From: a virus | Length of the DNA: 64,000 nt | IMG/VR virus record: IMGVR_UViG_3300030943_000007 | Span: 1 to 64,000 of that record | Strand: one strand, 5' to 3' | Program-made: the position numbers and the translations under genes | The notes under the pieces: generated by a model | The model's input: only the letters and a program-made list of their open reading frames with translations | What the model was told of the DNA's origin: nothing | Databases searched by the model: none | In this document: positions 1 through 64,000 of the stretch, piece after piece | How positions within the stretch are numbered: the stretch's first letter is position 1 | Layout of the letters: each line of letters begins with the position of its first letter

Positions 1-203
1 GCCTCAGGGACGCGGCGGACGGTGGCCCTGTGCTCGACCACGAGGCGGTCAGTGCTGGGGTCCCTGCGCTCTACGGAGGAGGTGGCCCCGACGGAGCCGG
101 AGACGGAGGCGTTGACGGCGGCGTCCTCGGCGCACTTGCGGCAGTCGCCACAGGAGCCGTGCAGGAGGTCGGTGATCTCGAAGTGGGATGCGGGTGCGGT
201 CAT
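1..203 (-). CDS. Unknown small protein with CxxC motif, truncated by the window edge
   Basis: This reading frame begins at an ATG at 203 and runs leftward off the window, so only about 67 codons are visible. The start follows an AAAGAG ribosome-binding sequence and an operator-like palindrome at 212-223. Residues 17-24 contain the motif SCGDCRKC, a plausible metal-binding cluster; the rest is Ala/Ser/Val-rich and not recognised. It lies directly after a small membrane-protein gene in the same leftward cluster. Function unknown; the gene call rests on the good start context, the compact spacing and the absence of stops. Confidence 0.6.
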   Translation of the reverse strand, partial: MTAPASHFEITDLLHGSCGDCRKCAEDAAVNASVSGSVGATSSVERRDPSTDRLVVEHRATVRRVPE

Positions 204-211
204 GGTGTGCT

Positions 212-223
212 CTTTCTTGAAAC
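212..223. promoter_or_regulatory. Operator-like palindrome, one mismatch
   Basis: GTTTCAAGAAAG on the minus strand matches the genome-wide GTTTCNNGAAAC element with one mismatch. It lies immediately upstream of the gene starting at 203 and next to the stop codon of the small membrane-protein gene. Confidence 0.55.
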
Positions 224-331
224 TCAGTGGAGGGCGTTGGAGACGGCGGCGGTGATGACGGTGAAGGCGGTGGTCCCGCCGAAGAGGATCAGGCACTCGA
301 CGGCGAGACGGAGCTTGGACGGGCGGGGCAT
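224..331 (-). CDS. Small membrane protein (35 aa)
   Basis: A 35-codon frame starts at an ATG (331) two bases after the TGA of the DUF6011-type gene, which implies translational coupling. The product begins MPRPSKLRLAVECLIL and residues 9-31 form one hydrophobic helix, so it should be a single-pass membrane peptide with a short basic N-terminus. No family is recognised. Its position at the distal end of an early unit suggests an accessory role, which is inference only. Confidence 0.6.
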   Translation of the reverse strand: MPRPSKLRLAVECLILFGGTTAFTVITAAVSNALH

Positions 332-332
332 C

Positions 333-866
333 TCAGAACCGCCCTGCGCAGTCCGGGCCGATGCCAGCGGCGCGGCTGGACTCGTCGGTGAGCGTGCGGT
401 GGCAGCGGCAGCAGCGACCGATCTCGCGACCGAAGCGGAAGCCCGCCTCGTGGATGTCCTCGGCGATCAGGGCCATGACCACGTCGCGGCGTGCGCCACG
501 GACGGAGTACCGCTCGTCGCTGGCGAGCTGGGAGAGGAACGTGCGGCCTGCCCAGCGGCCCTCGGTGGGGCGGTCCAGCTGGAAGAACGCGACGGCCTGC
601 GTGTCCCCGGGGACGGAGACGGCGTAGTAGCCAGCGGGGATGTCGGCGTCGGGCGCGACGTCGAACAGGGCTCCCGTGGTGGGGGCGAGGACGGCGACGC
701 GGGGGCGGGCCAGCAGGGTGTCGATCAGGGTGTGGGCCTGACGGGCGGTGAACCGGTCGAGGGCCTCGGTCACGAGCCCGGTGGTGTCGCGCTCGACGAC
801 CAGCGTCTGGAGCCAGCTCAGCTGGCGGGGGGTGATCGGGGCGAGGGTCCGGGTGGTGGTGCTCAT
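333..866 (-). CDS. DUF6011-type protein with C-terminal zinc-binding cluster (177 aa)
   Basis: The start is the ATG at 866, preceded by AGGAG and by promoter P1; a longer upstream frame runs through the promoter and is rejected. Residues 1-140 are unrecognised alpha/beta sequence. Residues about 146-177 contain CCRCHRTLTDESS and GIGPDCAGRF, which follow the DUF6011 pattern of CxxC, LT, S and GIGPxC, a small zinc-binding module common in actinobacterial and actinophage proteins of unknown activity. It is the first gene of an early transcript that continues into two small genes. The function is not known; the module often accompanies nucleic-acid-related proteins. Confidence 0.8.
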   Translation of the reverse strand: MSTTTRTLAPITPRQLSWLQTLVVERDTTGLVTEALDRFTARQAHTLIDTLLARPRVAVLAPTTGALFDVAPDADIPAGYYAVSVPGDTQAVAFFQLDRPTEGRWAGRTFLSQLASDERYSVRGARRDVVMALIAEDIHEAGFRFGREIGRCCRCHRTLTDESSRAAGIGPDCAGRF

Positions 867-905
867 GGTGTTCTCCTGCTTGGGCGTTGACCGCTTGATG
901 TCTCT

Positions 906-950
906 AGTATAGGACCATGGGCTGCTCGGTGTCAACTCGTTTCCGAAAAC
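906..950 (-). promoter_or_regulatory. Early promoter P1 with upstream operator
   Basis: On the minus strand a consensus -35 TTGACA (930-935) and -10 TATACT (906-911) are 18 bp apart. The palindrome GTTTTCGGAAAC (939-950, one mismatch) ends three bases upstream of the -35. The downstream AGAGACAT is shared with the other early promoters, and the predicted transcript starts near 899, giving a short leader before the ATG at 866. Confidence 0.85.
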
Positions 951-986
951 AACAAGAGCACCGGTCAGGTAGGTGGCCGGTGCTCT
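944..986 (-). terminator. Rho-independent terminator after the gene at 1036-1818
   Basis: A 10-bp stem (977-986 with 955-964, CCGGTGCTCT arm) is followed on the minus strand by the U-rich tract TTGTTGTTTT. The tract overlaps the P1 operator, so termination of one unit and control of the next are packed together. Confidence 0.8.
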
Positions 987-1035
987 CGGTACTGGCTGGA
1001 GGCTCCACCCCCATGATGTCCCCAGCTGTCTCAGG

Positions 1036-1818
1036 TCAGAACGGGCTCCCTCCCAGAGCCTCACTGACCTCGCTCTTCACGGTGTCGACCCACTCCTCCA
1101 GCTCGGTCTGGTAGGTGTCCCACTCGTCGCGGGTCTGCTCCCAGTCGCGCCAGTCGTCGGAGTCCTGATCGTCCGGCTCGTCACCGGGCTCACCCTCGGA
1201 GGGCTCGTCGGGCTTGTCGGTGATGTCAGTGCTCTCCAGCTCATCGGCGAAGCTCTCCAGCTCGTCGGCCTGCTCGTTCAGCTCGTCGCTGGCGGAGGTG
1301 GCGTGCTGGAAGCCGTCCTCGATGTTCTGGGCGGACTCCCGCTTCTCCTCGGCCAACTCGCGGAACGAGGCGGCGGCGTCGTTCAGGATCTCCTGCACGT
1401 CGTCCACCTCGGACTCGGAGGTGATCTCCTGCTCCTCGGCGTCGTAGACGATCTGGGCGCAGCGGGCGGAGAGGCTGTTGGACAGCTCCCAGACCTGCCA
1501 GTCGGGGCAGGTGGCGCAGCGGTACCGGGTGGTGCCACCGTAGGGGCCGGACTTCGGAGTCACGTGCTTGTAGGGCTGGCCGATCTCGATGTCCTTGCCG
1601 CACTTCCCGCACTTCCGGGCGGGCAGCGGCTGGGTCTTGTCGGTGACGGTGACCTTCATGACCACCGGCTTGCCGGTCTTCGTGGTCTTCTGGCGCAGCT
1701 CACCGTCGCGGCCCTTGACCATGACGGGCGTGACCTTCTGCTCGCCGGTCGCCTCGTCGATGACGGGGACCATCTTGAAGCGGGGCTGGGCCTTGGCGAC
1801 CCGGGTGATTCTGGCCAT
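1036..1818 (-). CDS. Unknown protein with N-terminal zinc ribbon and acidic coiled-coil tail (260 aa)
   Basis: The ATG at 1818 lies downstream of promoter P2. Residues 1-65 are basic (Lys, Arg, Val). A CGKCGKDIEIGQPYKH motif and a later CATC pair (residues about 70-105) form a plausible four-cysteine zinc ribbon. From about residue 120 the chain turns strongly acidic and helical, with Glu/Asp-rich heptad-like stretches ending in DEPDDQDSDDW. A basic head, a zinc ribbon and an acidic coil suggest a nucleic-acid or protein-binding early protein, but no family is recognised. It is a single-gene unit closed by the terminator at 944-986. Confidence 0.8.
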   Translation of the reverse strand: MARITRVAKAQPRFKMVPVIDEATGEQKVTPVMVKGRDGELRQKTTKTGKPVVMKVTVTDKTQPLPARKCGKCGKDIEIGQPYKHVTPKSGPYGGTTRYRCATCPDWQVWELSNSLSARCAQIVYDAEEQEITSESEVDDVQEILNDAAASFRELAEEKRESAQNIEDGFQHATSASDELNEQADELESFADELESTDITDKPDEPSEGEPGDEPDDQDSDDWRDWEQTRDEWDTYQTELEEWVDTVKSEVSEALGGSPF

Positions 1819-1852
1819 GACTGGCTCTCTCTCGTCTGGTAGGCGGGGGGTG

Positions 1853-1913
1853 CCCGCCTTGATGTCTCTATCTTAGGACCATCAAGGCGGGCGTGTCAAC
1901 TGTTTCCGGAAAC
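1853..1913 (-). promoter_or_regulatory. Early promoter P2 with perfect operator and inverted repeat
   Basis: The -35 TTGACA is at 1894-1899 and the -10 TAAGAT at 1870-1875 with an 18-bp spacer. A perfect palindrome GTTTCCGGAAAC (1902-1913) abuts the -35. Twelve-base inverted repeats (1853-1864 and 1881-1892) bracket the -10, which could be a second protein-binding site or a hairpin for read-through transcripts. Confidence 0.85.
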
Positions 1914-1918
1914 CCGCC

Positions 1919-2404
1919 TCAGGCGGAGAAGAATCCCTCGTGCTCGGAGCAGTACGTTCCCGTGGCCGCAACCATGGCAGCCATCACGAGCATCCCGGTA
2001 CGGGAGGTCGGGCTGATGTCCTGCCCGAGCATGACGGCGATCATGTTGTCCTTGGTCACGCCCTTGTCGATGGAGCTGCACGTGGTGTGGCCCAGTGTGC
2101 GCAGGGAGGCCATCTCGGCTGCCGTCGGCGTCTCCTTGGACAGGATCGGGATCAGTGCATCGAACCTGTCGTCGGGGCTCTCAGACTCGACGGTGGCGTC
2201 CTCGACAGGAGCTGCCGCAGCCGTGGTGGCAGGCACTGCGGGGGCTGTCACCGCAGCGGTGACAGGGGCCGTGGTGGGCCTGCCCATGAGGGAGCCTGCT
2301 CCCATGAGCAGGGCAGCGAGCACCACCCCGAGGGCGAGCTTGACACCGCCACTCATCGGCTTCTTGGGAGCTGGTTCGGGCAGGGTGTAGTAGGGATTGG
2401 ACAT
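1919..2404 (-). CDS. Membrane-anchored DUF732-like protein (161 aa)
   Basis: The chosen start is the ATG at 2404 after AGGAGG; upstream codons in the same frame have no ribosome-binding site. Residues 1-20 are cytoplasmic-looking and proline-rich, and 21-41 form a transmembrane helix or uncleaved signal anchor. An Ala/Thr/Val linker leads to a C-terminal domain with conserved-looking Cys (HTTCSSIDKG and TGTYC). The spacing of the two cysteines, the DALIPIL start and the LVMAAMVAATGTYC end resemble DUF732, a small extracytoplasmic domain frequent in mycobacterial and actinophage proteins. It would face outward, perhaps in superinfection exclusion or envelope modification, which is inference. 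Confidence 0.75.
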   Translation of the reverse strand: MSNPYYTLPEPAPKKPMSGGVKLALGVVLAALLMGAGSLMGRPTTAPVTAAVTAPAVPATTAAAAPVEDATVESESPDDRFDALIPILSKETPTAAEMASLRTLGHTTCSSIDKGVTKDNMIAVMLGQDISPTSRTGMLVMAAMVAATGTYCSEHEGFFSA

Positions 2405-2428
2405 GGTGCCTCCTGTTGCGTTGACCTT

Positions 2429-2440
2429 GTTTTCTAAAAC
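2429..2440. promoter_or_regulatory. Operator-like palindrome, symmetric variant
   Basis: GTTTTCTAAAAC is a perfect palindrome differing from GTTTCNNGAAAC symmetrically at two positions. It lies in the gap between the TOPRIM gene stop and the ATG at 2404. Confidence 0.5.
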
Positions 2441-2450
2441 GTACTGGGTA

Positions 2451-3362
2451 CTACTCGGCGGAGCGTTCCTCGACGAAGTCGGAGACCTCATCCCACAGGC
2501 TGGAGACCATCCGGAGCTTGTCGCGGCCCTCGGACTGCTCGTCCTGCCGGAGCTGGAAGGTGGGCCGGTGGATGTAGGTGTCGATCTCCTCGGTGATCAG
2601 GGCGTTCAGCGTGGCCGGATCAAGAGCGTCCAGCTCCCAGCTCTCGTCCCCGAAGCGCTCGATGTAGCCCTCGGCGCGGGAGTCGGTGAGCTTGGCCGGG
2701 TTCGGCGGCGGGCTGTACTGCTCGATCTGGTCATAGTTGAGCGCGATCCGCTTGACCGTGGTGCTGGCCCCGAAGAGCCGAAGGCGGTCCCGGATGTCCC
2801 GGGTCATGTCGATGCCGCTGGGGTCGTGGTCACCGAGGTGGACGACAACCATGTCCTGCCCCTCGTTCTCCCAGTACCGGTGGCGCATGGCGGCGGCGTG
2901 CATCTCCGACTGGGAGACGTAGCCACGGCAGGAGAAGTAGTTGCAGCCCCGGGCCTTGGCGGCGCGCTCGATGACTCCAGCGAGGGCTTCCTTCTCCACC
3001 CACACCTCGACGCGGGTGTCCTGCGTCTCCCACAGGTCGATGTAGAACTTGTCCACGACGGACTCGATGATGGCTGCCGGGTCGTCGTAGGTCTGGTTGC
3101 CTGCGAGGTACCGGGTGCGGTCCACGATGTAGTTCCAGTCCAGCAGACCGGCGCGACGGGCCTTGTCGATGACCGTGCCCAGCATCTTGTACTGGCGCTG
3201 GTTGTTCGGGATCTCGCCCCGGGAGACGAACTGGTAGTAGAGCTGCCGGAGCGTCAGGTCGTAGCCCTGCGCGCGGTAGTCGGCGCAGATCTGGTTGGCG
3301 GTCTGGATGAGGGCGAGAGAGGTGCCGGTGGGGTTCCAGTTCTCGTACTTGATCTTGGCCAT
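2451..3362 (-). CDS. Topoisomerase VI A/Spo11-like TOPRIM protein (303 aa)
   Basis: The protein starts at the ATG at 3362 behind AGAGAG. Residues 1-90 are a helical segment with LTLRQLYYQFVSRG, of the winged-helix type that precedes the TOPRIM fold in topoisomerase VI A-like proteins. Residues 118-190 carry the TOPRIM signature: an acidic VEVWVEKEAL strand (E123/E125) and LGDHDPSGIDM with D178 and D180 as metal ligands. A tyrosine-rich N-terminal segment could supply a catalytic Tyr, but that cannot be fixed here. Stand-alone proteins of this kind occur in phages and bacteria; their activity is not well defined. It is the main product of the transcript from P3 and may act in DNA nicking, repair or host-DNA metabolism. 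Confidence 0.75.
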   Translation of the reverse strand: MAKIKYENWNPTGTSLALIQTANQICADYRAQGYDLTLRQLYYQFVSRGEIPNNQRQYKMLGTVIDKARRAGLLDWNYIVDRTRYLAGNQTYDDPAAIIESVVDKFYIDLWETQDTRVEVWVEKEALAGVIERAAKARGCNYFSCRGYVSQSEMHAAAMRHRYWENEGQDMVVVHLGDHDPSGIDMTRDIRDRLRLFGASTTVKRIALNYDQIEQYSPPPNPAKLTDSRAEGYIERFGDESWELDALDPATLNALITEEIDTYIHRPTFQLRQDEQSEGRDKLRMVSSLWDEVSDFVEERSAE

Positions 3363-3372
3363 GGTTGGCTCT

Positions 3373-3384
3373 CTTTGTCGAAAC
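3373..3384. promoter_or_regulatory. Weak operator-like site in a leader
   Basis: GTTTCGACAAAG has two mismatches to the palindrome family. It lies in the untranslated leader of the TOPRIM gene. Confidence 0.25.
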
Positions 3385-3393
3385 GATGGTGGT

Positions 3394-3484
3394 CCCCGAG
3401 CCGAGCACGGGCTGCTCGGCTGCGTGAATGAATCTCGGCTCGGGGTGTGTCCTTATCTTAGGACACGAATCAGTGCGGTGTCAA
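3394..3484 (-). promoter_or_regulatory. Early promoter P3 and structured leader
   Basis: The -35 TTGACA (3479-3484) and -10 TAAGAT (3455-3460) are 18 bp apart, inside the end of the preceding gene. No GTTTC palindrome adjoins it. The leader of the TOPRIM gene contains perfect 12-base arms (3434-3445 and 3394-3405, CCCCGAGCCGAG), and a nested GCCGAGCA/TGCTCGGC pair competes for the same 3' arm. This arrangement could act as an attenuator or terminator. Confidence 0.75.
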
Positions 3485-3778
3485 CAGCTTGGGTGCCTTG
3501 CCCCGTGGGCGGTCGGCGAGGCGCTGGAGCACGGTGGCCCAGTTCTCGGCCTGCCATGCCTCCCATGCCCCTGCTCCGGCCTTGCTGACCACCTTGTGGC
3601 GGAAGACCTCCTCCAATGCGTGGTCGTGGTGGAACTTCAGGGCGTAGTCGACGTCGATCTCCACGTACTCCCGGCACTCGACGCACCACGCGAACGGAGG
3701 GTGCTCCCCGGCGTGAGCCACGAAGGCGCGGTCGACCGGGTGGTGGGTGCACTGCTCGGGCGGGATGCTCAGAATCAT
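3470..3778 (-). CDS. Unknown protein with Cys/His motifs (102 aa)
   Basis: The ATG is at 3778. The N-terminal half holds ECRE-type and CTHH motifs (QCTHHPVDR, WCVECREY), a plausible zinc site; the C-terminal half is helical with LKFHHDHALEEVF and a basic end. No family is recognised. It follows the 88-residue gene after a three-base gap and its end contains promoter P3, so the -35 of the next unit is read as coding sequence. Confidence 0.65.
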   Translation of the reverse strand: MILSIPPEQCTHHPVDRAFVAHAGEHPPFAWCVECREYVEIDVDYALKFHHDHALEEVFRHKVVSKAGAGAWEAWQAENWATVLQRLADRPRGKAPKLLTPH

Positions 3779-3781
3779 CTC

Positions 3782-4048
3782 TCAGCCGATCTTGGTGAAG
3801 CTGGTGAAGGTTCCGTCGGAGTGCTTGGCGGCGTGGTAGTCCGGTCCTTCGGTGGGGACCAGCTGGCCATCGACCTTGACCAGCCCAGCACCCTTGCGAG
3901 TGTTCCAGACCTTCAGGTCGAAGCTCGCGATGTTGGGATCGGCGAAGGCGTCGAGGACCATCTTGTCCACGACGTCCTTGCTCCGGAAGGTCAGCTCCCG
4001 GGTGGTCTGCTGGCCGTGGATGTGGGTGGCAGTGATCCGGATGAACAT
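3782..4048 (-). CDS. Unknown small protein (88 aa)
   Basis: The start is the ATG at 4048, which overlaps the TGA of the upstream gene as TGATG; the longer frame upstream is rejected because it overlaps two better-supported genes. The product begins MFIRITATHIHG and reads like a compact mixed alpha/beta protein, with KDVVDKMVLDAF in the centre. No motif or family is recognised. Tight coupling to its neighbours in the transcript from P4 supports the gene call. Confidence 0.7.
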   Translation of the reverse strand: MFIRITATHIHGQQTTRELTFRSKDVVDKMVLDAFADPNIASFDLKVWNTRKGAGLVKVDGQLVPTEGPDYHAAKHSDGTFTSFTKIG

Positions 4049-4176
4049 CAACGCACCTTCTTCTTGGACCACTTGGAGCGGCGGGCGTCCTCGGTACGGC
4101 GCTCGCGCGCCTCGGCAGCCATGTCCTTGGCGTAGTCCCGGCCCTCGTCGAGGTACTCGGTGATCGGCTCGTTCAT
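4048..4176 (-). CDS. Small basic helical protein (42 aa)
   Basis: A 42-codon frame runs from the ATG at 4176, three bases from the stop of the previous gene, to a TGA overlapping the next ATG. The sequence begins MNEPITEYLDEGRDYAKDM and ends SKWSKKKVR, one long amphipathic helix with an acidic start and a strongly basic end. It is too short for family assignment, but the position and overlaps make it a likely real gene. Confidence 0.65.
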   Translation of the reverse strand: MNEPITEYLDEGRDYAKDMAAEARERRTEDARRSKWSKKKVR

Positions 4177-4178
4177 GG

Positions 4179-4427
4179 TCAGTTCCCCTTGGAGCTGCGC
4201 TGGGCTTCCCAGCTGGTGAGCTGGGTCTTCTGGATGTCTTCGGGGAGGGCGTCGAACTCGTCGACCTCCATGAGGTAGCCGGACTTGAACTCGGAGCCCT
4301 GCGTGTCCAGCAGGGGACCGTAGGGGGTGACCGAGCCCTGCACACGCAGCATGTCGGTGATGGCAGCGGACCTGCCCGCGAGGAAGGCGGGGGTGGTCAC
4401 AAGCGTCTGGTACACGTGGTTCGTCAT
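4179..4427 (-). CDS. Unknown small protein, leaderless transcript (82 aa)
   Basis: The ATG at 4427 lies seven bases after the -10 TAAGAT of promoter P4 in the context TAAGATAGAGACATG, so the mRNA should begin at or next to the start codon. There is no room for a ribosome-binding site. Leaderless mRNAs are common in Actinobacteria. The product (MTNHVYQTLVTTPAFLAG) has no recognised motif. It heads a four-gene early unit. Confidence 0.7.
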   Translation of the reverse strand: MTNHVYQTLVTTPAFLAGRSAAITDMLRVQGSVTPYGPLLDTQGSEFKSGYLMEVDEFDALPEDIQKTQLTSWEAQRSSKGN

Positions 4428-4433
4428 GTCTCT

Positions 4434-4478
4434 ATCTTAGGACCTGTCTCTACCTTATGTCAAGTAGTTTCGGGAAAG
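4434..4478 (-). promoter_or_regulatory. Early promoter P4 with operator
   Basis: The -35 TTGACA is at 4458-4463, the -10 TAAGAT at 4434-4439 with an 18-bp spacer, and the operator GTTTCGGGAAAG is at 4467-4478 (one mismatch). The -35 includes the stop codon of the upstream gene. A second -10-like TAAGGT lies between the elements. Confidence 0.85.
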
Positions 4479-4939
4479 AGGTGATCGTCGTTGCGGCACT
4501 GGAGCTTCCCGCAGACCTTGCAGCGATCCTCGTCCCGACCCGTGGTGTAGTCGTAGCGTCCCGGCTGCCCCTTCTTGGGGGATGCTCCCCACTGTGCAGT
4601 CAGGGCGGAGTGCTCTTCCAGCCACTTGGCCTTGACCAGCTCCCACTGCCGGAGAGCCTCGCGAGCCTGCTCAGGGGTCGGGGGGACGTACCTGCGCTTG
4701 GACCTCTGGATGGTCTCCAGCAGGTCGTGCAGCCAAACCTCGTCAGCCTCATCCCACTCGTGGGGTGGAGTCCGGTCCCTGCTCGTAGCCCAGCGCAGGG
4801 CGAAGGTGGCCTCCTTGAGGAAGCGCCGCTCGATCCCGGCTGGGGTCTCAGCGAGCAGCTGCTCGGCCTCCTCAGCAGTCCCGGTCCAGAGGATGAGTCC
4901 CCAGACGTTGGACCAGTGCGGGCTGTCGAAGATGCTCAC
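4460..4939 (-). CDS. Unknown protein with C-terminal Cys/His cluster (159 aa)
   Basis: The start is a GTG at 4939 overlapping the preceding TGA as GTGA, with AAGGAGG just upstream. The chain is Trp/Glu/Arg-rich and mostly helical, with LLETIQRSKRRYVPPTPEQA in the middle. The C-terminus carries RCKVCGKLQCRNDDH, a short C-C-C-H cluster that probably binds zinc. No family is recognised. The operator and -35 of P4 lie inside its last codons. Confidence 0.7.
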   Translation of the reverse strand: MSIFDSPHWSNVWGLILWTGTAEEAEQLLAETPAGIERRFLKEATFALRWATSRDRTPPHEWDEADEVWLHDLLETIQRSKRRYVPPTPEQAREALRQWELVKAKWLEEHSALTAQWGASPKKGQPGRYDYTTGRDEDRCKVCGKLQCRNDDHLFPETT

Positions 4940-5313
4940 AACCCCTCCTTGAGGATGTCGCGGATGCGGGTGAGCTGGCTGAGGGACGCACGAGCGTAGG
5001 CCTTGAGCCCGTAGTTGTGCTCGACCCCCAACGTGCGAAGCTCGTCGCGAACCTCCTGTGAGGCGGCGTACTCGGCCCACCCCTGCTCGGTGTAGGCCGT
5101 GCGGGAGGAGCCGAACTTGACCCGCTCGTCACCACCAGCGATGGTGAAGGCGTGCTCACTCCACTTGTCTGCCTTGCCGGTGGAGCTGGCGTAGAAGTAC
5201 ACCCGGGAGACCCTGCTGACGATCAGCCTCTCGGCATTCATCTTGCGCCCCATGTCGTCGTAGGCGTAGATGACCTGCCCGACCTCGACGTGCATCTTGG
5301 GTCCGTCGATCAT
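4936..5313 (-). CDS. Unknown protein (125 aa)
   Basis: The start chosen is the ATG at 5313, two bases after the stop of the upstream gene; the frame extends further but overlaps that gene. The protein (MIDGPKMHVEVGQVIYAYD) has a beta-rich first half with VSRVSRVYFYAS and a helical C-terminus ending LTRIRDILKEGL. No recognised motif. It is coupled to the following gene by a GTGA overlap. Confidence 0.7.
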   Translation of the reverse strand: MIDGPKMHVEVGQVIYAYDDMGRKMNAERLIVSRVSRVYFYASSTGKADKWSEHAFTIAGGDERVKFGSSRTAYTEQGWAEYAASQEVRDELRTLGVEHNYGLKAYARASLSQLTRIRDILKEGL

Positions 5314-5314
5314 G

Positions 5315-5596
5315 TCAGAGCGCCTTGAAGGCTGTGGTGGCGGCGTCGACACGGGTGGCCGTACCGGGCAGCTTGAAGGTCACCATGTGCCACACGAGGG
5401 GGCTCCCGATCTGGCTGGTGAGCATCCCGTAGAGGGCGATGGCTCCGGTCATCATGCTGTAGGCCTCACGGATCGCCGCCTTGGACACCCCGTAGCTGGG
5501 GTGGTCCCTGCGGTTGCTGACCCGGCTGAGCATGGTGGAGGCGAGGGCGCGGATCTCGCGCTCGGCGAGGATGGTCTGTGCTTCGTTGAGGTCCAT
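5315..5596 (-). CDS. Unknown small protein (93 aa)
   Basis: The ATG at 5596 starts a mostly helical protein (MDLNEAQTILAEREIRAL) with a hydrophobic centre (MMTGAIALYGMLTSQIG) that is too polar at its edges for a confident membrane call. No family is recognised. It sits between two tightly spaced early genes in the unit from P5. Confidence 0.65.
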   Translation of the reverse strand: MDLNEAQTILAEREIRALASTMLSRVSNRRDHPSYGVSKAAIREAYSMMTGAIALYGMLTSQIGSPLVWHMVTFKLPGTATRVDAATTAFKAL

Positions 5597-5598
5597 GG

Positions 5599-6000
5599 TT
5601 AGCCCACAATCCGGGGGTTGAGGACGGCGTCGCCGTCGTAGTCGAGGGCCAGCAGGAACTTGTTCAGCATGGAGGCGTAGATGTCGTCCAGCTGGAAGTG
5701 GACGGTGTCGCCGACCACGGAGCGGCGGGCGGCGTAGCGCACGTCGATGTTGTAGAGGTCGTTGGAGTTCAGGGTGACCGTGACCCGCATGATCCGGGCG
5801 GAGGAGCCCCGAGTGCCGTCCTTGCGGAAGGCGATGATCTTGGCGAGGAAGGTGTAGCCGGGGAGGAAGAGCCCAGTGCCGGGCTCGTTGGACGAGACGG
5901 CAGCGGAGTGGAAGCCGAGGCTCATCTTCACGCCGGTCTGGATCAGGCGGCTGATCTCGGCTGCCACCTCGTGGGCGGCGACGGTGTCGGTGCGGTTCAT
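5599..6000 (-). CDS. Unknown protein, leaderless transcript (133 aa)
   Basis: The ATG at 6000 follows the P5 -10 by the same AGAGAC spacing seen at P4, giving a leaderless mRNA. The N-terminal 35 residues look helical and the rest beta-rich, with LPGYTFLAKIIAFRK and RVTVTLNSNDLYNIDV. No known domain is recognised. It is the first gene of the P5 unit, which runs on through the genes at 5315-5596 and 4936-5313. Confidence 0.7.
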   Translation of the reverse strand: MNRTDTVAAHEVAAEISRLIQTGVKMSLGFHSAAVSSNEPGTGLFLPGYTFLAKIIAFRKDGTRGSSARIMRVTVTLNSNDLYNIDVRYAARRSVVGDTVHFQLDDIYASMLNKFLLALDYDGDAVLNPRIVG

Positions 6001-6006
6001 GTCTCT

Positions 6007-6050
6007 ATCTTAGGACTAGGTTGGGCAGATGTCAACACGTTTCAGGAAAC
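6007..6050 (-). promoter_or_regulatory. Early promoter P5 with perfect operator
   Basis: The -35 TTGACA (6030-6035) and -10 TAAGAT (6007-6012) are 17 bp apart, with a perfect palindrome GTTTCAGGAAAC at 6039-6050. The operator centre lies about 44.5 bp upstream of the predicted start at 6000. Confidence 0.87.
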
Positions 6051-6290
6051 GAGCCTCAGCTCCCTTGGCAGGCGGTAGATGAACCGGAGCCTCTTGGGCC
6101 CACCCGCTGACAGCTCGATGACCAAGTCTCCGATGTTGAAGACCCGCCCGTACAGGCGGATGGGGCGCTCGTTCACAGTGAAGGGCTGGACCACCGGCAG
6201 GAGGCGCTTGTGTCCGTAGACCGTGGTCTCTACCAGCTCCCCCACCAGCGGCCACCACTCGTCCTCGGTGACCGGGGGAAGCTCAGGCAT
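6042..6290 (-). CDS. Unknown small protein (82 aa)
   Basis: The ATG at 6290 overlaps the end of the upstream gene by eight bases. The product (MPELPPVTEDEWWPLVGELV) is a compact beta-rich domain with an NIGDLVIELSAGG turn and a basic C-terminus. No family is recognised. Its stop codon and last codons are formed by the P5 operator sequence. Confidence 0.65.
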   Translation of the reverse strand: MPELPPVTEDEWWPLVGELVETTVYGHKRLLPVVQPFTVNERPIRLYGRVFNIGDLVIELSAGGPKRLRFIYRLPRELRLVS

Positions 6291-6588
6291 GGTTCAGGCA
6301 CCACGTCGCCATCATCTCCAGCTCGCGGGGCCACATAGGCATGGCCGTGCGCCCGGTCGCGCCGATGTCCTCGTAGAGGTAGTCGCGATCCACCGCTGCG
6401 CCGGAGGCCAGTGAGGCGAGGGCGCTGCCGACAGTGCCGGAGGACTGCCACCACGACGCGATGGTCTTGGCTGCCGCGTCGGACAGCTCACCGTTCTCCG
6501 TGGGGATGGTGCCGAGGGCGACGGCGAGGATCTCGTGCCGGGCCTGCTCGGATGAGGCTGCGGGCTCGGTGATCTGGATGCTGGCCAT
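6283..6588 (-). CDS. Unknown small helical protein (101 aa)
   Basis: The ATG at 6588 has an AGGAGG-like site upstream (CAACAGGAGGAACC) and lies downstream of P6. The sequence is Ala/Ser-rich and helical, with WWQSSGTVGSALASLASG and a closing helix WPRELEMMATWCLNHA. No recognised motif. Together with the next gene it forms a two-gene early unit. Confidence 0.65.
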   Translation of the reverse strand: MASIQITEPAASSEQARHEILAVALGTIPTENGELSDAAAKTIASWWQSSGTVGSALASLASGAAVDRDYLYEDIGATGRTAMPMWPRELEMMATWCLNHA

Positions 6589-6627
6589 GGTTCCTCCTGT
6601 TGTGCAAGCTGACCGCTTGATGTCTCT

Positions 6628-6657
6628 AGCTTAGGCCATGGAGATGTCCCAAGTCAA
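6628..6657 (-). promoter_or_regulatory. Early promoter P6
   Basis: TTGACT (6652-6657) and TAAGCT (6628-6633) are separated by 18 bp and followed by the same AGAGACATCAAGCGG stretch as P1 (A for the first base in both). No GTTTC palindrome adjoins it, so it may be constitutive or differently controlled. Confidence 0.7.
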
Positions 6658-6703
6658 GCTAAGTGCGAGGTACCACCTCTCGCTCCCGGGGATCAACCAA
6701 CTC

Positions 6704-6745
6704 GGTGGACGTCTCCACCTTCCCACCGTCAGGTACGTGACGGTG
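6704..6745 (-). terminator. Two consecutive hairpins after the gene at 6763-7011
   Basis: Arms CACCGTCA/TGACGGTG (6724-6745) and GGTGGA/TCCACC (6704-6719) form two short stems downstream of the stop codon. There is no clear U tract, so termination is likely but not certain. Confidence 0.5.
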
Positions 6746-6762
6746 CCCGGCCCACTCGTGCC

Positions 6763-7011
6763 TCAGACAGTAGCCCTCGGGTGACGCTCGAAGGTGATGT
6801 GGATGTCATCGCTGGCCAGCCGGGCTGCGTCGAACTCGGCGAACGCCTCCGGGTTGTTGACTCCCATCGTGATCTCGCCAGTCGGTGTCGCCGACGCCCA
6901 CTCCTTGTTCGCGCCGTTGGCGTAGGACGGGCGCAGCCTGACGGTGCCCTGATCGTCGCGTCCGGCGTACTTGGTGACCTCGGAAACGTAGAACCTCGCG
7001 GTGATGGCCAT
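6763..7011 (-). CDS. Unknown small protein (82 aa)
   Basis: The start is the ATG at 7011 preceded by AGAGAGAAG; the longer frame through the leader is rejected. The product (MAITARFYVSEVTKYAG) looks like a small beta-barrel-type domain with repeated short strands and an internal TGEITMGVNNPEA. This composition is common among phage hypothetical proteins, but no function can be assigned. It follows a structured leader of about 128 bases and is closed by two hairpins. Confidence 0.7.
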   Translation of the reverse strand: MAITARFYVSEVTKYAGRDDQGTVRLRPSYANGANKEWASATPTGEITMGVNNPEAFAEFDAARLASDDIHITFERHPRATV

Positions 7012-7139
7012 GGTGTCTTCTCTCTGTGTGGGGACGCAGTCGCGTCCGGTGTGGACAGCGGCTGCGAGCACCCCCTCTGGGGTCACCCGACCGAAGCCAA
7101 GGGTACCAGCATGGGACTCTGACCATGCTGATCTCAGCA
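7012..7139 (-). other. Structured leader without a gene
   Basis: This gap holds three inverted repeats: an ATGCTGA/TCAGCAT pair next to the upstream stop (7125-7140), an AGCATG/CATGCT pair (7107-7128) that shares bases with it, and GGACGC/GCGTCC (7032-7047) near the start of the next gene. The first two may be alternative terminator folds. No consensus promoter was seen. Confidence 0.5.
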
Positions 7140-7568
7140 TCAGACGCAGTCGGTGTCGGCGAGCAGGTTCGGCTCGCGCTTGGGCATGTCCTGTGCGGCG
7201 GCGCGGATGTCGGGCCTCGGCTGGCACGCCTCCTCATCGGAGATCGGCTTGACGTCCAGCTCTGCACCGTTGAGGGAGATGGCTCCGACGGGGATCCCCA
7301 GCAGCATCTCCAGCACGATGTCGGCGTTGTCCACCACCCCGTAGCGTGGGTGCCGCCCATGCCCCTGAAGCTCCCCATTCTGCAACTGCCCCAAGGTGAT
7401 GATCTGCTCAGGCCTGAGGCGAACCCCCATCAGGGTGGCCTGCCTCTTGACCCACCCGGCCTGCGGTGAGTTGGCGACGATCATGATGGCATCGGGATCG
7501 GCTGCGGTCAGCTTGATCATCTCGGAGGTCTTGCCTCCGGCGCGGCCCCTGACCACGACCCGGATCAT
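7140..7568 (-). CDS. Small P-loop-like protein (142 aa)
   Basis: The ATG at 7568 overlaps the TGA of the gene before. The N-terminus VVVRGRAGGKTSEMIKL is a glycine-rich loop ending in GKT at residues 12-14, close to the RGRxGGKT type of phage ATPases, followed by an alternating strand pattern (AIMIVANS). GVVDNADIVLEMLL could supply the acidic Walker B residue. At 142 residues it is much shorter than usual ATPases. The C-terminal third is acidic and Pro-rich. It may be a nucleotide-binding accessory protein or a reduced remnant of a larger P-loop enzyme. Confidence 0.55.
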   Translation of the reverse strand: MIRVVVRGRAGGKTSEMIKLTAADPDAIMIVANSPQAGWVKRQATLMGVRLRPEQIITLGQLQNGELQGHGRHPRYGVVDNADIVLEMLLGIPVGAISLNGAELDVKPISDEEACQPRPDIRAAAQDMPKREPNLLADTDCV

Positions 7569-7786
7569 ACGACCACCTCAGTTCCGAGATCCACGATGAA
7601 GCGGATCTCCTCACCGTCAGACTCGACCGTGACCACGTCGTCGAACGTGCGGTTCGGGATGCTCGCAGCAATCAGGTACTGCTGGACCCCAGCGAGCATC
7701 TTGGACACCTCAGCCCAGTTGCTGGGTGTCGGCAGGAAGAAGACCTTCTGGGTGGAGCGCTCGATGCGCTCGGAGTAGTTGGCCAT
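7565..7786 (-). CDS. Unknown small protein (73 aa)
   Basis: The ATG at 7786 overlaps the TGA of the upstream gene. MANYSERIERSTQKVFF leads into a helix and two short strands (VVTVESDGEEIRFIVDLG). No motif is recognised. Coupling on both sides supports translation. Confidence 0.65.
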   Translation of the reverse strand: MANYSERIERSTQKVFFLPTPSNWAEVSKMLAGVQQYLIAASIPNRTFDDVVTVESDGEEIRFIVDLGTEVVV

Positions 7787-8097
7787 CAGGCCTCCTCAGA
7801 ATCATCTTCGGTGTTGACGGTGATCGTGTACTGGCCATCGAGCCGGATCCACTGCTCGCCGGAGCCGAACACGGGGGCGGCGCAGATCGTGTCCCGGCGC
7901 AGGTCGAGGTCCGACAGCTGGGCGTCCCGGTACACCATGGTGGCGTTCGGAGCGGCGAGGAGGGCCACCTTGCCGTCTTCCAAGAGGATCTCCATGGTCA
8001 GGCTCAGGCCCCTGATCGGGGGCTGTGCCGAGACGAAGCCCTGAGGCAAGTGGGTGTCCCTGTGGTGCAGCTGAGCTGCCTCGAATCCCTCGGCCAT
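7786..8097 (-). CDS. Unknown protein (103 aa)
   Basis: The ATG at 8097 overlaps the stop of the NADAR gene as TGATG; the upstream extension is rejected for that reason. The chain has a polar His-rich start (LHHRDTHLP) and a beta-rich body with SLTMEILLEDGKVALLAAP and YTITVNTEDDSEEA. No family is recognised. Its strict coupling to the NADAR gene makes a joint role possible, without direct evidence. Confidence 0.65.
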   Translation of the reverse strand: MAEGFEAAQLHHRDTHLPQGFVSAQPPIRGLSLTMEILLEDGKVALLAAPNATMVYRDAQLSDLDLRRDTICAAPVFGSGEQWIRLDGQYTITVNTEDDSEEA

Positions 8098-8585
8098 CAG
8101 AAGTCCTTCGGGTGCTGGAGGATGGTGCGCCGGGCCATGAGCAGCTCGCCCAGCATGTTGATGCCCTTGCCGCCACAGGTGCGCCGGGTGCACAGGCAGC
8201 TCCCCCAGAAGTTGTCGTGCCAGTCGTTGATCTCGATCAGCATGGTGCTGTCCGTGTCGATGAGCATGGCCGCGAGGTTGGGCAGGATGGGGCGGAAGGG
8301 GAGGCTGAACTTGGCCGAGATGACCATGGACATGGCTGCCACACGGCCACCTGCTTCCCAGCCCTCCCGCAGGGGTGCCTTCCGGCCCAGCCCCTTGGCC
8401 TGCCCCGGGGTCGTTGCCTTCAGGATGGCCTCACGGGTGGCCGTATCGACCGTCTTCAGGGCGTTGTAGGCGTGCTCCCCTGTGGGAGCCATCATGCCCA
8501 GCCTGCCTATCCACAGGGGCTGCTCGTAGAAGTTCGACAGGAAGAAGTAGTCACCCCGGAACCCAGACTCGGTGAAGCTAGCCAT
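8097..8585 (-). CDS. NADAR family protein (YbiA-like, 162 aa)
   Basis: The sequence follows the NADAR (YbiA/RibX) fold from end to end. It opens with FLSNFYEQPLWIG, continues with the PTGEHAYNALK segment that carries the family glutamate, then GRKAPLREGWE, and closes with GINMLGELLMARRTIL. The length of 162 residues is normal for a single-domain member. NADAR proteins cleave N-glycosidic bonds in ADP-ribose-type metabolites, and members have been shown to remove ADP-ribose from guanine in DNA; phage-borne copies are linked to escape from DarT-type DNA ADP-ribosylation. I infer a counter-defence role here. It is coupled to the MazG-like gene upstream (8585 shared) and to an unknown gene downstream. 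Confidence 0.85.
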   Translation of the reverse strand: MASFTESGFRGDYFFLSNFYEQPLWIGRLGMMAPTGEHAYNALKTVDTATREAILKATTPGQAKGLGRKAPLREGWEAGGRVAAMSMVISAKFSLPFRPILPNLAAMLIDTDSTMLIEINDWHDNFWGSCLCTRRTCGGKGINMLGELLMARRTILQHPKDF

Positions 8586-9049
8586 CAGAGTTCGTCCAGC
8601 AGGATGTCGATGTCGCTGACCACGCCGGACTCATCGTTTTCGGAAACGTCCTTGACGTGGGAGATGGTGCCGGTGTCGTTGAGCTGCCACGTCCGGGCGA
8701 GGTTGACCAGCAGCTTCTCCTGCACGGCGTTGGCGAGGTCCTCGATGGTGTAGCCCTCGAAGGTCAGCTGGGACGCCAGCACGATGAGCACGTCGGCGGC
8801 TTCCTTCAGCTTCTCGTCGGTGTCGTGCTCGGCCTCAAGGAACTCGGTGACCTCCTCGGGCAGCTTCAGCTCGGGCTGGGCGGTGGTGTGCGTGGCGTAG
8901 AGCGCGACCCACTCCACCAGTGTCTTCTGGACCTCGTCCCAGATGGCGGCGCGGGAGAGCTTGGCGGCGACGGCGTCGGCGATCTCAGCGGCAAAGAGCG
9001 GAGGGTTCTCGACGGTCATGACGATGTTGAGGGTTGCAGGATGTGCCAT
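8585..9049 (-). CDS. MazG-like nucleotide pyrophosphohydrolase (154 aa)
   Basis: A helical all-alpha protein with the MazG/dUTPase-like metal motifs: LPEEVTEFLE (residues 64-72, the EExxE motif) and KEAADVLIVL (82-91, ExxD), followed by helices containing VQEKLLVN. Such enzymes hydrolyse nucleoside triphosphates to monophosphates, and phage versions are thought to lower alarmones or unwanted dNTPs. The ATG at 9049 is placed directly behind the GGCGTACCAGTAGGT element with no ribosome-binding site. An operator-like palindrome lies inside the 3' end at 8636-8647. Confidence 0.75.
   Translation of the reverse strand: MAHPATLNIVMTVENPPLFAAEIADAVAAKLSRAAIWDEVQKTLVEWVALYATHTTAQPELKLPEEVTEFLEAEHDTDEKLKEAADVLIVLASQLTFEGYTIEDLANAVQEKLLVNLARTWQLNDTGTISHVKDVSENDESGVVSDIDILLDEL
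8636..8647. promoter_or_regulatory. Intragenic operator-like palindrome
   Basis: GTTTTCGGAAAC has one mismatch and lies within the MazG-like coding sequence. Confidence 0.6.
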
Positions 9050-9064
9050 ACCTACTGGTACGCC
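9050..9064 (-). promoter_or_regulatory. Start-associated element GGCGTACCAGTAGGT
   Basis: This 15-base element is followed immediately by the ATG at 9049. Four further copies lie at 12263, 21941, 26723 and 28662, always just before middle or accessory genes on the same strand. Confidence 0.65.
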
Positions 9065-9083
9065 GCAGAACCGGGGATCCGCA

Positions 9084-9093
9084 GTCGATCTTC
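9084..9093 (+). promoter_or_regulatory. Late element on the plus strand
   Basis: GTCGATCTTC followed by AGAGACATG matches the late element with the same six-base spacing to the ATG as the copies at 57594 and 10815. It is the only copy on the plus strand and lies before the only plus-strand gene. Confidence 0.7.
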
Positions 9094-9099
9094 AGAGAC

Positions 9100-9249
9100 A
9101 TGTGCAACCACGAAGGAACCCCCGCCTGTGGATGGACGCTCGTCTGCCACCAGAAGGCAGGCCACCCCGGCTCCCATCAGGCCTACTGGTCCGACCGACT
9201 GTGGGAATGGGACACAGCCCCGCTCCTCGTAGGCGCAGCTAAGCCCTGA
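9100..9249 (+). CDS. Lone rightward small Cys/His-rich protein (49 aa)
   Basis: This is the only convincing plus-strand gene. The ATG at 9100 follows the late element GTCGATCTTC by six bases, with no ribosome-binding site, which suggests a leaderless late transcript. The product starts MCNHEGTPACGW and continues LVCHQKAGHPGSHQAYW; four cysteine or histidine pairs in the first 28 residues look like a small zinc finger (CxxH, C, CHQ, GHPGSH). The TGA at 9247-9249 lies within the left arm of a strong hairpin that also ends the endolysin transcript. Function unknown; it may be a late regulator or a host-targeting peptide. Confidence 0.7.
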   Translation: MCNHEGTPACGWTLVCHQKAGHPGSHQAYWSDRLWEWDTAPLLVGAAKP

Positions 9250-9283
9250 CTCCCCTACGGGGGGGATTAGGGGAGTCAGGGCT
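9242..9283. terminator. Bidirectional terminator, 16-bp stem
   Basis: Perfect 16-base arms (9242-9257 and 9268-9283) enclose a 10-base loop. The hairpin lies between the endolysin stop (9310) and the plus-strand gene, so it can end both converging transcripts. No long U tract follows on either strand. Confidence 0.8.
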
Positions 9284-9309
9284 CGCGATTAGTCTACGGC
9301 AACTATTAC

Positions 9310-10671
9310 CTACCGATGAGCGTTCAGGTACTTCTGGAAAGCAGTCGAGGTCTTGGGACCCCAGTCGCCGTCCTTGGACACACCGATCTTGGACTGCAAC
9401 GCTCCGATGACACCGGAGTTCAGGACGTCACCGTCGCTGTAGCCGAGCCACTTGCGGAGCGCGCGGTAGGTCTGGCCCCCGGTCTGGCCATCGATCTCGA
9501 CCCCGAGGAACTCCTGCACCCGCTTCCACGACTTGGTGCCGAAGTCACCGTCCACCGCGAGTGCGGCGGGCTTGCCGTAGGCCGACAGGAACGCCCGGTA
9601 GGCCGACAGTCGAGCGTCCCAGCCAGCCGGGTACTTCTCGCCGGAGGCGGTGCCCATGTTGACGGCGGTCTGGACCCTCTGGAAGTCGCCGGAGTTGCCG
9701 TAGCCCCACAGCTTGCGCGCTGAGAAGTACCAGATGCCTCCGACCCACGCCCACCCGAGCTTGCCGAGTTCATCCGGGTGGTCGACGAACAGGTTGGCGT
9801 CGGTGATGAGACCCCGGCTCTTGGCCCAGACCCCGAACGCCGCGTAGTTGTCCTTCCACGTGATCTGCTCGAACGACCGGCCCCGGTAGGGGTCGTAGCG
9901 CTTCTTGTCCGCGCCGTACTCGACGGTCGTGGCCAGCCATGCAGACTCCTGAAGCATCGTGCCGACCCACGCAGCGACGCCGTGACGGGTCAGCTTCTGA
10001 CCCTTCAGCGCCACAGTGGCCATGGCCGCGAGGTCCTTCAGCGAGGTGGCGGTGTAGACCCGCTCACCCTTGGCGTTGTACCCGGTGCAGACCTTCGCGC
10101 GGACGGTGCTCGAACCGGCAGCCTTGAGTGCGGCAGCCAGCTGGGCCTCGGTGATGACGATGCCGGGGACCACGACAGGCACCGGCTTGGTGACGGTGGT
10201 GTACTGCGGGCGGATGATGTAGGTCCAGCCACCGGGGCGGTTCGCCAAGGTCCTGAAGCCGACCTCCTTGCCCGTCTGGTCTCCAGCCTTGCCACCGGAT
10301 GCGCGGCCACGCTCGTCCTGATGGGCCGAGAACATCTTGGTCTCGCTGTAGACGAACTCGACGTGATGGCCCGGGGTCAGGAGGAAGTCGCCGACCTTGA
10401 CCTGCGACATCGACTCGAACCGGATGACCTTGCAGCCAGCGGCCTTCATCTTGATGGCGTAGTTGCCGGTGTAGAACGTGCCGGACAGGACGACCGGGAT
10501 ACCGGCCTCCTTGGCGATGGCTCCACACACGGTCGAGCAGTCACCCTCGGTGGCTCCGAGCACGAGCTTGCCGTTGCGGTAGAAGTCCCACCGTTCGCCT
10601 TGGTCGTAGCCGATGTTGGCGACCTTGTCGAGCCGCAGGCAGAAGGCCTGTGCGTCCGCGAGGAGGATCAT
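9310..10671 (-). CDS. Endolysin: cysteine peptidase/amidase, GH19 and peptidoglycan-binding domains (453 aa)
   Basis: Three parts can be read. Residues 1-160 resemble a phage amidase of the CHAP/NlpC type, with GDCSTVCGAIAKEAG supplying the cysteine and PGHHVEFVYS the histidine. After a Val/Pro linker, residues about 215-345 match a GH19 chitinase/lysozyme fold: MLQESAWL contains the likely catalytic Glu near 238, and YRGRSFEQITWKDNYAAFG is the conserved core. The C-terminal 95 residues hold two peptidoglycan-binding repeats (VDGDFGTKSWKRVQ and SKDGDWGPKTSTAFQ). The enzyme would cut peptide and glycan bonds of the host wall. The ATG at 10671 overlaps the stop of a small acidic gene. Confidence 0.9.
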   Translation of the reverse strand: MILLADAQAFCLRLDKVANIGYDQGERWDFYRNGKLVLGATEGDCSTVCGAIAKEAGIPVVLSGTFYTGNYAIKMKAAGCKVIRFESMSQVKVGDFLLTPGHHVEFVYSETKMFSAHQDERGRASGGKAGDQTGKEVGFRTLANRPGGWTYIIRPQYTTVTKPVPVVVPGIVITEAQLAAALKAAGSSTVRAKVCTGYNAKGERVYTATSLKDLAAMATVALKGQKLTRHGVAAWVGTMLQESAWLATTVEYGADKKRYDPYRGRSFEQITWKDNYAAFGVWAKSRGLITDANLFVDHPDELGKLGWAWVGGIWYFSARKLWGYGNSGDFQRVQTAVNMGTASGEKYPAGWDARLSAYRAFLSAYGKPAALAVDGDFGTKSWKRVQEFLGVEIDGQTGGQTYRALRKWLGYSDGDVLNSGVIGALQSKIGVSKDGDWGPKTSTAFQKYLNAHR

Positions 10672-10808
10672 TCCGGCATCCCGTCGGTGCCCTCGATGGA
10701 GGGGTCGGCAGGCGGCTGGTTGGCTTCGAGTTCCTCGTCGGAGATCTCTTCGTCTTCGATCTCTTCGACCGGCTCAAGCTCGGGACTCAGTGCAGGGTCT
10801 ATGGACAT
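10668..10808 (-). CDS. Small acidic protein before the endolysin (46 aa)
   Basis: The frame starts with an ATG at 10808, six bases after the late element at 10815, and ends in a TGA overlapping the endolysin ATG (AATGA). About a third of the residues are Asp or Glu, with EPVEEIEDEEISDEELEAN in the centre. There is no hydrophobic stretch and no ribosome-binding site, so translation probably begins on a leaderless mRNA and couples to the endolysin. Function unknown; roles such as endolysin timing are speculation. Confidence 0.65.
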   Translation of the reverse strand: MSIDPALSPELEPVEEIEDEEISDEELEANQPPADPSIEGTDGMPE

Positions 10809-10814
10809 GCCATA

Positions 10815-10825
10815 GAAGATCGACC
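10815..10825 (-). promoter_or_regulatory. Late element before the lysis genes
   Basis: GGTCGATCTTC differs from GGCCGATCTTC at one base and stands six bases before the ATG at 10808. Confidence 0.65.
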
Positions 10826-10830
10826 TAGCT

Positions 10831-11178
10831 CTAGCCCAGCACCTTGACCATGCCGTTGGGCAGCGGCTTCTCGGCCACGACCACCTTGACCGGCTCCTGA
10901 TCCATGAAGACCGCTGCGACCTCCCTCAGGAGGGCTCCAATGCCCCTCAGGCTCTCCGGGAGCGTGTCCCCTGCCGCCAGTCCACCTGCGGTGACGTCGA
11001 CCACTGTGGCCCCGTCTGGGTCCGTGCCGAAGCGCATCAGGATGGTGGGAGGCAGGCCGTCACCGAGGGTGATGTCGGTCTTGGCGATCTTGCCCGAGCC
11101 GGTGGGGTAGACAGCTCCCCGGACCCGCCATGCGACAGGCTCCAGCGGGATGTTTTCCTCGGCGTGCTTCTTGCTCAT
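10831..11178 (-). CDS. Unknown protein (115 aa)
   Basis: The ATG at 11178 overlaps the previous stop as TGATGA. The product (MSKKHAEENIPLEPVAWRV) is beta-rich in the first 70 residues, with a Thr/Gly-rich VVDVTAGGLAAGD turn, and helical near the C-terminus (LRGIGALLREVAAVFM). No family is recognised. It is co-transcribed with the 173-residue protein upstream. Confidence 0.65.
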   Translation of the reverse strand: MSKKHAEENIPLEPVAWRVRGAVYPTGSGKIAKTDITLGDGLPPTILMRFGTDPDGATVVDVTAGGLAAGDTLPESLRGIGALLREVAAVFMDQEPVKVVVAEKPLPNGMVKVLG

Positions 11179-11699
11179 CAGAACAGTCCTTCCCAATCAA
11201 AGTCGATGTTTTCTGAAACGGGTTCCGGAGCTGGCTGGATGGGGACGCGGGGCTCCTCCCGCTTCACCCACGGCAGCCGGATCGAGCTGTACCCACGAGC
11301 CTTGGTGGCCTCGAAGTAGCCCTGCTCCAAGATCCCGGCGTGCACCATGGCAGCCATCAGGTTGAGGTACTGGCCCCAGTCCATGGGGTGATCGATGATC
11401 AGGTGGTGGTGCCCCGGGGTGGTGGAGGGCAGCAGGATGCACGGGATGTCGAGGTCGAGCACCGGGGCGTGCTGGCAGGCCCCTCCCACGAACTCCTGCT
11501 CCTCGTCGTAGAGGAACTCCGGCAGCTTCGCCTCGATCACGGAGGTGATGACGTTGGCCTCCTCGACCTCGGCCACCACCGGCTCGTCGTAGCAGTTGTA
11601 GGCGTGGCCCTGATCGGAGAGCTTCTTCTTGGCGACGAAGTCAACCTTGCGCAGGACGCGGCGCACAGCACCGGGAACGTCGGAGAGGGTACGGATCAC
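11178..11699 (-). CDS. Unknown protein with DLD/PSTxxGHxH motif, paralogue of 26161-26601 (173 aa)
   Basis: The start is a GTG at 11699 overlapping the previous TGA. The central segment LDLDIPCILLPSTTPGHHHL, followed by IIDHPMDWGQYLNLMAAM and GILEQGYFEA, aligns by eye with the protein at 26161-26601 (LDFPHHYVPSTNGGHGHLYI). Both end in a basic stretch with RLP or RRP. The DLD and GHxH pairs suggest metal binding. The pattern loosely recalls archaeo-eukaryotic primase motifs, but both proteins are too short for that family, so I treat function as unknown. An operator-like palindrome is at 11208-11219. Confidence 0.7.
   Translation of the reverse strand: MIRTLSDVPGAVRRVLRKVDFVAKKKLSDQGHAYNCYDEPVVAEVEEANVITSVIEAKLPEFLYDEEQEFVGGACQHAPVLDLDIPCILLPSTTPGHHHLIIDHPMDWGQYLNLMAAMVHAGILEQGYFEATKARGYSSIRLPWVKREEPRVPIQPAPEPVSENIDFDWEGLF
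11208..11219. promoter_or_regulatory. Intragenic operator-like palindrome
   Basis: GTTTTCTGAAAC has one mismatch and lies near the 3' end of the gene at 11178-11699. Confidence 0.6.
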
Positions 11700-12262
11700 T
11701 GGAGCACGTCCACGACAACACCCTTGACGCAGTAGACCCACGTCTCGGCGTTGAAGGGGCTCAGGGGCAGGAAGCCCAGCGTGACACAGGCTGCCTGTGC
11801 GTCGGCCTTGGAGGGGGTTCCCGGTTCGCCGCTGGTGTTGGTCACCGACATCACGTCGCCCTTGACGCAGACCCACTGGTTGTTGTCGCCGACGAAGACA
11901 CGGTTCCCGCCCGTGGCGCACTCCGAGACGAACTCGTTGCGGTGGGTGGCCTTCTCGTCGAGGGTGGCCAGCACGGACTGGATGAAGACCGCAGCTCCGA
12001 ACGCGGCGAACAGCAGGACGATCCACACCCCGATCCGGTTGACCATCTTCAGCATGAACTTGCGGCGGTCTGCCCTGTCCTGAATCAGTGCATTGCTCCG
12101 GTCGGCGGCGACCGTGTGCTCAGCGGCCATGGAGTCGTGCTCAGCAGCAGCCGCGTGCTGCTCGGTGACGGACGCATCCACCACCGCCGCCACGGCCTTC
12201 TCCACGGTTGCTTCCACGGCCTTGGATGGGGTCACAGTCCCCGGGTGGTCTTCATTGCTCAT
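11696..12262 (-). CDS. Single-pass membrane protein with helical N-terminus (188 aa)
   Basis: I place the start at the ATG at 12262, directly behind the 15-base element GGCGTACCAGTGAGT, rather than the GTG six bases earlier. Residues 10-65 are Ala/Glu-rich and helical, 77-98 form a transmembrane segment (VWIVLLFAAFGAAVFIQSVL), and the C-terminal domain carries three cysteines (SECATGG, WVCVKGD, YCVKG) and probably lies outside the membrane. Its place next to the holin cluster suggests an envelope or lysis-related role, not proven. Confidence 0.7.
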   Translation of the reverse strand: MSNEDHPGTVTPSKAVEATVEKAVAAVVDASVTEQHAAAAEHDSMAAEHTVAADRSNALIQDRADRRKFMLKMVNRIGVWIVLLFAAFGAAVFIQSVLATLDEKATHRNEFVSECATGGNRVFVGDNNQWVCVKGDVMSVTNTSGEPGTPSKADAQAACVTLGFLPLSPFNAETWVYCVKGVVVDVLQ

Positions 12263-12277
12263 ACTCACTGGTACGCC
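12263..12277 (-). promoter_or_regulatory. Start-associated element GGCGTACCAGTGAGT
   Basis: One of five copies of the 15-base element; it joins directly to the ATG at 12262. Confidence 0.65.
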
Positions 12278-12295
12278 TCTCTTGGTGCATTACGC

Positions 12296-12339
12296 AGAAC
12301 CGCCCCCGAACAGCCTCATACGAGGGCGGGGGCGGTTCT
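12296..12339 (-). terminator. Hairpin terminator after the holin gene
   Basis: Perfect 13-base arms AGAACCGCCCCCG (12296-12308) and its complement (12327-12339) lie between the holin stop (12358) and the next gene. There is no U tract. Confidence 0.7.
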
Positions 12340-12357
12340 TCCTGTAGGTAGCGAATC

Positions 12358-12897
12358 TCAGGTCAGTGGGGGGTCCTCTTCGTCCACCGACGCGGCCCGC
12401 TCCGGGGCGTAGTCCTCAACAATCTCAACCGTAGGGATGCTGTTGTTCGTGATGACGATGGTCCCTGCGGGAGCGACCACGACTGCCGGGGAGGAGGCCA
12501 CGTTCACACCGGGGATGACGATCAGGGAAGCCTGCATGGCAGTGGCTGCTGCGGAGGCGAAAGCGCCCAGCAGGAGGGTCGTCCACGGCACGTTCTCAAC
12601 CAACAGGATGGTGCCAATGCCAGCGATCATGAACTGGGTGAACTGGCGGATGAACCTGCTGCCAAGGATCTCCCAGAAGCCCGCATTGGGTCCCGGTTCA
12701 GGGAGCCCCTTGAAGGAGGTCAGCACGGTGATGATCAGGACCAGAACGACCTGCGACACCACCGCCAGCGGGAGGATGGGGATGCCTGCGGAGTAGGCCA
12801 GCAGGAAGGGGAACACTGCCGCCACGAAGGTGCGGAACAGTGCGAAGCCGATTCCTTTCCAGAAATCCGGCGTGAGCAGTACGGACAGGGATGTCAT
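12358..12897 (-). CDS. Holin with four predicted membrane helices (179 aa)
   Basis: Hydrophobic segments lie at about residues 17-38, 41-62, 85-101 and 106-127, followed by a soluble acidic tail ending VDEEDPPLT. The size, topology and place two genes before the endolysin fit an actinophage holin, which forms membrane lesions at the time of lysis. The ATG at 12897 has AGAGGA upstream, and the late element at 12938-12948 lies 40 bases before it. Confidence 0.75.
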   Translation of the reverse strand: MTSLSVLLTPDFWKGIGFALFRTFVAAVFPFLLAYSAGIPILPLAVVSQVVLVLIITVLTSFKGLPEPGPNAGFWEILGSRFIRQFTQFMIAGIGTILLVENVPWTTLLLGAFASAAATAMQASLIVIPGVNVASSPAVVVAPAGTIVITNNSIPTVEIVEDYAPERAASVDEEDPPLT

Positions 12898-12937
12898 TGG
12901 GTCCTCTTCTTGTACGTGGTCAGTCCTTCACACCCAT

Positions 12938-12948
12938 GAAGATCGACT
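12938..12948 (-). promoter_or_regulatory. Late element before the holin
   Basis: AGTCGATCTTC matches the core TCGATCTTC of the late element. It overlaps the stop codon of the upstream membrane protein. Confidence 0.6.
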
Positions 12949-13487
12949 CAGCGGTGATCCTCGAAGAGAGTGGGCTGGAGGTGACCTGCCCGAGCAGTGA
13001 CGATCATCTCGGCGGCGTTGTCGCTGGCCTTCTCCAGCAGGTCGGCCAAGATCACCGGGACGTTCTCCAAGTGCTCGTTCAAGGCCCCCTGAGTTTCCTT
13101 CATCCCGGAAGTAAGAGAGGCGACATCGACCTGTGTTTTGGCCACTCCTTCATTGAGAGTGGCGACCTCCTTGCGGAGGTTCTGTAGCTCTTCTGCGAGC
13201 TTCAGTTCGGAGCCATGGTTCGGGGTCACCTGCGACTCGATGGCTTCCAGCTTGGCGGTGTTCTTGATGATCTCGTCGCCGTGATCCTTGAGGGTGGCCA
13301 TGACCCCGGGACGCCCATCGACACCCTTCCGGTCAGGCTCTCCGTTCCAGTCCTCGAAGAAATGCTTGAGTCCCACAGCCAACGGGGAAACGAACCTCCA
13401 CGCAGCCACGATGGCCCCGATCCCGACCAGAACAACAAAGATCTGACCGACAGTTATGTCCGCCAACCACTGCGGGATGTTGGACAA
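12948..13487 (-). CDS. Membrane protein with coiled coil, DUF2746-like (179 aa)
   Basis: The best start is a TTG at 13487 eight bases after AGGAGG; a GTG at 13517 in the same frame lacks a ribosome-binding site. Residues 12-30 form one transmembrane helix (FVVLVGIGAIVAAW). HFFEDWNGEPDRKGVDGRPG follows, a pattern I know from a family of actinophage membrane proteins located by the lysis genes. Residues 75-130 are a coiled coil with regular heptads. It may be a second holin, a spanin-like protein or a holin partner. Confidence 0.7.
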   Translation of the reverse strand: MSNIPQWLADITVGQIFVVLVGIGAIVAAWRFVSPLAVGLKHFFEDWNGEPDRKGVDGRPGVMATLKDHGDEIIKNTAKLEAIESQVTPNHGSELKLAEELQNLRKEVATLNEGVAKTQVDVASLTSGMKETQGALNEHLENVPVILADLLEKASDNAAEMIVTARAGHLQPTLFEDHR

Positions 13488-13521
13488 GTTGGACCCCTCC
13501 TGAATGTGCTTTCCCACCTCA

Positions 13522-13532
13522 GAAGATCGGCC
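13522..13532 (-). promoter_or_regulatory. Late element GGCCGATCTTC
   Basis: A perfect copy 34 bases upstream of the TTG start at 13487, opening the lysis region. Confidence 0.7.
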
Positions 13533-13543
13533 CGTGATGATTT

Positions 13544-14173
13544 CTACTCAGGGGCTGGTAGCGATCTCACCCAATCACGGTAGCTCTGGGCCTCACGGAG
13601 GTGGGCCTCCACGTCGTTGAAGGCGCGGTGCACCTTGGCGTCCCCGTAGCTGGCGAGCTGGGGGTTCACCACGTACTGGCCTGCGGCACTCGCGATGCAC
13701 CTGCGGAAGATGCCCCAGTCGTAGGGGTAGTAGGCCAGCCAGCTGGCGACCTTGGGCATCTTGGCCTTGACCAGTGGGTGGTCGAACGCAGCCACGCCGG
13801 ACCCTGCGATGGCCCACATGCCCTTGGCCACGCCCGTCTCGGTGAGCCACTCGTCCAGCTCGGTGTCGATGTCGGCCAGCGTCTGGGTGGCGCGCGAGCA
13901 GTCCACGATCAGACCGTTCTCCTTGTGCATCTCCCGGGTGATCTCGTTGGCACGCAGGGAGTCCGCAGCTGCCATGGTGAGCTTGGTCACCGCCTGATAC
14001 CCACCACCGCCGAACTCGGTCATGATGTTCAGCCCGACGTCGGTGAGGATGACCCCCACCTCCAAGATGTGCACCCCGGTGAAGTCGATGATCTCGTCGT
14101 GCTCGGTGGGCAGGGTGGTGGACTCGACGTCCAGCCAGAAGCAGTGGGTGGCGGTCGGGAACTTGCTGGACAT
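13544..14173 (-). CDS. DEDDh 3'-5' exonuclease, oligoribonuclease-like (209 aa)
   Basis: The three DEDDh motifs are visible: FWLDVESTT with D15 and E17, GSGVAAFDHPLV with the second Asp, and KVHRAFNDVEAHL with the catalytic His and final Asp five residues later. The segment MHKENGL between motifs is typical of the oligoribonuclease branch. The length of 209 residues fits a stand-alone exonuclease. In a phage it could recycle short RNA or trim DNA ends. It has its own unit after the terminator at 14198-14250. Confidence 0.85.
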   Translation of the reverse strand: MSSKFPTATHCFWLDVESTTLPTEHDEIIDFTGVHILEVGVILTDVGLNIMTEFGGGGYQAVTKLTMAAADSLRANEITREMHKENGLIVDCSRATQTLADIDTELDEWLTETGVAKGMWAIAGSGVAAFDHPLVKAKMPKVASWLAYYPYDWGIFRRCIASAAGQYVVNPQLASYGDAKVHRAFNDVEAHLREAQSYRDWVRSLPAPE

Positions 14174-14185
14174 CGGGTGCCTCTC

Positions 14186-14197
14186 GATTCATGAAAC
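14186..14197. promoter_or_regulatory. Operator-like palindrome between exonuclease and DUF932 genes
   Basis: GTTTCATGAATC has one mismatch. It directly follows the terminator stem, so the first bases form the terminator tail. Confidence 0.6.
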
Positions 14198-14250
14198 GGT
14201 GCTGGGCCCCCACCCCCTACCCCTAGATGGATGTGATGGGGCCCAGCACC
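14198..14250 (-). terminator. Terminator after the DUF932 gene
   Basis: Perfect 13-base arms GGTGCTGGGCCCC (14198-14210) and its complement (14238-14250) form a strong hairpin followed by GTTTCATG on the minus strand. Confidence 0.75.
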
Positions 14251-14258
14251 GGGCTTGA

Positions 14259-15425
14259 CTAGCTGGCGATCATCACCAGCGGCTCGTACGGGTTCAGCTG
14301 CTCGGCGTCAGCAGCGTGACCCTCGCGCCAGACACGGGCCTTCAGGGTGTCGAAGGTCGTGGTCGGAAGGGCTCCGCCGATCCGCATCAAGCGGTCCCGG
14401 CGACGGTCCTCCATGTCGGACTCGTTGGCCACCTCGGTGATGGCCTGCATGATGTGGTACATCGTGATCTCGCCCATGCCCACCAGCCGCGTCATGATCG
14501 ACTCGCGCTGGCTGACCGGCACCTCGTACTGGGCGAAGATCTCGCGGAGGACGTCCGGGGTGTTGCCGGTGACGTTGAGCTGGGTCAGCGCCTGCACCTG
14601 ATCGAACATGTGCTCCATGCCACCGAGGATCTCGTTGACGGAGGTGCGCGCCCACTCGTAGACGTCCTCCTCCTGACCGTCGCGGCGACGGCTCCAGCTG
14701 CCCAGCGAGTCGAGCGTCGTGGTGCAGCCGTTGGTGCACCACCAGCGGAACATGAAGGCCTCTTCCGAGGTCTGCGTCTTGCCGATCAGGGAGTTGGACA
14801 GGTGGATCCCGGCCAGCCACGTATCCCACGAGCCCTCGGGGATGTCGTCCATGTTGGTGTCGTCCATGACGCGCTCGGCCTCGGGGACGATGAGCCGGAT
14901 GTCAGTGCGCAGCAGCGAGTTGGCGTACTTGTAGTCGGCGTAGATCGGGGTGTTGGCCCCATGGATCTCCTGAATGCCCTCGACCACGCTGTTGAGCAGC
15001 TGGATGTTGGAGAAGGGGACCAGCGTCGGACGGGTGAACGCACTGATCCGGTCGGCGACGGACAGGACCTTGAAAGCCTCCGAGCCCATGCCGGTGGAGT
15101 AGTGGTGGTTGAGCAGGCCCTCGGCGAAGTTGGCCGGGATCTTGCGCATGTAGGCACCCGGCAGGCCGAAGTTGGCACCGGCCTGAAGGACGGCCTCCTT
15201 GGTCATCTGGCGGTCGGTGCCGTTGATGGTCATGGTGACGTCGACCGGAGCAGTACCGGCGACGGTCTCGATGCCGTGGGCCCAGTCCGGGGTGAAGCGG
15301 AAGCGGACCTTCGACTCGTTGTCGATCCGCTCGTCGGTCAGCGGCTCCGTCTTCTGGAGCTGCTGGGTGATCTCTTCGATGGACAGCAGCTTGTGCGCCA
15401 TGTCCGAGAGGGTAACGGTGGCCAT
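14259..15425 (-). CDS. DUF932-like phage/plasmid protein (388 aa)
   Basis: The central region matches the DUF932 (phage/plasmid-like) pattern: HLSNSLIGKTQTSEEAFMFR followed by WWCTNGCTT, corresponding to the family's SNSE-G and RxxCTNG blocks. The N-terminal half contains KVLSVADRISAFTRPTLVPF, also typical. These proteins of 300-400 residues occur on plasmids and phages next to replication and recombination genes; their activity is unknown. The ATG at 15425 has GGAG in its leader, which carries two operator-like palindromes. Confidence 0.75.
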   Translation of the reverse strand: MATVTLSDMAHKLLSIEEITQQLQKTEPLTDERIDNESKVRFRFTPDWAHGIETVAGTAPVDVTMTINGTDRQMTKEAVLQAGANFGLPGAYMRKIPANFAEGLLNHHYSTGMGSEAFKVLSVADRISAFTRPTLVPFSNIQLLNSVVEGIQEIHGANTPIYADYKYANSLLRTDIRLIVPEAERVMDDTNMDDIPEGSWDTWLAGIHLSNSLIGKTQTSEEAFMFRWWCTNGCTTTLDSLGSWSRRRDGQEEDVYEWARTSVNEILGGMEHMFDQVQALTQLNVTGNTPDVLREIFAQYEVPVSQRESIMTRLVGMGEITMYHIMQAITEVANESDMEDRRRDRLMRIGGALPTTTFDTLKARVWREGHAADAEQLNPYEPLVMIAS

Positions 15426-15518
15426 TACTGGCTCCTTCCGTGCTGTCTTGAGCTGTCTAGGTGACCGCTGTTTCTAAAAAGGACGATAGCACTACCTGTT
15501 TCAAGAAACAAGTCCTGC
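15426..15518 (-). promoter_or_regulatory. Regulatory gap with two operator-like palindromes
   Basis: A perfect GTTTCAAGAAAC palindrome (15498-15509, read GTTTCTTGAAAC on the minus strand) and a weaker GTTTCTAAAAAG (15470-15481) lie between recA and the DUF932 gene. A TTGAAA overlapping the first could act as a -35, but no good -10 is seen. Confidence 0.6.
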
Positions 15519-16784
15519 CTAGATGTCGATCCTGTTGCCTGCCGTTGAGGCCCCGACCAGCTCGTCCAGCTCAGCGCCGTCGATGCCATCTTCGTCATCG
15601 TCCTCACTCTCTGGTACGCCCAACTTGGCCACGGACGCAAGTGAGGCCACGTTCTCCAGTGCGACCACCTTGGCGAGGTCGATCATCGCGGTCCTCCACT
15701 CGGTGTGGGCGTCGGCGCTGGAGAAGACCCGAGCCTCCCCGTGGAGGTAGGGGCGCTTGGTCCCGGTGGTCTCCCGGCCCATCCACTCGGCGGGGATCTC
15801 CTCGATCAGGTTGTGGAAGTAGTACCTGCCGTTGGCGTAGATGATCTTCTTGTTGGCCAGCAGGATCTGCATGGCGGTCCAGAAGTCGTCGAAGCCCCTG
15901 CCGAAGCGGACCCGCACGATGCACTCCCGGAACGGCGGAGCGACCTTGTTCTTGACCACCTTGACCTTGACGTCGGTGGCCACCGGGATCTCGATCTCCT
16001 GCTTGGTGAGGGCGTCGATCATCTTGCCCTTGACGTTGCGGATCTGGCGGAACTGGAGCCGGACGCTGGCGAAGAACTTCAGCGCCTTGCCCCCCGGGGT
16101 GGAGGTGGGGGCGGGCATCCCGGGCCGACGGTTGCCACCCATCTCCATGGTCTCGATCTCGTGGTTGATGAAGATGACCGTGCCGTTGTTGTTCTTCAGC
16201 ACGGCGTTCAGGTTGGTGCCGAACACCTTCATCAGCTTGGCCTGCACCGCCGGGAGGGACTTGCCCACCGAGTCGGCCTCAGCCTGCGCGGAGGGGGTCA
16301 TGGCCGCGACGGAGTCGACGATGGCCAGCCGGACCTCACCGGTCTTGAACGCCTCCATCAGGAAGTCCGCGCCCTCCTCCAGCATGTCGGGCTGGCCGAA
16401 GAGGAAGGACTTGTGGCTGGTGTCGAGCCCCAGCGCATGGGCGTACCCGGCGTCGAAGGCCTGCTCGTAGTCGAGGTAGATGATCGAGTCGTCCGGGCCG
16501 ATCCCACGGGAGGGGTCTCCGCCGCTCAGGATGACCCGCTGCATCTCCACAGCGGTCTGGATGCCCAGTGTTGTCTTGCCCGAGCTGGGAGGCCCGTAGA
16601 ACTCCACCGTGCGCCCCATGGGGACGCCGCCACCGATGGCGTGGTTGATGGCGATGTTCCCGGTGGAGATGAACACGGTGTCCGTGGCGATGGAGTCCAG
16701 CGTGCCCACCGCGAGGTTGTACTTCTTCTCGGACTGGGCCAGCAGGAGGGCGAGGCCGGAGACCTTCGGTTTTGCGACAGCCAT
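15519..16784 (-). CDS. recA: RecA-like recombinase (421 aa)
   Basis: The RecA ATPase core is clear: Walker A GPPSSGKT at residues 64-71, IIYLDYEQAFDAGYA (the catalytic Glu region), the Walker B strand RLAIVDSVAAMTP, and VIFINHE, which replaces the usual NQ signature with NHE. The variable loop TSTPGGKALKFFASVRLQF follows the RecA order. It lacks much of the bacterial C-terminal domain sequence and has its own acidic tail. It should catalyse homologous pairing in phage recombination and replication fork repair. The preceding RuvC-like and gp32-like genes form a recombination cluster. Confidence 0.9.
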   Translation of the reverse strand: MAVAKPKVSGLALLLAQSEKKYNLAVGTLDSIATDTVFISTGNIAINHAIGGGVPMGRTVEFYGPPSSGKTTLGIQTAVEMQRVILSGGDPSRGIGPDDSIIYLDYEQAFDAGYAHALGLDTSHKSFLFGQPDMLEEGADFLMEAFKTGEVRLAIVDSVAAMTPSAQAEADSVGKSLPAVQAKLMKVFGTNLNAVLKNNNGTVIFINHEIETMEMGGNRRPGMPAPTSTPGGKALKFFASVRLQFRQIRNVKGKMIDALTKQEIEIPVATDVKVKVVKNKVAPPFRECIVRVRFGRGFDDFWTAMQILLANKKIIYANGRYYFHNLIEEIPAEWMGRETTGTKRPYLHGEARVFSSADAHTEWRTAMIDLAKVVALENVASLASVAKLGVPESEDDDEDGIDGAELDELVGASTAGNRIDI

Positions 16785-16793
16785 GAATCCTTC

Positions 16794-17393
16794 TCAGAGT
16801 GAGGCGGTGGAGACGCCGGGCATTCCCGACAGCTCCTCGAATGTGAACCGGCTACAGAACTCAGCCATCAGGAATGCGGAGATGTAGTCGGTCATCGACT
16901 TCTCCAAGACGTTGGTGTTCTTCTTGAGGACCTTCTTGCCTTCCGGCAATCCGGAGACGTATTCGGAAACAAGATCCGGGGGTGTGTAGCCCAGCCTTTC
17001 AGCGTGGATTCTTGCCGTCTCGATTCGCTCTTTGTCGGAGGCGGATTTCGTCAGGCCCTTGGTGGTCGCTACCTGAATGCCCGGGTAGTCCTTCATCCAC
17101 ACGGAGGGACCCATGAACAGGGTCTTGCTCACGCTCTGGGTGACCGACAGGTAGGACAGCAGGGCTCCCTGCAACCGCAGCACGGGCTTGATCATCATCT
17201 GGTTGGAGATGCCGTAGGGCACGTCCTCCACGACCACGATGTCAGCTTCGTCGGCGGCGTACGCGATCTCCCGGAGGAAGCGCAGTGGGGGCTTGTCCCG
17301 GGAGTCGAACTGGGCGGTGACCCCACCACCAGCCCCCCGCAGGATCACTGCGGAGAGCTTGGCGGCGAGATCCACCGAGAGGATCAGGCTCAC
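16794..17393 (-). CDS. RuvC-like Holliday junction resolvase (199 aa)
   Basis: The RNase H-like fold of RuvC is suggested by LILSVDLA (Asp8 in strand 1), DIVVVEDVPYG (Glu56 in strand 4) and the C-terminal MTDYISAFLMAEF with a conserved-looking Asp. The length of about 200 residues fits. The ATG overlaps the stop of the ssDNA-binding protein. It would resolve branched DNA before packaging. A weak operator-like site (16959-16970) lies inside. Confidence 0.75.
   Translation of the reverse strand: MSLILSVDLAAKLSAVILRGAGGGVTAQFDSRDKPPLRFLREIAYAADEADIVVVEDVPYGISNQMMIKPVLRLQGALLSYLSVTQSVSKTLFMGPSVWMKDYPGIQVATTKGLTKSASDKERIETARIHAERLGYTPPDLVSEYVSGLPEGKKVLKKNTNVLEKSMTDYISAFLMAEFCSRFTFEELSGMPGVSTASL
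16959..16970. promoter_or_regulatory. Weak intragenic operator-like site
   Basis: GTTTCCGAATAC has two mismatches to the palindrome. Confidence 0.3.
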
Positions 17394-18514
17394 ACCAGAC
17401 CAGCGAGCAGGTCGTCGAAGTTGTCGACGGCGGGCTCGGCAGCAGCCTTGGCAGGGGCCTTGGTTGCAGCCTTGGCGGGGGCCTTCTTGACCGGCTCTGC
17501 CACCTTGGTCTCCTCCAGCCCCGCAAGGAGGTCGTCGGAGGTTTCCTCGGTGGCTTCCTCAGCCAGCTCCTCAGCGGGCTCTTCGACCGGCTCCTCAGCC
17601 GGGTCGTCGCCGATGCCTGCGAGCAGGTCGTCGGTCAGCACGTCGGGCAGCTCATCGAGCATCTCCCCCGTGTCGAGGTTGACCTCGTCGTCGCTGATGC
17701 CAACGCCGCCGATGCCATCCAGCAGGCCGTTGAGGTCGTCTTCCAGACCCTCGGTGGATGCAGCCTGAGCAGCCACACCCTTGACCTGATTCCACGCCTC
17801 CATGACGGCGGCGATGTCCTGCTGGACCCACTGGAGCTGCTTCGGCGAACCGCAGGCGATGGTCAGATCGGGGATCTGGTTCTCGCGGAAGGAGAGCGCC
17901 GTCATGGTCTGACGCTCCTTGTCGCCCAGCCACTCGGCGTTCGCCGCGACGGCGATGTCGAACTGCTGGAAGTTCTCGCTGGAGCACGGGCCGAGGAGCA
18001 GGTCGTGCTTGCGCAGGTCGGTCCACTCCTTCTTGGCGTCGATCAGCTTGTTGAACACCTTGTCGGCGAAGCCCCACACGAGGACCTCGACCGAGTACGG
18101 CGTCTGGAGCGTGGTGGTCCCGGCCTTGGTGCGGTAGCGGATCACGTGCATGGCGTAGCGGCGCTGCGGCTCCTGCGCGTAGTCGGGGAAGTCCTTGGCC
18201 AGCTTGCACATCGGGCAGTTCTTGGGGTCGCTGCCCTTCTCGCCGAGGATGGTGGCGTCGCCCATGCAGATCGCCTTGGTGATGAAGTCGGTCTTGTAGT
18301 CCTCGAACGTGGACTTGTCCTTGCGCTCCTTGGTCTCCATCTGCACGACGCCGTTGATGATCTGCGGCTTGCGGAGGGTGTGGACGAACTCCATGACGGG
18401 GTTCTCCAGACCAACGAGGATGCGGGCGCGCTCCCCGTTCTTGAGCTTGAGCTTCGGGTAGTCGTAGTTCGTGACTGCAACCCTGTTCTCTTCCTCGAAT
18501 GTGACTCTGGGCAT
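17390..18514 (-). CDS. gp32-like single-stranded DNA-binding protein (374 aa)
   Basis: The body (residues 20-260) resembles T4 gp32-type ssDNA-binding proteins of phages, with a short zinc-knuckle-like NCPMCKLAKDF and many aromatic residues. The C-terminal 100 residues are acidic with repeated DDLLAG units, a Lys/Ala/Pro-rich linker, and end in VDNFDDLLAGLV, comparable in layout to the acidic protein-recruiting tails of SSB proteins. A 22-base stretch encoding DNFDDLL is identical in the virion-region gene at 50768-51370. A hairpin of GAG/CCGGA type lies in the leader (18515-18609), which could serve autoregulation. Confidence 0.8.
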   Translation of the reverse strand: MPRVTFEEENRVAVTNYDYPKLKLKNGERARILVGLENPVMEFVHTLRKPQIINGVVQMETKERKDKSTFEDYKTDFITKAICMGDATILGEKGSDPKNCPMCKLAKDFPDYAQEPQRRYAMHVIRYRTKAGTTTLQTPYSVEVLVWGFADKVFNKLIDAKKEWTDLRKHDLLLGPCSSENFQQFDIAVAANAEWLGDKERQTMTALSFRENQIPDLTIACGSPKQLQWVQQDIAAVMEAWNQVKGVAAQAASTEGLEDDLNGLLDGIGGVGISDDEVNLDTGEMLDELPDVLTDDLLAGIGDDPAEEPVEEPAEELAEEATEETSDDLLAGLEETKVAEPVKKAPAKAATKAPAKAAAEPAVDNFDDLLAGLV

Positions 18515-18609
18515 CTGTCTCTTTCTTGTTTCCCGGGAGCCGGATAGTTCCGGACTCGTTGGCTTCTAACTAATGGTACGGATCAGCACTGACAATCCGC
18601 AGAATGACG

Positions 18610-19116
18610 TCACCGTTCCAGCGAGGACTCGAACTGGAGGGCGTGGAGCGAGGCGCGCAGGTCCTTGCGGATGGCGTCCAGCTGCCAGTGAACCTGTGAA
18701 ATCACTTCGTGGGCATCATTGGTAACCGATACCAATCTGTCCCTAAGATAAGCCACCCTTCTTTCCTCAAACGAATCCAGCTTGGCGTCGGCTGCCCGCT
18801 CGGCGGCGGAGGAGAACTCGGTCCTCTTCGCCCCCCGGATCTGGGTGGCCTGCATCAGGGCTCGGTCAGCGGTGAAGGCTGCCTCCTCCTTGGCCCTACG
18901 TGCCCGGCCCCGAGCGAGGGTGACCTTGCTCAGCAGCTCGTCGACCCGGTCGGCGCGTGCCCTGACCCGCAGCAGCAGGTCGGTCATCTCCGCGATGCTC
19001 TCCTGCTCAGCACCGCGCAGCCTGCCCTTGGGGTCCCCTGCCTCACCGTGGCGAAGCTCCAGCGTCTCAGTGACCCACGCCATGATCTGGGCCTCGAAGT
19101 CGGACTCGTTGCTCAT
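18610..19116 (-). CDS. Unknown helical protein between polymerase and ssDNA-binding genes (168 aa)
   Basis: The ATG at 19116 overlaps the polymerase stop as ATGA. The product is almost entirely helical, Arg/Ala/Glu-rich, with RARADRVDELLSKVTLARGR in the middle and a coiled coil towards the C-terminus. No catalytic motif is seen. Its position suggests an accessory replication protein such as a loader or mediator, which is inference from context only. Confidence 0.65.
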   Translation of the reverse strand: MSNESDFEAQIMAWVTETLELRHGEAGDPKGRLRGAEQESIAEMTDLLLRVRARADRVDELLSKVTLARGRARRAKEEAAFTADRALMQATQIRGAKRTEFSSAAERAADAKLDSFEERRVAYLRDRLVSVTNDAHEVISQVHWQLDAIRKDLRASLHALQFESSLER

Positions 19117-21722
19117 ACCAGCATCCCTGCCATCACGTCGTCGGCGTCGGCCACGTCGTCAGCGATCACCAGACCGGCCCCTCCGAGGATGAGGCTGATG
19201 GCTGGCTGATCGTCCGGGGAGATCCGGAACGTGCCGTCGAGCGTGACGACACCCTCCGGGGTCTCGACCTTGACCGTGTCCACACCCTGCCGGAAGTCGA
19301 GGTAGGTGGTGAACTTCAGCCACTGCTCCTCGTCGGGCATCTCGGAGATGGTCACCGTGGCGGTCTTGGGGGGCAGCAGTGCGGCGTTGTGCTCCGCGCT
19401 GTGGAACCACCCCGGGTCCTCCTCCTCAGGCTCCACAGCGGCAACGTCGGGCTGCTGGGAGGCATCTGCGGGTTCGGGCAGGGAGAAGTCTGGGTTGCGG
19501 GTGGCGTAGTACGGGGCGGAGAAGCCGAAGAAGCCTGCCTCCCACGCGTAGTACTGGTCCAGCACCTCGTGCAGCGTGGAGCCCTCCCAGTAGTGGGACT
19601 CCTTCAGCCACGGCAGCTCCACCTCGATGTCGAAGCTCTTGATCTGCTTGTTCTCGTCGAGCCGGACCTCGGTCTGGGCACCCCACTGGTAGCCCTCGTG
19701 CCAGTCCGCCCGGATCTCCAGCGGGAAGCCGGGCACCGGGAAGTTGACGCAGGGCTCGATCAGGTCGATGACCTGCTGGGTGGAGACGGACTCGTGGACG
19801 AGGAACTCCAGCGCGTCGTGGACGGTCAGGGTCATCCGGACGAGGTCCTCCAGCCCGGCCTCCTTGATGGCCTTCTTGGCACGGACCATGGCGATCTTGA
19901 GGATGTCGGCGGCGGTGCCCTGAATCGGTGCGTTGACCGACATCCGGTCACCCTTGGCCTTGATCCACTCCTTGGGCTGGTAGTGCTCCCAGATGGTGTA
20001 GAGCCGACCGAAGTGGGTGCGGACCTCCTTGGACTCACGACCGTGCGCCTTCTGGCTGGCGATCCAATCGGCCAGCGCTGGGTACCCAGCGAAGTAGTCC
20101 TCCAGCATCTGCTCGGCGTCCTCCTTGGTCACCGGGTCGGAGGGGCTGGTCAGCATCTCGGCGATGTTCCCTGCACCGGACCCGAAGAGGGTGGCGAAGT
20201 TCAGGGTCTTGGCCGACTGCCGCTGCTTCTTGGTGACATCTTCGAGGCTGACCTTGAAGGTGGCCGAGGCGGTGGACTTGTGGAGGTCGAGCCCGTTGTT
20301 GAAGGCGTCGATGATCTTGCGCTCACCGGACAGGGCCCCGGCGATCCGCATCTCCACGTTGGCGTAGTCGAAGCCGACGATCCGGAAGTGGTCCGGGGAG
20401 ATGAACAGGTCCCGGAAGTTGAGGTCGAAGGTGAGCCCGGACAGCAGCTGGAAGTGGTACGGCTTGGGCCACTGCTGGTAGCTGACCTGATCCACCGAGA
20501 GCCGCCCGGTGAGGGCACCGAACTGGTTGTGGTTGGGGAAGACGTAGCCGGTGCCGGAGTAGCCCAGCTCGTTGATGAACTTGGTCAGGTAGGACCCGTT
20601 GAGCTTCACCACCTGCCGGTACTCAAGGATCATCTTGATGATCGGGTCGGACTTGGCAATCACCTTCAGGGCGTCGTCGCTGGTGCTGGGTGCCCCGGTC
20701 TTCTCCGAGCGCACCTTCACTGGCAGGCCGAGGCCGTCGGGCTTCTCGTCGAACAGGACCTTGGCCAGCTGCGGGACCGAGTTCAGGTTGATGTTGATGG
20801 TCTTGTTCAGCCGCTTGCCCAGCTGGTCCTGAATCTCCTCACCCATGAGGGTGGCGAAGCGCAGGGCCTCCTCGGACTTCTTGCGGACGTTGGGCCAGTG
20901 GAAGAACATGTTGCCGGAGGCGACCCCGGTCTCCGGATCGATGACCCCGGCCTCCATCTCCACCAGTCCCGGGAGCAGGGCCATCTCGGTCTTGAAGATG
21001 AACGTGTCCTTGAGGGCCTCGTAGTGCTTCTCCCAGACCATGAAGGAGGCGACGGAGTCCTCACAGGCGTAGCCCACGATCACGGGGCTGTAGGAGTTGC
21101 GGGTGTTGAACCGGATGTACGGCTTGCCACCCCGCTTCATGGCCGGGCCGAGGTCGGTGTCAGTGGTGGGGAAGAGGTCGTCGAAGTGGGTCATCTCCAT
21201 GCCGAACGCGGCCTTGGCCACCGACTTCAGGTCCTTGCCGACGCGGAGCGGGTCGTAGCAGGCGGCGAGCCAGACCAGCAGCATCGTGTCAGCGAGGATC
21301 GGGAACATGCCCTTGGTGCGTCGGATCTCTTCGCCCAGCTCGTCGTCGTTCCACAACGTTTCACGAAACCACCGGGACATGCCCTTGAGTTCGTAGGCTG
21401 CGTTGTGGGCGATCCCCTGCCCGGAGCTGAGCAGCCGCCACAAGGCGCGGGCCACCGGGACGATGTCGTCGATGTTGCCGCCGCTGTCGTGGGCGAAGGG
21501 GATGTAGCGGGCCCACTCGGTGGAGACCGTGAAGGAGATGCCGACCACGAGGTAGTCGGGGTGGTACTGCTGGAGGGAGACACCCTTCTTGTCGTCCCCG
21601 GTGTAGCCCGCCTCGATGTCGAAGTCGAAGGGCTTACCGCTGGCTGTGATCCGGTCGATGAAGGAGACCGCACCCTTGGACCCGTAGGCCTCCCGGAGGG
21701 CTCCGTAGTTGCGAGTGGTCAC
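19113..21722 (-). CDS. Family A DNA polymerase with exonuclease domain and C-terminal extension (869 aa)
   Basis: The exonuclease domain shows FDFDIEAG (Asp/Glu 35-37), IAHNAAYELKG and YACEDS (Exo III). Polymerase motif A is FDYANVEMR (about 451), motif B KTLNFATLFGSG (about 500) and motif C TVHDALEF (about 632), where HDA replaces the usual HDE. After residue 690 there is an extension of about 180 residues: a Glu/Pro-rich linker, then a beta-rich domain (VDTVKVETPEGVVTLDG) and an acidic end. It is the replicative polymerase of the phage. A perfect operator palindrome lies at 21358-21369. Confidence 0.93.
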   Translation of the reverse strand: MTTRNYGALREAYGSKGAVSFIDRITASGKPFDFDIEAGYTGDDKKGVSLQQYHPDYLVVGISFTVSTEWARYIPFAHDSGGNIDDIVPVARALWRLLSSGQGIAHNAAYELKGMSRWFRETLWNDDELGEEIRRTKGMFPILADTMLLVWLAACYDPLRVGKDLKSVAKAAFGMEMTHFDDLFPTTDTDLGPAMKRGGKPYIRFNTRNSYSPVIVGYACEDSVASFMVWEKHYEALKDTFIFKTEMALLPGLVEMEAGVIDPETGVASGNMFFHWPNVRKKSEEALRFATLMGEEIQDQLGKRLNKTININLNSVPQLAKVLFDEKPDGLGLPVKVRSEKTGAPSTSDDALKVIAKSDPIIKMILEYRQVVKLNGSYLTKFINELGYSGTGYVFPNHNQFGALTGRLSVDQVSYQQWPKPYHFQLLSGLTFDLNFRDLFISPDHFRIVGFDYANVEMRIAGALSGERKIIDAFNNGLDLHKSTASATFKVSLEDVTKKQRQSAKTLNFATLFGSGAGNIAEMLTSPSDPVTKEDAEQMLEDYFAGYPALADWIASQKAHGRESKEVRTHFGRLYTIWEHYQPKEWIKAKGDRMSVNAPIQGTAADILKIAMVRAKKAIKEAGLEDLVRMTLTVHDALEFLVHESVSTQQVIDLIEPCVNFPVPGFPLEIRADWHEGYQWGAQTEVRLDENKQIKSFDIEVELPWLKESHYWEGSTLHEVLDQYYAWEAGFFGFSAPYYATRNPDFSLPEPADASQQPDVAAVEPEEEDPGWFHSAEHNAALLPPKTATVTISEMPDEEQWLKFTTYLDFRQGVDTVKVETPEGVVTLDGTFRISPDDQPAISLILGGAGLVIADDVADADDVMAGMLV
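21358..21369. promoter_or_regulatory. Perfect intragenic operator palindrome
   Basis: GTTTCACGAAAC (plus-strand reading) has no mismatch and lies within the exonuclease part of the DNA polymerase gene. Confidence 0.7.
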
Positions 21723-21910
21723 TTGGTCGGCGGGAAGGTGTAGGTGTTCTGGGTCAGGGGAGCCTGCGGGACCTCAGCTGAGCCCGCACTCTTCATGGCT
21801 GCCTTGACACCTGCTCCTGCCACCGCGATGGCGAACGACAGCGGCACGGCCAGCGCTACGAGAGCGATGCCTGCCTGCGCCAGCAGGATCCAGTACGTTG
21901 CCCAGTCCAT
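21719..21910 (-). CDS. Small single-pass membrane protein (63 aa)
   Basis: The ATG at 21910 follows AAGGAGAACTGAC. Residues 7-33 are a long hydrophobic helix (WILLAQAGIALVALAVPLSF) and the remainder is polar. The stop overlaps the polymerase ATG, so the two are co-translated. The element GGCGTACCAGTAAGT lies 31 bases upstream. It might anchor replication at the membrane, but nothing in the sequence proves this. Confidence 0.65.
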   Translation of the reverse strand: MDWATYWILLAQAGIALVALAVPLSFAIAVAGAGVKAAMKSAGSAEVPQAPLTQNTYTFPPTK

Positions 21911-21940
21911 GTCAGTTCTCCTTGATCTGCGGGGTGCTCC

Positions 21941-21955
21941 ACTTACTGGTACGCC
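21941..21955 (-). promoter_or_regulatory. Start-associated element GGCGTACCAGTAAGT
   Basis: This copy begins right after the stop of the clamp-loader delta-like gene and precedes the small membrane protein and DNA polymerase genes. Confidence 0.6.
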
Positions 21956-22990
21956 TCACCAGAACGCCACGACAACTTCGAGCAGACCCGTTGTCTGCCC
22001 GGAGCGGTAGGCCTCGTCGACCACGGCCAGCGTCCTGCGGATCGCGAGCCTGCGCTTGGCGTTGTAGTGCTTGGAGACGTTCATCAGCTCGGTGAGCAGG
22101 AACGCCTGCGGACCCAGAGCCTTGGCCATGTCGCCGGGTGACTTGTGGTCCACCTGCATGTCATGGATCATCCCAGCCTTGTCGAGCTTCGCGTCCAGCA
22201 GGCCGATGATGCGCCCGACCTCCTCGCGAGGGATCGACTCGGCGGCGAGCAGTGCGGTCTTGCGGTCCAGCGCCAGCAGGGCGTCGGTGAAGCTGTCCCG
22301 GGGCTGCTCGGCCAGCAGGGTGTTGACCACTGAGATGGTGATCTCACCGGGGAACACGGCGAGCTTCAGGCAGATGTCGCGGACCAGCCGCAGGTTCCAG
22401 TTCGAGCGGGTGAGCAGGTGCCGGGCGATGCCGTCCCGCATGGGGGCCTTCGACTGGACCCACTCCACGGAGCGCAGCGCGGTGGCCGAGGTGAACGGCT
22501 TGCACTCCACCACGTGGCCCTTGGATCCGATACAGGCTATGTGCGGGAGGGGCTCCGGGCGGGTACCGTGTCTGCGCTCCTCCGGGGTGGGCTCGGTCTT
22601 CGGAACAGCCGCCTCGGAGGAGACCATGACCACGTAGGTCCGGGGGTTGCGCGAGCGGTCCTTGACCCACTGCACGAAGCGGTCCCACTCATGGATCTTC
22701 TCGACGTGCCGGACGATCACCAGCCGGGGTGAGGTGTCCATCGGGTGCTGGTCCAGCGCGGCCCAGATGTCCCGCTCAGAATCATCTCCGGCCACGAGGC
22801 TGACCCGGTTCCACGGCTCGGGGGCGAGGAACTCCGAGACGCTCCGGACGACCTCCTCCACAAGCACGACCTCCGGCCCGCACACCCACGTGATCTGCCG
22901 GGGCTCAGGGGTCTTCTTGGTCCCGGTCAGCCAGCCACTGAAGGTGGCGATGTCAGACCTCCCTCTTCTTACGAGGACGACGCTTAGCAT
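21956..22990 (-). CDS. DNA polymerase III delta-like clamp-loader subunit (344 aa)
   Basis: The protein has the size and organisation of HolA: an alpha/beta N-terminal part with WVCGPEVVLVEEVVRSVSEF (degenerate P-loop), a middle part with SPRLVIVRHVEKI, and a helical C-terminal half with RLVRDICLKLAVFPG and repeated helices. Lack of a real Walker A is normal for delta, which opens the clamp ring. The ATG at 22990 overlaps the HNH gene by 38 bases, suggesting that the HNH insertion altered the original start. With the AAA+ subunit at 23704-24480 it forms a reduced clamp loader. Confidence 0.7.
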   Translation of the reverse strand: MLSVVLVRRGRSDIATFSGWLTGTKKTPEPRQITWVCGPEVVLVEEVVRSVSEFLAPEPWNRVSLVAGDDSERDIWAALDQHPMDTSPRLVIVRHVEKIHEWDRFVQWVKDRSRNPRTYVVMVSSEAAVPKTEPTPEERRHGTRPEPLPHIACIGSKGHVVECKPFTSATALRSVEWVQSKAPMRDGIARHLLTRSNWNLRLVRDICLKLAVFPGEITISVVNTLLAEQPRDSFTDALLALDRKTALLAAESIPREEVGRIIGLLDAKLDKAGMIHDMQVDHKSPGDMAKALGPQAFLLTELMNVSKHYNAKRRLAIRRTLAVVDEAYRSGQTTGLLEVVVAFW

Positions 22991-23420
22991 CGTTGATCCT
23001 CTGACACCCCAAGCAGTACGGAGCGCCGGTCGACTTGATCCGCTCGAACTCAGCGCGAAGGTGGAGACCTCTCTTGCACATCTCTGTCCGGTGGACGTCG
23101 TGCATCCGCTGGCGGTTGACCTTCAGGGTCACGAGTTCAAGATGACCTTCCCTGACGCAGTCCCGCTGCAAGCAGAGGTGGTCAATCTCGTCCTCGCGAC
23201 CCACCACGGCGCTGCGGATGTGCTGCTCTCCGTGAAGCAGTCCGTAGGAGTACCGGTGGGCCTTCACAGCACGCGGGCCGGAGTTGTCATCGCGCTGGAG
23301 ATCGAACACCCCGTACCCATTCACCTTCCTGCCGGTCCAGATCACGCAGGGAGTGATGTACCCCCGGTCTTCATCAAGGGTCTTGGCGAAGAAGCGCCGG
23401 ATTTCCTGTGTAGGTCTCAT
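22953..23420 (-). CDS. HNH homing-type endonuclease (155 aa)
   Basis: The start is the ATG at 23420 overlapping the previous TGA. The HNH core is DEIDHLCLQRDCVREGHLEL with VNRQR, preceded by a GYGVFDLQR beta segment common in phage HNH enzymes (WTGRKVNGYG). The C-terminus has MCKRGLH and YCLGCQR, two CxxC-like pairs. Free-standing HNH genes often move as homing elements. It interrupts the clamp-loader cluster and overlaps the delta gene. Confidence 0.85.
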   Translation of the reverse strand: MRPTQEIRRFFAKTLDEDRGYITPCVIWTGRKVNGYGVFDLQRDDNSGPRAVKAHRYSYGLLHGEQHIRSAVVGREDEIDHLCLQRDCVREGHLELVTLKVNRQRMHDVHRTEMCKRGLHLRAEFERIKSTGAPYCLGCQRINDAKRRPRKKREV

Positions 23421-23707
23421 CAGGCGTGCGGCAGGACCCGGACGCACTGGGCGCAGGCCACACCGCTCACCGGCAGCATCGGGTTGTCGGAGAACTGGAC
23501 CTTGGAGACCCAGTCCTGCCGCTTGACGATGTGGTCGAAGTTGATCGTGCACACCCCGCCGTAGACAGCCTGAAAGCGGCGTCCGATCAGCTCGAACTCC
23601 TGCACATCAGCGTTTCCGAAAACAGCCACGGGTTCCTCCTTGATGCCCTGACAGTGGGCGCACGAATACTTCGGCATGTCGGTCTTCTCGCACAGCTCTT
23701 CGCTCAC
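23420..23707 (-). CDS. Unknown zinc-ribbon protein (95 aa)
   Basis: I choose the GTG at 23707, which overlaps the previous TGA; an adjacent GTG and an internal ATG (MPKYSC) are alternatives. YSCAHCQG near the start and VACAQCVRV near the end give a paired CxxC zinc ribbon around a beta-rich core. Function unknown. An operator-like palindrome is at 23612-23623. Confidence 0.65.
   Translation of the reverse strand: MSEELCEKTDMPKYSCAHCQGIKEEPVAVFGNADVQEFELIGRRFQAVYGGVCTINFDHIVKRQDWVSKVQFSDNPMLPVSGVACAQCVRVLPHA
23612..23623. promoter_or_regulatory. Intragenic operator-like palindrome
   Basis: GTTTTCGGAAAC on the minus strand (one mismatch) in the zinc-ribbon gene, identical to the copy at P1. 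Confidence 0.6.
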
Positions 23708-24480
23708 CACTCGCTCCTCAGCACGCCCATCAAGCTGGAGCGTACGACCAGCCTCGGACGTATCCCGGGGCCTAGCGCGATCAGGATCCGCAGGGGCAGC
23801 TTCCTGCCGATGCCCTCGATCTCCTCAGAGTTGAAGATCCGGTAGCGCCCGGAGATGGCCTCGGTGCATAGCGTCACCATGAGTTCGGAGTGCTCGTCGC
23901 TCCACTTCACGGCGAGGTCGTCCAGAGTGTCGGGGTCCCTCTCGGTGATCGCACGCAGGGCCGACAGCACGACCTGCTTGGTGTCGACCGTATCGCCTCG
24001 ATTGAGGGCGTTGCGCATCTGCCCCCCGGCAGCCAGTGCCAGCCTCTTGGCCTCGACCGCGCTGAAGTTCCGGTTCAGCAGGATCTCCTCCACAGCCGCG
24101 TCGGTGAGCAGCGGGAAGCGGTAGACGGTGCACCGCGAGGTGATCGTCTCAGGGGGCAGCTCAGTGTCGATCAGGATGAACTTGGTGGCCGTGGTCGAGC
24201 ACTCCTCCAGCGTCTTCAGCAGCACGTTCTGGGCTGCCTCCGTGGACCGGGTGAGCCGGGCGATGACCAGCCGGGGGGAGGAGAAGTTGGACAGCACGGT
24301 GAGGTCCCGGGCGGCGTCCATGGTGAGGGCCCGGACCCGGATGACGCCGAAGGAGTTGTAGAAGTGGCGACCGAGGGCTTCAGCGATGGTCCACTTGCCG
24401 ACCGACGCAGGCCCGACGAAGAGCGAGATCGGCGGCAGGTCATCGAACATGCCCAGCACCGTGACGGGCATCTTGATCAT
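23704..24480 (-). CDS. AAA+ clamp-loader ATPase, DnaX/HolB-like (258 aa)
   Basis: Walker A is GPASVGKWT (residues 23-31), with a Trp where Ser/Thr is usual before the following Thr. LVIARLTRSTEAAQNVLLKT is the helix pattern of clamp-loader sensor regions, and ITSRCTVYRF carries the SRC arginine-finger motif diagnostic of DnaX/HolB/RFC. At 258 residues it lacks most of the C-terminal collar. It should act with the delta-like subunit. The ATG overlaps the stop of the ECF-like gene. Confidence 0.78.
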   Translation of the reverse strand: MIKMPVTVLGMFDDLPPISLFVGPASVGKWTIAEALGRHFYNSFGVIRVRALTMDAARDLTVLSNFSSPRLVIARLTRSTEAAQNVLLKTLEECSTTATKFILIDTELPPETITSRCTVYRFPLLTDAAVEEILLNRNFSAVEAKRLALAAGGQMRNALNRGDTVDTKQVVLSALRAITERDPDTLDDLAVKWSDEHSELMVTLCTEAISGRYRIFNSEEIEGIGRKLPLRILIALGPGIRPRLVVRSSLMGVLRSEW

Positions 24481-25145
24481 GACTCGAAGACCTCATGGAT
24501 CTCGGCGCGCAGGGCCTTCAGCCGGTTCCGGATCGTGGTCTCGGAGACCTCGAAGTACTGGGACAGGATTTCAACGTTGGGGCTGCCGTAGGTGACCGAG
24601 TGCTCCAAGGTCATGTTGAACAGGTCCAGCATCTCGCAGCGGCCCCGGGGGTCGGAGAGGGTGGCAAGGTGGTCCTGCACGGTGAGGACGGCATCCTCGA
24701 TCATCAGCTGATCGTAGGTGTCGACGTGGGTCTCCCCGTAGTAGTCCATCCACGTGTTGTCGTCACCGGCTGGTGCGTCGAGCGAGATGGCCTCGCGAGC
24801 CTTGGTGATGATCTGGCGGTCCCGGTGGTGCCGGACGTAGATCTTGACGAAGCCGGACAGGAAGGTCCGGAACATGGCCTTGCGGGTGACCCCACCATGG
24901 GTGGAGGTGAACTCGGGGTTGAAGTCGGCCAGCACGTCGTGGGCGAAGAACTTCTCAAGGATGGACATGGTCACGTCCGCACAGCTCTGGGAGTCGATGC
25001 CGGACTTGAAGACGATGCCCCGGACGTAAGGGTAGTAGTGGTCGAACAGCTCGGTGTAGTTGGCTGGGACGAAGTCCGGATACCTCGACGATGAGGGCCT
25101 TCCGGCCTGCGTGATGGTGCGGGGGGAAACGGTAAGACTGGGCAC
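24477..25145 (-). CDS. ECF-like sigma factor (222 aa)
   Basis: The chosen start is a GTG at 25145, six bases after GGAGG; a longer frame from 25202 has no such site. Residues 30-105 fit sigma region 2 (LFDHYYPYVRGIVFKSGID, then FRTFLSGFVKIYVRHHRDR), and the C-terminal 30 residues contain a helix-turn-helix of region 4 type (LSQYFEVSETTIRNRLKAL). It may therefore direct RNA polymerase to phage promoters, possibly those marked by the GGCGTACCAGTAAGT element. It is the first gene after the nested inverted repeat at 25171-25250. Confidence 0.6.
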   Translation of the reverse strand: MPSLTVSPRTITQAGRPSSSRYPDFVPANYTELFDHYYPYVRGIVFKSGIDSQSCADVTMSILEKFFAHDVLADFNPEFTSTHGGVTRKAMFRTFLSGFVKIYVRHHRDRQIITKAREAISLDAPAGDDNTWMDYYGETHVDTYDQLMIEDAVLTVQDHLATLSDPRGRCEMLDLFNMTLEHSVTYGSPNVEILSQYFEVSETTIRNRLKALRAEIHEVFES

Positions 25146-25170
25146 AGAAATCCTCCATGGGGTGACCGAT

Positions 25171-25250
25171 AAGTTGACCGCTTGTTTCTCGTAAAACGCC
25201 AAGTGACGGACTCCTTAATGGGAGCCCGTCACTCGCTAAGCGGTCAACTT
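25171..25250. repeat. Nested 80-bp inverted repeat
   Basis: Outer arms AAGTTGACCGCTT (25171-25183) and its exact complement (25238-25250) enclose inner arms AGTGACGGACTCC (25202-25214) and a near-perfect complement (25221-25233). A GTTTCTCGTAAAAC palindrome-like stretch (25184-25197) lies between. TTGACC points inward from both ends. The inner stem followed by TGGCGTTTTA could also terminate transcription. Confidence 0.8.
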
Positions 25251-25371
25251 AGGCAGGAGGTGAAGGGCGTGAACCCTCCAGCTGCAAGACGAAGTATATC
25301 CGACCATGAGGCGTAGTGGCAACGGGAGTGAAGCTGTGTCTGACCATAGCCCTGAGGGGTGACATATGCAA
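25251..25371 (-). other. Gap without a confident gene
   Basis: A 38-codon minus-strand frame (MSPLRAMVRHSF start) fits here but has poor third-position G+C and no ribosome-binding site. No tRNA or promoter could be supported. Confidence 0.3.
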
Positions 25372-25614
25372 CTAACGTCTGCGATCCGGGCGTGTCACAA
25401 GCAGCTCCTCCTGAAGCTCGGAAAGAGCTACCACATAACTCGGTTTGGTGCCAATGCGACACACCGTCTTCCAGCCACCCATTTTGCCCTCATTGGCCAA
25501 ACGTGCACGTCGGTACGCGTGCTGTCGGGAGATGCCCAAGATCTCTGCGGCCTCGGTGAGGTTGACCCAGCCCTCCAGCTGGGGGAGGTTCCCCAGCTTC
25601 TCGTCCGTGCTCAT
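25372..25614 (-). CDS. Small helix-turn-helix DNA-binding protein (80 aa)
   Basis: The ATG at 25614 overlaps the previous stop. VNLTEAAEILGISRQHAYRR is a helix-turn-helix of the MerR/excisionase-like class, and TKPSYVVALSELQEELL corresponds to the C-terminal wing or helix of such proteins. It lacks an effector or oligomerisation domain. In phages these proteins act as excisionases or repressor-like regulators. It is a candidate to bind the GTTTCNNGAAAC palindromes or the adjacent nested repeat, but this is a guess from proximity. Confidence 0.7.
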   Translation of the reverse strand: MSTDEKLGNLPQLEGWVNLTEAAEILGISRQHAYRRARLANEGKMGGWKTVCRIGTKPSYVVALSELQEELLVTRPDRRR

Positions 25615-26174
25615 GCCCGTGCCTCCATCGTTGCCTTCATGACCTTCTTGGTGATGCTCAGCCAGTTCGTGGCGTCATCATCGGTGTGGACCTTGCGGAG
25701 GAGAGCGAGGCATTGGGTGAGCTTGTGCGAGACCGCTTCATCGAACTGGCGTTCCTCCCAGTTCGGGACCATTCTGGCGCACGCAACCTTGAGGGCTTCG
25801 GCCAAGTCTGCCGTGTCGACCACTGGCTTCTCGGACATCAGCGCGTCCCACTGATCCTGATAGTTGGGTGCTACGTACCCAGTCTCCTCCAGCAGGGCCT
25901 CCGCTGCATCTTCCTCGGAGATGTCCCTACTGGTGGAGATGAGCTTGACCGGGTCGTAGTAGCCGCACCCAGCGAAGCAGAAGGCGCTGTTGGACTCGGC
26001 GTAGATCCGCATGGATTTCGACATTCCACCGTCCTGATGGAAGATCTCGCCGAAGGGGCAGTAGACCTTCATCGACGCGGCGGCGTAGTCGCTGACGTTC
26101 ATCCCGATCATGTTGCAGGCCTTGGTGATCGAGACTCTCTCGTTGGCGATCCGGAGCAGCTCAGCTCTCTCCAC
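25611..26174 (-). CDS. DNA primase zinc-binding domain protein, no catalytic domain (187 aa)
   Basis: Residues 35-80 match the DnaG-type CHC2 zinc ribbon: KVYCPFGEIFHQDGG gives Cys and His, and SAFCFAGCGYYDPVKLI gives the CxxxC pair and the conserved helix. No TOPRIM or RNA polymerase domain follows; the C-terminal half is helical and acidic. Phages with split primases are known. The catalytic partner is not obvious in this window. It lies directly downstream of the DnaB helicase cluster. Confidence 0.75.
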   Translation of the reverse strand: MERAELLRIANERVSITKACNMIGMNVSDYAAASMKVYCPFGEIFHQDGGMSKSMRIYAESNSAFCFAGCGYYDPVKLISTSRDISEEDAAEALLEETGYVAPNYQDQWDALMSEKPVVDTADLAEALKVACARMVPNWEERQFDEAVSHKLTQCLALLRKVHTDDDATNWLSITKKVMKATMEARA

Positions 26175-26601
26175 GATGGTTCCTCAGCTTGAAGAACATC
26201 CCGAAGGTGTAGTGGGTGTTCTCAGCCTCGGTCTTCTTCACCTCGGGTCGGCGGACGAAGGTCCCGCCCCGGCGCAGTGACCACCAGAAGTTGCCCTGCT
26301 CGATCACACCGGTCACCCGCAGGGCCCACAGCAGGAGCATCATCTTCGGCTGGGACATGGGGGTGTCGATGTAGAGGTGACCGTGCCCACCGTTGGTGCT
26401 CGGCACGTAGTGGTGGGGGAAGTCGAGGTCGATGATCGGCGCGTGCTGGCGGGTGCCCAGCAGGTAGGAGGAGACCAGCTCCCCCTCTGGGTGAGGCTGA
26501 CGATCCGCGTCCATGTCGTAGCGGATCAGGGAGAGGATCATCGGCTCGTCGACCACGTTGAGCAGGTCCGCGTGCCAGTTGACCCGCTCCACGTCAGTCA
26601 T
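26161..26601 (-). CDS. Unknown protein with DLD/PSTxxGHxH motif, paralogue of 11178-11699 (146 aa)
   Basis: The start is the ATG at 26601, which overlaps the small membrane-protein gene by eight bases; the upstream frame is rejected. IIDLDFPHHYVPSTNGGHGH, then LYIDTPMSQPKMMLLLWAL and GVIEQGNFWW, parallels the protein at 11178-11699. Asp and His placement suggests a metal-dependent or nucleotide-binding activity. Its position between primase and helicase genes makes a replication role possible. Confidence 0.7.
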   Translation of the reverse strand: MTDVERVNWHADLLNVVDEPMILSLIRYDMDADRQPHPEGELVSSYLLGTRQHAPIIDLDFPHHYVPSTNGGHGHLYIDTPMSQPKMMLLLWALRVTGVIEQGNFWWSLRRGGTFVRRPEVKKTEAENTHYTFGMFFKLRNHRGES

Positions 26602-26722
26602 CCAGTAGTCCCATCTTCTTGGCCAGCCATGCGAGTGGGAGCACGATGAAGAGGTACACCATGCCGTAGAGAATCGAGAAGATGGCCTCAAGGCCTCCCT
26701 CGCCGTCGTCGTAATCGCTCAT
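26594..26722 (-). CDS. Small single-pass membrane protein (42 aa)
   Basis: The ATG at 26722 is joined directly to the element GGCGTATCAATAGGT. The sequence starts MSDYDDGEGGLEAIF, has a hydrophobic segment at residues 13-34 (YGMVYLFIVLPLAWLA), then a lysine pair and LLDD. The acidic start, membrane helix and basic edge make a credible single-span protein. It overlaps the next gene by eight bases. Function unknown. Confidence 0.65.
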   Translation of the reverse strand: MSDYDDGEGGLEAIFSILYGMVYLFIVLPLAWLAKKMGLLDD

Positions 26723-26737
26723 ACCTATTGATACGCC
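26723..26737 (-). promoter_or_regulatory. Start-associated element GGCGTATCAATAGGT
   Basis: A copy with two changes from the commonest form; the spacing to the ATG is the same as at 9049 and 12262. Confidence 0.6.
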
Positions 26738-26742
26738 TCAGC

Positions 26743-28212
26743 TCAGGCGCTCAGCAGGCTTTCCATGGTGCCGTTGGTGGAGTAGTCGAGACCACCCGTA
26801 CCGAGGGCTCCCAGCATCCGCTTGCTGCGGAAGTGACAGGTGGCGTAGTCGACCTCGACGATCATGCCGTTGGCCGTCTCGCCGTCCCGGTTCTTCAGGA
26901 TCTGGAAGGTGACGTCGGCGTGCCGGTCGGTGTTGTCGGTGGGGGCCAGCAGGCTGACGATCACGTCGGAGGAGTTCGTCGCCTCAGCCGTCTCGGAGAG
27001 CGCGGCGGACGTGTACTGCCCGAGGTTCTCTGCGGCCTCCCTGTGCTGTCTGGAGACCTGCCACGGGGACACGAAGGCCACTCCCCGCCCGTTGTCGAAG
27101 GCGACCGACAGGAGCTTGGCGTTCTTCAGCACCTCGGCGTACTCCTCCCGGGCCGTGGTGCGTCTGCGCTCGGCGATCAGCAGCGCGAGGTAGTCGGCGA
27201 TGACCAGCTTGATGTTGAACTTCCGCTGGATCCGCAGCAGCCTCTGCTCGATGCTGGCGATGCCTGCCGCCCGAGGGACCTGCGCGATGTAGATCTTGCC
27301 GTAGGCGGGGTTCTTGGCGAGGTCGTCGATCACCCGGGGGAGGATGAGTTCCTGCTCATCCGTCAAGGTGCCTGCCTTCAGATCCCGGGTGTTAAGGCCC
27401 TCGGGTGTCTCGAAGATCGGCAGCTTGGAGTGGCGGGCGATGATCTTGCGGCGGATCTGGGGACGCAGGGTCTCGGTGGTCAGGAAGACCACGTTCTGTC
27501 CCTGCTCCACGGCGGCGCTCCACGCGAGCTGGACGCACAGGGAGGACTTGCCGTCGCTGGAGTAGCCCGCGAGCAGCACCAGCTCTCCCGGCTGGAGCCC
27601 ACCGATCTTGCGGTCCAGCTCGTCGATGCCGAACCGGATGCCGGAGGACACACCCTTGAGGCGCGCGTTCTTCCGCTCGGCGTAGTCGGCCTTCATCTCG
27701 GTGGCCTCGTCTGCGAGGTCCCCCTCCGGCGCGTCCTGCCGAACCAGCTCACGGTCGATTTCCTGAAACGATTCCAGCAGGCGAGCGCGGGCATCGTTGT
27801 GGCCCTGATAGGTCTGGTTGTCGATGGTCTTGCCTCGGCGCAGGATCTCCATGGCCTCAGTCAGGGCTTCGCCTGTGGTCTTGTCGGCAGCCAGCTCGCG
27901 CAGCTGCTGGAGGGACCACGCGAACTCAGAATCTTCTGTCGTGGTCTCCGACAGCATCTCGTAGGTCTCGGTGAACAGCTGAGCCTTGCCCGGCTCCATG
28001 CGGCCACGGAGGTTGTCGTCGAGGTACTTCAGCGGCATGACCGCGCCCCCGGTGTAGTCCGAGAAGCGCATGAGCATGGTGAAGAGGTCGGCGTGGACCT
28101 TCTCCGGGAAGTGGGCTGGCGTCAGGTGGGCGACAGCCTTCTCCAGCAGATCGCGCCTGCCCGCCAAGATGGCCGAGAGGACGATCTGGGAGTGTTCAGA
28201 GGCTGATGCCAA
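26743..28212 (-). CDS. dnaB: Replicative DNA helicase, DnaB-like (489 aa)
   Basis: The N-terminal helical domain (SQIVLSAILAGRRDLLEKAV) and the RecA-type motor are both visible. The motor has FGIDELDRKIGGLQPGELVL, Walker A AGYSSDGKSS near residue 216, NIKLVIADYLALL as Walker B, and a C-terminal ILKNRDGE arginine-finger segment typical of DnaB. I prefer the TTG at 28212, which has GGAG six bases upstream, over a TTG at 28224. The enzyme unwinds DNA at the fork. An operator-like palindrome is at 27758-27769. Confidence 0.9.
   Translation of the reverse strand: MASASEHSQIVLSAILAGRRDLLEKAVAHLTPAHFPEKVHADLFTMLMRFSDYTGGAVMPLKYLDDNLRGRMEPGKAQLFTETYEMLSETTTEDSEFAWSLQQLRELAADKTTGEALTEAMEILRRGKTIDNQTYQGHNDARARLLESFQEIDRELVRQDAPEGDLADEATEMKADYAERKNARLKGVSSGIRFGIDELDRKIGGLQPGELVLLAGYSSDGKSSLCVQLAWSAAVEQGQNVVFLTTETLRPQIRRKIIARHSKLPIFETPEGLNTRDLKAGTLTDEQELILPRVIDDLAKNPAYGKIYIAQVPRAAGIASIEQRLLRIQRKFNIKLVIADYLALLIAERRRTTAREEYAEVLKNAKLLSVAFDNGRGVAFVSPWQVSRQHREAAENLGQYTSAALSETAEATNSSDVIVSLLAPTDNTDRHADVTFQILKNRDGETANGMIVEVDYATCHFRSKRMLGALGTGGLDYSTNGTMESLLSA
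27758..27769. promoter_or_regulatory. Intragenic operator-like palindrome
   Basis: ATTTCCTGAAAC has one mismatch and lies in the DnaB gene. Confidence 0.55.
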
Positions 28213-28447
28213 CGGACTCTCCAAGCGTGAAGGCGCGCATGACGGTGTCGTTTGTGAAAACGAACGACAGCCCGGAGGCGAAGGAGATCTTGGTCGTGGT
28301 CACGTGCTTCTCGATCTCCTTGACCATGCCCATGTCCTGCACGATGTCCCCTGTGTCGAGGTCCCACGCGCGGGTCTGGACCCAGCGCCTGCCCGAGGTG
28401 TTGAGGCTGATGCTGGGACGGGAGAAGGGCTTGGGGATGTGAGCCAT
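28196..28447 (-). CDS. Unknown small protein (83 aa)
   Basis: MAHIPKPFSRPSISLNTSG begins a beta-rich protein with an internal WDLDTGDIVQDMG turn. No family is recognised. It overlaps the helicase start and contains a weak operator-like site (GTTTGTGAAAAC, 28250-28261). Confidence 0.65.
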   Translation of the reverse strand: MAHIPKPFSRPSISLNTSGRRWVQTRAWDLDTGDIVQDMGMVKEIEKHVTTTKISFASGLSFVFTNDTVMRAFTLGESVGISL

Positions 28448-28448
28448 G

Positions 28449-28643
28449 TCAGTTCTCTTCAGGCTTGGGCCCGGTGAGGGCGGAGTAGTCGAGCAGGCAC
28501 GCGCCGTACCCGAGGTCGAAGGCGTCGTCGGGAGTCATGCCGGTCAGCTGCTTCCGGTTCGGGTCCGCCTTCATGGCCGTCAGGTTGGCGTGCATCTGGA
28601 TGACGGCATCGTCGGGGGACAGGTCGTACTGCGGATCGGTCAT
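28449..28643 (-). CDS. Unknown small acidic protein (64 aa)
   Basis: The ATG at 28643 follows AAGGAGCCCC. The protein (MTDPQYDLSPDDAVIQMH) is helical and acidic with FDLGYGACLLDYSAL. A seven-codon frame (GTG to TGA) directly behind the GGCGTACCAGTAAGT element ends on this start codon, so it could act as a leader peptide. Function unknown. Confidence 0.65.
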   Translation of the reverse strand: MTDPQYDLSPDDAVIQMHANLTAMKADPNRKQLTGMTPDDAFDLGYGACLLDYSALTGPKPEEN

Positions 28644-28661
28644 GGGGCTCCTTCGGGCTTC

Positions 28662-28676
28662 ACTTACTGGTACGCC
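28662..28676 (-). promoter_or_regulatory. Start-associated element GGCGTACCAGTAAGT
   Basis: One of five copies, 18 bases before the ATG at 28643. The GTG at its end opens a seven-codon leader frame. Confidence 0.6.
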
Positions 28677-28700
28677 TGAGGAGGTCCCAGACGCAGGTGA

Positions 28701-29447
28701 TCAGGAGCGCGCAGTCTGGACCATGGCGGCGTGGATCAGCAGGATCTGCTGCTGGTGGGTGACCTTGACGGTGGACACGCTGGAGCCCAGCTCGGCGGCG
28801 ATCTGGGGGAAGCTCATGCCCATGTAGTACCGCAGGACGATGACCGACTTCTCGAACGACGGCATCCCCTCCATGACCTCGACCATGGCCTCCTGAAGCA
28901 TGTGGGCTGCGACTGATCCCTCGGTGCCTCCCTCAGCTGGGGGAGCCATGTTGCCCCGGTCGCTGTCGCCTGCCATGTCGTCCAGTGAGACCGGGGGGCA
29001 CTCGACTGCGTGGGTGATCGCACGGACCCGGTTGACGTCGATCCCGAGGATCTCTGCGGTCTCCTCAGGGCTCCTGCCGGGGGCCAGCTCCTGCATGTCC
29101 TTGTAGATGGTGCGCTGCCTGCGGGGGACGTGGTCCAGCTGGCGCATCCAGTCCTGAATGGCTCCCCCGATGCGGCGCTTGGCGTACTGGCCGAACGTCA
29201 GTGCAACAGGGGGCAGCGCCACGTCCGGGTCGTTCTCCGGGACGATGTTGGGTTCGTACCTCTGGGCGGCGGTGATCAGCCCCTGATAGGCGATGGCCAC
29301 GATCTCGTCGCGGTCCACTTCCGATGCGGCTCGTTTCCAGAAAGACATTGCAATGCTCTGGGCAAGGCCCACGTGGGTCCTGACCAACTCGCTCTGGTAG
29401 TCGGAGAGGGGGACGGGGGTGGCGGCGGTCATTGTCACTGCTTTCAT
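28701..29447 (-). CDS. Sigma factor of the FliA/WhiG/SigB type (248 aa)
   Basis: Region 2 is clear: DEIVAIAYQGLITAAQRYEP and FGQYAKRRIGGAIQDWMRQL followed by DHVPRRQR, the FliA/WhiG signature (RIRGAI, LR, PR). Region 3 has EETAEILGIDVNRVRAI, and region 4 has FEKSVIVLRYYMGMSFPQIA and STVKVTHQQ. All three domains are present at normal length. The -10 of this class is GCCGATAA, and the phage late element contains GCCGAT, so it probably drives late genes. The ATG at 29447 overlaps the helicase stop; an ATG at 29432 is possible. Confidence 0.88.
   Translation of the reverse strand: MKAVTMTAATPVPLSDYQSELVRTHVGLAQSIAMSFWKRAASEVDRDEIVAIAYQGLITAAQRYEPNIVPENDPDVALPPVALTFGQYAKRRIGGAIQDWMRQLDHVPRRQRTIYKDMQELAPGRSPEETAEILGIDVNRVRAITHAVECPPVSLDDMAGDSDRGNMAPPAEGGTEGSVAAHMLQEAMVEVMEGMPSFEKSVIVLRYYMGMSFPQIAAELGSSVSTVKVTHQQQILLIHAAMVQTARS
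29333..29344. promoter_or_regulatory. Intragenic operator-like palindrome
   Basis: GTTTCCAGAAAG has one mismatch and lies near the 5' end of the sigma factor gene. Confidence 0.55.
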
Positions 29448-31174
29448 CCGGAAATGAGCTGTAGAAGGGCCAAGGGTGAGAGGGCAGTGAACAGCTGGGA
29501 ATCCTCGTCCCAGATGTGCGCGGCCAGCGCTGCTTCACGCTCCAGCAGGGGGAGGTACTTCTCCTCCTGCGTATTGATGGTCAGGAGGTTGTGCACGTAG
29601 ACGTGCTGGAAGGCCGAGCCGTCGCGGCGAATACGTCCGGCCAACTGCTCCATTCTCGCTGGGTTCAAGATCATGTCAATGTTGACGAGGTGCCGGGAGA
29701 CCTGAAGGTTCAGGGACTGCTCGATGGCCTTGGTGCCGATCAGCACCTTGCACTTCGGGTCGGTCCAGAACCGCTCCTGTGAGGCTGCGCGCTTGACCTT
29801 GTCGTTCTCCTGCCCCCACACCGTGACGAAGCCCACACCCTCCTCCTTGAGCCGGATCTGGAGGGCCCTGACGGTGTTCTTCAGGTTGGCGAACACGACC
29901 ACCTTCTCGCCGCGCTCGCTGAGCCCACCCTCGGTGAGCTGGTTGACCACCCAGTCGAGCTTGACGCTGGTCCCGGGGCCGTCCTCTTCCCCAAGCGCGG
30001 CGAGCCCTGCACAGATGGCCGCACCGTAGTGGATCTTGGCCAGCGCGTTGGGGCGCTTCACCTGCGTGCCCTCCTCGCGGATGATCTTCAGCACGCCCTT
30101 GCGCAGCTCGGTGTACTTGGCCCGCTGCACGGGGTAGAGGTCGAGCATGACGTCGTTGGGGATGATCGTGGGCAGGTCGACGTCGTCGAGGTCGGCGGCG
30201 GTGCGGCGGAGCACGAGCGGGGCGATCCGGGCCTTGACCGTACCGAGGTCCCGGTAGCCGACCACGACCTCCTTGCGGATGTCCTTGCCTGACTTCCGGT
30301 CGTACTCGGTGATGGTGGCCTTGCGGACGTGGCGGTGGACGAAGGAGTCCATGCTGCCCAGCGCGAGGGTGCCCCCGATGCCGTCCAGCACCGCGTGCAG
30401 CTCGGGCAGGCGCTTCTGGAGGGGGGTGCCGGTCATGATGACGTAGCGGTCGGTGCCGGGACGCAGGCCCTCGACCCCCCGGGCACCCATCCGGTCCAGC
30501 ACGTAGGAGGTCTCGGTGGTGGGGTTGCGGAGGGCGTCGATGTCGTCGGTGAGGAAGAGGGAGAGGTCGAAGTTCTCCAGCAGCTGGTAGTCGTTGCGCA
30601 GCATCTCAGGCCCGATCAGGAGGACCTGCCACGGCTGGAGGTAGAACTGGGTGCGCTGCTTGCGGGTGCCTTCGGAGACGAGGATGTTCAGGCTGGGCAT
30701 CATCCGGAGAAGCTCGGTGCGCCACTGGTGGAGGGCGGGGGACCGGGGCACGATGATGACTCGACCCTTGCCACCGTGGGCGCTGGATCTGTCACGGAAG
30801 AGGGACAGCTCCCCGGTCTCGATCAGCATGGCGATCAGCCCGCCAGCCTCGGTGGTCTTGCCCGATCCCATGGTGTCAGCCAGCAGGGCGTGTTTCTTGA
30901 AATAGAGCCACGCCACCCCGATGTGCTGGTGCCTGCGGAAGTGGATCCCACAGTCCCGGCAGCCGGGCTTGGGCCGGTCGTAGACGGTGTGGGTCTTGAC
31001 CTCACCGTCGGTGTCACGGATCTCCTCGACCCACCCGCGCGCATGGATGCGGCACAGGTCGTAGTTCCACACCTTCAGGGGCGGGAGCTTCCAGTTCACG
31101 GACTGGTGGATCCTCCACGCGAGCTGCTCACGGCGAGCTTCGGTGAAGTTCCGGACGTCAAAGTTGAGTGGCAA
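29444..31174 (-). CDS. SNF2-family DNA helicase/translocase (576 aa)
   Basis: Walker A LLADTMGSGKTTEA lies near residue 100, the DEAH-box equivalent LFLTDDIDALRNP near 209 (DDID), motif III as YVIMTGTPLQ, and motif VI as MEQLAGRIRRDG near 511. An N-terminal CRDCGIHFRRHQ zinc-like motif precedes the motor. The start is the TTG at 31174 nine bases after AGGAGG; a GTG at 31195 is less likely. It probably remodels DNA-protein complexes during replication or recombination. Confidence 0.85.
   Translation of the reverse strand: MPLNFDVRNFTEARREQLAWRIHQSVNWKLPPLKVWNYDLCRIHARGWVEEIRDTDGEVKTHTVYDRPKPGCRDCGIHFRRHQHIGVAWLYFKKHALLADTMGSGKTTEAGGLIAMLIETGELSLFRDRSSAHGGKGRVIIVPRSPALHQWRTELLRMMPSLNILVSEGTRKQRTQFYLQPWQVLLIGPEMLRNDYQLLENFDLSLFLTDDIDALRNPTTETSYVLDRMGARGVEGLRPGTDRYVIMTGTPLQKRLPELHAVLDGIGGTLALGSMDSFVHRHVRKATITEYDRKSGKDIRKEVVVGYRDLGTVKARIAPLVLRRTAADLDDVDLPTIIPNDVMLDLYPVQRAKYTELRKGVLKIIREEGTQVKRPNALAKIHYGAAICAGLAALGEEDGPGTSVKLDWVVNQLTEGGLSERGEKVVVFANLKNTVRALQIRLKEEGVGFVTVWGQENDKVKRAASQERFWTDPKCKVLIGTKAIEQSLNLQVSRHLVNIDMILNPARMEQLAGRIRRDGSAFQHVYVHNLLTINTQEEKYLPLLEREAALAAHIWDEDSQLFTALSPLALLQLISG
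30892..30903. promoter_or_regulatory. Intragenic operator-like palindrome
   Basis: GTTTCTTGAAAT has one mismatch and lies in the SNF2-like gene. Confidence 0.55.
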
Positions 31175-31195
31175 GGGATTATTCCTCCTGACCAC

Positions 31196-31354
31196 TTATA
31201 CGCCGCTGAACTCCATGTCCTCAGAACGGGCGACAACTACTGCCTGCTGGCTCCCGACGGTGGCCATCTCAATGGCATACGACGGGTCAGAGAGAAAAGC
31301 CGATACAGCAGCAGCCCACATGGGGCGGAGGCGTTCGAGCAAGGACTCTGGCAC
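31196..31354 (-). CDS. Possible small protein, leaderless (52 aa)
   Basis: A GTG at 31354 opens a 52-codon frame (MPESLLERLRPMWAAAVSAF) ending in TAA just before the SNF2-like gene. There is no ribosome-binding site, but TACGAT seven bases upstream could serve as a -10 of a leaderless mRNA. Third-position G+C is somewhat below that of its neighbours. The gene is plausible but unproven. Confidence 0.45.
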   Translation of the reverse strand: MPESLLERLRPMWAAAVSAFLSDPSYAIEMATVGSQQAVVVARSEDMEFSGV

Positions 31355-31364
31355 GGAGCAGATC

Positions 31365-31376
31365 GTATCAAGAAAC
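31365..31376 (-). promoter_or_regulatory. Operator-like palindrome over a -10
   Basis: GTTTCTTGATAC (one mismatch) overlaps the -10-like TACGAT by its last three bases, at the head of the replication block. A repressor bound here would cover the promoter. No strong -35 is seen. Confidence 0.45.
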
Positions 31377-31417
31377 CTACTACCTAGTGTCGTAGGTCAC
31401 GCCCGGCGTGTCGCAAC

Positions 31418-34400
31418 TCAGGTCACTCCGGCCACACGCCGGATGAACTCGTACGACGAGACTCCCTTGATCCCACTCCCCCACGAGGAACAGTGCACCC
31501 CGACATGGGTGGGGGTGATCGCGCACGACACGGTGGTCCCGGGCACCCACGACACTCCATCAGGAGAGATGTCTGTCCGCCACGTAGTACCCCCAAGGAA
31601 GACCAGCCGCTCGTACAGCGGACCATGGGGGTACCCAACCGTTGTGGACTGCGCCCCGGCTACCTGATAGTTCGTCATCACTCGGGTATCCACGCTGAGG
31701 GCCCCATTGTTGGTGAACGACAGCGTGATGAGCTGGGTTCCAGCCCCCGATGTGACTCCGTCGGCGAGGACGAGTCCCCCCATGACGTAAGCGCCGTTAG
31801 AGCCGTTCAGGCTCAGGTGGGTCACGAACGCGTCTCCGGCGATCAGACTTCCCCCCACACCAGACAGGGGGCGCATCATGGCGTGCAGTTCGGAGGCTGC
31901 GTCCTCTCCGTTGTTGAACACAGACAGGACGTCAGCAGCCTCAGTCCAGACCGCTCGGGCGGTGCCTCCCGACTTGTCGACTCGCACCCACGCGGCGTCC
32001 AGTGAGGCGTTGTTGAACTCATCAAAGGACGTCCAGCCAACCGGGACGTTCCAGCGGCGGTCGCCGATTCCAGCGGCTGGGGCAACCACGGGGGTCTCGG
32101 GATTCGACCCGGACAGTTCGCCTGTCCAGACAGTGACGTTGCGGATCCATCCGGTCTCCGTCCGCGAGTAGAGACCGACCCGCCCCGTGTTGACTGCTCC
32201 GGCAGCCGTGATCGTGACCTGATAGACGTGGTCGACGTAGACGTCGAACAGAGTGGGGAGCACAACGGACTGGTAGACCGACAGGACGTAGTCGGTGTCC
32301 AGCGCGAGTGATGTCGCCATCGTGAACGTCGAGCCCCCGACCCCGTACCTGTCCCACCAGATCTTGGACACTGCGCCTGCCCGCTGGAGACCGATACCCA
32401 GCCCGCCAGCTGCCCACGCTCCGGAGGAGTAGAACCCGACGCCGAGCCCGGTCCCGTCGGCGGTGATCCGGACGGTGCACTGCACCGCACGGGCCTTGAC
32501 CCCCAGATCGGTGTTGAACTCCAGCCAGCTGTCCTGCAAGGTTGAGGTCTGGTTCACGCCATACGCACCACCGGAGGTCCACGTGCCTGAGCGCGATGTC
32601 CACCCGGTGAGGTCGGCCATCCCGGACGCGTCCAGCCTCTTCGTCCAGACAGCCTTCATCCCATCGCTGCTGCCTCCGCTGCCACCTGAGGGGGTGACTG
32701 GCTCCCACTGGGTGCCGGTGTATCCCAGCACCTTTCCAGAAACAGCTCCAGCGGTGGCGACGTCGGTGAGGGAGTCAAGGGTGGATGCCCCACCACCTGT
32801 GGCGGTATCCCACTTCATCCCCGTAGCTGCGGTGGGGTCGGAGGTCAAGACCTTGCCCGCCGTAGCTGCCACAGGAAGCGTGGTGGCCCCCGGCATCGCT
32901 GCCGTGAAGACGATCTCCGGGATGGTCTGGTAGTTGTCGCCGTTGCTTGCACTGATGTAGATCCGGTAGTGGAGGTAGGCGGTCGTTGTGGTGACCGCGA
33001 AGGACTGGGTCTGTCCGATGAGCCACGTGATGCCGGTGTAGGTCGTCAGGTCCACCCACGTGGTGCCGTCGCTCGACCCCTGAATCATGAAGTCTCGGGG
33101 GCTGCGGTTGGCCGAGAAGGTGTAGATGCGGATCGAGACGGACACCACCTTGGCGATGGCGGAGAACTGAGCGGCGATCCACTGGGGCATCGCGTTGGTG
33201 CTGTGCCAGTAGGTGGCCGAGTTGCCGTCGAAAGCGTTGCTGGCCTGATTGGCTGGGTTGGCGTCAATGACTGTGGCTGCCGTGACTCCCACGACGGTCG
33301 GTGTGTACTGCGTCCCTGTGGCACTAGCTGTGACGAGGTCGCCAATGGCGACGGGCTGAACCACCGTGGCCGGAGCACCGACAACGGCCTTGCCGACGGA
33401 GACCCAGTCGGATGCGGTGCCCGGCATGACAGGGGACCCGTAGATCTTGAAGACTCCAGCGGAGCCGCCTGTGCGGGCTCCCGCAGCCGGTCGGAAGGTG
33501 GCTCCCATAGCGGCGTAGTTGCCGACCGTCCACGTCTTGATCAGGAGACCCGCTGAGGAGTAGAGGCTGATCGAAGTGGCGGCGTACCGGATCTCCCAGA
33601 CGTCGTCGTTGGTGTCGGACGCCAGCGCCATGGTGTCAGCCAGAACGACCCCTGCGACGTAGCACTTCAGGAGGTTGTTGAAGACGTCCCACACCACCCC
33701 GTAGAACGAGGGGAGGGCCTCCACGGTGGTCGCGACCGTGGCTGACTGGGTGGAGGAGACGATGCCGATGGCAAGGGCGTCCGCCACAGTAGTGGTGCTG
33801 CCTCGCCACTTCAGGGTCAGGGGGGTGGCGAATATGAAGGTCTCGTTGCTGATCACCGAGGCGACAGCACTGCCCGCGTTGTTGATCAGGGTGACCACAT
33901 GGTTGGTGGTGTCCACCGATGCACAGTTGTTCCGAGTGAAGGCGGTGCCGTCGACCCCGGTGGTGGTGCTCGCCGAGCCGGAGTTCAACGGGTCGGTCAT
34001 GTTCGAGGTGACACACAACCAGAGGATCCCGTTGCGGAGCATGATCTGGCCGGGCAGGTACGTCTTGCCGGGGGTGTAGCCGTTCTCGTAGAACACCCCT
34101 CCGGATGTCCACAGGGCGTCCCCGTCGGTGACCGAGTTCTTCCGGAGGGCGTCTCCGACAGCGCCGCCTATGGGGAGTGCGCCTCCGCCCCCTGTCTGGG
34201 AGACAGGTACCCACTTGGTGCCGTTGAAGCCAAGCACCTTTCCGGAAACAACTCCGGAAGTGTCGACGTCGGTGGTGAGGCCAGCGAGGGCGGTGGTGCC
34301 TCCACCTGTCGGGGTGGTGGGCACCCACTTGGTGCCGTTGTAGGCGAGCACCTTTCCGGAAACAGCTCCGGTGGTGTCCACATCAGTGGTCAAGCCCGCG

Positions 34401-36130
34401 AGCGCGGTGATCACGGTGGCGGGGGTTGCCGGGGCCCACTTGGTGCCGTTCCACGTCAGGACCTTGCCGGAGGCGATCCCGGTGGTGATCACGTCAGTGA
34501 GGGCTGCCAGCGTGGTGACTCCGGACGATGGCGTGGCGGGGGTCCACTTGCCGGTGGTGGAGTTCCACACCAAGACCTGACCGTTGGCCAGCCCGACGAC
34601 AGTGACGTCCGTCTGGGTGGCAAGAGTGGTGGGGCCAGCTGCGCCGACGCCGGGGACCCACTGGATGCCGTTCCACTTCAGGACCTGCCCGGAGACGGGA
34701 GCGACCGTGGCGGTGTCGACGTCCTTGAGGTAGTCGAGCCCCAGTGTCACGGGGAAGACTCCCCCGGCCTGTGAGTAGGTCAGGACGTCCCCACCCAGCG
34801 CGGAGGCGAGGTGCACGTCCTTGAGCAGGGCGAAGGCGACGGTGGCCTGTGCTTCGCTGCCGGAGGAGATCGGGGTGGAGGAGGTGCCTCCCAGCGCCGA
34901 GCCTCCCATCTTGTCGAGCAGCCGGGTGAGCCGGAGCGCGACCGTCTCGAACTTGGTCATCACGGTCAGCTCGTAGGTGACCTCGGTGTTGGAGTTGATC
35001 CCGATGCTGAGGCTGGAGACCTGCACGACCTCGGTCTGGTACTCACCCGTGACGGGGTCCTTGTCGCCGTTCTCGACCGTGACCCAGTCGTTGATCCCGA
35101 AGTCGTCAAAGGGGATCCGACCCTCGCGGGCGACGATGGAGAGGGTCCGTCCCACCAGCTTGTTCTGGAACATCTCAAGGTTGGACTCAGCGACGGCTGC
35201 CGCTGCCGTTGCGGAGGTCTCGCTGCCACCCTCAGCCCAGCCCTCACGGATGTGCGGGGTGGCGTCGGAGGTGCCCACTGCGGTGGCCATGGAGCCGTCG
35301 GCAGCCGGGGTGTAGATGTGGTTGGCAATCGTCCGGGTGGAGGACTTGTAGGTGTGACTCTTCTGGTCTCCGCCGATGAAGAACTTGATCTCCGACTCCC
35401 GGTGGGAGCCGACGGAATCCTGCGAGATGAAGAGCCGGAAGCCCTCCATCATCGTGAACTCCCACCCGAAGGAGTCAGAGAACCTCTGGAGGAGGTCCAG
35501 AGGGGTCTCTCCGGGGCTAACGCTGACGTCCTGAAGGTCGGTCCACGGCTGACCCTTGGAGTCCGTGTACTCGTCAAATGTCAGGTCGAGGAACATGAGT
35601 CCCCCGCGACCCTGAATGTGGCCGATCAGCCACACCAGAGCAGTCGCTGCGTGCACCCCGAGGAAGTCCTTGGACACGAAGGCATCGGTCAGGGCCTCAT
35701 CATCGAAGGCCAGCATCGGGACCATGACGCCCCACTGGAGGACGGACAGGGTGCCCTGCCCAGCGATGGTGACCTGCTCACCGCCGTCCTCACCTGCGAC
35801 GACGTCCTTCTCGACATCCTGCCCGAGCCACTCGCCCCGGAAGGCTCCGTTCTCGTAGACCTTCCACAGGTACTCACGGTCGAGGATCGTGCCCGCGATA
35901 CCCGACGGCAGGGGCTCGGTCAGGACGGGAGCGCCCGCGTCAAGGGTGATCGACCCAGAGCCCTGCTCGGCGGAGGAGTCGCCGTAGGACATGTCCGAGA
36001 AGGTGTTGATCCGCGCGATGACGGTGGCCCAGTCGTCCGGGCTCAGGATCACGAACTCCCAGCCGGTGTTCTCCAGCGGGACCGGGGGCTTGACCGTGAC
36101 CCAGACGGTGTTCGAGATGCGGATGGTCAT
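31418..36130 (-). CDS. Minor tail protein / receptor-binding protein with Gp37-like hub, repeats and discoidin domain (1570 aa)
   Basis: Residues 1-400 resemble siphovirus Gp37-like tail hub proteins (the Pfam family named after ReqiPepy6): WEFVILSPDDWATVI, then GETPLDLLQRFSDSFGWEF. Residues about 480-635 and 1117-1146 are tandem units containing VSGKVLxxxGTKWxPxTP. A discoidin-like (F5/8 type C) domain lies near 953-1085 (NAFDGNSATYWHS). Further beta-sandwich, carbohydrate-binding-like segments follow to the end. It should sit at the tail tip and contact cell-wall glycans. Three repeat units carry operator-like sites in their GTT TCC GGA AAG codons. Confidence 0.8.
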   Translation of the reverse strand: MTIRISNTVWVTVKPPVPLENTGWEFVILSPDDWATVIARINTFSDMSYGDSSAEQGSGSITLDAGAPVLTEPLPSGIAGTILDREYLWKVYENGAFRGEWLGQDVEKDVVAGEDGGEQVTIAGQGTLSVLQWGVMVPMLAFDDEALTDAFVSKDFLGVHAATALVWLIGHIQGRGGLMFLDLTFDEYTDSKGQPWTDLQDVSVSPGETPLDLLQRFSDSFGWEFTMMEGFRLFISQDSVGSHRESEIKFFIGGDQKSHTYKSSTRTIANHIYTPAADGSMATAVGTSDATPHIREGWAEGGSETSATAAAAVAESNLEMFQNKLVGRTLSIVAREGRIPFDDFGINDWVTVENGDKDPVTGEYQTEVVQVSSLSIGINSNTEVTYELTVMTKFETVALRLTRLLDKMGGSALGGTSSTPISSGSEAQATVAFALLKDVHLASALGGDVLTYSQAGGVFPVTLGLDYLKDVDTATVAPVSGQVLKWNGIQWVPGVGAAGPTTLATQTDVTVVGLANGQVLVWNSTTGKWTPATPSSGVTTLAALTDVITTGIASGKVLTWNGTKWAPATPATVITALAGLTTDVDTTGAVSGKVLAYNGTKWVPTTPTGGGTTALAGLTTDVDTSGVVSGKVLGFNGTKWVPVSQTGGGGALPIGGAVGDALRKNSVTDGDALWTSGGVFYENGYTPGKTYLPGQIMLRNGILWLCVTSNMTDPLNSGSASTTTGVDGTAFTRNNCASVDTTNHVVTLINNAGSAVASVISNETFIFATPLTLKWRGSTTTVADALAIGIVSSTQSATVATTVEALPSFYGVVWDVFNNLLKCYVAGVVLADTMALASDTNDDVWEIRYAATSISLYSSAGLLIKTWTVGNYAAMGATFRPAAGARTGGSAGVFKIYGSPVMPGTASDWVSVGKAVVGAPATVVQPVAIGDLVTASATGTQYTPTVVGVTAATVIDANPANQASNAFDGNSATYWHSTNAMPQWIAAQFSAIAKVVSVSIRIYTFSANRSPRDFMIQGSSDGTTWVDLTTYTGITWLIGQTQSFAVTTTTAYLHYRIYISASNGDNYQTIPEIVFTAAMPGATTLPVAATAGKVLTSDPTAATGMKWDTATGGGASTLDSLTDVATAGAVSGKVLGYTGTQWEPVTPSGGSGGSSDGMKAVWTKRLDASGMADLTGWTSRSGTWTSGGAYGVNQTSTLQDSWLEFNTDLGVKARAVQCTVRITADGTGLGVGFYSSGAWAAGGLGIGLQRAGAVSKIWWDRYGVGGSTFTMATSLALDTDYVLSVYQSVVLPTLFDVYVDHVYQVTITAAGAVNTGRVGLYSRTETGWIRNVTVWTGELSGSNPETPVVAPAAGIGDRRWNVPVGWTSFDEFNNASLDAAWVRVDKSGGTARAVWTEAADVLSVFNNGEDAASELHAMMRPLSGVGGSLIAGDAFVTHLSLNGSNGAYVMGGLVLADGVTSGAGTQLITLSFTNNGALSVDTRVMTNYQVAGAQSTTVGYPHGPLYERLVFLGGTTWRTDISPDGVSWVPGTTVSCAITPTHVGVHCSSWGSGIKGVSSYEFIRRVAGVT
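32732..32743. promoter_or_regulatory. Intragenic operator-like palindrome in a tail repeat
   Basis: GTTTCTGGAAAG on the minus strand has one mismatch and encodes VSGK in a repeat unit. Confidence 0.4.
34238..34249. promoter_or_regulatory. Intragenic operator-like palindrome in a tail repeat
   Basis: GTTTCCGGAAAG on the minus strand, one mismatch; it encodes VSGK in a repeat unit. Confidence 0.4.
34352..34363. promoter_or_regulatory. Intragenic operator-like palindrome in a tail repeat
   Basis: Identical to the copy at 34238, 114 bases (one repeat unit) away; it may reflect duplication rather than selection for binding. Confidence 0.4.
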
Positions 36131-37044
36131 CAGGAGCCGTCCGTAACCAAGCGGAAGGAGACGCCCGGGGGGACAGCCTCGACGGGGATCTGGACTTCGA
36201 TCACGGTGTGCTGCATGTCCATCTCACCCGAGAGCATGTCCATCTGCCGGGCGGCTGTGTAGGCGTTCACGGTCGGGGGGAAGGTCTGCCACGACGTGAC
36301 GCTGAGCGGATCCCACTCCACACCATTCCTCCACTCCAGCGATCCGGCGTACTGACTCTGAAGATCGCCAAAGCCGAAGCCGAAGATTCGGATGCCGTCC
36401 CCCGCCCTGCCGTTGTCGGGAGTGACGAACCAGATCCGGGGGTCAGGGGTGCCTGTGTTGACGTCTCCCTCGTGGACGTACTCGACCGCGACCGACCTGC
36501 GGGTGACCTCCACGCCATGGTTGTAGTTGACGTACTCCTGTGCGACATCCTCGTGGACCTGCTCGATGCCGAAGTTCTGGAAAACGTACTCAGCGTCTGA
36601 GCCGACCATGGCCGGGTCGATGCCGAAGTTGGAGTACACGTAGGAGCAGGCAGCTCCGACCACTGTGTTGATGCCGAAGGACCAGATCGGGCTCCACACA
36701 GTCCACGCGGTGGTGCCGGTCTGGGCAGCTCGGGCTCGCCAGTAGTAGTTGGTCAGGTTGACCAGACCGGACGCCAGCGCCGTCACGAAGCCGTCCGGCT
36801 TGTTGGTGAGGGTCACATCCACCACGGGGGAGGAGAAGGTGTTCTCTGTCGCCACCTGAATCTGCACGTCGGTGTTGCTGGCGTCGGAGGAGGAGACCAG
36901 CACCTTCAGGGTGACCGTGGTGGTCGGGCTGGTGGTGGTATCGGATGGCTCGATCTGGGAGACGGCCCACGCGGACACGGCAACAGTCGCTACGCCAGTG
37001 AGCTTGCGTAGCGCTCCGGTTCCTCCGGTGTCCAAGAAGGCCAT
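36130..37044 (-). CDS. Minor tail protein with fibronectin/Ig-like fold (304 aa)
   Basis: The N-terminal 120 residues look like a fibronectin type III domain (LTNYYWRARAAQTGTTAWT and strands around it). The middle contains repeated short units (YVFQNFGIEQVHEDVAQEYV, YVHEGDV) and the C-terminal part an IPT/TIG-like segment (IWFVTPDNGRAGDGIRIFG). Such modules are typical of tail-tip proteins. The stop overlaps the start of the large minor tail protein. Confidence 0.65.
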   Translation of the reverse strand: MAFLDTGGTGALRKLTGVATVAVSAWAVSQIEPSDTTTSPTTTVTLKVLVSSSDASNTDVQIQVATENTFSSPVVDVTLTNKPDGFVTALASGLVNLTNYYWRARAAQTGTTAWTVWSPIWSFGINTVVGAACSYVYSNFGIDPAMVGSDAEYVFQNFGIEQVHEDVAQEYVNYNHGVEVTRRSVAVEYVHEGDVNTGTPDPRIWFVTPDNGRAGDGIRIFGFGFGDLQSQYAGSLEWRNGVEWDPLSVTSWQTFPPTVNAYTAARQMDMLSGEMDMQHTVIEVQIPVEAVPPGVSFRLVTDGS

Positions 37045-37054
37045 GGTCCGACTC

Positions 37055-37465
37055 CTACTGCTGGGTGATGGTCAGGCCCCCGGCGACGATGCGGGGGACA
37101 TCCCCTGCACCGCTCACGGCGACGGTGGCGGTCAGGGGTCCTGCATATGTCAGGACTCCTCCTGCTGAGTTGTCGAAGGCTGCCCAGTGGGTCAGGCTGG
37201 CCTGCGAGTAGACCCCTGTGGCCGTGGCGAAGACGATGTCGGTGGCGTTGGTCACCGAGACCGCCGACCCACCGATGGTGCCCCAGAGGGCGATGTCGTT
37301 GGTCACGGCCTTGCGGGCGTACCCACCTGTGGAGGTCGGCTCGACACCGGCTCCTTCGGGGTCGCCGTTGAAGAGGGCGAAGTACAGGGTGGGCAGGGCG
37401 ACGGCGCTCTTGTCTGCCCCGAAGTGGGAGCGGAGCGAGATGTTGCGGGCGTTCACAGTGGACAT
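37055..37465 (-). CDS. Tail fibre-type protein (136 aa)
   Basis: The pattern LPTLYFALFNGDPEGAGVEP with GGYARKAV, followed by DIVFATATG and LTHWAAFDNSAGG, is that of a widespread family of small phage tail fibre proteins of about 130 residues. It lies among minor tail genes. The exact place in the particle is unknown. Confidence 0.7.
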   Translation of the reverse strand: MSTVNARNISLRSHFGADKSAVALPTLYFALFNGDPEGAGVEPTSTGGYARKAVTNDIALWGTIGGSAVSVTNATDIVFATATGVYSQASLTHWAAFDNSAGGVLTYAGPLTATVAVSGAGDVPRIVAGGLTITQQ

Positions 37466-37468
37466 CGG

Positions 37469-38272
37469 TCAGCTCCAAGACTCTGCTTCGGCATACAGGC
37501 GGAACGTGTGCAGTCCCAGCTGTGCGTTGGATGGGGTGATCCTCCGGAGGGTGAGGACCCCGGAGATGGCTCCGGGTCCGATGGCTCCGATGGTCTGCTG
37601 GGCAAGGAACAGGGTGTCCTTCGCGATGATGTGCTCCAGCTGGGCCGACGGAGTGGAGTCTGTCGGGGACTCCATGGCCACCACGACGTTGCGCGCCGTC
37701 AGCAGGGTGGAGGTGTTCTTCACCCGGAAGTAGCGGTCATCGGTCGAGGACCTCGGGACGTTGCCCCAGTCGAAGTTGGAGGGGGAGACCCGCTCGTCTC
37801 CGAAGGCGCTCCACAGGATCAACTGGTCAAGGCTCTGACCCACCGTGTTCTCTCCGTACAGGTGAAGTGCGGTGAGGCTCCCGGGAGCTGTGAACTTCAC
37901 AGCCTTGATGCCCAGCTTGGTGGTGCTGGAGTATGCGCGGTAGTCCGGGCTGATGGTGGAGCCGCCGCCAGCGGTGGACACTCCAGTGACCCACGTGCCG
38001 TCCACCCCATTGGTGGAGTCGACCGAGGTCTTCACCCCGATCACGCCTCCTGAGGACCGCAGGAAGTAGCCGTCGAGGTCACGCTTCTGCGGGAAGATGA
38101 CGATCAGCTCGTCGCCTCCGGACACAGCCGTCTGCACGGTCTCGTTGTTCAGGTTCACCAGATCGGCTGCGGACAGCTGCGAGAGGGTGTCGCCGGACAA
38201 CCGGTAGACCTGTGTGCCGTCCTTGTCGATGGCCATCCGCCACGAGGTGGCATCGGGGTAGTTACCGGCCAT
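37469..38272 (-). CDS. Minor tail protein, tandem paralogue 1 (267 aa)
   Basis: First of three tandem homologues (37469-39997). All start MAGNYxDxxSWRM and share DGTQ, LVNLNNE, IFPxKRDLDG and VKTSVDSTNGVDGTW blocks, then a WxxxxDERVSPSxFDWGNVP segment and a beta-rich C-terminus ending LTLRRITPSNAQLGLHTFRL. The fold is unknown, probably adhesin-like beta sandwiches. Divergence between copies suggests ligand diversification. Confidence 0.7.
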   Translation of the reverse strand: MAGNYPDATSWRMAIDKDGTQVYRLSGDTLSQLSAADLVNLNNETVQTAVSGGDELIVIFPQKRDLDGYFLRSSGGVIGVKTSVDSTNGVDGTWVTGVSTAGGGSTISPDYRAYSSTTKLGIKAVKFTAPGSLTALHLYGENTVGQSLDQLILWSAFGDERVSPSNFDWGNVPRSSTDDRYFRVKNTSTLLTARNVVVAMESPTDSTPSAQLEHIIAKDTLFLAQQTIGAIGPGAISGVLTLRRITPSNAQLGLHTFRLYAEAESWS

Positions 38273-38284
38273 AGCCGTCTCCTG

Positions 38285-39139
38285 TCAGGCCCATGACTGG
38301 GCCTCCGAGAACACCCGGAAGGATCCGGCACCCAGCTGGGCATTGGCGGGGGTGAGCCTCCGGAGGGTGAGGATGCCAGAGACTGCGCCGGGGGCCAGCG
38401 TGGAGATCGTCTGCTGCGCCGTGTAGGACCCTCCGTTGAGGGACAGGGCGTGCTGGCCCGGTACCGACGGGCTCTGGTTGGTCAGCACCTCCATGGCCAC
38501 CCGGACGTTGGTCGCCGTCTTGGTGGGGGACATGTTCTTGATCCGGAACTGCCGGGTGTCCGAAGAGTTGCGGGGCACATCACCCCAGTCGAACCACGAG
38601 GGAGAGACCCGCTCGTCGAGGGTGGGGTGCCACACGAGGAGGCGGTCCAGCGTCTGACCTGCGGTGATCTCTCCGTAGATGTGGATGGCCATCAGGGCGG
38701 AGGCTCCGGCGAACTTCACTGCTTGAATGCCCAGCTTGGTGGTGCTGACAGCTTCGCGGTAGTCCGGAGCCACCTTGGCGTTGCCGTCGCTGAACGTTCC
38801 GATGGCGAAGGTGCCTGCGGTGGTCCATGTCCCATCCACCCCATTGGTGGAGTCGACTGAGGTTGTGACCGTGGCGGTGCCTCCTCCGAGACCTCCCGTC
38901 CTGCCCTTACCGAAGAAGGCGTCGAGATCCCGCTTCTCCGGGAAGATGAGGACGACCTCCCCGTAATCGAACATGCCGAAGGCAGTCAAGACGGCATCCC
39001 CGGTGGCCTCGTTGTTCAGGTTCACCAAGTCGGTCCCGCTGAGGGGTGTGACCACCCCGCGCACGACGCGGTAGCCCTGAGTGCCGTCCGTGTCGTATCC
39101 CATGCGCCATGACGGCGCGTTCGGGTAGTTACCTGCCAT
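38285..39139 (-). CDS. Minor tail protein, tandem paralogue 2 (284 aa)
   Basis: Second member of the triplet, with the same blocks as its neighbours (SWRMGYDTDGTQGYRV, IFPEKRDLDAFFG, FDWGDVPRNSSDT). It carries an insertion of glycine-rich sequence after DLDAFF. The 12-base gap to the next gene and the shared ends point to recent duplication in tandem. Confidence 0.7.
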   Translation of the reverse strand: MAGNYPNAPSWRMGYDTDGTQGYRVVRGVVTPLSGTDLVNLNNEATGDAVLTAFGMFDYGEVVLIFPEKRDLDAFFGKGRTGGLGGGTATVTTSVDSTNGVDGTWTTAGTFAIGTFSDGNAKVAPDYREAVSTTKLGIQAVKFAGASALMAIHIYGEITAGQTLDRLLVWHPTLDERVSPSWFDWGDVPRNSSDTRQFRIKNMSPTKTATNVRVAMEVLTNQSPSVPGQHALSLNGGSYTAQQTISTLAPGAVSGILTLRRLTPANAQLGAGSFRVFSEAQSWA

Positions 39140-39145
39140 GGCTCA

Positions 39146-39997
39146 TCAGCTCCACGTCGCTGCTTCGGCGAACACCCGGAAGGCGCTGAGACTCAGCTGT
39201 GCGTTGGCGGGGGTGATCCTGCGGAGGGTGAGGACGTCGGAGAGGGCTCCGGGGGCCAGCGTGGCGATGGTCTGCTGTGGCAGGTAGGACCCGCCGCCGA
39301 TGGACAAGGTGTGCTGTGCCGGTACCGAGGGGGATCCATCGGTCAAGGACTCCATGGCCACCCGGACGGTGTTCGCCGTCTTCGCTGCGGCGAGGTTCTT
39401 CACCCGGAAGGTGCGGGAGGCAGAGGTGTTACGGGGGACGTTGCCCCAGTCGAAGTACGCCGGGGTGATGCGCTCATCAAGGGTGGGGTGCCACAGCGCG
39501 AGCCGGTCGATGCTCTGGCCTGCGGAAATCTCACCGTAGAGGTGGACAGCTGCGGGGTTGAACCCAGTGCCCAGCCCAGCTCCTGCGGAGATCCGGACGC
39601 CCCGGATCCCGAGGGCTGTGGCCGACTGAGCGTGGAGCCGGTAGTTCGGTACAACCGCCTCGACCACGCTGTAGGTGCCGCCGAGGTTCGTCCACGTGCC
39701 ATCGGACCCGTTCGTGGTGTTCGTCGAGGTCTGCACCTGCGCGCTGAAGTTGTCCCTGTCACTGCCCGTGATCCAGTATCCGTCGAGGTCTCTCTTTTCA
39801 GGAAACAGGAGGATCAGGTACCCAGCCTGATTCTGGCTGATGCCGATGTTGATGTAGTCGTCAGCTTCGTTGTTGATCGTGATGAGATTGGCGTTGGTCA
39901 GCTGCGTCAGAACGCCGGAGTTCATCTTGAAGCCCTGCGTGCCGTCGCGGTCGTATGCCATGCGCCACGAGGGCACGTCGGCGTAGTTGCCTGCCAT
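39146..39997 (-). CDS. Minor tail protein, tandem paralogue 3 (283 aa)
   Basis: The first-transcribed member of the triplet. The start is the ATG at 39997 behind AGGAGATCCGAC; the upstream extension overlaps the distal tail gene. It contains SWRMAYDRDGTQGFKM, LFPEKRDLDGYW and FDWGNVPRNTSASR. An operator-like palindrome lies at 39795-39806. Confidence 0.7.
   Translation of the reverse strand: MAGNYADVPSWRMAYDRDGTQGFKMNSGVLTQLTNANLITINNEADDYINIGISQNQAGYLILLFPEKRDLDGYWITGSDRDNFSAQVQTSTNTTNGSDGTWTNLGGTYSVVEAVVPNYRLHAQSATALGIRGVRISAGAGLGTGFNPAAVHLYGEISAGQSIDRLALWHPTLDERITPAYFDWGNVPRNTSASRTFRVKNLAAAKTANTVRVAMESLTDGSPSVPAQHTLSIGGGSYLPQQTIATLAPGALSDVLTLRRITPANAQLSLSAFRVFAEAATWS
39795..39806. promoter_or_regulatory. 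Intragenic operator-like palindrome
   Basis: TTTTCAGGAAAC has one mismatch, in the tail paralogue gene. Confidence 0.5.
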
Positions 39998-40007
39998 GTC
40001 GGATCTC

Positions 40008-40847
40008 CTAGTCGAAGTACGCGGGACGCCACTTGATGATTGCCTGACCGGAGCCAGCATCCCGGGTCAGTGTCACAATGTTGCTTCCGGAGGCGAGTCC
40101 GAACCATTGCCGCATACCCGAACGCGTGACCGCTCCAATCAGGTTCGCCCCGTCGGAATCGCGTCTTGCAGACATCTTGTCCACGTCCAAGGTCACTGTA
40201 TCGGCAATAGCGACCGAAGACCCCAACTTGACCCAGTTCTGGGGGGCGAATGTTGCATTGGTGAGGACCGGGTTGGTCAGCTGACCCTCGAAGTCCATCG
40301 TGATCTTGTGGGTGCGCGCGTCCCCGGGGTTGGCGATCACGACCGTCTCCCCCGCCTCGACCACGGTGGTCTGCTCCTCACCGAAGAACAGGCCCTCCAG
40401 CATGAGCAGGTCGACGGAGAAGGTGGCGTGCGCGTTGCCCTGCATGGTGGGGGCCATGACCCCGGTGTTCTCCACCAGTGCGGAGGCGGACATGACCTCG
40501 AAGGTGTCCGGATCGATCCAGCGCTTGGTCAACGTGAAGGGCATCGAGTCGTCCCTCCAGAAGAGCTGGCGCAGGGCCCTCCAGTTCTTCTGGAACTCCA
40601 GCTCGGTGCTGCGGGCCGTAGGAGCCCCGCCGTCAGCCGTGGAGCCCTGTACCCACATGGACAGCGACAAGGCCTTGGAATCGATGGTCTTGGCCTTGTG
40701 GAAGGTGCCCGGGTAGTAGGCGAGGTTCACGTTGGAGCCCCGGAAGTTGGCGACGCCGCTGCGGCCTGTGAGGGTGCGGATGTTCCATGCGAAGTTCTGG
40801 ATCGAGACGCCGTCCACATCCCAGTAGACCGGGGTCGTGTTGGTCAC
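40008..40847 (-). CDS. Distal tail protein (279 aa)
   Basis: The GTG at 40847 overlaps the tape-measure stop. The order strand-rich N-terminus (YWDVDGVSIQNFAWNIRTL), WRALRQLFWRDDSMPF, VMSASALVENTG, then the GEQ and NPGDARTHKITMDFEG segments is characteristic of distal tail (Dit-like) proteins placed after the tape measure in siphoviruses. It forms the ring joining tail tube and tip complex. Confidence 0.75.
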   Translation of the reverse strand: MTNTTPVYWDVDGVSIQNFAWNIRTLTGRSGVANFRGSNVNLAYYPGTFHKAKTIDSKALSLSMWVQGSTADGGAPTARSTELEFQKNWRALRQLFWRDDSMPFTLTKRWIDPDTFEVMSASALVENTGVMAPTMQGNAHATFSVDLLMLEGLFFGEEQTTVVEAGETVVIANPGDARTHKITMDFEGQLTNPVLTNATFAPQNWVKLGSSVAIADTVTLDVDKMSARRDSDGANLIGAVTRSGMRQWFGLASGSNIVTLTRDAGSGQAIIKWRPAYFD

Positions 40848-43800
40848 TTGAAGTCACCTGCGTTCAGTCCGAGATGGGCGAGCTGCTGGGTCTTGGTCGT
40901 CAGCGAGTTGGTCGCACGCTCAGGCACCGGGTTCTGGATGATGACGTCGCCGAAGGTCACGCTGTTGACCGTGGTGTTGCCACCGCCCCCGAAACTCGGG
41001 CCCCTGCCGCCACCGGGTGAGTTGGTGGGTGCCATGGTCGGCACGAGACCGCCACCGTTGAAGACCAGCTGGCTGCCACCGTCCTTGGGCTTGCGCGAGG
41101 AGCTGGCGGCTGCCGCGAGCAGCTGGGCGTAGGACATGACGCCCGAGTTGAGCTTGACGAGGTTGTCGATCCCGACCCTGTCGACGATGCCCTTGCGGAC
41201 GACGAACTCACCGGGAGTGAGTCGTGCTGCCACGGTGTCGCTGTTGCCATGTCCGGGGACGCCGCCACCACCCGCACGGTGGATCTCTCCGCCGTTGTGG
41301 GGCGTCTGGGTACCGTCGCCATGCCCTGCACCGAACCCTGCTCCGGCGTTGCCCCAGAAGTCCGTCCACCACTTGCCAATGGTGTTCTTGACGCCGTCCC
41401 ACCAACGGCCCCACGCGGTGCTCACACTGTCGACGAAGTCGGTGGCGATCTTGGCCAGATCCCTGCCGAAGCCGGGGAGCGTCACGTTCCAGAACTTGTC
41501 CCACATGGGACCAATGCCGGAGACCCACTTCTGGATCTGCGCCTTGGCGTTGGCCAGCCACTTCGGGAAGGTGACTGCCCAGAAGTTGTTCCACGCTGGG
41601 CCGATGCTGGAGATCCACGAGCGGACGGCAGCCGACGCGCTGGAGATCCACGCGGGGAAGGTGACCGTCCAGAAGGTGGTCCATGCCACCCCGATACCTG
41701 CGAACCACTGGGTGACGGCTGCGGATGCCTGCGTGACCCACAGCGGGAAGGTGACCGTCCAGAAGGTGGTCCACGCCGCTCCGATGCCTGCGAACCACTG
41801 ACCCACTGCCAGCGTGGCGCTGGTGACCCACTTCGGGAAGGTCTCGGTCCAGAAGGTGGTCCATGCCGGGCCGATGCCCTCGAACCACTTGACGGTGGCT
41901 CCCAAGGCGTACCCCGCCCAGTAGGGGAACGTCTTGGTCCAGAAGTCGGTCCACGAGGTGCCAAGGTCGTCGAACCACTTGGTGGCCCCAGCGCCGAGGT
42001 CGTTCCAGAACTTGGGGACCTGCACCCCCCAGTACTCATCCCACAGCTTGCCGAAGTCGCCGAACCACTTGCTGATGCCCCCGGTGAGGTCGTTCCAGAA
42101 CTTGGGGACCTGCACCCCCCAGTACTCATCCCACAGCTTGCCGAAGTCGCCGAACCACTTGCTGATGCCCCCGGTGAGGTCGTTCCACCACTTGGGGAGG
42201 GTGGTGCCCCAGAACTCGTTCCACCCCTTGACGAAGTCGGTGAAGAACTGGTCGATGTCCTCCTTGGCGGAGCCGAAGAATCCCACGAGGGCTCCGATGA
42301 GCCCACCGATGATCGCGCCGGGGACTGCCCCGATGCCACCGAACAGCAGGCCGACAGAGCCACCGATGCCTGCGCCTGTGGCTGCCCCGGAGAGGGTGTT
42401 GCCTCCGAGCCGCTGGCCGGATCCGTCCTTGCCCTCGGGGGCGTTGTTCGAGATGACGTCGCCCACGATGGTGCCCAGAATCGACGCGATGGCCGCGAGC
42501 GGGCCACCTGCACCCTTCAGGATCGACGCGAACCCCTTGAGGCTACCGAACCCCTTGATCAGGGTGGAGAAGCCCTTCAGACCTCCCCCGGAGAGGAGGA
42601 CCTTGAAGCCATCGAGCAGGCTGCCTAGCCACTTGAAGCCCTTCAGCCCACTGAGGAGCTTGGGCAGCCCCTTGAACAGGCCGAACAGCTTGCCGAGCTT
42701 TCCGAAAAGGAACTTGGCTCCGTCGGCGATCCCATAGAACATCGCCTTGATGAAGCTGAGTCCGGTGTACCGCTTCCCGGTGATGCCGAAGAGCTTCATC
42801 AGGACGGTCTTCAGCGACTCGAAGAACTTGAGGATGCCACCGGTCTTGTAGAGCTTGATCAGCCACCCGATGAGGTTCTCAAGGCCGGTGAACTTGGCCA
42901 CGAAGGACATGGCTCCGATAGCTGCGGCGGCTCCGATGAGCATCTGGAGGACGGGGCCGATGACTGGCATCTTGATGACGGTCAGCAGGATGTCGAGGAG
43001 CCCGTTCAGGGTGTCGAAGAAGACCGCAGTGCCGGGGCCATCCACCAGTGTGGTGATCAGGTCGACGATCTTGATCAGCGAGTCCACGAACTTGGGGCCA
43101 ATGTTGGCCTTGCTCAGGGCATCGAACAGTGACGCCAGCTTGGGACCAAGATCGTCGGTGATCTTCTTGAAGATCTCCGTCATCTGCTTGATGTTCTTCG
43201 GGTCGGCAGCCTGCTTGCCGAACCACTTGAAGAAGGTGCCGAACATCCGGGAGATCTCGGACAGGAGGGGCTTGATGTCCTCAAGCCATTTCTTGAAAGG
43301 AGATCCCTTCTTGGTGGCTGCCTCGGAGGACGCCAGCCAGCCCTCGGTGGTCTTCTGGATACCGTCGGTGATCCAACCACCGAACGCCTCCGCCGCCTTG
43401 GCGAAGTTGAACAGGGTCTTGGCGATGTTCTTGATGATCTGCCACCACTGGCGCAGCGTCCCGAGGACACCCTTCGACCCGGTCTCCTTGTCACCCATCA
43501 GCCACTTGCTGAGGGACCCGCTCTTGCGGGCCTCCTTGACCATGGCCGCGATGTTCTCGGCACCCTTCTTGAACCCCTTGGCGAGTTCGATCAGGAATGG
43601 CATCGCGATGACGGTGAGGTCCTTGAAGACGCCCCACAGGACGTTCAGCCCGCCACCGATGGCGTGGATCAGAGGGACGTTCTGCTTGCCCAGCAGGATC
43701 AGGTCGCTCTTCCACTCCGGGGAGGAGATCATCCCGATGAACTCGTGGGCGACGTCGCCGAGCGCACCTGCGGTGTCAGACAGCAGGCTCTGGATGGTGG

Positions 43801-45259
43801 GCAGCATCGAGCGCAGCTTGCCGGTGTCGTTGACGATCTTGGAGAAGAAGGACTCCTGCACGGTCCTCTTGACCTTGGTCCACGCCTTGTCCATGGCGAG
43901 GATCGCCTCGACGAACTTGCGAGCCGAGGGGGAGAGCTTGGCCAGTGCGGCGGCGAGCGCGTTGTTGGCGGAGGCCCCACCACCGGAGGCCTTGGCGTCG
44001 CCCTTCTTGGCGTTGATCAGCGCGATCTGTGCGTCCCGCTGAGCCCAGATGGCATCGGTCAGGGCACGCTGGGCCATGATGACCGCCCGGTCACCCTTCA
44101 TGCCCTTCTTCTTCATGTCCTTCAGGTCATCCTGAAGTTTCGCGTTGTTGTCCTTGGCCTTCTGCTCGGCGGTCTTGGCGTCCTCGACGGCTGCCTGCGC
44201 GGCCATCTTCTCGGCCTTGGTCGAGTTCGGGTCGGCCAAGATCCGAGCGAGGTTCTTCTCCGCGTTCTCCCGCTGGGCGGTGAGGCGCTTCTCCGAGGCA
44301 GCTGCATCCTTGGCGGTCTGCTCCAGATCCTTCAGCCTCTGGAGGTAGTCCTTGCGGGCGTCGGCGAGATCCTCTTCAGCCCACTTCAGGTTCTCCGTGG
44401 CGCGGCGCAGGTTCTCCCGGGCGCGGGCGACCTTCTCGGCCTGCGAGATCTCGGCCTGTGAGCTTCCACCGCCGCCTCCGCCACCCCCACCTGAGGCTCC
44501 AGCCTTCTTCGCTGCCTTGAAGGCCGAGAACACCCCTCCGATGCCGCTGAAGGCCACCTTGAGGGCCCCGACGATGGAGAGCAGGGAGAACAGTGCCGGG
44601 ATGGCTGCGAGGGCCGCTCCGGCGACCTGACCGAGGCTGGAGGCCAGCCCGATGCCCGCGCCGCCCAGTGCGCCGATGCCTGCCACCAGAGGGTTCATCA
44701 GGGACAGCAGGCCAGCGATGATCGGGACCAACGCGATGAAAGGCGGCGTCAGCTTGGGTCGCCACTTGCCGAGCTTGTCGAAGCCGTTGTTGATCTTCTC
44801 GACCCACGGGACCGCGCGCTGCACCCCGCGCTGGAAGTTGGTCATCTTGGAGGCTGCCGGAGTCAGCGCCGCCCCGACGCGCTCGGTCTCGGTGGCCATC
44901 CTCCGCGCCTCACCAGCGTGCTTGGAGATCGTGGAGGTGGCGCTCTTGAGGACGGTGTCAGCCTTCGAGGTGGCATTCCCGAGGGCGCTCGCAGCAGCTC
45001 CACCCTCCTTGAGGACGGTGTTGTGATCCCGGTGCGCGTTGGCACTCTCGTGCACGGCGTTGGTGTCGTTGCTGATGGCCTTGGTGTGGCCCTGCGTGGC
45101 CGCTGTGGACGCCTTGGCCCCCGAGACGGACGCGGCGTTGAGGCCAGCCTCCTCGGCCTTCAGAGCCGCGATCTCAGCCTTGGCCTTGCGTGCCTCCCGG
45201 GCAACAGCGGAGAAGTCGGCAATGGCCTTGTAGATGACCCGAGTCTCGTTCTCAGCCAT
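40844..45259 (-). CDS. Tape measure protein (1471 aa)
   Basis: By far the longest tail gene, it follows the chaperone pair. Coiled-coil regions (residues 20-160, 300-420), hydrophobic membrane-like stretches near 205-260 and 960-1010, a series of about ten Trp-rich units of roughly 30 residues (WTTFWTVTFPLWVTQA type, residues about 1040-1320), and a C-terminal VAARLTPGEFVVRKG motif typical of actinophage tape measures. It sets tail length and is ejected with the DNA. The ATG at 45259 has AAAGGAGGTG upstream. An exact 90-bp tandem repeat lies at 42001-42180. Confidence 0.93.
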   Translation of the reverse strand: MAENETRVIYKAIADFSAVAREARKAKAEIAALKAEEAGLNAASVSGAKASTAATQGHTKAISNDTNAVHESANAHRDHNTVLKEGGAAASALGNATSKADTVLKSATSTISKHAGEARRMATETERVGAALTPAASKMTNFQRGVQRAVPWVEKINNGFDKLGKWRPKLTPPFIALVPIIAGLLSLMNPLVAGIGALGGAGIGLASSLGQVAGAALAAIPALFSLLSIVGALKVAFSGIGGVFSAFKAAKKAGASGGGGGGGGGSSQAEISQAEKVARARENLRRATENLKWAEEDLADARKDYLQRLKDLEQTAKDAAASEKRLTAQRENAEKNLARILADPNSTKAEKMAAQAAVEDAKTAEQKAKDNNAKLQDDLKDMKKKGMKGDRAVIMAQRALTDAIWAQRDAQIALINAKKGDAKASGGGASANNALAAALAKLSPSARKFVEAILAMDKAWTKVKRTVQESFFSKIVNDTGKLRSMLPTIQSLLSDTAGALGDVAHEFIGMISSPEWKSDLILLGKQNVPLIHAIGGGLNVLWGVFKDLTVIAMPFLIELAKGFKKGAENIAAMVKEARKSGSLSKWLMGDKETGSKGVLGTLRQWWQIIKNIAKTLFNFAKAAEAFGGWITDGIQKTTEGWLASSEAATKKGSPFKKWLEDIKPLLSEISRMFGTFFKWFGKQAADPKNIKQMTEIFKKITDDLGPKLASLFDALSKANIGPKFVDSLIKIVDLITTLVDGPGTAVFFDTLNGLLDILLTVIKMPVIGPVLQMLIGAAAAIGAMSFVAKFTGLENLIGWLIKLYKTGGILKFFESLKTVLMKLFGITGKRYTGLSFIKAMFYGIADGAKFLFGKLGKLFGLFKGLPKLLSGLKGFKWLGSLLDGFKVLLSGGGLKGFSTLIKGFGSLKGFASILKGAGGPLAAIASILGTIVGDVISNNAPEGKDGSGQRLGGNTLSGAATGAGIGGSVGLLFGGIGAVPGAIIGGLIGALVGFFGSAKEDIDQFFTDFVKGWNEFWGTTLPKWWNDLTGGISKWFGDFGKLWDEYWGVQVPKFWNDLTGGISKWFGDFGKLWDEYWGVQVPKFWNDLGAGATKWFDDLGTSWTDFWTKTFPYWAGYALGATVKWFEGIGPAWTTFWTETFPKWVTSATLAVGQWFAGIGAAWTTFWTVTFPLWVTQASAAVTQWFAGIGVAWTTFWTVTFPAWISSASAAVRSWISSIGPAWNNFWAVTFPKWLANAKAQIQKWVSGIGPMWDKFWNVTLPGFGRDLAKIATDFVDSVSTAWGRWWDGVKNTIGKWWTDFWGNAGAGFGAGHGDGTQTPHNGGEIHRAGGGGVPGHGNSDTVAARLTPGEFVVRKGIVDRVGIDNLVKLNSGVMSYAQLLAAAASSSRKPKDGGSQLVFNGGGLVPTMAPTNSPGGGRGPSFGGGGNTTVNSVTFGDVIIQNPVPERATNSLTTKTQQLAHLGLNAGDFK
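42001..42180 (-). repeat. Perfect tandem duplication of 90 bp in the tape measure gene
   Basis: Bases 42001-42090 and 42091-42180 are identical and encode two copies of a 30-residue unit (LWDEYWGVQVPKFWNDL part). A partial third copy flanks them. Exact identity points to a recent duplication that would lengthen the tail by one unit. Confidence 0.9.
43288..43299. promoter_or_regulatory. Intragenic operator-like site, perfect core
   Basis: ATTTCTTGAAAG keeps the TTTCNNGAAA core with both outer bases changed; inside the tape measure gene. Confidence 0.35.
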
Positions 45260-45277
45260 TGCCCACCTCCTTTGTGC

Positions 45278-46281
45278 CTAGAGCATCTTTCCCCGCTGGT
45301 CGAGGCCCCCTACCATGCCCCGGAGCCTCTCGAAGGACCCGTTGCTGTTCTTCGCTAGTGCCCGAGCGATGGCCTCGTTCGGATCGATGTCAGGTGCCTT
45401 GCCGTTCTCTGTCGGAACAGAGGGTGAGGTCTGCCTGTCGGGAGTGGCCCCGAGCATTGCGGCCTCGATGTCGTCGTACGCGAGGGACCCTGCCTGAGCC
45501 AGAGGCTCCTTCTTGTCCTTCGCATCCGCCATGTATCCGTTGACGATGAACCCCGCGAGGTTCCGTGCCAGCCATGAGAAGCGGCCATCCTCATCTCGTT
45601 TCTGGAAGAAGCGCCGCTGCTGGATGGCTGCGGTGATCTGCCGGAAGCGTGCGAGGGGAAGCTCCCAGATGACCTCGTCGGCCCAGCCGTACTCCGCCGA
45701 CACGAGGTCGAAGGCAGCTGAGAACCCACCGAGGAGGCCATCGGGGTCTAGGACCGCGAGCTTCTCTTCGAGGATGCGCCCTGCTTCGCGACTGCGCTCG
45801 TCTGCTGGACCTTCAGCAGAAGAGCTAGACGTTTTCCCAGTGCCACGATGTGGGGTGCCTCGACCTTGATGATCTGCTCCAAGATGGTGACGAGGTCATC
45901 GATCTCCGGGTCAACCAGCTCCAGACGAAGCTCGGCTTCGGCCTGCTCGTTCTCGGCCTTCTCGATGGCAGTCAGGCGGGCCCCGTCGTGGAGACCTGCC
46001 GGGAAGACCATCCGGTTGATGAACTCGACGGCCTCGTCCTCCGCCTCCGGGATGGCGATGATGACCGCCCCCAGCAGCTGGCCGGTGAACGCCTCGGTGG
46101 AGGTGTTCGGGTCGAAGCTCAGGGTGGGCAAGACCTCCGATGCGCCTCGGGTGAGGATCTTCAGCAGGGACATCAGGGCCCGCGTCTTGAGACGCTCGAC
46201 CTTGATCTGGGTGCCGGACACCAAAGCCACCGGGGTTGCCTCCGGTGCCAAGGTGTCGATGTCAGTGTTTCCGGTCGTCAT
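45278..46281 (-). CDS. Tail assembly chaperone, -1 frameshift fusion (about 334 aa)
   Basis: The long form shares its first 150 codons with the 177-residue chaperone and then moves to the -1 frame at a slippery G GGA AAA (45838-45832, in zero-frame register). No stop occurs in the -1 frame between the slip site and 45278, and the joined sequence (EAGRILEEKLAVLD, then LLGGFSAAFDL and WADEVIWELPLARF) reads as a continuous helical protein. This is the lambda G/GT-type arrangement that precedes the tape measure in most siphoviruses. Confidence 0.85.
45748..46281 (-). CDS. Tail assembly chaperone, short form (177 aa)
   Basis: The ATG at 46281 opens a protein with an acidic middle region (IPEAEDEAVEFINRMVF) and a helix-rich C-terminus (VTILEQIIKVEAPHIVALGK). 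It ends SKRSSRS at a TAG after the slip site. It acts, with the frameshifted long form, to fold the tape measure and assemble the tail, and is usually not in the finished particle. Confidence 0.85.
   Translation of the reverse strand: MTTGNTDIDTLAPEATPVALVSGTQIKVERLKTRALMSLLKILTRGASEVLPTLSFDPNTSTEAFTGQLLGAVIIAIPEAEDEAVEFINRMVFPAGLHDGARLTAIEKAENEQAEAELRLELVDPEIDDLVTILEQIIKVEAPHIVALGKRLALLLKVQQTSAVAKQGASSKRSSRS
45832..45838 (-). other. Programmed -1 frameshift slippery site GGGAAAA
   Basis: The heptamer fits X XXY YYZ exactly in the reading frame of the short chaperone and resembles the lambda G/T slip site GGGAAAG. Confidence 0.85.
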
Positions 46282-46304
46282 GCGACTCTCTCTCCTACTT
46301 AGTT

Positions 46305-46316
46305 GTTTTTGGAATC
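46305..46316. promoter_or_regulatory. Weak operator-like site before the chaperone gene
   Basis: GTTTTTGGAATC has two mismatches and lies in the short gap between major tail protein and chaperone genes. Confidence 0.35.
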
Positions 46317-46326
46317 AGCTCCAGCG

Positions 46327-46905
46327 TCAGAGCGGACGGCTCAGCAGGTGTCCGATGCGCTTGGTCGGCTGGCCGGTGCGGCTGTCGAGGACCGGGTTGC
46401 CCTTCTCGTCGGTCGAGGAGAACAGTGCGGAACCGTTGTAGTTCAGCAGCAGGCCTTCCTTGTACGACGGGCCGTCAAAGCTGAAGGGCTGGAACTGGAC
46501 CTTGTAGAGCACGAAGTCCAGCAGGCGCACGACACCGTCGGCGTCCTTGGACGGCACCCGCACGACCATCGGTCGCGGCTTGGTGTTCATCGTGTTCTCT
46601 TCCCACAGGGGGAGAGTGAAGGTCTGGTTCGCGCCCGTGCCGGAGCTGGCCACGACCGAGCCGGAGATCAGCGACAGGGTCTGGAACGGGATGTAGCCGC
46701 CCTGCACCGTCACGTTGACCTTGTTGGCCCAGTACCACGTCGACAGGATGGTGTCGTCGCCGGTGTTGTCGTAGCTGTCCTGATCAAGCTCCATGGAGCC
46801 AGACCGGATGCCGTAGATGTCACCAAACTCCTCTTCGAGACCGGTGGCCCCGTCAAGGATGGCGGCGTGAGAGATGCTGAAACCCTCAACTGTCGGGTTG
46901 CCCAT
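46327..46905 (-). CDS. Major tail (tube) protein (192 aa)
   Basis: Position directly before the chaperone pair, size near 190 residues and a beta-rich sequence with an N-terminal FSISHAAILDGATGLEEEFG and a central LSTWYWANKVNVTVQGGYIP fit a tail tube subunit. The ATG at 46905 has AAGGAG upstream and a late element 59 bases before it, as expected for an abundant structural protein. Confidence 0.75.
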   Translation of the reverse strand: MGNPTVEGFSISHAAILDGATGLEEEFGDIYGIRSGSMELDQDSYDNTGDDTILSTWYWANKVNVTVQGGYIPFQTLSLISGSVVASSGTGANQTFTLPLWEENTMNTKPRPMVVRVPSKDADGVVRLLDFVLYKVQFQPFSFDGPSYKEGLLLNYNGSALFSSTDEKGNPVLDSRTGQPTKRIGHLLSRPL

Positions 46906-46964
46906 GGTCGATCTCCTTCAGAACGAGTTGGCAAGTGAACAGGTTCGAGTTCTTGCCTACCTCT

Positions 46965-46975
46965 GAAGATCGGCC
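46965..46975 (-). promoter_or_regulatory. Late element before the major tail protein
   Basis: Perfect GGCCGATCTTC in the gap between a zinc-ribbon gene and the major tail gene. Confidence 0.75.
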
Positions 46976-46982
46976 TCAGCCC

Positions 46983-47207
46983 TCAGGGCTGGTAGACGGC
47001 CTCCGACTCCACCAGATCGCCGATCAGGTTGAACCGGTGGAGCACTCGCAGCACCGGCTTCCCCTCCCGCCGCATGGTCTTCTTGCAGTCATCACAGGAC
47101 AGCTCCACGAGGTTGCCGTCCACGATCTTGGGGTGTCCTCCGGCCACAACGGTCTTGGCCAGCAGGCGGCGTGGTCCCACTGGGCAGCGAAGCTCAACGA
47201 TCTGCAT
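46983..47207 (-). CDS. Small zinc-ribbon protein (74 aa)
   Basis: ELRCPVG near the start and SCDDCKKTMRREG in the middle give a paired-cysteine ribbon; the chain ends LHRFNLIGDLVESE. Small Cys-rich proteins of this type occur beside structural genes in many actinophages without known function. The start overlaps the glycosyltransferase stop. Confidence 0.65.
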   Translation of the reverse strand: MQIVELRCPVGPRRLLAKTVVAGGHPKIVDGNLVELSCDDCKKTMRREGKPVLRVLHRFNLIGDLVESEAVYQP

Positions 47208-48354
47208 GTTCGCTTCTCGCGATCTGGGCCAAGGTCCACAGGCGTTCGCCCTGAGCGGCGGGGAGGTTGTCCTTGAGCTTCAGGAAGAGCTTCGCCACGA
47301 CGGCATCCCAGCTGTGTGCCTGCGGGATGATGCGGGCAGCCAGCTCGCCCTTCTCGTGGGCCTCGTTGCGGTGCTGGAAGACGTGGATCATCAGCCGGGC
47401 GAGGTCTTCGATGGACGCCCGAGCGTTGAACGTTTCTGGAAAATCAGAGCTGACCGGCTCCAGCGTGTAGGCCAGCGGGTAGGAGTAGGCAGGGTCGAGC
47501 CACTGGGTGTGGCCTGCCCAGTTGGTGGCGATGACCGTGCCTCCGGTGCTCATGAACTCCAGCGCCGGGACGTTCTTGCCCTCACCCCGGGACGGGGCCA
47601 GCAGGCAGTGCTGGACCTTGTAGAACTGGCGGACCACCTCGGTCGGCCAGATGTCGTAGAAGATCCGCAGGGAGGAGAACTCGTCACCGGTCTCCGGGTC
47701 GATGTCCCGGTACAGGTCCTCGATCTTGTGGTGCAGGCCGGGGGCAGTGGTCTTCAGGCTGAGCCGGGCCCAGCGCCAGAACTCCGCGTCCATGGTGCGC
47801 GCGAGCCGGAACGCCTCGATGGTGCGGAAGGGATCCTTGCGCTCGCTGAGCACACCGATCTGGGCGAAGTGGAACTCCTTGGTGTCCCACTCCCGGTCGA
47901 ACATGTGGGGCCACTCGGCGGGGTCGAAGCCGCCCTGAAGGACGAACAGCGGGCCGTCGAAGTAGGGCCGGAAGCAGTCCGGGTCGACGTCGGAGTAGCC
48001 GATGAAGGCGTCGAAGTTCTTCAGCCGCTTGCGCAGGTCCTTGCGAGACTTCTTGGCGAGGTTGAGCAGGTTGGAGTACTCCCACATGGTCCATGCGACC
48101 TTGACCGCTGCGTGGGGTACGACCTCGTCGGGGCACTGGAGGTTGGCCGGGTCGACGTGGTTGATGTAGAGGTCGAACGGAGCGGCCAGCTCCTTGGTCA
48201 GCAGGTTGGCCACGTCCTGCGGGAGGGGGGCGTCCACTGAGGTGGCCTGTAGGTAGACGTCGGCTCCGGCGCGCATCAATGCCTGCGCCAGTCCGATCCC
48301 ATCGTTGCCATAGCCGGAGTACCGACTCATCGGTGTGCGGAGCAACACCTTCAT
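47194..48354 (-). CDS. GT-B type glycosyltransferase (386 aa)
   Basis: The N-terminal SRYSGYGNDGIGLAQALMRAG is the glycine-rich loop of GT4-like enzymes, FAQIGVLSERKDPFRTIEAF begins the second Rossmann domain, and SRGEGKNVPALEFMSTGG (near residue 260) carries the paired glutamates that bind the sugar nucleotide. It sits inside the structural operon and so is made late, which suggests glycosylation of capsid or tail proteins. An operator-like palindrome is at 47432-47443. Confidence 0.85.
   Translation of the reverse strand: MKVLLRTPMSRYSGYGNDGIGLAQALMRAGADVYLQATSVDAPLPQDVANLLTKELAAPFDLYINHVDPANLQCPDEVVPHAAVKVAWTMWEYSNLLNLAKKSRKDLRKRLKNFDAFIGYSDVDPDCFRPYFDGPLFVLQGGFDPAEWPHMFDREWDTKEFHFAQIGVLSERKDPFRTIEAFRLARTMDAEFWRWARLSLKTTAPGLHHKIEDLYRDIDPETGDEFSSLRIFYDIWPTEVVRQFYKVQHCLLAPSRGEGKNVPALEFMSTGGTVIATNWAGHTQWLDPAYSYPLAYTLEPVSSDFPETFNARASIEDLARLMIHVFQHRNEAHEKGELAARIIPQAHSWDAVVAKLFLKLKDNLPAAQGERLWTLAQIARSEHADR
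47432..47443. promoter_or_regulatory. Intragenic operator-like palindrome
   Basis: GTTTCTGGAAAA has one mismatch; inside the glycosyltransferase gene. Confidence 0.5.
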
Positions 48355-48375
48355 CTTGGACCTCCTTGGGTCTCT

Positions 48376-48387
48376 CTTTTTGGAAAC
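48376..48387. promoter_or_regulatory. Operator-like site before the glycosyltransferase
   Basis: GTTTCCAAAAAG on the minus strand has two mismatches and lies in the gap upstream of the ATG at 48354. Confidence 0.4.
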
Positions 48388-48390
48388 TGC

Positions 48391-48900
48391 TTAGGGTACG
48401 TTCACGCCGTAGGTCATGCGGCCCATGTAGGCCCCGTCGGTGTCCCGGATGGGAGACAGGGTGGGTCCGTCCACGCGGTGGCTCCCAGCGACCACCACGC
48501 CCGTCTTGGAGGCCACCTGATCGGTGGTGCCCCAGATGTATGGCATCCCCTGCCGGGTGCCTGCGTCGGTGAGGTGCAGGTGCTTGTCGAGGAGCTTCTG
48601 GATGCGCTCGATCTTGGACTTGGCGTCGTTGACCTTGACCGAGCGGTCCTCGTTGCGGGTGGGGTCGGCCCAGATGTCGATGTAGACCCGGGGGAAGCGC
48701 ATCGTGTTGTGGTCGTTGGGGGACGTCCACGTGCCGTCCTCATTGATCACGAGCAGGCACTTGCCGGTGTTCTCCACCTTCACGTTGATCGGGTTCTCGT
48801 CGAAGATCCACGTGTCCCAGCTGATCGAGCGGCCCAGCAGCTCCCGCAGCCCAGCGTCCTGCGCGAGGTAGTTGCGGATGGCCAGAGAGAGGTCGGTCAT
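48391..48900 (-). CDS. Head-tail connector or tail terminator protein (169 aa)
   Basis: The ATG at 48900 overlaps the stop of the HNH gene; the longer frame through that gene is rejected. MTDLSLAIRNYLAQDAGLRE, then FPRVYIDIWADPTRNED and DAKSKIERIQKLLDKHLHL, matches the layout of tail terminator/completion proteins, which carry an alpha/beta fold. Its position after the gp10-like protein and before the major tail protein agrees. Confidence 0.65.
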   Translation of the reverse strand: MTDLSLAIRNYLAQDAGLRELLGRSISWDTWIFDENPINVKVENTGKCLLVINEDGTWTSPNDHNTMRFPRVYIDIWADPTRNEDRSVKVNDAKSKIERIQKLLDKHLHLTDAGTRQGMPYIWGTTDQVASKTGVVVAGSHRVDGPTLSPIRDTDGAYMGRMTYGVNVP

Positions 48901-49382
48901 TTCCGGAGTCCTTCCAAGTATCGGAGCGCGGACTGAATCCTGCTCACTGAGTCCCGGAAAGCCCCCAGTCCGGTATTGCACGAGTAGCACAGTAGGCCTC
49001 GAACACAGGCCCCACAGGAACGCTCTCCGGGGCAACAGGAATGGTCATGATCTACTGCCAACCGACGGGGAAGGCCGGTCTTCTGGTGGACGGCTGTCTC
49101 CGGCTCCTTACAGACCGCACAGCACCCGTTCTGGGATTCGAGCAGCGCGTCGTACTGGGCAGGGGTGAGGCCGTACTTGGAGAGCAGGTGGTATCCGTGG
49201 AGGTAGTCAGGGTTGCCCCTGCGCCACTTGGCATGAGTCTCCGCCGTGGCCTCTCGCGTGCTCTCGTACTGAGCCGATGACCTCCTGTTGCAACAGCTGA
49301 TGCACTCAGCTCGGTAGCCCTTGCGGTACTTGTAGAACTCGGTCAGGTCCTTGACCGCACCACACATGGTGCAGCGCTTCAC
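48897..49382 (-). CDS. HNH endonuclease, endonuclease VII type (161 aa)
   Basis: The start is a GTG at 49382 overlapping the previous TGA (MKRCTMCGAVKDLTEFY). The zinc and catalytic core is CCAVCKE, LAVDHDHSC, CVRGLLCYSCNTGLG, the endonuclease VII/HNH pattern with a Cys-rich zinc site and DHDH. The last residues EGLRK are the same as those of the upstream gene because a 20-bp sequence is duplicated at both ends. It is an inserted homing-type element. Confidence 0.9.
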   Translation of the reverse strand: MKRCTMCGAVKDLTEFYKYRKGYRAECISCCNRRSSAQYESTREATAETHAKWRRGNPDYLHGYHLLSKYGLTPAQYDALLESQNGCCAVCKEPETAVHQKTGLPRRLAVDHDHSCCPGERSCGACVRGLLCYSCNTGLGAFRDSVSRIQSALRYLEGLRK

Positions 49383-49398
49383 TTCCGGAGTCCTTCCA
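48897..49398 (-). mobile_element. HNH insertion flanked by 20-bp direct repeats
   Basis: Copies at 49379-49398 and 48897-48916 match at 19 of 20 bases and encode EGLRK plus stop. The 482-bp unit between corresponding points is exactly the HNH gene. The insertion keeps the upstream gene's end and the TGA/ATG overlap with the downstream gene intact. Confidence 0.8.
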
Positions 49399-49756
49399 GC
49401 ATCGCTTCCACCCACAGGGGGTGCAAGTCAGCCAATGGTCTCATAAAGTCGTGGTCGCCACGGGCTGCGGACTTCCCCACCCAGTGGGTGCCCCGGCGCT
49501 TCTCGTAGATGGCGTAGTCGACCGGGCCAGCTCCGCCGTACTGGATCTCACCCTCCCACGTCTCTCCGCCTCCTGAGACTGAGATCTTGCCGGACGCCTT
49601 CAGGGCTCCGGACTCCACGTGGACAGCGGCCTGAGTCTGGGCGAAGCCGAAGTCGAGCACAGCGTGCAGTGCCGCCTTGGCCTTCATGGTGGGCATCATC
49701 ATGAGGCGGTCCAGCTCGCGCTCCACGTCGGACCAGTCGGTGGTGACCTCGATCAT
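49379..49756 (-). CDS. HK97 gp10-like head-tail connector (125 aa)
   Basis: MIEVTTDWSDVERELDRLMM, then helix LHAVLDFGFAQTQAAVHVES and GPVDYAIYEKRRGTHW with a C-terminal FMRPLADLHPLW, follow the gp10-like family pattern (an alpha-beta ring protein of the head-tail interface). It overlaps neighbours on both sides. Confidence 0.7.
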   Translation of the reverse strand: MIEVTTDWSDVERELDRLMMMPTMKAKAALHAVLDFGFAQTQAAVHVESGALKASGKISVSGGGETWEGEIQYGGAGPVDYAIYEKRRGTHWVGKSAARGDHDFMRPLADLHPLWVEAMLEGLRK

Positions 49757-50205
49757 GGGACGAAGTCCTCAATGGGCTCTTCGGACGGCCAGTTCTCGCC
49801 GGTCAGCTCCTGACCGGTCTCGATGATCTGGACCTCGATGTGGTGCCTGTCGGCGAAGGCCACGACCTCGTCAGGGATCGAGCGGATCTCGAAGGTGCCA
49901 GCCACCGGGATCGCTCCGCGCTCGTTGGGGATGGTCACGATGCGGTCCCCGGCCCTGATGGGGGCGTAGGGGCCTGTGAGCATCACGCCCACCCGGTCGG
50001 GTGCCTTGCCCGCGACCATGGCAGGGAGTGCGTCCTTGCCCTCGCGGATGAAGTTCATGTCGAGTCGGCACCGCAGGAACTGGAGAGCGTCGTTGATCGC
50101 CGGGTCCGGGTCGGTGGCCTGCGAGTAGGCCATGGTGGCGACACCGTCGTCAACGGTCAGCGTGAGTCGCTCGACCCGCACTGCGGAGTTGAACAGGTGC
50201 TCCAC
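49753..50205 (-). CDS. Head-tail stopper-like protein (150 aa)
   Basis: The GTG at 50205 lies four bases after the previous stop. The protein is beta-rich with APIRAGDRIVTIPNERGAIP and FEIRSIPDEVVAF, like small barrel-type head completion proteins (gp16/stopper). Position between adaptor and gp10-like gene supports the role. No decisive motif. Confidence 0.55.
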   Translation of the reverse strand: MEHLFNSAVRVERLTLTVDDGVATMAYSQATDPDPAINDALQFLRCRLDMNFIREGKDALPAMVAGKAPDRVGVMLTGPYAPIRAGDRIVTIPNERGAIPVAGTFEIRSIPDEVVAFADRHHIEVQIIETGQELTGENWPSEEPIEDFVP

Positions 50206-50209
50206 GTCG

Positions 50210-50749
50210 TCACACCCCTTCGACGATCACCAAGGCGTTGGGGTCCCAGCCGAAGGTGGTCGAGAGGCGGCGGTCCACGGGGGACAGGTACTCCACGTTT
50301 CCGGAAAGGTGTCCGGCGATGAAGGTGCCGTCGTGCTCGAACATCTCGATGCCGCCCCGCTGGAAGTCCCCGCTCGCGCGGTCACAGACCGACAGCTGGC
50401 CGACGGCCATGTCGAACCACATGATGCCGGTCTCCAGCCCCTTCTGGGCAGCCTGAGCCACCTTCGAGTAGGAGTAGGAGCCGATGGACTCGGAGTTGAA
50501 CGGGGAGGCCTTGGCAGCCTGATACGGAGCGGAGAGGTGGATGGCGTCGGCCATGGAGATGATCGCGAAGTCAACCAGCTGCTGCTGGTCAGCCGTCAGC
50601 AGCTCGGGGTCGAAGATGCAGGTCCCGATCTTGAACAGCAGCATGGCCTGAGGGATGGCGGAGGAGGCGATGAACGTTTCAGGAAATGAGGCTGCGGGCC
50701 TGCCTGTGAACGCCGCGATCATCTCCCGGTCGTAGGTCTTGTATGCCAT
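50210..50749 (-). CDS. Head-tail adaptor-like protein (179 aa)
   Basis: The chain is helical with LLTADQQQLVDFAIISMADAIHL near the centre (read as one helix), YSKVAQAAQKGLETGIMWFD and a beta-rich C-terminus. Size and position after the head genes fit an adaptor. Two operator-like palindromes (50297 and 50676) lie within it. Confidence 0.55.
   Translation of the reverse strand: MAYKTYDREMIAAFTGRPAASFPETFIASSAIPQAMLLFKIGTCIFDPELLTADQQQLVDFAIISMADAIHLSAPYQAAKASPFNSESIGSYSYSKVAQAAQKGLETGIMWFDMAVGQLSVCDRASGDFQRGGIEMFEHDGTFIAGHLSGNVEYLSPVDRRLSTTFGWDPNALVIVEGV
50297..50308. promoter_or_regulatory. Intragenic operator-like palindrome
   Basis: GTTTCCGGAAAG has one mismatch; inside the adaptor gene. 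Confidence 0.55.
50676..50687. promoter_or_regulatory. Intragenic operator-like palindrome
   Basis: GTTTCAGGAAAT has one mismatch; near the 5' end of the adaptor gene. Confidence 0.5.
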
Positions 50750-50767
50750 CCCTCAGGTTCCCTTCTG

Positions 50768-51370
50768 TCAGGCTCGCGGCAGCGGGACTGCCCGGCCACG
50801 CCGAGCATCCTGAGCGACCATGTCGTCATCGAACGTCTCGCCGGGGAAGGCCACGAACGGCCCCGGGCTGAAGTAGTGCTTGCCCCAGCGGCGGATCTGG
50901 GCGTTGGGGTCGTTGGCGAGATCGAGCCACGACTTGCCGGTGCGGTCCTGCGTGCGCTTGAAGGCGTCGCCGCCGATCTCGAACTCCAGCTCCTGACCCC
51001 GGTACCAGTTCTCGCCGAAGGCCACGAAGCCGTCGTAGACGAAGTGGATCACGAACTTCTCGCCGTCCCCGGCCTTGGCGTACTGGGTCGGGGAGTTCTC
51101 AGCGATGATGGCGTTGCGCTTGGCCATCTTGTCCTCAAGCTCCTTGATCCGGAGCTGAGCTGCGGTCAGCTCGACCGGCTCTTCCACGACGTCGAAGGAA
51201 GGCATCGGGGCGGAGAGCATGGCCTCCAGCTCGCGGATGCGGGCCTCTTCCGGGTCCTCGGGAGCCGTGTCTGCCGGTGCCTCAGTGACCGGCGTGTCGT
51301 CGGCTGTGAGGTCGAGCAGGTCGTCGAAGTTGTCCACCAGTGCGTCCGTTGGCTTCTTGGGGTCAGCCAT
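50768..51370 (-). CDS. Unknown virion-region protein with acidic N-terminus (200 aa)
   Basis: The ATG at 51370 follows a late element by 27 bases. Residues 10-70 are acidic and helical, starting VDNFDDLLDLTADD, and the C-terminal half is a beta-rich domain (KFVIHFVYDGFVAFGENWYR, LEFEIGGDAFKRTQ). The first motif repeats the last residues of the ssDNA-binding protein, including 22 identical bases. Function unknown, likely head-associated. Confidence 0.65.
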   Translation of the reverse strand: MADPKKPTDALVDNFDDLLDLTADDTPVTEAPADTAPEDPEEARIRELEAMLSAPMPSFDVVEEPVELTAAQLRIKELEDKMAKRNAIIAENSPTQYAKAGDGEKFVIHFVYDGFVAFGENWYRGQELEFEIGGDAFKRTQDRTGKSWLDLANDPNAQIRRWGKHYFSPGPFVAFPGETFDDDMVAQDARRGRAVPLPRA

Positions 51371-51397
51371 TGTTGTTGCCCTCCCGGGGTCTCTATT

Positions 51398-51408
51398 GAA
51401 GATCGGCC
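51398..51408 (-). promoter_or_regulatory. Late element before the connector genes
   Basis: Perfect GGCCGATCTTC followed by AATAGAGAC, 27 bases upstream of the ATG at 51370. Confidence 0.75.
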
Positions 51409-51462
51409 TGTAACCGCTTGGGACAATGGTACCGGAGTCCCTACCTTGGCGCACACAGCGAC

Positions 51463-52800
51463 TCAGTAGGTGTAGACCACCATGTAGCCCGTTCCCCCGG
51501 CTCCACCGTTGCCTCCGAGGCCCGGGTTCATCCCGACGCCGCCACCGCCCCCACCTCCACCACCGAGCCCACCATTGCCGCCGTTACCTCCAGCAGCGCT
51601 TGCGAACTGGGTGACGCCACCGCCACCACCCCCGCACCCACCCTGCATGGTGTTGGCAGCAGCTCCAGCGGTTCCGGCTCCAGCAGACCCTGTGGTCGAG
51701 TCCGTGCCGACAGCGCCACCGTTGCCTGCCGTGTACGTCCCGGACTTCCCTCCGTTGCCTCCGGCGATGTTGGTGGTCGTGGCCGAGTGGGATCCTCCTG
51801 CGCCACCCCCGGATCCGCCCTTCAGGGAAGACCCTCCGTGGCTGCTGGCCACCGGGGTGGCCGCGATGCCTGCGCCTCCGGCACCTCCGAACTCTGCGTT
51901 GGCTGTGGTTGCCACAGCTGCGGTGCCCGTAACTCCTGCGCCGCCTGCGCCGTTGGTGCCTGCCGTGGGAACACCTCCGGACCCTCCCGAGGTAGACCCG
52001 ACGCTGCCCTGACCGCCTGCACCACCCCCACCGCCGCCACCTGTGACGACAGCCGTGATCGCTCCACCGTTGCCACCCCCGCCGCCGTATGCGGTCACGT
52101 AGGACCCGAAGGTCGTGTTGCCGCCAGCGCCTCCGTTACCACCAGCTGCACCAGCTGCACCACGGGCTCCAGCAGTGCCTGCGGTGCCGAGCCCAACAGC
52201 CACAGTGGAGGAAAGCTCAGAGGCAGCCATGACCCTGTGGACGCAACATCCTCCTCCTCCGCCGCCGCCACCCTTGGCAACGACCGCAGTGGCCAGAGAA
52301 GCTCCTGCACCACCGCCACCACCGCCGCCGATGGCCTCCACGATCACGACCTTGGGGGTGAAGGAGGTCGGCATGGTCCACGTTCCACCCACGGTGAAGA
52401 TCTGGACGTCGGCGTTGCCCAAGCCACCTGCGGAGAGAGGAATGCCTGCCGAGTTCGAGTGGGAGACGCCGACACCGTCCATGAACGCCATGCGCTCACC
52501 GGCAGCGAGGAGGGTGTTCTCGATGTCGTAGGAGGTCGCTCCGACCTTCTTGCGGATGGTGACCGAACTCGCAGTGGTGGCGTGCTTGTTGCTGATCGAG
52601 ATCCACTTGATGGCTCGTGTGGTGGAGACATCCGGGGCGTCACAGATGGTGGTGGTGGTGGCGGTGTTGATGGCGATCTCGTGAGAGCCCGGGAGGGCTC
52701 CGGTGTCGGTGAGGTCCGCGTAGGTGACCACCACGTCGAGGGTGGCCGTCGAGCTGGTCACCAACTCCAGCAGCTGGTCGGTCGCAGAGAGAATGATCAC
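51463..52800 (-). CDS. Glycine-rich fibre-like protein (445 aa)
   Basis: A GTG at 52800 opens a protein with a beta-rich head (residues 1-150, SHEIAINTATTTTICDAPDV) and about 290 residues of Gly-rich repeats (GGAGGNGGAGG type, runs of 6-9 glycines) ending GGTGYMVVYTY. Polyglycine type II sandwiches of this composition form the tips of some phage adhesins. Its place next to head rather than tail-tip genes suggests a head-surface fibre. Confidence 0.7.
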   Translation of the reverse strand: MIILSATDQLLELVTSSTATLDVVVTYADLTDTGALPGSHEIAINTATTTTICDAPDVSTTRAIKWISISNKHATTASSVTIRKKVGATSYDIENTLLAAGERMAFMDGVGVSHSNSAGIPLSAGGLGNADVQIFTVGGTWTMPTSFTPKVVIVEAIGGGGGGGAGASLATAVVAKGGGGGGGGCCVHRVMAASELSSTVAVGLGTAGTAGARGAAGAAGGNGGAGGNTTFGSYVTAYGGGGGNGGAITAVVTGGGGGGGAGGQGSVGSTSGGSGGVPTAGTNGAGGAGVTGTAAVATTANAEFGGAGGAGIAATPVASSHGGSSLKGGSGGGAGGSHSATTTNIAGGNGGKSGTYTAGNGGAVGTDSTTGSAGAGTAGAAANTMQGGCGGGGGGVTQFASAAGGNGGNGGLGGGGGGGGGVGMNPGLGGNGGAGGTGYMVVYTY

Positions 52801-52804
52801 GGAA

Positions 52805-53605
52805 CTACACCCCTATCCACATGCGCGCCGCAACCTGCGGGGCGGTCAATCCAGCGGCTGGAGCATCGGCCCAGATGATGTCGAAGTCTCCGTCGCTGTT
52901 CTTGGTCAACACCTGCCCTGTCCCCCCAGCTATTGGGATCGGATGGGAGGCCGTGGAGAACGCTGTCCAGCTAACGTAGTCCTGATCTGGGGGAAGGTTC
53001 CCGGGCACTGATGATGCGACAGCACTCGTGCAGTACCAGAAGTCTGTGGCTCCGACGGAGTACCGGACCACCTTCCCGATGCTGTAGGCGTTGTTCGCAT
53101 TCCAGCCGGTGTTGTCCACGGTGACGAACCCGGGCACCCAGCCAATACCTCCACCCCCGTACAGCAGGACCGAGTTCTCTTCAGGCCCCATGAGGGTCTG
53201 TGCTTCGAGAGAGGCGGCGGTTTTTCCTGCGGTGAGCAGCACCCAGAGAGCACTGGCGGAGTTGGCTTCCATCGAGGGCACGTAGCCCGTCCCGGTACCC
53301 GTCATCACAAACAGGTAGGAATCCTGAAACTCAACCGGGGCGTGGTTGACGACATCCCCTGTGGTGTACTCCGTGCCGATGTCGTAGGTGCCCCGGTACA
53401 CGAGTGTTCCGAAACTGCCTCCTACGCCCCCCGTAGGGTCAGCCCATGAGACCGCGTAGTCCGTGCCTGAGGTCTTCTCCAGCACCTGACCAGTCGTGCC
53501 ACCCACCGGGACCCCATGGATCTTGGCGTTGAGCGCGTTCAGCTTCTCCGCAGCCTTGGAGATGAGGCTGGAGAGCTGGCTCAGGGTGACGAACTCGACG
53601 GCCAT
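52805..53605 (-). CDS. Putative head-fibre protein with paralogous N-terminus (266 aa)
   Basis: The ATG at 53605 overlaps the previous stop. The first 30 residues (MAVEFVTLSQLSSLISKAAE, then KLNALNAKI) parallel those of the neighbouring protein (MAVEFTTKAQLDALNAKIAA), giving a shared helical anchoring segment. The rest is beta-rich with VPVGGTTGQVLEKTSG and IAGGTGQVLTKNSDG repeats, a form common in phage fibre proteins. Probably attached to the capsid. Confidence 0.6.
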   Translation of the reverse strand: MAVEFVTLSQLSSLISKAAEKLNALNAKIHGVPVGGTTGQVLEKTSGTDYAVSWADPTGGVGGSFGTLVYRGTYDIGTEYTTGDVVNHAPVEFQDSYLFVMTGTGTGYVPSMEANSASALWVLLTAGKTAASLEAQTLMGPEENSVLLYGGGGIGWVPGFVTVDNTGWNANNAYSIGKVVRYSVGATDFWYCTSAVASSVPGNLPPDQDYVSWTAFSTASHPIPIAGGTGQVLTKNSDGDFDIIWADAPAAGLTAPQVAARMWIGV

Positions 53606-54096
53606 CAGATGCCTGTGGTGGCTGCTTCGAGGGCGGCGGCGAGGTCAGTGACGGACACGGTGATGCCCGCGTTGGCAAGCAGCTGGGTCTGCTGGGGACC
53701 GGTCAGCGTCTGGGTGGTGTCGAACTGGAGCCGATTGCCGATGGCGGTGGTCAGCGCAGTCATCCCGGAGGCGTCAGCCGTGATGAGGTCCTGAAGCTCC
53801 TTCAGGGTGTCGTAGGCCCCACCTGCGCCCCCGAGGATCTCGGTCTTCAGTGCCGCCAGTGCGGAGGTGACCTTGGAGCCCGACCACGCCGTGGTGGTGT
53901 TGGCCGCTGCGTCGTTGATCAGGGCTGCGGAGGCGAGCAGACCTTGAAGCTCGTTGATGGCCGCAACCAGCGAGCCCTTGGCGGTCGTGGTCAGCGAGGT
54001 CAGGGAACCGATCCTGCTCGCGAGGGTGTTCAGCTTGGCTGCGATCTTCGCGTTGAGCGCGTCGAGCTGGGCCTTGGTCGTGAACTCTACAGCCAT
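53605..54096 (-). CDS. Putative head-fibre protein (163 aa)
   Basis: The ATG at 54096 has GAAGGAG upstream. The protein begins with the anchor segment shared with the next gene and continues as a long Ala/Leu/Thr-rich helix (LVAAINELQGLLASAALIND) with a predicted coiled coil. It might trimerise and carry the neighbouring protein. The role is inferred from its position after the collagen-like gene. Confidence 0.6.
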   Translation of the reverse strand: MAVEFTTKAQLDALNAKIAAKLNTLASRIGSLTSLTTTAKGSLVAAINELQGLLASAALINDAAANTTTAWSGSKVTSALAALKTEILGGAGGAYDTLKELQDLITADASGMTALTTAIGNRLQFDTTQTLTGPQQTQLLANAGITVSVTDLAAALEAATTGI

Positions 54097-54109
54097 CGTT
54101 CCTTCTCCT

Positions 54110-54370
54110 TCAGATCCCGGGAGTCATGGCGTCGAGCCAATCCTCGAATGCGGTGGTGGACACCACGTTCGGATGTGGGTCCGTGCTCTCTATGTGATCG
54201 ACCAAAGCAAGTGCCGTAGTGGTATCTGAAGGTCCTACGGGGCCTTCTGGTCCTTCGGATCCCTGTGGGCCGAAGGAGTCCTCGAAGACCTCCACGACCT
54301 CAGTGGTGTCCACGAAGATTTCAACGATGGGGTCGTCACTGGCAGCTATTTCGAGAAATACCTCGTCCAC
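54110..54370 (-). CDS. Small collagen-like protein (86 aa)
   Basis: The best start is a GTG at 54370, six bases after GGGGG; upstream codons overlap the preceding gene. The centre has FGPQGSEGPEGPVGPS, four Gly-X-Y triplets of a collagen-like repeat, between an acidic N-terminus and a helical C-terminus. Collagen-like phage proteins form short fibres. An operator-like core lies at 54348-54359. Confidence 0.65.
   Translation of the reverse strand: MDEVFLEIAASDDPIVEIFVDTTEVVEVFEDSFGPQGSEGPEGPVGPSDTTTALALVDHIESTDPHPNVVSTTAFEDWLDAMTPGI
54348..54359. promoter_or_regulatory. Operator-like site at the start of the collagen-like gene
   Basis: ATTTCTCGAAAT is a perfect palindrome keeping the TTTCNNGAAA core with both outer bases changed. 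Confidence 0.4.
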
Positions 54371-54380
54371 GACACACCCC

Positions 54381-54722
54381 CTAGTAGGTCGAGCGGGACA
54401 CATCCTTCTGGACGGCGGTCGTGCCCTTCCCGAAGGTCTTCACCCGCCCGTCGTCCATGTTGGTGCCTTGCAAATCCCAGACCCCGGCGCTCATGGTCTC
54501 GGTGGTTGCAGAAGGGATCGAGAGAGTGAGGATGCCCTGCGCGGCCCGGGTGGTGTCGACGGTGATGGTGGCCATGACGGTGTCGGCGTCGGCGTCCTTG
54601 CGGGCCTGTGCGAGCCACGACCACTGGGACAGGTCGAGAGGCTCCCCAGTGGTCTTGTCCTTGAGCCGGATGGTCTTGGAGAAGGTGTCTCCTCGCACGG
54701 GCTTCAGGTCCAGTACGAACAT
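54381..54722 (-). CDS. Small structural protein, BppU-N-like (113 aa)
   Basis: The ATG at 54722 with AGAGGAGGA upstream is preferred over a GTG 18 bases earlier. MFVLDLKPVRGDTFSKTIRL, SQWSWLAQARKD, GILTLSIPSATTETM and WDLQGT resemble the small Ig-like N-terminal domain of BppU-type or decoration proteins. It stands directly behind the major capsid terminator and its own late element, so it is likely head-associated. Confidence 0.6.
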   Translation of the reverse strand: MFVLDLKPVRGDTFSKTIRLKDKTTGEPLDLSQWSWLAQARKDADADTVMATITVDTTRAAQGILTLSIPSATTETMSAGVWDLQGTNMDDGRVKTFGKGTTAVQKDVSRSTY

Positions 54723-54744
54723 CACTCCTCCTCTCGTCACTACT

Positions 54745-54755
54745 GAAGATCGGCC
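54745..54755 (-). promoter_or_regulatory. Late element after the major capsid gene
   Basis: Perfect GGCCGATCTTC directly downstream of the major capsid terminator, 22 bases before the ATG at 54722. Confidence 0.75.
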
Positions 54756-54766
54756 TAGACAGGGGA

Positions 54767-54792
54767 AGGGCCCCCACCGAAGTGGGAGCCCT
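54767..54792 (-). terminator. Hairpin terminator after the major capsid gene
   Basis: Arms of 11 bases (AGGGCTCCCAC and its partner) with a UUCG tetraloop on the minus strand and one G-U pair, about 18 bases after the major capsid stop. Confidence 0.8.
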
Positions 54793-54809
54793 CCTTGGGG
54801 TTGGAGCGA

Positions 54810-55868
54810 TCAGGCCGGGGTGACGTCCGCGACGTACACGAACTGCTCGGGCCGGGTGATGACCGGCAGGATGTTCCACTCCAGCAGGTACTGCCGAGCC
54901 GACGGGTCCTTGTCCTTCCACGTCTTGGCGAACTTGCCGGTGTAGCCGTCCGGAGCCTCGTCGTCAGCGGTGGGGCCGACGAACAGCTCGATGGGGCGGT
55001 TCTCCGTGAAGTTGCCGATCAGCAGGGCGTCGTCAGCGAAGAAGCGCTGCTCGGCGGACGGGATGGTCGGGTTGGAGGTGTAGGCCGCGCCGACAGCATC
55101 GAACACTGCCTCCTGCGGCTTCCAGCTGAGGCCCATGAAGCCCGGCAGGATGCCGGTCTGGTAGTACTGGTCCTTCATCCGGTCGGAGAGCAGGATGCCA
55201 CCGGCAGTGCCGGGGGAAGCTGCGCCGACGTTGGCGAAGGCGTTGAAGATGTGCGCCATCGTGACCTCGGTGGCGTACGCCTCGACTGCCGGGACCCGAC
55301 CGTCGCGGGTGATGAGCCGCTTGAGGGCGCGGATGTCCTCGACGATGGCACCCGGGGTGGCCGTGGCCCACGAGCCCGCGACCGACGCCTTGTGCGACGG
55401 CAGGAACTTGTAGTCGACGGTCGCCTGAACGTCCGGGTAGTCGAGGGTCAGCGTGCCGGTGAGGGCCTGCCAGATCAGGAACTCGGCGAAGTTGTCGAAG
55501 CGCTGGTTGAGGTCCTTGACCTCACGCAGCACCGACTCCTCGGCGCGGGTCTTGCTCAGGTCGCTGATGGAGTTCGCGGCCTGACGCAGCCAGTGCAGCG
55601 TGGTGGGCTCGAAGACCTTCTTCTCGCGAAGGTAGACGAACGCCGCGCTCTGCTGCGAACGACCGAGCCGGGGCACGATGTGTGCTTCGGAGTTCGGGAT
55701 GTTCGGGCGGGCGATGGCGCGGGAGCCCCGGATGACTTCCCACTGCACGGAGGGGAAGGGGTGGGGGGTCTGCGGGACGCGGCTGAGCATCTCCAGCGAC
55801 TCGGGAGCCGTGAAGCGCTCGACCACACCACGAAGAACCGTGGGCTGGAGCAGGGAGATCTCGGGCAC
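54810..55868 (-). CDS. Major capsid protein (352 aa)
   Basis: The GTG at 55868, eight bases after AAAGGA, is preferred over the upstream codons of the frame. Length, composition and position between the decoration protein and small structural genes fit a major capsid protein of the lambda E-like family: long N-arm, PEISLLQPTVLRGVVERFTA, central helix RAEESVLREVKDLNQRFDN, and a C-terminal PIELFVGPTADD beta region. It is insulated by a hairpin on each side. Confidence 0.85.
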   Translation of the reverse strand: MPEISLLQPTVLRGVVERFTAPESLEMLSRVPQTPHPFPSVQWEVIRGSRAIARPNIPNSEAHIVPRLGRSQQSAAFVYLREKKVFEPTTLHWLRQAANSISDLSKTRAEESVLREVKDLNQRFDNFAEFLIWQALTGTLTLDYPDVQATVDYKFLPSHKASVAGSWATATPGAIVEDIRALKRLITRDGRVPAVEAYATEVTMAHIFNAFANVGAASPGTAGGILLSDRMKDQYYQTGILPGFMGLSWKPQEAVFDAVGAAYTSNPTIPSAEQRFFADDALLIGNFTENRPIELFVGPTADDEAPDGYTGKFAKTWKDKDPSARQYLLEWNILPVITRPEQFVYVADVTPA

Positions 55869-56060
55869 TGAAGTTGTCCTTTCGTCGCGCCAGAGTAGTT
55901 TCTGGGAAGTCAGCGACACCGGCTTAGGTGCCCGATCTGCGGCCCGGATTGGCTACCGGTCACTTGCCTGATCTGGTGTTGAGTTGGCCTTTCGAGCTAC
56001 TCAGGATCAGGAGGGGGAAGCCCCCTCCATCACCTCAGAATCCCGACCGGGAGGTAGTGC
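55869..56060 (-). other. Long leader of the major capsid gene with hairpin
   Basis: No gene is seen. A GGAGGGGG/CCCCCTCC hairpin (56010-56028) lies after the decoration stop and probably attenuates read-through. A weak operator-like site (55898-55909, two mismatches) lies near the capsid start. Confidence 0.55.
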
Positions 56061-56450
56061 TCAGAACTTGAAGAAGCCCAGCACCGTGTTGACCTGTGCG
56101 CCGAGCACCGAGGTCAGGGTGACCCCGGAGTTGGCGGCGGAGACCTTGTCGAGCTTCAACATGCCCATGAGGACGATGTTGGCTGCCCAGCGCTGGCCGT
56201 TGGCATCGGAGCCGGTGTTGACGCTCTTGCGGAGAACGCCCTCGGGTGCCGTGGTCGTGGCCACGTACATCTTGGTGCCCGGGTCCTGCTTGATGAAGGT
56301 GCCGAGCTTGAGGACGCCCTGCCCCGGCTTGAGGGTGACGCCCTTCTGGGTGTAGGCGACGGTCGAGTAGAGCAGCTCGTCATCGACGGTGGTGTCGGAG
56401 CTGACGTAGCCGGGACCCGGGATCGAGTTGCCGTAGTATTCGGTGGTCAT
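56061..56450 (-). CDS. Head decoration protein, gpD-like (129 aa)
   Basis: MTTEYYGNSIPGPGYVSSDT with VTLKPGQGVLKLGTFI and LVDKV-type C-terminal strands match small decoration proteins placed between scaffold and major capsid genes. Size and position are characteristic of the lambda gpD family, which stabilises expanded heads. Confidence 0.75.
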   Translation of the reverse strand: MTTEYYGNSIPGPGYVSSDTTVDDELLYSTVAYTQKGVTLKPGQGVLKLGTFIKQDPGTKMYVATTTAPEGVLRKSVNTGSDANGQRWAANIVLMGMLKLDKVSAANSGVTLTSVLGAQVNTVLGFFKF

Positions 56451-56495
56451 TTCTGGTGTTCTCCTTCTGAGAGTTCTGGTCGGGTCTGCTGAGTA

Positions 56496-57020
56496 CTACG
56501 AGCGCACGTACGCGGCGGTCTGGCTGTCGGCAACGGCGCTGAGGCGAGCGATCTCGTCCTCCACCGTCTTGTCGTGTGCGTCGTCGATGACCTCTGCGCC
56601 ACCCTCTGCGGAGAGCTTGACGATGGGGTTCTCGGGGACGATCTTGTCGAACAGCTCGGCGTTGGAGAGCTTCAGCTCGACCATGGCCTCCTTGTTCTTC
56701 GGGAGGATGTGGCCGGAGAGGACCAGCTTCTCGACCTCTGCCTCGGCAGCGGCCTTTGCACCGCTCTCGATCAGGGTGTCGACCTTGGCGGTCAGGGCGA
56801 CGATCTTGTTGCCCGCTTCGGCGACAGCGCCGATGAGGACCTCAGCAGAGACCGTCTCGTCGGTGTTGCTCAGGGTCAGGAGGCCGGTACCAACCAGCTC
56901 CTCCTGAATCTTGTTGCTCAGGGCGACAGACGCTTCCGCCGTCGCTGCCAGCGCCTGAAGGGCGGTCACGTCGATGCCGTGGTCAGCCTTGAGAGCGGCG
57001 AGCGTCTCTTCCAGAGTCAT
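56496..57020 (-). CDS. Scaffold protein from an internal start (174 aa)
   Basis: Inside the protease gene an ATG at 57020 lies six bases after GAGGAG, the best ribosome-binding site of the gene. A late element variant (GGCCGATCTTG, 57068-57078) is 47 bases further upstream. The product would be the helical scaffold domain, as in lambda Nu3 inside gene C. Confidence 0.6.
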   Translation of the reverse strand: MTLEETLAALKADHGIDVTALQALAATAEASVALSNKIQEELVGTGLLTLSNTDETVSAEVLIGAVAEAGNKIVALTAKVDTLIESGAKAAAEAEVEKLVLSGHILPKNKEAMVELKLSNAELFDKIVPENPIVKLSAEGGAEVIDDAHDKTVEDEIARLSAVADSQTAAYVRS

Positions 57021-57587
57021 GAAGTTCTCCTCGTTGTCTGCCGGAGTAAGGACCAGCACCTGCCTATCAAGATCGGCCCCACCACGTGAGGCCGCGATCA
57101 CTTCCTCGAAACCGTGGAGGTTGGTCACGTAGGGACGGTTGGTGATGGCTGTGTGCAGGAGGGTCGGACCCACGCGAGAACCGCTGGTGGTGTCCATGTA
57201 GTCGAGGTGGAGCATGGCGGAGGCCCCGAGGAGGGTCTTGCCCATCTTGTCGGCGTCGTCGGTGCGGACGTCGATGTCGACGTAGACCCCGTCGGCCTGC
57301 TTCAGGACCTTGATGACCTCGCCGATGTTGCGGTCGGGATCCTCGGTGTGCTCGTTGTTGTCCCCCACCTTGGGGACCTGAACGATGTCGGCCACGCCTG
57401 CGGCGAAGTTGGCGATGAGGACGTCAGCGAACTTCTCGTCGACCTTGACGGAGCCACCCTTGACGCCCGGGTACTTCAGCTCGCCGTAGTGGAGGATCTG
57501 CTTTCGGAAAACACGCCCGGAGCTGGACCGCGCCAGCTCGACGAAGCGAGAGCCTCGCGGGCCGGGTACGACTACGAACTCATCCAT
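56496..57587 (-). CDS. Prohead protease fused to scaffold (363 aa)
   Basis: The N-terminal 185 residues resemble the Mu protein I-type prohead protease: VPKVGDNNEHTEDPDRNIGE (histidine) and MLHLDYMDTTSGSRVGPTLL with HTAITNRPYV. The C-terminal half is a helical, acidic scaffold (EETLAALKADHGIDVTALQA, then a coiled coil). The full protein starts at an ATG at 57587, six bases after a late element and without a clear ribosome-binding site. An internal ATG at 57020 can make the scaffold alone. Confidence 0.8.
   Translation of the reverse strand: MDEFVVVPGPRGSRFVELARSSSGRVFRKQILHYGELKYPGVKGGSVKVDEKFADVLIANFAAGVADIVQVPKVGDNNEHTEDPDRNIGEVIKVLKQADGVYVDIDVRTDDADKMGKTLLGASAMLHLDYMDTTSGSRVGPTLLHTAITNRPYVTNLHGFEEVIAASRGGADLDRQVLVLTPADNEENFMTLEETLAALKADHGIDVTALQALAATAEASVALSNKIQEELVGTGLLTLSNTDETVSAEVLIGAVAEAGNKIVALTAKVDTLIESGAKAAAEAEVEKLVLSGHILPKNKEAMVELKLSNAELFDKIVPENPIVKLSAEGGAEVIDDAHDKTVEDEIARLSAVADSQTAAYVRS
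57068..57078 (-). promoter_or_regulatory. Intragenic late element before the scaffold start
   Basis: GGCCGATCTTG, one mismatch from the late element, inside the protease reading frame. Confidence 0.5.
57501..57512. promoter_or_regulatory. Intragenic operator-like site
   Basis: GTTTTCCGAAAG on the minus strand has two mismatches. Confidence 0.35.
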
Positions 57588-57593
57588 GCCTGA

Positions 57594-57604
57594 GAAGATC
57601 GGCC
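57594..57604 (-). promoter_or_regulatory. Late element before the protease gene
   Basis: Perfect GGCCGATCTTC six bases before the ATG at 57587, overlapping the preceding stop region. Confidence 0.75.
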
Positions 57605-58018
57605 TCAGGCCACAGGAGGTGTGCCCTCCACGGGAGCTGGGGTGGCCTCAGGAGCCGGAGCTGCATCTGACTGCGAAGGGTCGGCGGGCTTGGTCGGCTC
57701 GAAGTCAGTGTCCCCGAAGAGTCCGGCATCCTCCACCGGCTGGGGACCCCCGGGCTCCGAGCCCTCCGTCAGGTACTCGTCGTCGTCGTAGTCCACGACC
57801 GGAGTGGGGTAGCCGTCGGCCTCCCACTCGGCGTAGGCGTCCTTCAGGGCCTTCTCAGTGGCCTTGTCGAGGGGCCGGGCATCCTGCACCTGACCGAGGA
57901 TCGACGCGATGTCGTCGGGCCAGTCGGTGGTAGCCGCGAACTCGAAGGGCTTCCCCTCGTCCAGCGACTTGGCGTAGGCCAGCAGGTAGTCCAGAGTCAT
58001 CGGAGCCGTGTCAGGCAC
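57605..58018 (-). CDS. Unknown acidic Pro/Ala-rich protein (137 aa)
   Basis: The start is a GTG at 58018 behind GGAGGAG, overlapping the stop of the giant protein. Residues 1-80 are helical (YLLAYAKSLDEGKPFEF, KATEKALKDAYAEW), and the C-terminal half is acidic and Pro/Ala-rich (PAPEATPAPVEGTPPVA). It may be a head assembly factor. No family is recognised. Confidence 0.65.
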   Translation of the reverse strand: MPDTAPMTLDYLLAYAKSLDEGKPFEFAATTDWPDDIASILGQVQDARPLDKATEKALKDAYAEWEADGYPTPVVDYDDDEYLTEGSEPGGPQPVEDAGLFGDTDFEPTKPADPSQSDAAPAPEATPAPVEGTPPVA

Positions 58019-61000
58019 GTGTGCTCCTCCCGTTCGTGAAGTAGTGGTTGAGGTCGTGGATGCCGTAGTACCAGAAGCCGTGGTGGGTGGCTCCACGAGA
58101 AGTGTTCCCCAACAGTCTCCACCCAATCGACGGCGGGTGCTGACGAGTCTTCCCATTGGCGTCGCGAACCTCGCCCAAGTAGCTCAGCTCGCGCTGCAAC
58201 TCGTACAGACTGCCGTTGCGCTGGGACTCCGGGAGACGCAGCCAATCGGACATCAGCTTGGCCATCCGTGTGCGGAGGTCCTTCGCCTGCTCCAAGAACT
58301 CGTTGTAGTGCGGGAGAGCGCCGGAGTTGATCTCCGCGATGACCCTGTCGAGGTTCTGGAGGTGCCCTGCGAACGCCTGCTGGTTCTGGCTCTCGTGGTT
58401 CGGGTCGGGCCTGAAGCCGCGACGGATCCACGTGTGGCCACCGTTCCATCCGGAGCCAGACAGGCCGTGAACTTCGACCTCCTCGATCCCGTGCTGCCTG
58501 TAGAAGGCGAACAGGTGGTCCTGCGTCTCGGCCATGTAGCCACCGTCGGAGTGCGCTTCGCCGTTCTCCACCCGGGTGCCATTGCTCCGGAAGGAGCGGT
58601 TGAGGCGGGTGGTGCCCTTCGGGGTGGTGTAGCTGATGTTGAAGCCGTAGCTGGTCCCACTGACCGAGACAGAGAAGCGGGTGACCCCAGCCTCGCGCAG
58701 GGCGTGCTCGATGCCAGCCTTGAGATCGGCCTCGCCCTCAGCGGTGTAGAGGTAGTCCTGCATGGGCGTGGTGTTCGTTTCATCAAACCCGACCGAGCTG
58801 AGTTCCGGCTTCGGCGCGTCGTAGCGGTTGATGACCTCAGCACTGACCGGAGTCCACGATCCGGCGCTTGGCCGGTCGATGGTGACTCCACGAGGAGCCC
58901 GTGCCGGAGTAGCGCCATTGAGGCTCTCCCCTGCGTAGGTGAAGGCGGTGCTCCGGTCGATGTTGCGGATCCGGCGTACCGAGCCCCCACTGCGGGAGAC
59001 CAGCACGCTGCCACGACGCCGCCAGTAGCCTCCGGTGCCCCACTGGACCCAGTGGTCGTCGGGGACCTGCAAGAGGTTGCGGGCGTCCACGCTGGAGCCC
59101 CGGGTCATGCCCACACCGGAGCCCACGGAGGACCGCGTCACCGGGGCGTGGTCGCCCATGTAGGTGAACGTGGCGTTGTGCGACGCGACGGTGCTGAAGG
59201 GCCAGTTGGTGGACCCGCTGATGTCGGAGATGCCCGACCCGGTCACGACCCACTCGGTGCCGGAGGACCCACGGATGTGGGAGCCCACCGGGGCTTCCCG
59301 GATGTCTGTGCCGTTGAAGGTGCCTCCCGGAGTGAACCGGGGATCCGAGGGAGCTGCCGTCGCGTCGTTGATGTCGAAGGTGTAGCCGGAGGACATGTAG
59401 CTGCTGAAGAAGGACTCGCTCCGGTGGAAGCCGCCGCCGCTCTCCGTCCGCAGCGTGGGGTCTCCGAACTCGTTGAAGCCTGCCGCGGTGTCGAAGGTAT
59501 CGCCGCTCCGGTTGGTCACCCGGACGTGGGCACCCTCGGGCAGGTTGATCAGCTGCTCGGCGGTCGTGGCGCGCGTCAGGCCCGCCTCGGGGACGTCAGG
59601 AACGTCCGGCGTAGCCGGGGCGGCAGGCATGGGATCACGGTGGAAGGAGCCCGTGGAGGCCAGCGAGAAGATGCCCCTGCGGGAGCGAGTCCAGATGGTG
59701 CCGTCGGTCAGCTCCAGTCCATCGGAGGTGACGGTGAGCCGGACGATCTGGCCGTTCGGGTACTTGTACTCGAAGACCGACCCGAGGGGTGCGTTGAGCA
59801 TCTCGTCGACACTGACCGAGTCCGTGCCGTTCATGCCGTGCACGACCTCGAAGGTGTTGCCTCCGCCGACAGCGGTGTTCATCCGCTCCTCGGTCAGCGG
59901 CCACTCCCGACCGGAGGCCATCCGGATGACCCGGTTGCCGTGGACGTCCCTGTCGATGGTGGCCATCATGAAGCGGTCATCAATGCCGACCGACCCGTTG
60001 ACCCTGACCCGGGTCCCGATGGGCTGGTTGACCAGCGAGGGGACGTCGATGGGGGTAGCAGGCTCCCTCGGGGTGTCCGCGCCACCACGGTCTGCGGGCT
60101 CGACAGAGCCGTTCGTCTGGGACGGCTCGGGTGCCGGGGTGATCTGACCGGTGTCGAAGTTGTAGTCCGGAGGAGGCGGGGTAGCCGCTGCCGGTGCGTT
60201 GGGGGCGGCTGCCTCCGGAGCAGGAGTGGTGTCCGGCGTGGCGGGAGCGTTGCCGTCGGGCAGGTAGAACTCGTAGCCATGCAAGGTCGCCCACGAAGCG
60301 ACCTCACTCTGATCGAAGGCGTCTCCGGTATTGATGTCGACGAACATCCGTCCTCCGGAGCTGTACCTCAGCGTCCGGTCGGAACTGGCGTCCCCACTGT
60401 CAGGGTTGTCGTAGGTGACCCGCACCTGACGGTCCCGAGCCCTGTCGATCAAGGCCAAGGACGTGATGGTGAACCGGGCTCGCCCGTTGTGCTCAGAAGC
60501 GGAGAGGTTGGAAGGAGCCCACCCGGTGAGGTCCCGAGCAGCAGGAGCCTCAGGAGCTGCTGGCGTGGCCGGGATTTCCGGGATGTCCGGGGTGGTCGGA
60601 GCAGCAGGAGCGTCTGCCGATCCCTGCGGGGTGTCCCAGCGGGGCTTGGCCGTCGGGTCGTTGTCGCTGTTGAGGGCAGGCCTCTGGAGCACCGAGTGGT
60701 TTCTGAAAACAGGTCCGCTGGCGATGCCGTGGGCGTCCTCGCGCTGCCACGACTCTTCCTCGGGGATGCCGTAGTAGCCCGGGGGCCGACCTTCCGCCTG
60801 CTCCTGAATCATCTGGAGGAAGAGCTTCTTGTTGCGGGTCTTGTCGTGCTGGCGGGCGGCGGTGATGTTGCCCTGACGGATGCCGTCGCGGTCCCGCTTC
60901 ATGCCGAAGTAGGCGGCGACGCCGAGGGAGACGTTCATGTCCTGCAACGGCGATCCGCGCATGGCCATGACCCGCTTCAGGATCTTGTCCGGGGTGCTGT

Positions 61001-64000
61001 CCCGGGGCGAGAGGCCGAGCTGGCGAGCCAGTGCCTTCTCCTGATTGGAGGTCAGCATGTTGGAGATGATCGAGCGGGCAACCTTGAGGTCGGCCAGCGT
61101 CACGTCCATCTGCTCCGGGCCCATGTTGACCCGCTCGGCGCTCGGGGAGACGCCGTTGACGTAGCGCCCGACCGTGACCCGCTGGTGGAAGTCAGCCATG
61201 GTCACGTTGTCGGGGATGATGACTGCGCCCGGCTCGGTGTACTCGAACCCGAGCTTCTCGGCGGCGAAGCGGATCATGGCGGGCTTGTGCCGCGCTGGGA
61301 CGAGGATCCTGCCGTCCGGGCCGTAGGTGCTGTACTTCTTGATCGCCAGCTCGGAGAGGTGGTTGCGTACCTCCTGCGAACGGAAGATCGAGCCCGGGGG
61401 CAGCAGGTCGACGTTGTAGTACGAGGACTGCATCGAGCGGGAGTAGACCTGCGCGTTGATGAAGTCCCACAGGTCCTTCTGGGAGACCTTGGGGCCGCCC
61501 TCGTACAGATCGATGTTGGGGGTAGTGTCCCAGTTGGTGTCGATCATGTCGTGCGGGCGGGAGCCGGGCAGGTTGGTGATGTCCCCGAAGTGCAGACGAC
61601 CGTCGTTGATGGCTGAGAAGATGGCGGCGTTGTTCTCGCCGAAGGAGTTGTAGCCCGCGCCACGGCGTCCCACGAGGAACATGAAGCCGGAGTTGTCCTG
61701 CGTGTCGTCAGTGCGGGTCAGGACGACCGGCAGGGACCGGCCACCGTTCTTGGACGACTTCACGTAGATGGTGACCTGCTGGCCGGGGCGCATCTCCCGG
61801 AGGTGGGCGTACTCCTGAATCTTGTCGCCGGGGACGTAGTCGCTGACGTTCTCGATGTGGCGCTCGGGCACCGTCGGTACGGGGTCGCCTTCGACGTGCT
61901 GCTTGCCGACGGTCACCTTCCCGTTGACGAGGGCAGGCTTCAGGACGCTGTTGGGGACGACCGTGTGATCGTCGTTGTTCATGACCTGCTCGTCAGGCAT
62001 GACCGTGTAGGTGTGGTCGGTGCCGTCATCCCCAGCGAGGTGGATCTCGGTGCCGGGCTCCTGTGCGTTCACATCGTCGATGCGCGCGAGCCGGTCGCCC
62101 TCGTTCCAGCTGTCCTTCGAGGGGGTGCCCGAGATGTCCTGATTGGGGACGTGCCACGCGGGCTGGTCACCGTTCTCGATGTAGTGCCCGACGTTGTCTT
62201 CCGACATCGGGATCCGCAGGCCGTTGAGGTCGGCCTCGTAGGTGCCGTCGGACCTGCGCTCGATGGAGACTTCCCCATCACCGAGCACGATGGCGTCACC
62301 CTGCGGGACGTCCGCGAGGTCGTTGGTGGTGGCCAGCTGGACGGTGGCTCCGACGGGCTTCTGATCCGGGTCCGGGCCGTTGCGGACGACGACCGAGTCA
62401 TCCCCGGCGACGTCGCTGGGCAGGTAGAAGTCCTGCGTGACCTTGCCGATGGGGGTGTCGTAGGTGCCATCGGCGTTCTTCTTGCCGACGATCCCGGTGC
62501 CGTCCTGTGCGACGGAGCCGACCGCAGCCTGCTCGACCCACGGGGCGTTGACCTTGTCGCCGGGCTTGGACGTCGGGTGTGCGTTCTGGTTGTTCCTGTT
62601 TCCAGAAAAAGCGTAGAAGTCCGTGGTCCCGTACAGCGGGTGCGGCTCCATCAGGTCGGCGAACTCCGTGGGGGACATGGAGATCTCGGTGTGGTCACCG
62701 TCGTCGGAGAGCAGGTGGATCTGGCCGTCGGCCTCCATGCCCCACAGGCCACCGCTGTACCGGTTCTTGGTGAGGAACTTGTCGCCCACCCGGGCGTTCA
62801 GGACGTCCTTGCGGTTGGTGACCGGGGTGGAGAACTTGCCCTCCCCGGCAGTGATGCCCTGCGCGCGCATGTCGGCGGCGCTGAGCCTGCGGTCGCCGAA
62901 GGCCTCGGTCGACATCGTGGGGGCTGGCTGGGGCTCGGCGGGAGCGTCCGGCTTGAGAGGGAGCTTGTCCTGCTTCGGGCTCTTCTTCTCTCCGTCGATG
63001 CCGTTGGCTGCGACGTCGGCAGTGATCGCCTTGTCCCGGTTGGCGTCCGGAACGGCGTTGTGCCCGATCTTGCCGTCGGAGCGACCCTTCGGTTCGGAAG
63101 CCGGGGAAGCTGCCTCCGCGCCGTTGAGCTTCGACTTGGCCTTGTCCAGCTCCTTGGCTGTCGCGCGCTTGTCCTTCTCAGCGGTGATTGCGGCGTGCCG
63201 GTCGGCCAGCTCCTTGTTGGTCGGGTGGATGTCCTTGGCCGCGCTGAGGTCCTCGTGGACGGCCTTCAGGTGGTTGTCGTCCATCGTGGCCGGGTCCTGC
63301 GGCGGAGCATCCTTCGGGGCGACCTCCCGGCGCTTCCGGGTGGGTACCGGCTTCGGGGGGATGGCACGCCGGGGGCCGGGGTCTGGGGCTGCGTCCGGCG
63401 TGCCATCGGGGGAAGTCTTGGTCTTGTCCTTGGAGTTCTTGTCGGGCAGGGCGAGCCGCTGCGGGCCGTTCCCGGCGCGCATCTGGGTGGCCAGCTCCTT
63501 GTACTGCTTGGCCTGCTCCGGGTCGGTGGACTCCGCCGACATCTTGTCGAGGCGGGAGGCCATCTCCTCCAGATTGACGTCCGGCGCGGGGGTGCCGTCC
63601 GGGCCCGGGGCACCGGCAGGAACGTTGACGTCCGCACTGTTGGCGGTGGGGTCAGTCGGGTCGACGCCGAGGGTCTCCATGGTGAAGTCGGGGTCGTTGG
63701 CCTGCATGTTGTCGAGACGCTCGTTGAGCTGGTTCTCGGTGTTGCGGTCCCGCAGGTCCAGCGCGCGGCCCTTGGGGGTGAGCAGGTAGAGGTTGTGGTC
63801 GGGGGTGCGCGCGATGGCCACGGACTTGTCGCCGTTGAGCCGGAACACCTTGGACCCGGCAGGCAGCCGGTGCGGGTGTTCCCCCACCATGACGGTGTGG
63901 TCGCCTTCCAGCTTCGTGAACTGGGCGGTCTTGACGTCGAGGTCGGGGGAGTCGGCGATGACCTGCTTGATCTCTTCAGCGGTCTTCTTCGCCCGGGGGG
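58011..64000 (-). CDS. Giant head-associated protein, continues past the right edge (at least 1996 aa)
   Basis: The frame is open to position 64000, so the true start lies outside the window. The visible N-terminal third is Pro/Asp/Lys-rich and helical. The middle has several divergent units of about 60 residues around VGSHIRG, PEGAHVRV, GTRVRVNGS and LGSVFEYKYPNG motifs. The C-terminal 180 residues include EEVEVHGLSGSGWNGGHTWI with RRGFRPDP, resembling domains of large polyvalent phage proteins. It occupies the place of the MuF-type minor head protein. It may be injected with DNA; that is inference. Confidence 0.6.
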   Translation of the reverse strand, partial: PRAKKTAEEIKQVIADSPDLDVKTAQFTKLEGDHTVMVGEHPHRLPAGSKVFRLNGDKSVAIARTPDHNLYLLTPKGRALDLRDRNTENQLNERLDNMQANDPDFTMETLGVDPTDPTANSADVNVPAGAPGPDGTPAPDVNLEEMASRLDKMSAESTDPEQAKQYKELATQMRAGNGPQRLALPDKNSKDKTKTSPDGTPDAAPDPGPRRAIPPKPVPTRKRREVAPKDAPPQDPATMDDNHLKAVHEDLSAAKDIHPTNKELADRHAAITAEKDKRATAKELDKAKSKLNGAEAASPASEPKGRSDGKIGHNAVPDANRDKAITADVAANGIDGEKKSPKQDKLPLKPDAPAEPQPAPTMSTEAFGDRRLSAADMRAQGITAGEGKFSTPVTNRKDVLNARVGDKFLTKNRYSGGLWGMEADGQIHLLSDDGDHTEISMSPTEFADLMEPHPLYGTTDFYAFSGNRNNQNAHPTSKPGDKVNAPWVEQAAVGSVAQDGTGIVGKKNADGTYDTPIGKVTQDFYLPSDVAGDDSVVVRNGPDPDQKPVGATVQLATTNDLADVPQGDAIVLGDGEVSIERRSDGTYEADLNGLRIPMSEDNVGHYIENGDQPAWHVPNQDISGTPSKDSWNEGDRLARIDDVNAQEPGTEIHLAGDDGTDHTYTVMPDEQVMNNDDHTVVPNSVLKPALVNGKVTVGKQHVEGDPVPTVPERHIENVSDYVPGDKIQEYAHLREMRPGQQVTIYVKSSKNGGRSLPVVLTRTDDTQDNSGFMFLVGRRGAGYNSFGENNAAIFSAINDGRLHFGDITNLPGSRPHDMIDTNWDTTPNIDLYEGGPKVSQKDLWDFINAQVYSRSMQSSYYNVDLLPPGSIFRSQEVRNHLSELAIKKYSTYGPDGRILVPARHKPAMIRFAAEKLGFEYTEPGAVIIPDNVTMADFHQRVTVGRYVNGVSPSAERVNMGPEQMDVTLADLKVARSIISNMLTSNQEKALARQLGLSPRDSTPDKILKRVMAMRGSPLQDMNVSLGVAAYFGMKRDRDGIRQGNITAARQHDKTRNKKLFLQMIQEQAEGRPPGYYGIPEEESWQREDAHGIASGPVFRNHSVLQRPALNSDNDPTAKPRWDTPQGSADAPAAPTTPDIPEIPATPAAPEAPAARDLTGWAPSNLSASEHNGRARFTITSLALIDRARDRQVRVTYDNPDSGDASSDRTLRYSSGGRMFVDINTGDAFDQSEVASWATLHGYEFYLPDGNAPATPDTTPAPEAAAPNAPAAATPPPPDYNFDTGQITPAPEPSQTNGSVEPADRGGADTPREPATPIDVPSLVNQPIGTRVRVNGSVGIDDRFMMATIDRDVHGNRVIRMASGREWPLTEERMNTAVGGGNTFEVVHGMNGTDSVSVDEMLNAPLGSVFEYKYPNGQIVRLTVTSDGLELTDGTIWTRSRRGIFSLASTGSFHRDPMPAAPATPDVPDVPEAGLTRATTAEQLINLPEGAHVRVTNRSGDTFDTAAGFNEFGDPTLRTESGGGFHRSESFFSSYMSSGYTFDINDATAAPSDPRFTPGGTFNGTDIREAPVGSHIRGSSGTEWVVTGSGISDISGSTNWPFSTVASHNATFTYMGDHAPVTRSSVGSGVGMTRGSSVDARNLLQVPDDHWVQWGTGGYWRRRGSVLVSRSGGSVRRIRNIDRSTAFTYAGESLNGATPARAPRGVTIDRPSAGSWTPVSAEVINRYDAPKPELSSVGFDETNTTPMQDYLYTAEGEADLKAGIEHALREAGVTRFSVSVSGTSYGFNISYTTPKGTTRLNRSFRSNGTRVENGEAHSDGGYMAETQDHLFAFYRQHGIEEVEVHGLSGSGWNGGHTWIRRGFRPDPNHESQNQQAFAGHLQNLDRVIAEINSGALPHYNEFLEQAKDLRTRMAKLMSDWLRLPESQRNGSLYELQRELSYLGEVRDANGKTRQHPPSIGWRLLGNTSRGATHHGFWYYGIHDLNHYFTNGRSTRA
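58777..58788. promoter_or_regulatory. Intragenic operator-like palindrome
   Basis: GTTTCATCAAAC has one mismatch; inside the giant gene. Confidence 0.45.
60699..60710. promoter_or_regulatory. Intragenic operator-like palindrome
   Basis: GTTTCTGAAAAC has one mismatch; inside the giant gene. Confidence 0.5.
62598..62609. promoter_or_regulatory. Intragenic operator-like palindrome
   Basis: GTTTCCAGAAAA has one mismatch; inside the giant gene. Confidence 0.5.

Follow-up and report, generated by a model that had tools for sequence, protein, structure and literature searches.

A conserved 49-codon gene, read against its neighbours, adjoins the lysis genes of a phage in IMG/VR

The rightward 49-codon gene that lies between the endolysin gene and a MazG-like gene of the virus IMGVR_UViG_3300030943_000007 belongs to a small gene family that is new, though ordinary in kind, and is tidily arranged; the first-pass annotation had described it nearly correctly. 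On comparison with a diverged relative, we hold with high confidence that it is a real, conserved protein-coding gene under purifying selection. Our preferred reading, which we think probable, is that of a moron-like single-gene late unit with a leaderless mRNA, encoding a small soluble zinc-binding lysis accessory of an actinobacterial-type phage. The window, here and below, is the whole stretch of 64,000 nucleotides that was analysed (positions 1 to 64,000 of the record). Its relevant features are collected in Table 1.

Table 1. Coordinates of the small rightward gene, its predicted signals and its neighbours in the window
Feature	Position	Strand	Evidence or remark
MazG-like nucleotide pyrophosphohydrolase (dATP-dGTP_PPHyd), divergent neighbour	8585-9049	-	PF04447, 24.9 bits (cut-off 23); conserved in L006
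Element B, GGCGTACCAGTAGGTATG, promoter-like	9047-9064	-	overlaps the ATG of the divergent leftward gene
Element A, GTCGATCTTCAGAG, predicted late-type promoter	9084-9097	+	motif count, PWM, spacing; in L006 as TGTCGATCTTTACAGGCATG
CDS, 49-aa Cys/His/Trp-rich protein	9100-9249	+	ATG 9100, TGA 9247-9249; translation, L006 ortholog, L027 homologue
Perfect 16-bp hairpin with 10-nt loop, probable bidirectional terminator	9242-9283		pairing, fold z-scores, L006 counterpart
Endolysin, convergent neighbour	9310-10671	-	PF25309, phrog_317; unrelated endolysin in L006
46-aa ORF preceding the endolysin	10668-10808	-	element A at 10811-10824, 14 nt before the ATG
179-aa ORF	12358-12897	-	element A upstream, ~12945
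Holin-like gene	12948-13517	-	phrog_15431 holin, E 1.3e-9; element A directly upstream, 13518-13531
Sigma-factor-like protein	28701-29432	-	phrog_351, E 2.4e-20

The translated product of the frame is MCNHEGTPACGWTLVCHQKAGHPGSHQAYWSDRLWEWDTAPLLVGAAKP. Composition-based gene calling placed on the leftward strand all 74 genes called in the window and all 23 called in the next 18 kb (97 in 82 kb), so that the small gene is the sole rightward gene in that 82 kb. A second, longer contig from this virus (IMGVR_UViG_3300031521_000027; 13 kb overlap at 100% identity) carries a few genes called rightward about 5-6 kb beyond the left edge of the window. The one-direction rule is thus local: the earlier picture of a single reversed gene in a genome read one way holds for the window and the next 18 kb and fails for the virus as a whole. 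By codon score (-0.02 per codon) the 49-aa frame would not be called as a gene, although it outscores the other frames compared. Two other features of the window were noted along the way, a NADAR-domain gene (PF08719; 8097-8585, leftward), which may be linked to NAD/ADP-ribose metabolism or counter-defence, and a 90-bp in-phase repeat array at 41468-42208, within a 1471-aa gene (40844-45259).

The coding status was assessed against L006 (IMGVR_UViG_3300030943_000020), a diverged relative that aligns to the window in blocks of 73-90% nucleotide identity. Its ortholog of the small gene (6001-6141, rightward) shares 80% amino-acid identity and differs in length only through the in-frame deletion of 9 nt close to its end. 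Third positions account for 14 of the 24 differences, and the NG86 estimates are dS 0.59 and dN 0.115, with dN/dS of 0.17-0.19. When the same substitutions were re-placed at random, the mean number of nonsynonymous codons was 15.3 against 8 observed, and none of 20,000 randomisations was as low. The frame at 80% identity, the in-frame deletion and a dN/dS of about 0.19 argue strongly that the gene is protein-coding. A check for frameshifts in relatives had been set beforehand; it was run, and the L006 frame is intact through the deletion. The alternative that the frame arose by chance between genes, and that the element upstream belongs elsewhere, would have in its favour the length of only 49 codons and the failure of the codon score to call it. 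Against it, the observed conservation was matched by none of the randomisations, which refutes it unless L006 is mis-assembled; element, spacing and frame are conserved together, and a homologue occurs in a third phage, L027. We give this explanation almost no credence. The first-pass judgement that the arrangement is too ordered for a chance frame is upheld by the conservation in L006 and not by the codon score.

L006 retains more than the frame. The gene, element A, the 14-nt spacing and the stop codon within a hairpin are all kept, the upstream spacer has diverged, and the endolysin is replaced. Homology between the window and L006 ends at the hairpin (9286) and picks up again at 10838. This alignment indicates that the endolysin of L006 has been exchanged for an unrelated one, while the small gene, its predicted promoter and the hairpin stayed. 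Divergent from the L006 endolysin is a 387-aa rightward gene (7489-8652) that has no Pfam or PHROGs match and is absent from the window.

The element preceding the gene was found by listing the upstream regions of leftward genes, which yielded the recurrent form GGCCGATCTTC[AT]NNRG (element A). It occurs at nine leftward sites, 5' of protease/capsid-region and lysis genes, and at one rightward site. Allowing at most one mismatch, the motif GNCGATCTTCWRWR is found nine times in the window, where 0.73 occurrences would be expected, and only at 9084-9097 does it lie on the rightward strand. A PWM built from the nine leftward copies only ranks that copy top on the rightward strand of the 82 kb, and in Markov sequence two sites as good were found in 1.64 Mb. 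Counted from the C of CGATCTTC, the start codon lies 14 nt away in the small gene (9100, rightward), in the leftward genes that start at 10808 and 57587, and in the small gene and endolysin of L006 alike; the L006 copy before the small gene, TGTCGATCTTTACAGGCATG, thus stands at the identical spacing. The claim of a correctly spaced late element is confirmed by the motif rank and this shared spacing, and that of a small late gene also stands, on the understanding that the label "late" derives from the kinds of genes that bear element A. Within the lysis region (13.5-9.1 kb) there are four copies, belonging to the holin-like gene, the 179-aa ORF, the pair of 46-aa ORF and endolysin, and the small gene, and the fourth of these would drive the small gene from the opposite side.

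A transcription start on the A of the ATG would put element A at -14 to -7, in a position resembling that of a -10 box. From the fixed 14-nt spacing, which places +1 on the ATG, we infer that the late mRNA of the small gene is leaderless. In mycobacteria, mRNAs that begin directly with ATG are both frequent and efficient (PMC4633059). The early-type promoters of the same phage (TTGACA, then TAAGAT-AGAGAC-ATG; 4427, 6000) have the same geometry as element A. Such early-type sites, in which AGAGACAT follows a TAAGAT-like box, were seen at 4427-4470, 6000-6040, 866-930, 1818-1880 and 6588-6640, two of the five with an ATG at the inferred start point. The sigma-factor-like protein of the phage may recognise one of its promoter classes; a relative with 42% identity, gp47 of the cultured Microbacterium phage Magritte, is annotated merely as "DNA binding protein".

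A second promoter-like element was also examined. Element B, at first a candidate for the late element of the first-pass annotation, was later attributed to the leftward gene on the divergent side. It has the form GGCGTAYCA, 5-6 nt and ATG at leftward gene starts (9047-9064, 12260-12277, 21944-21955, 26720-26737 and 28665-28676), and more copies were seen at about 75-81 kb (L007) and in L013/L014. The GGCGTAYCA element also precedes several gene starts of Magritte (OR553905), and this sharing suggests a leaderless promoter class that is conserved between distant phages.

The TGA stop of the small gene lies inside the 5' arm of the hairpin, as it does in L006. The two arms (9242-9257 and 9268-9283) pair at 16 of 16 positions, in agreement with the first-pass description of a stop within a 16-bp hairpin that also faces the endolysin gene. 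Fold z-scores are -4.2 on the rightward and -6.3 on the leftward strand. This is the longest perfect hairpin in the 82 kb and its only perfect stem of at least 12 bp; five Markov genomes contained no perfect stem of at least 14 bp. The L006 counterpart has two broken pairs, and is imperfect yet stable. Among the features of an intrinsic terminator, the stable GC-rich hairpin between convergent genes is present, and a U-tract, sought after the stem, is absent; hairpin terminators without a U-tract have been reported from actinobacteria. Since two units converge on it, a bidirectional terminator of the small gene and the endolysin is the natural reading of the hairpin, and a probable one. The loop (9258-9267) includes a run of seven G on the rightward strand, and hence of C on the leftward, that is conserved in L006. 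This C7 loop of the leftward-strand hairpin is the point of likeness to 6C RNA (RF01066), an actinobacterial RNA with C-rich loops; as an identity for the hairpin, 6C RNA was rejected at 28.1 bits on the leftward strand against a gathering score of 47.

The convergence of the two units bears on antisense control, by which the rightward transcript would read through the hairpin, pair with the endolysin mRNA and delay lysis. The window and L006 both keep the convergence despite the exchange of the endolysin, as such control might lead one to expect, but the hairpin stands between the small gene and the endolysin. Moreover, the coding sequences do not overlap (9249 versus 9310), the unit ending 60 nt short of the endolysin stop. 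Because the unit stops before the endolysin coding sequence, because selection acts at the level of codons and hence on amino acids, and because the L027 homologue is co-directional with the lysis genes, the antisense transcript that had been suggested is not borne out, and we consider it very improbable.

The protein itself was examined across the three sequences found, from this virus, L006 and L027. Residues C2, C16, H22, H26, G21, G24, Q27, Y29, W30, D32, R33, L34, E36 and W37 are invariant, the match at C2 depending on a gapped alignment of the N-termini. Variation is seen at H4 and at H17 (C in L006, S in L027), and C10 is lost in L027. The Cys/His-rich gene of the first-pass annotation does have 49 codons; its first Cys/His pair is CxH here and CxxH in L006 only. 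The CxxH and CHQ patterns whose conservation had been proposed as a check are not the conserved ones, as H4 and H17 vary and C2, C16, H22 and H26 are kept throughout. These four invariant Cys and His residues suggest one metal site, and the product is probably a small soluble protein that binds one zinc ion via C2, C16, H22 and H26, with C10 as an alternative ligand. AlphaFold models were weak (mean pLDDT 57 and 62, with a low-confidence beta hairpin only), and therefore unfit for a fold search. The curated families of Pfam, NCBIfam and PHROGs and the PDB sequences gave no match above threshold; phrog_38750, a PHROGs family of unknown function, has a weak profile match to residues 4-38 in two of the three members, which at E 0.028 is not significant.

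The distant member came from a scan of IMG/VR with the pattern C-x4-G-H-x-G-x-H-x2-Y-W, which returned eight stretches. Three were kept (this virus, L006 and L027). L031 was set aside, as it lies within an ordinary gene of an unrelated phage, on the opposite strand, as were L024 and L028-L030, in which the rest of the family pattern is missing. L027 (IMGVR_UViG_3300048599_000067) encodes the homologue as a 45-aa ORF with 17 of 25 residues identical (TLxC...AGHxGSHQxYWxDRLxEW). The homology covers these 25 residues, and seven of the identities were fixed by the search pattern; the remaining ten in 18 positions are, by our estimate, far beyond chance. The homologue is the last gene of a co-directional operon that runs from an endolysin through a probable small membrane protein and a TM peptide to the homologue, which overlaps the preceding gene by ATGA and is followed by a strong hairpin. 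The L027 endolysin has VanY, PG-binding and exo/endonuclease-phosphatase-like parts, and is 49% identical to that of L006. In the 7.4 kb of L027 compared, only the lysis genes are common with L006, and nothing clear is common with the window. Thus the small gene adjoins lysis genes in three phages, once co-directionally. Profile scans of genomes and IMG/VR, whose reach is sequences that share short peptide stretches, found no further members. Among cultured phages, a DNA search with the 8-11 kb region gave no match and a protein search no significant one (best E about 1). Magritte is the nearest cultured relative by DNA polymerase (48% identity), and a homologue of the small gene was sought there and not found; the translation of its gp99, which is likewise small and reversed, proved unrelated.

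A moron, in the lambdoid definition, is a single extra gene with its own promoter and terminator (PMC1524935). The unit described here shares that anatomy, with one ORF that has predicted promoter and terminator signals on either side and is set between conserved modules, in an orientation independent of its neighbours. It could accordingly be a moron-type accessory with no part in lysis, that is, a small zinc protein for host takeover, superinfection or defence, which happens to occupy a site tolerant of new genes, the convergent edge of the lysis cassette. Its place at the boundary of a swapped cassette, marked by the interruption of homology with L006, and the failure to find a homologue in Magritte are consistent with this. 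In contrast, the predicted promoter belongs to the late class of the phage itself, the same as that of the lysis genes, and lysis genes adjoin the homologue again in L027. Morons are also expected to deviate in base composition and to be absent from close relatives, whereas the GC content of the gene (65.3%) equals that of the genome (64.5% for the window) and the gene is present in L006, the only close relative found. Conservation in a diverged relative implies that the insertion is not recent; as this and the GC content misfit a recent moron, we do not file the gene as one, and an accessory without a lysis function seems to us unlikely, if still a credible alternative. A second comparison is with small soluble genes of unknown function in the lysis cassettes of actinobacteriophages, such as gp21 and gp25 of Gordonia phage KappaFarmDelta (PMC9671378). 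These too are small non-membrane ORFs that adjoin endolysin and holin genes, a likeness in kind and position, but the gene here is inverted and has its own predicted promoter.

In the reading that we prefer, the lysis accessory, element A would serve as the -10 region of a late promoter of the phage, the mRNA would begin at or beside the ATG and be translated leaderless, and transcription would end in the hairpin, which would also halt transcripts that reach it from the endolysin side. The protein would then be made alongside the holin and the endolysin, whose genes carry the same element, and may serve as an accessory at the lysis stage. The lysis role is the weakest part of this proposal; adjacency to lysis genes is no proof of a part in lysis. 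A more ambitious version, in which the three proteins make up a new family of soluble, zinc-binding factors that time lysis, the cytosolic regulator being transcribed towards the endolysin from the same late promoter class and persisting through endolysin exchange, we regard as improbable.

A gene finder based on codon scores misses a gene so small and of such odd composition, and yet the promoter motif, its spacing, the terminator and a single relative were enough to recognise it. The gene points to an unnamed family of small proteins that accompanies lysis cassettes across otherwise dissimilar phages, and the constant 14 nt between the late element and the start codon suggests that leaderless late mRNAs are made in these phages.
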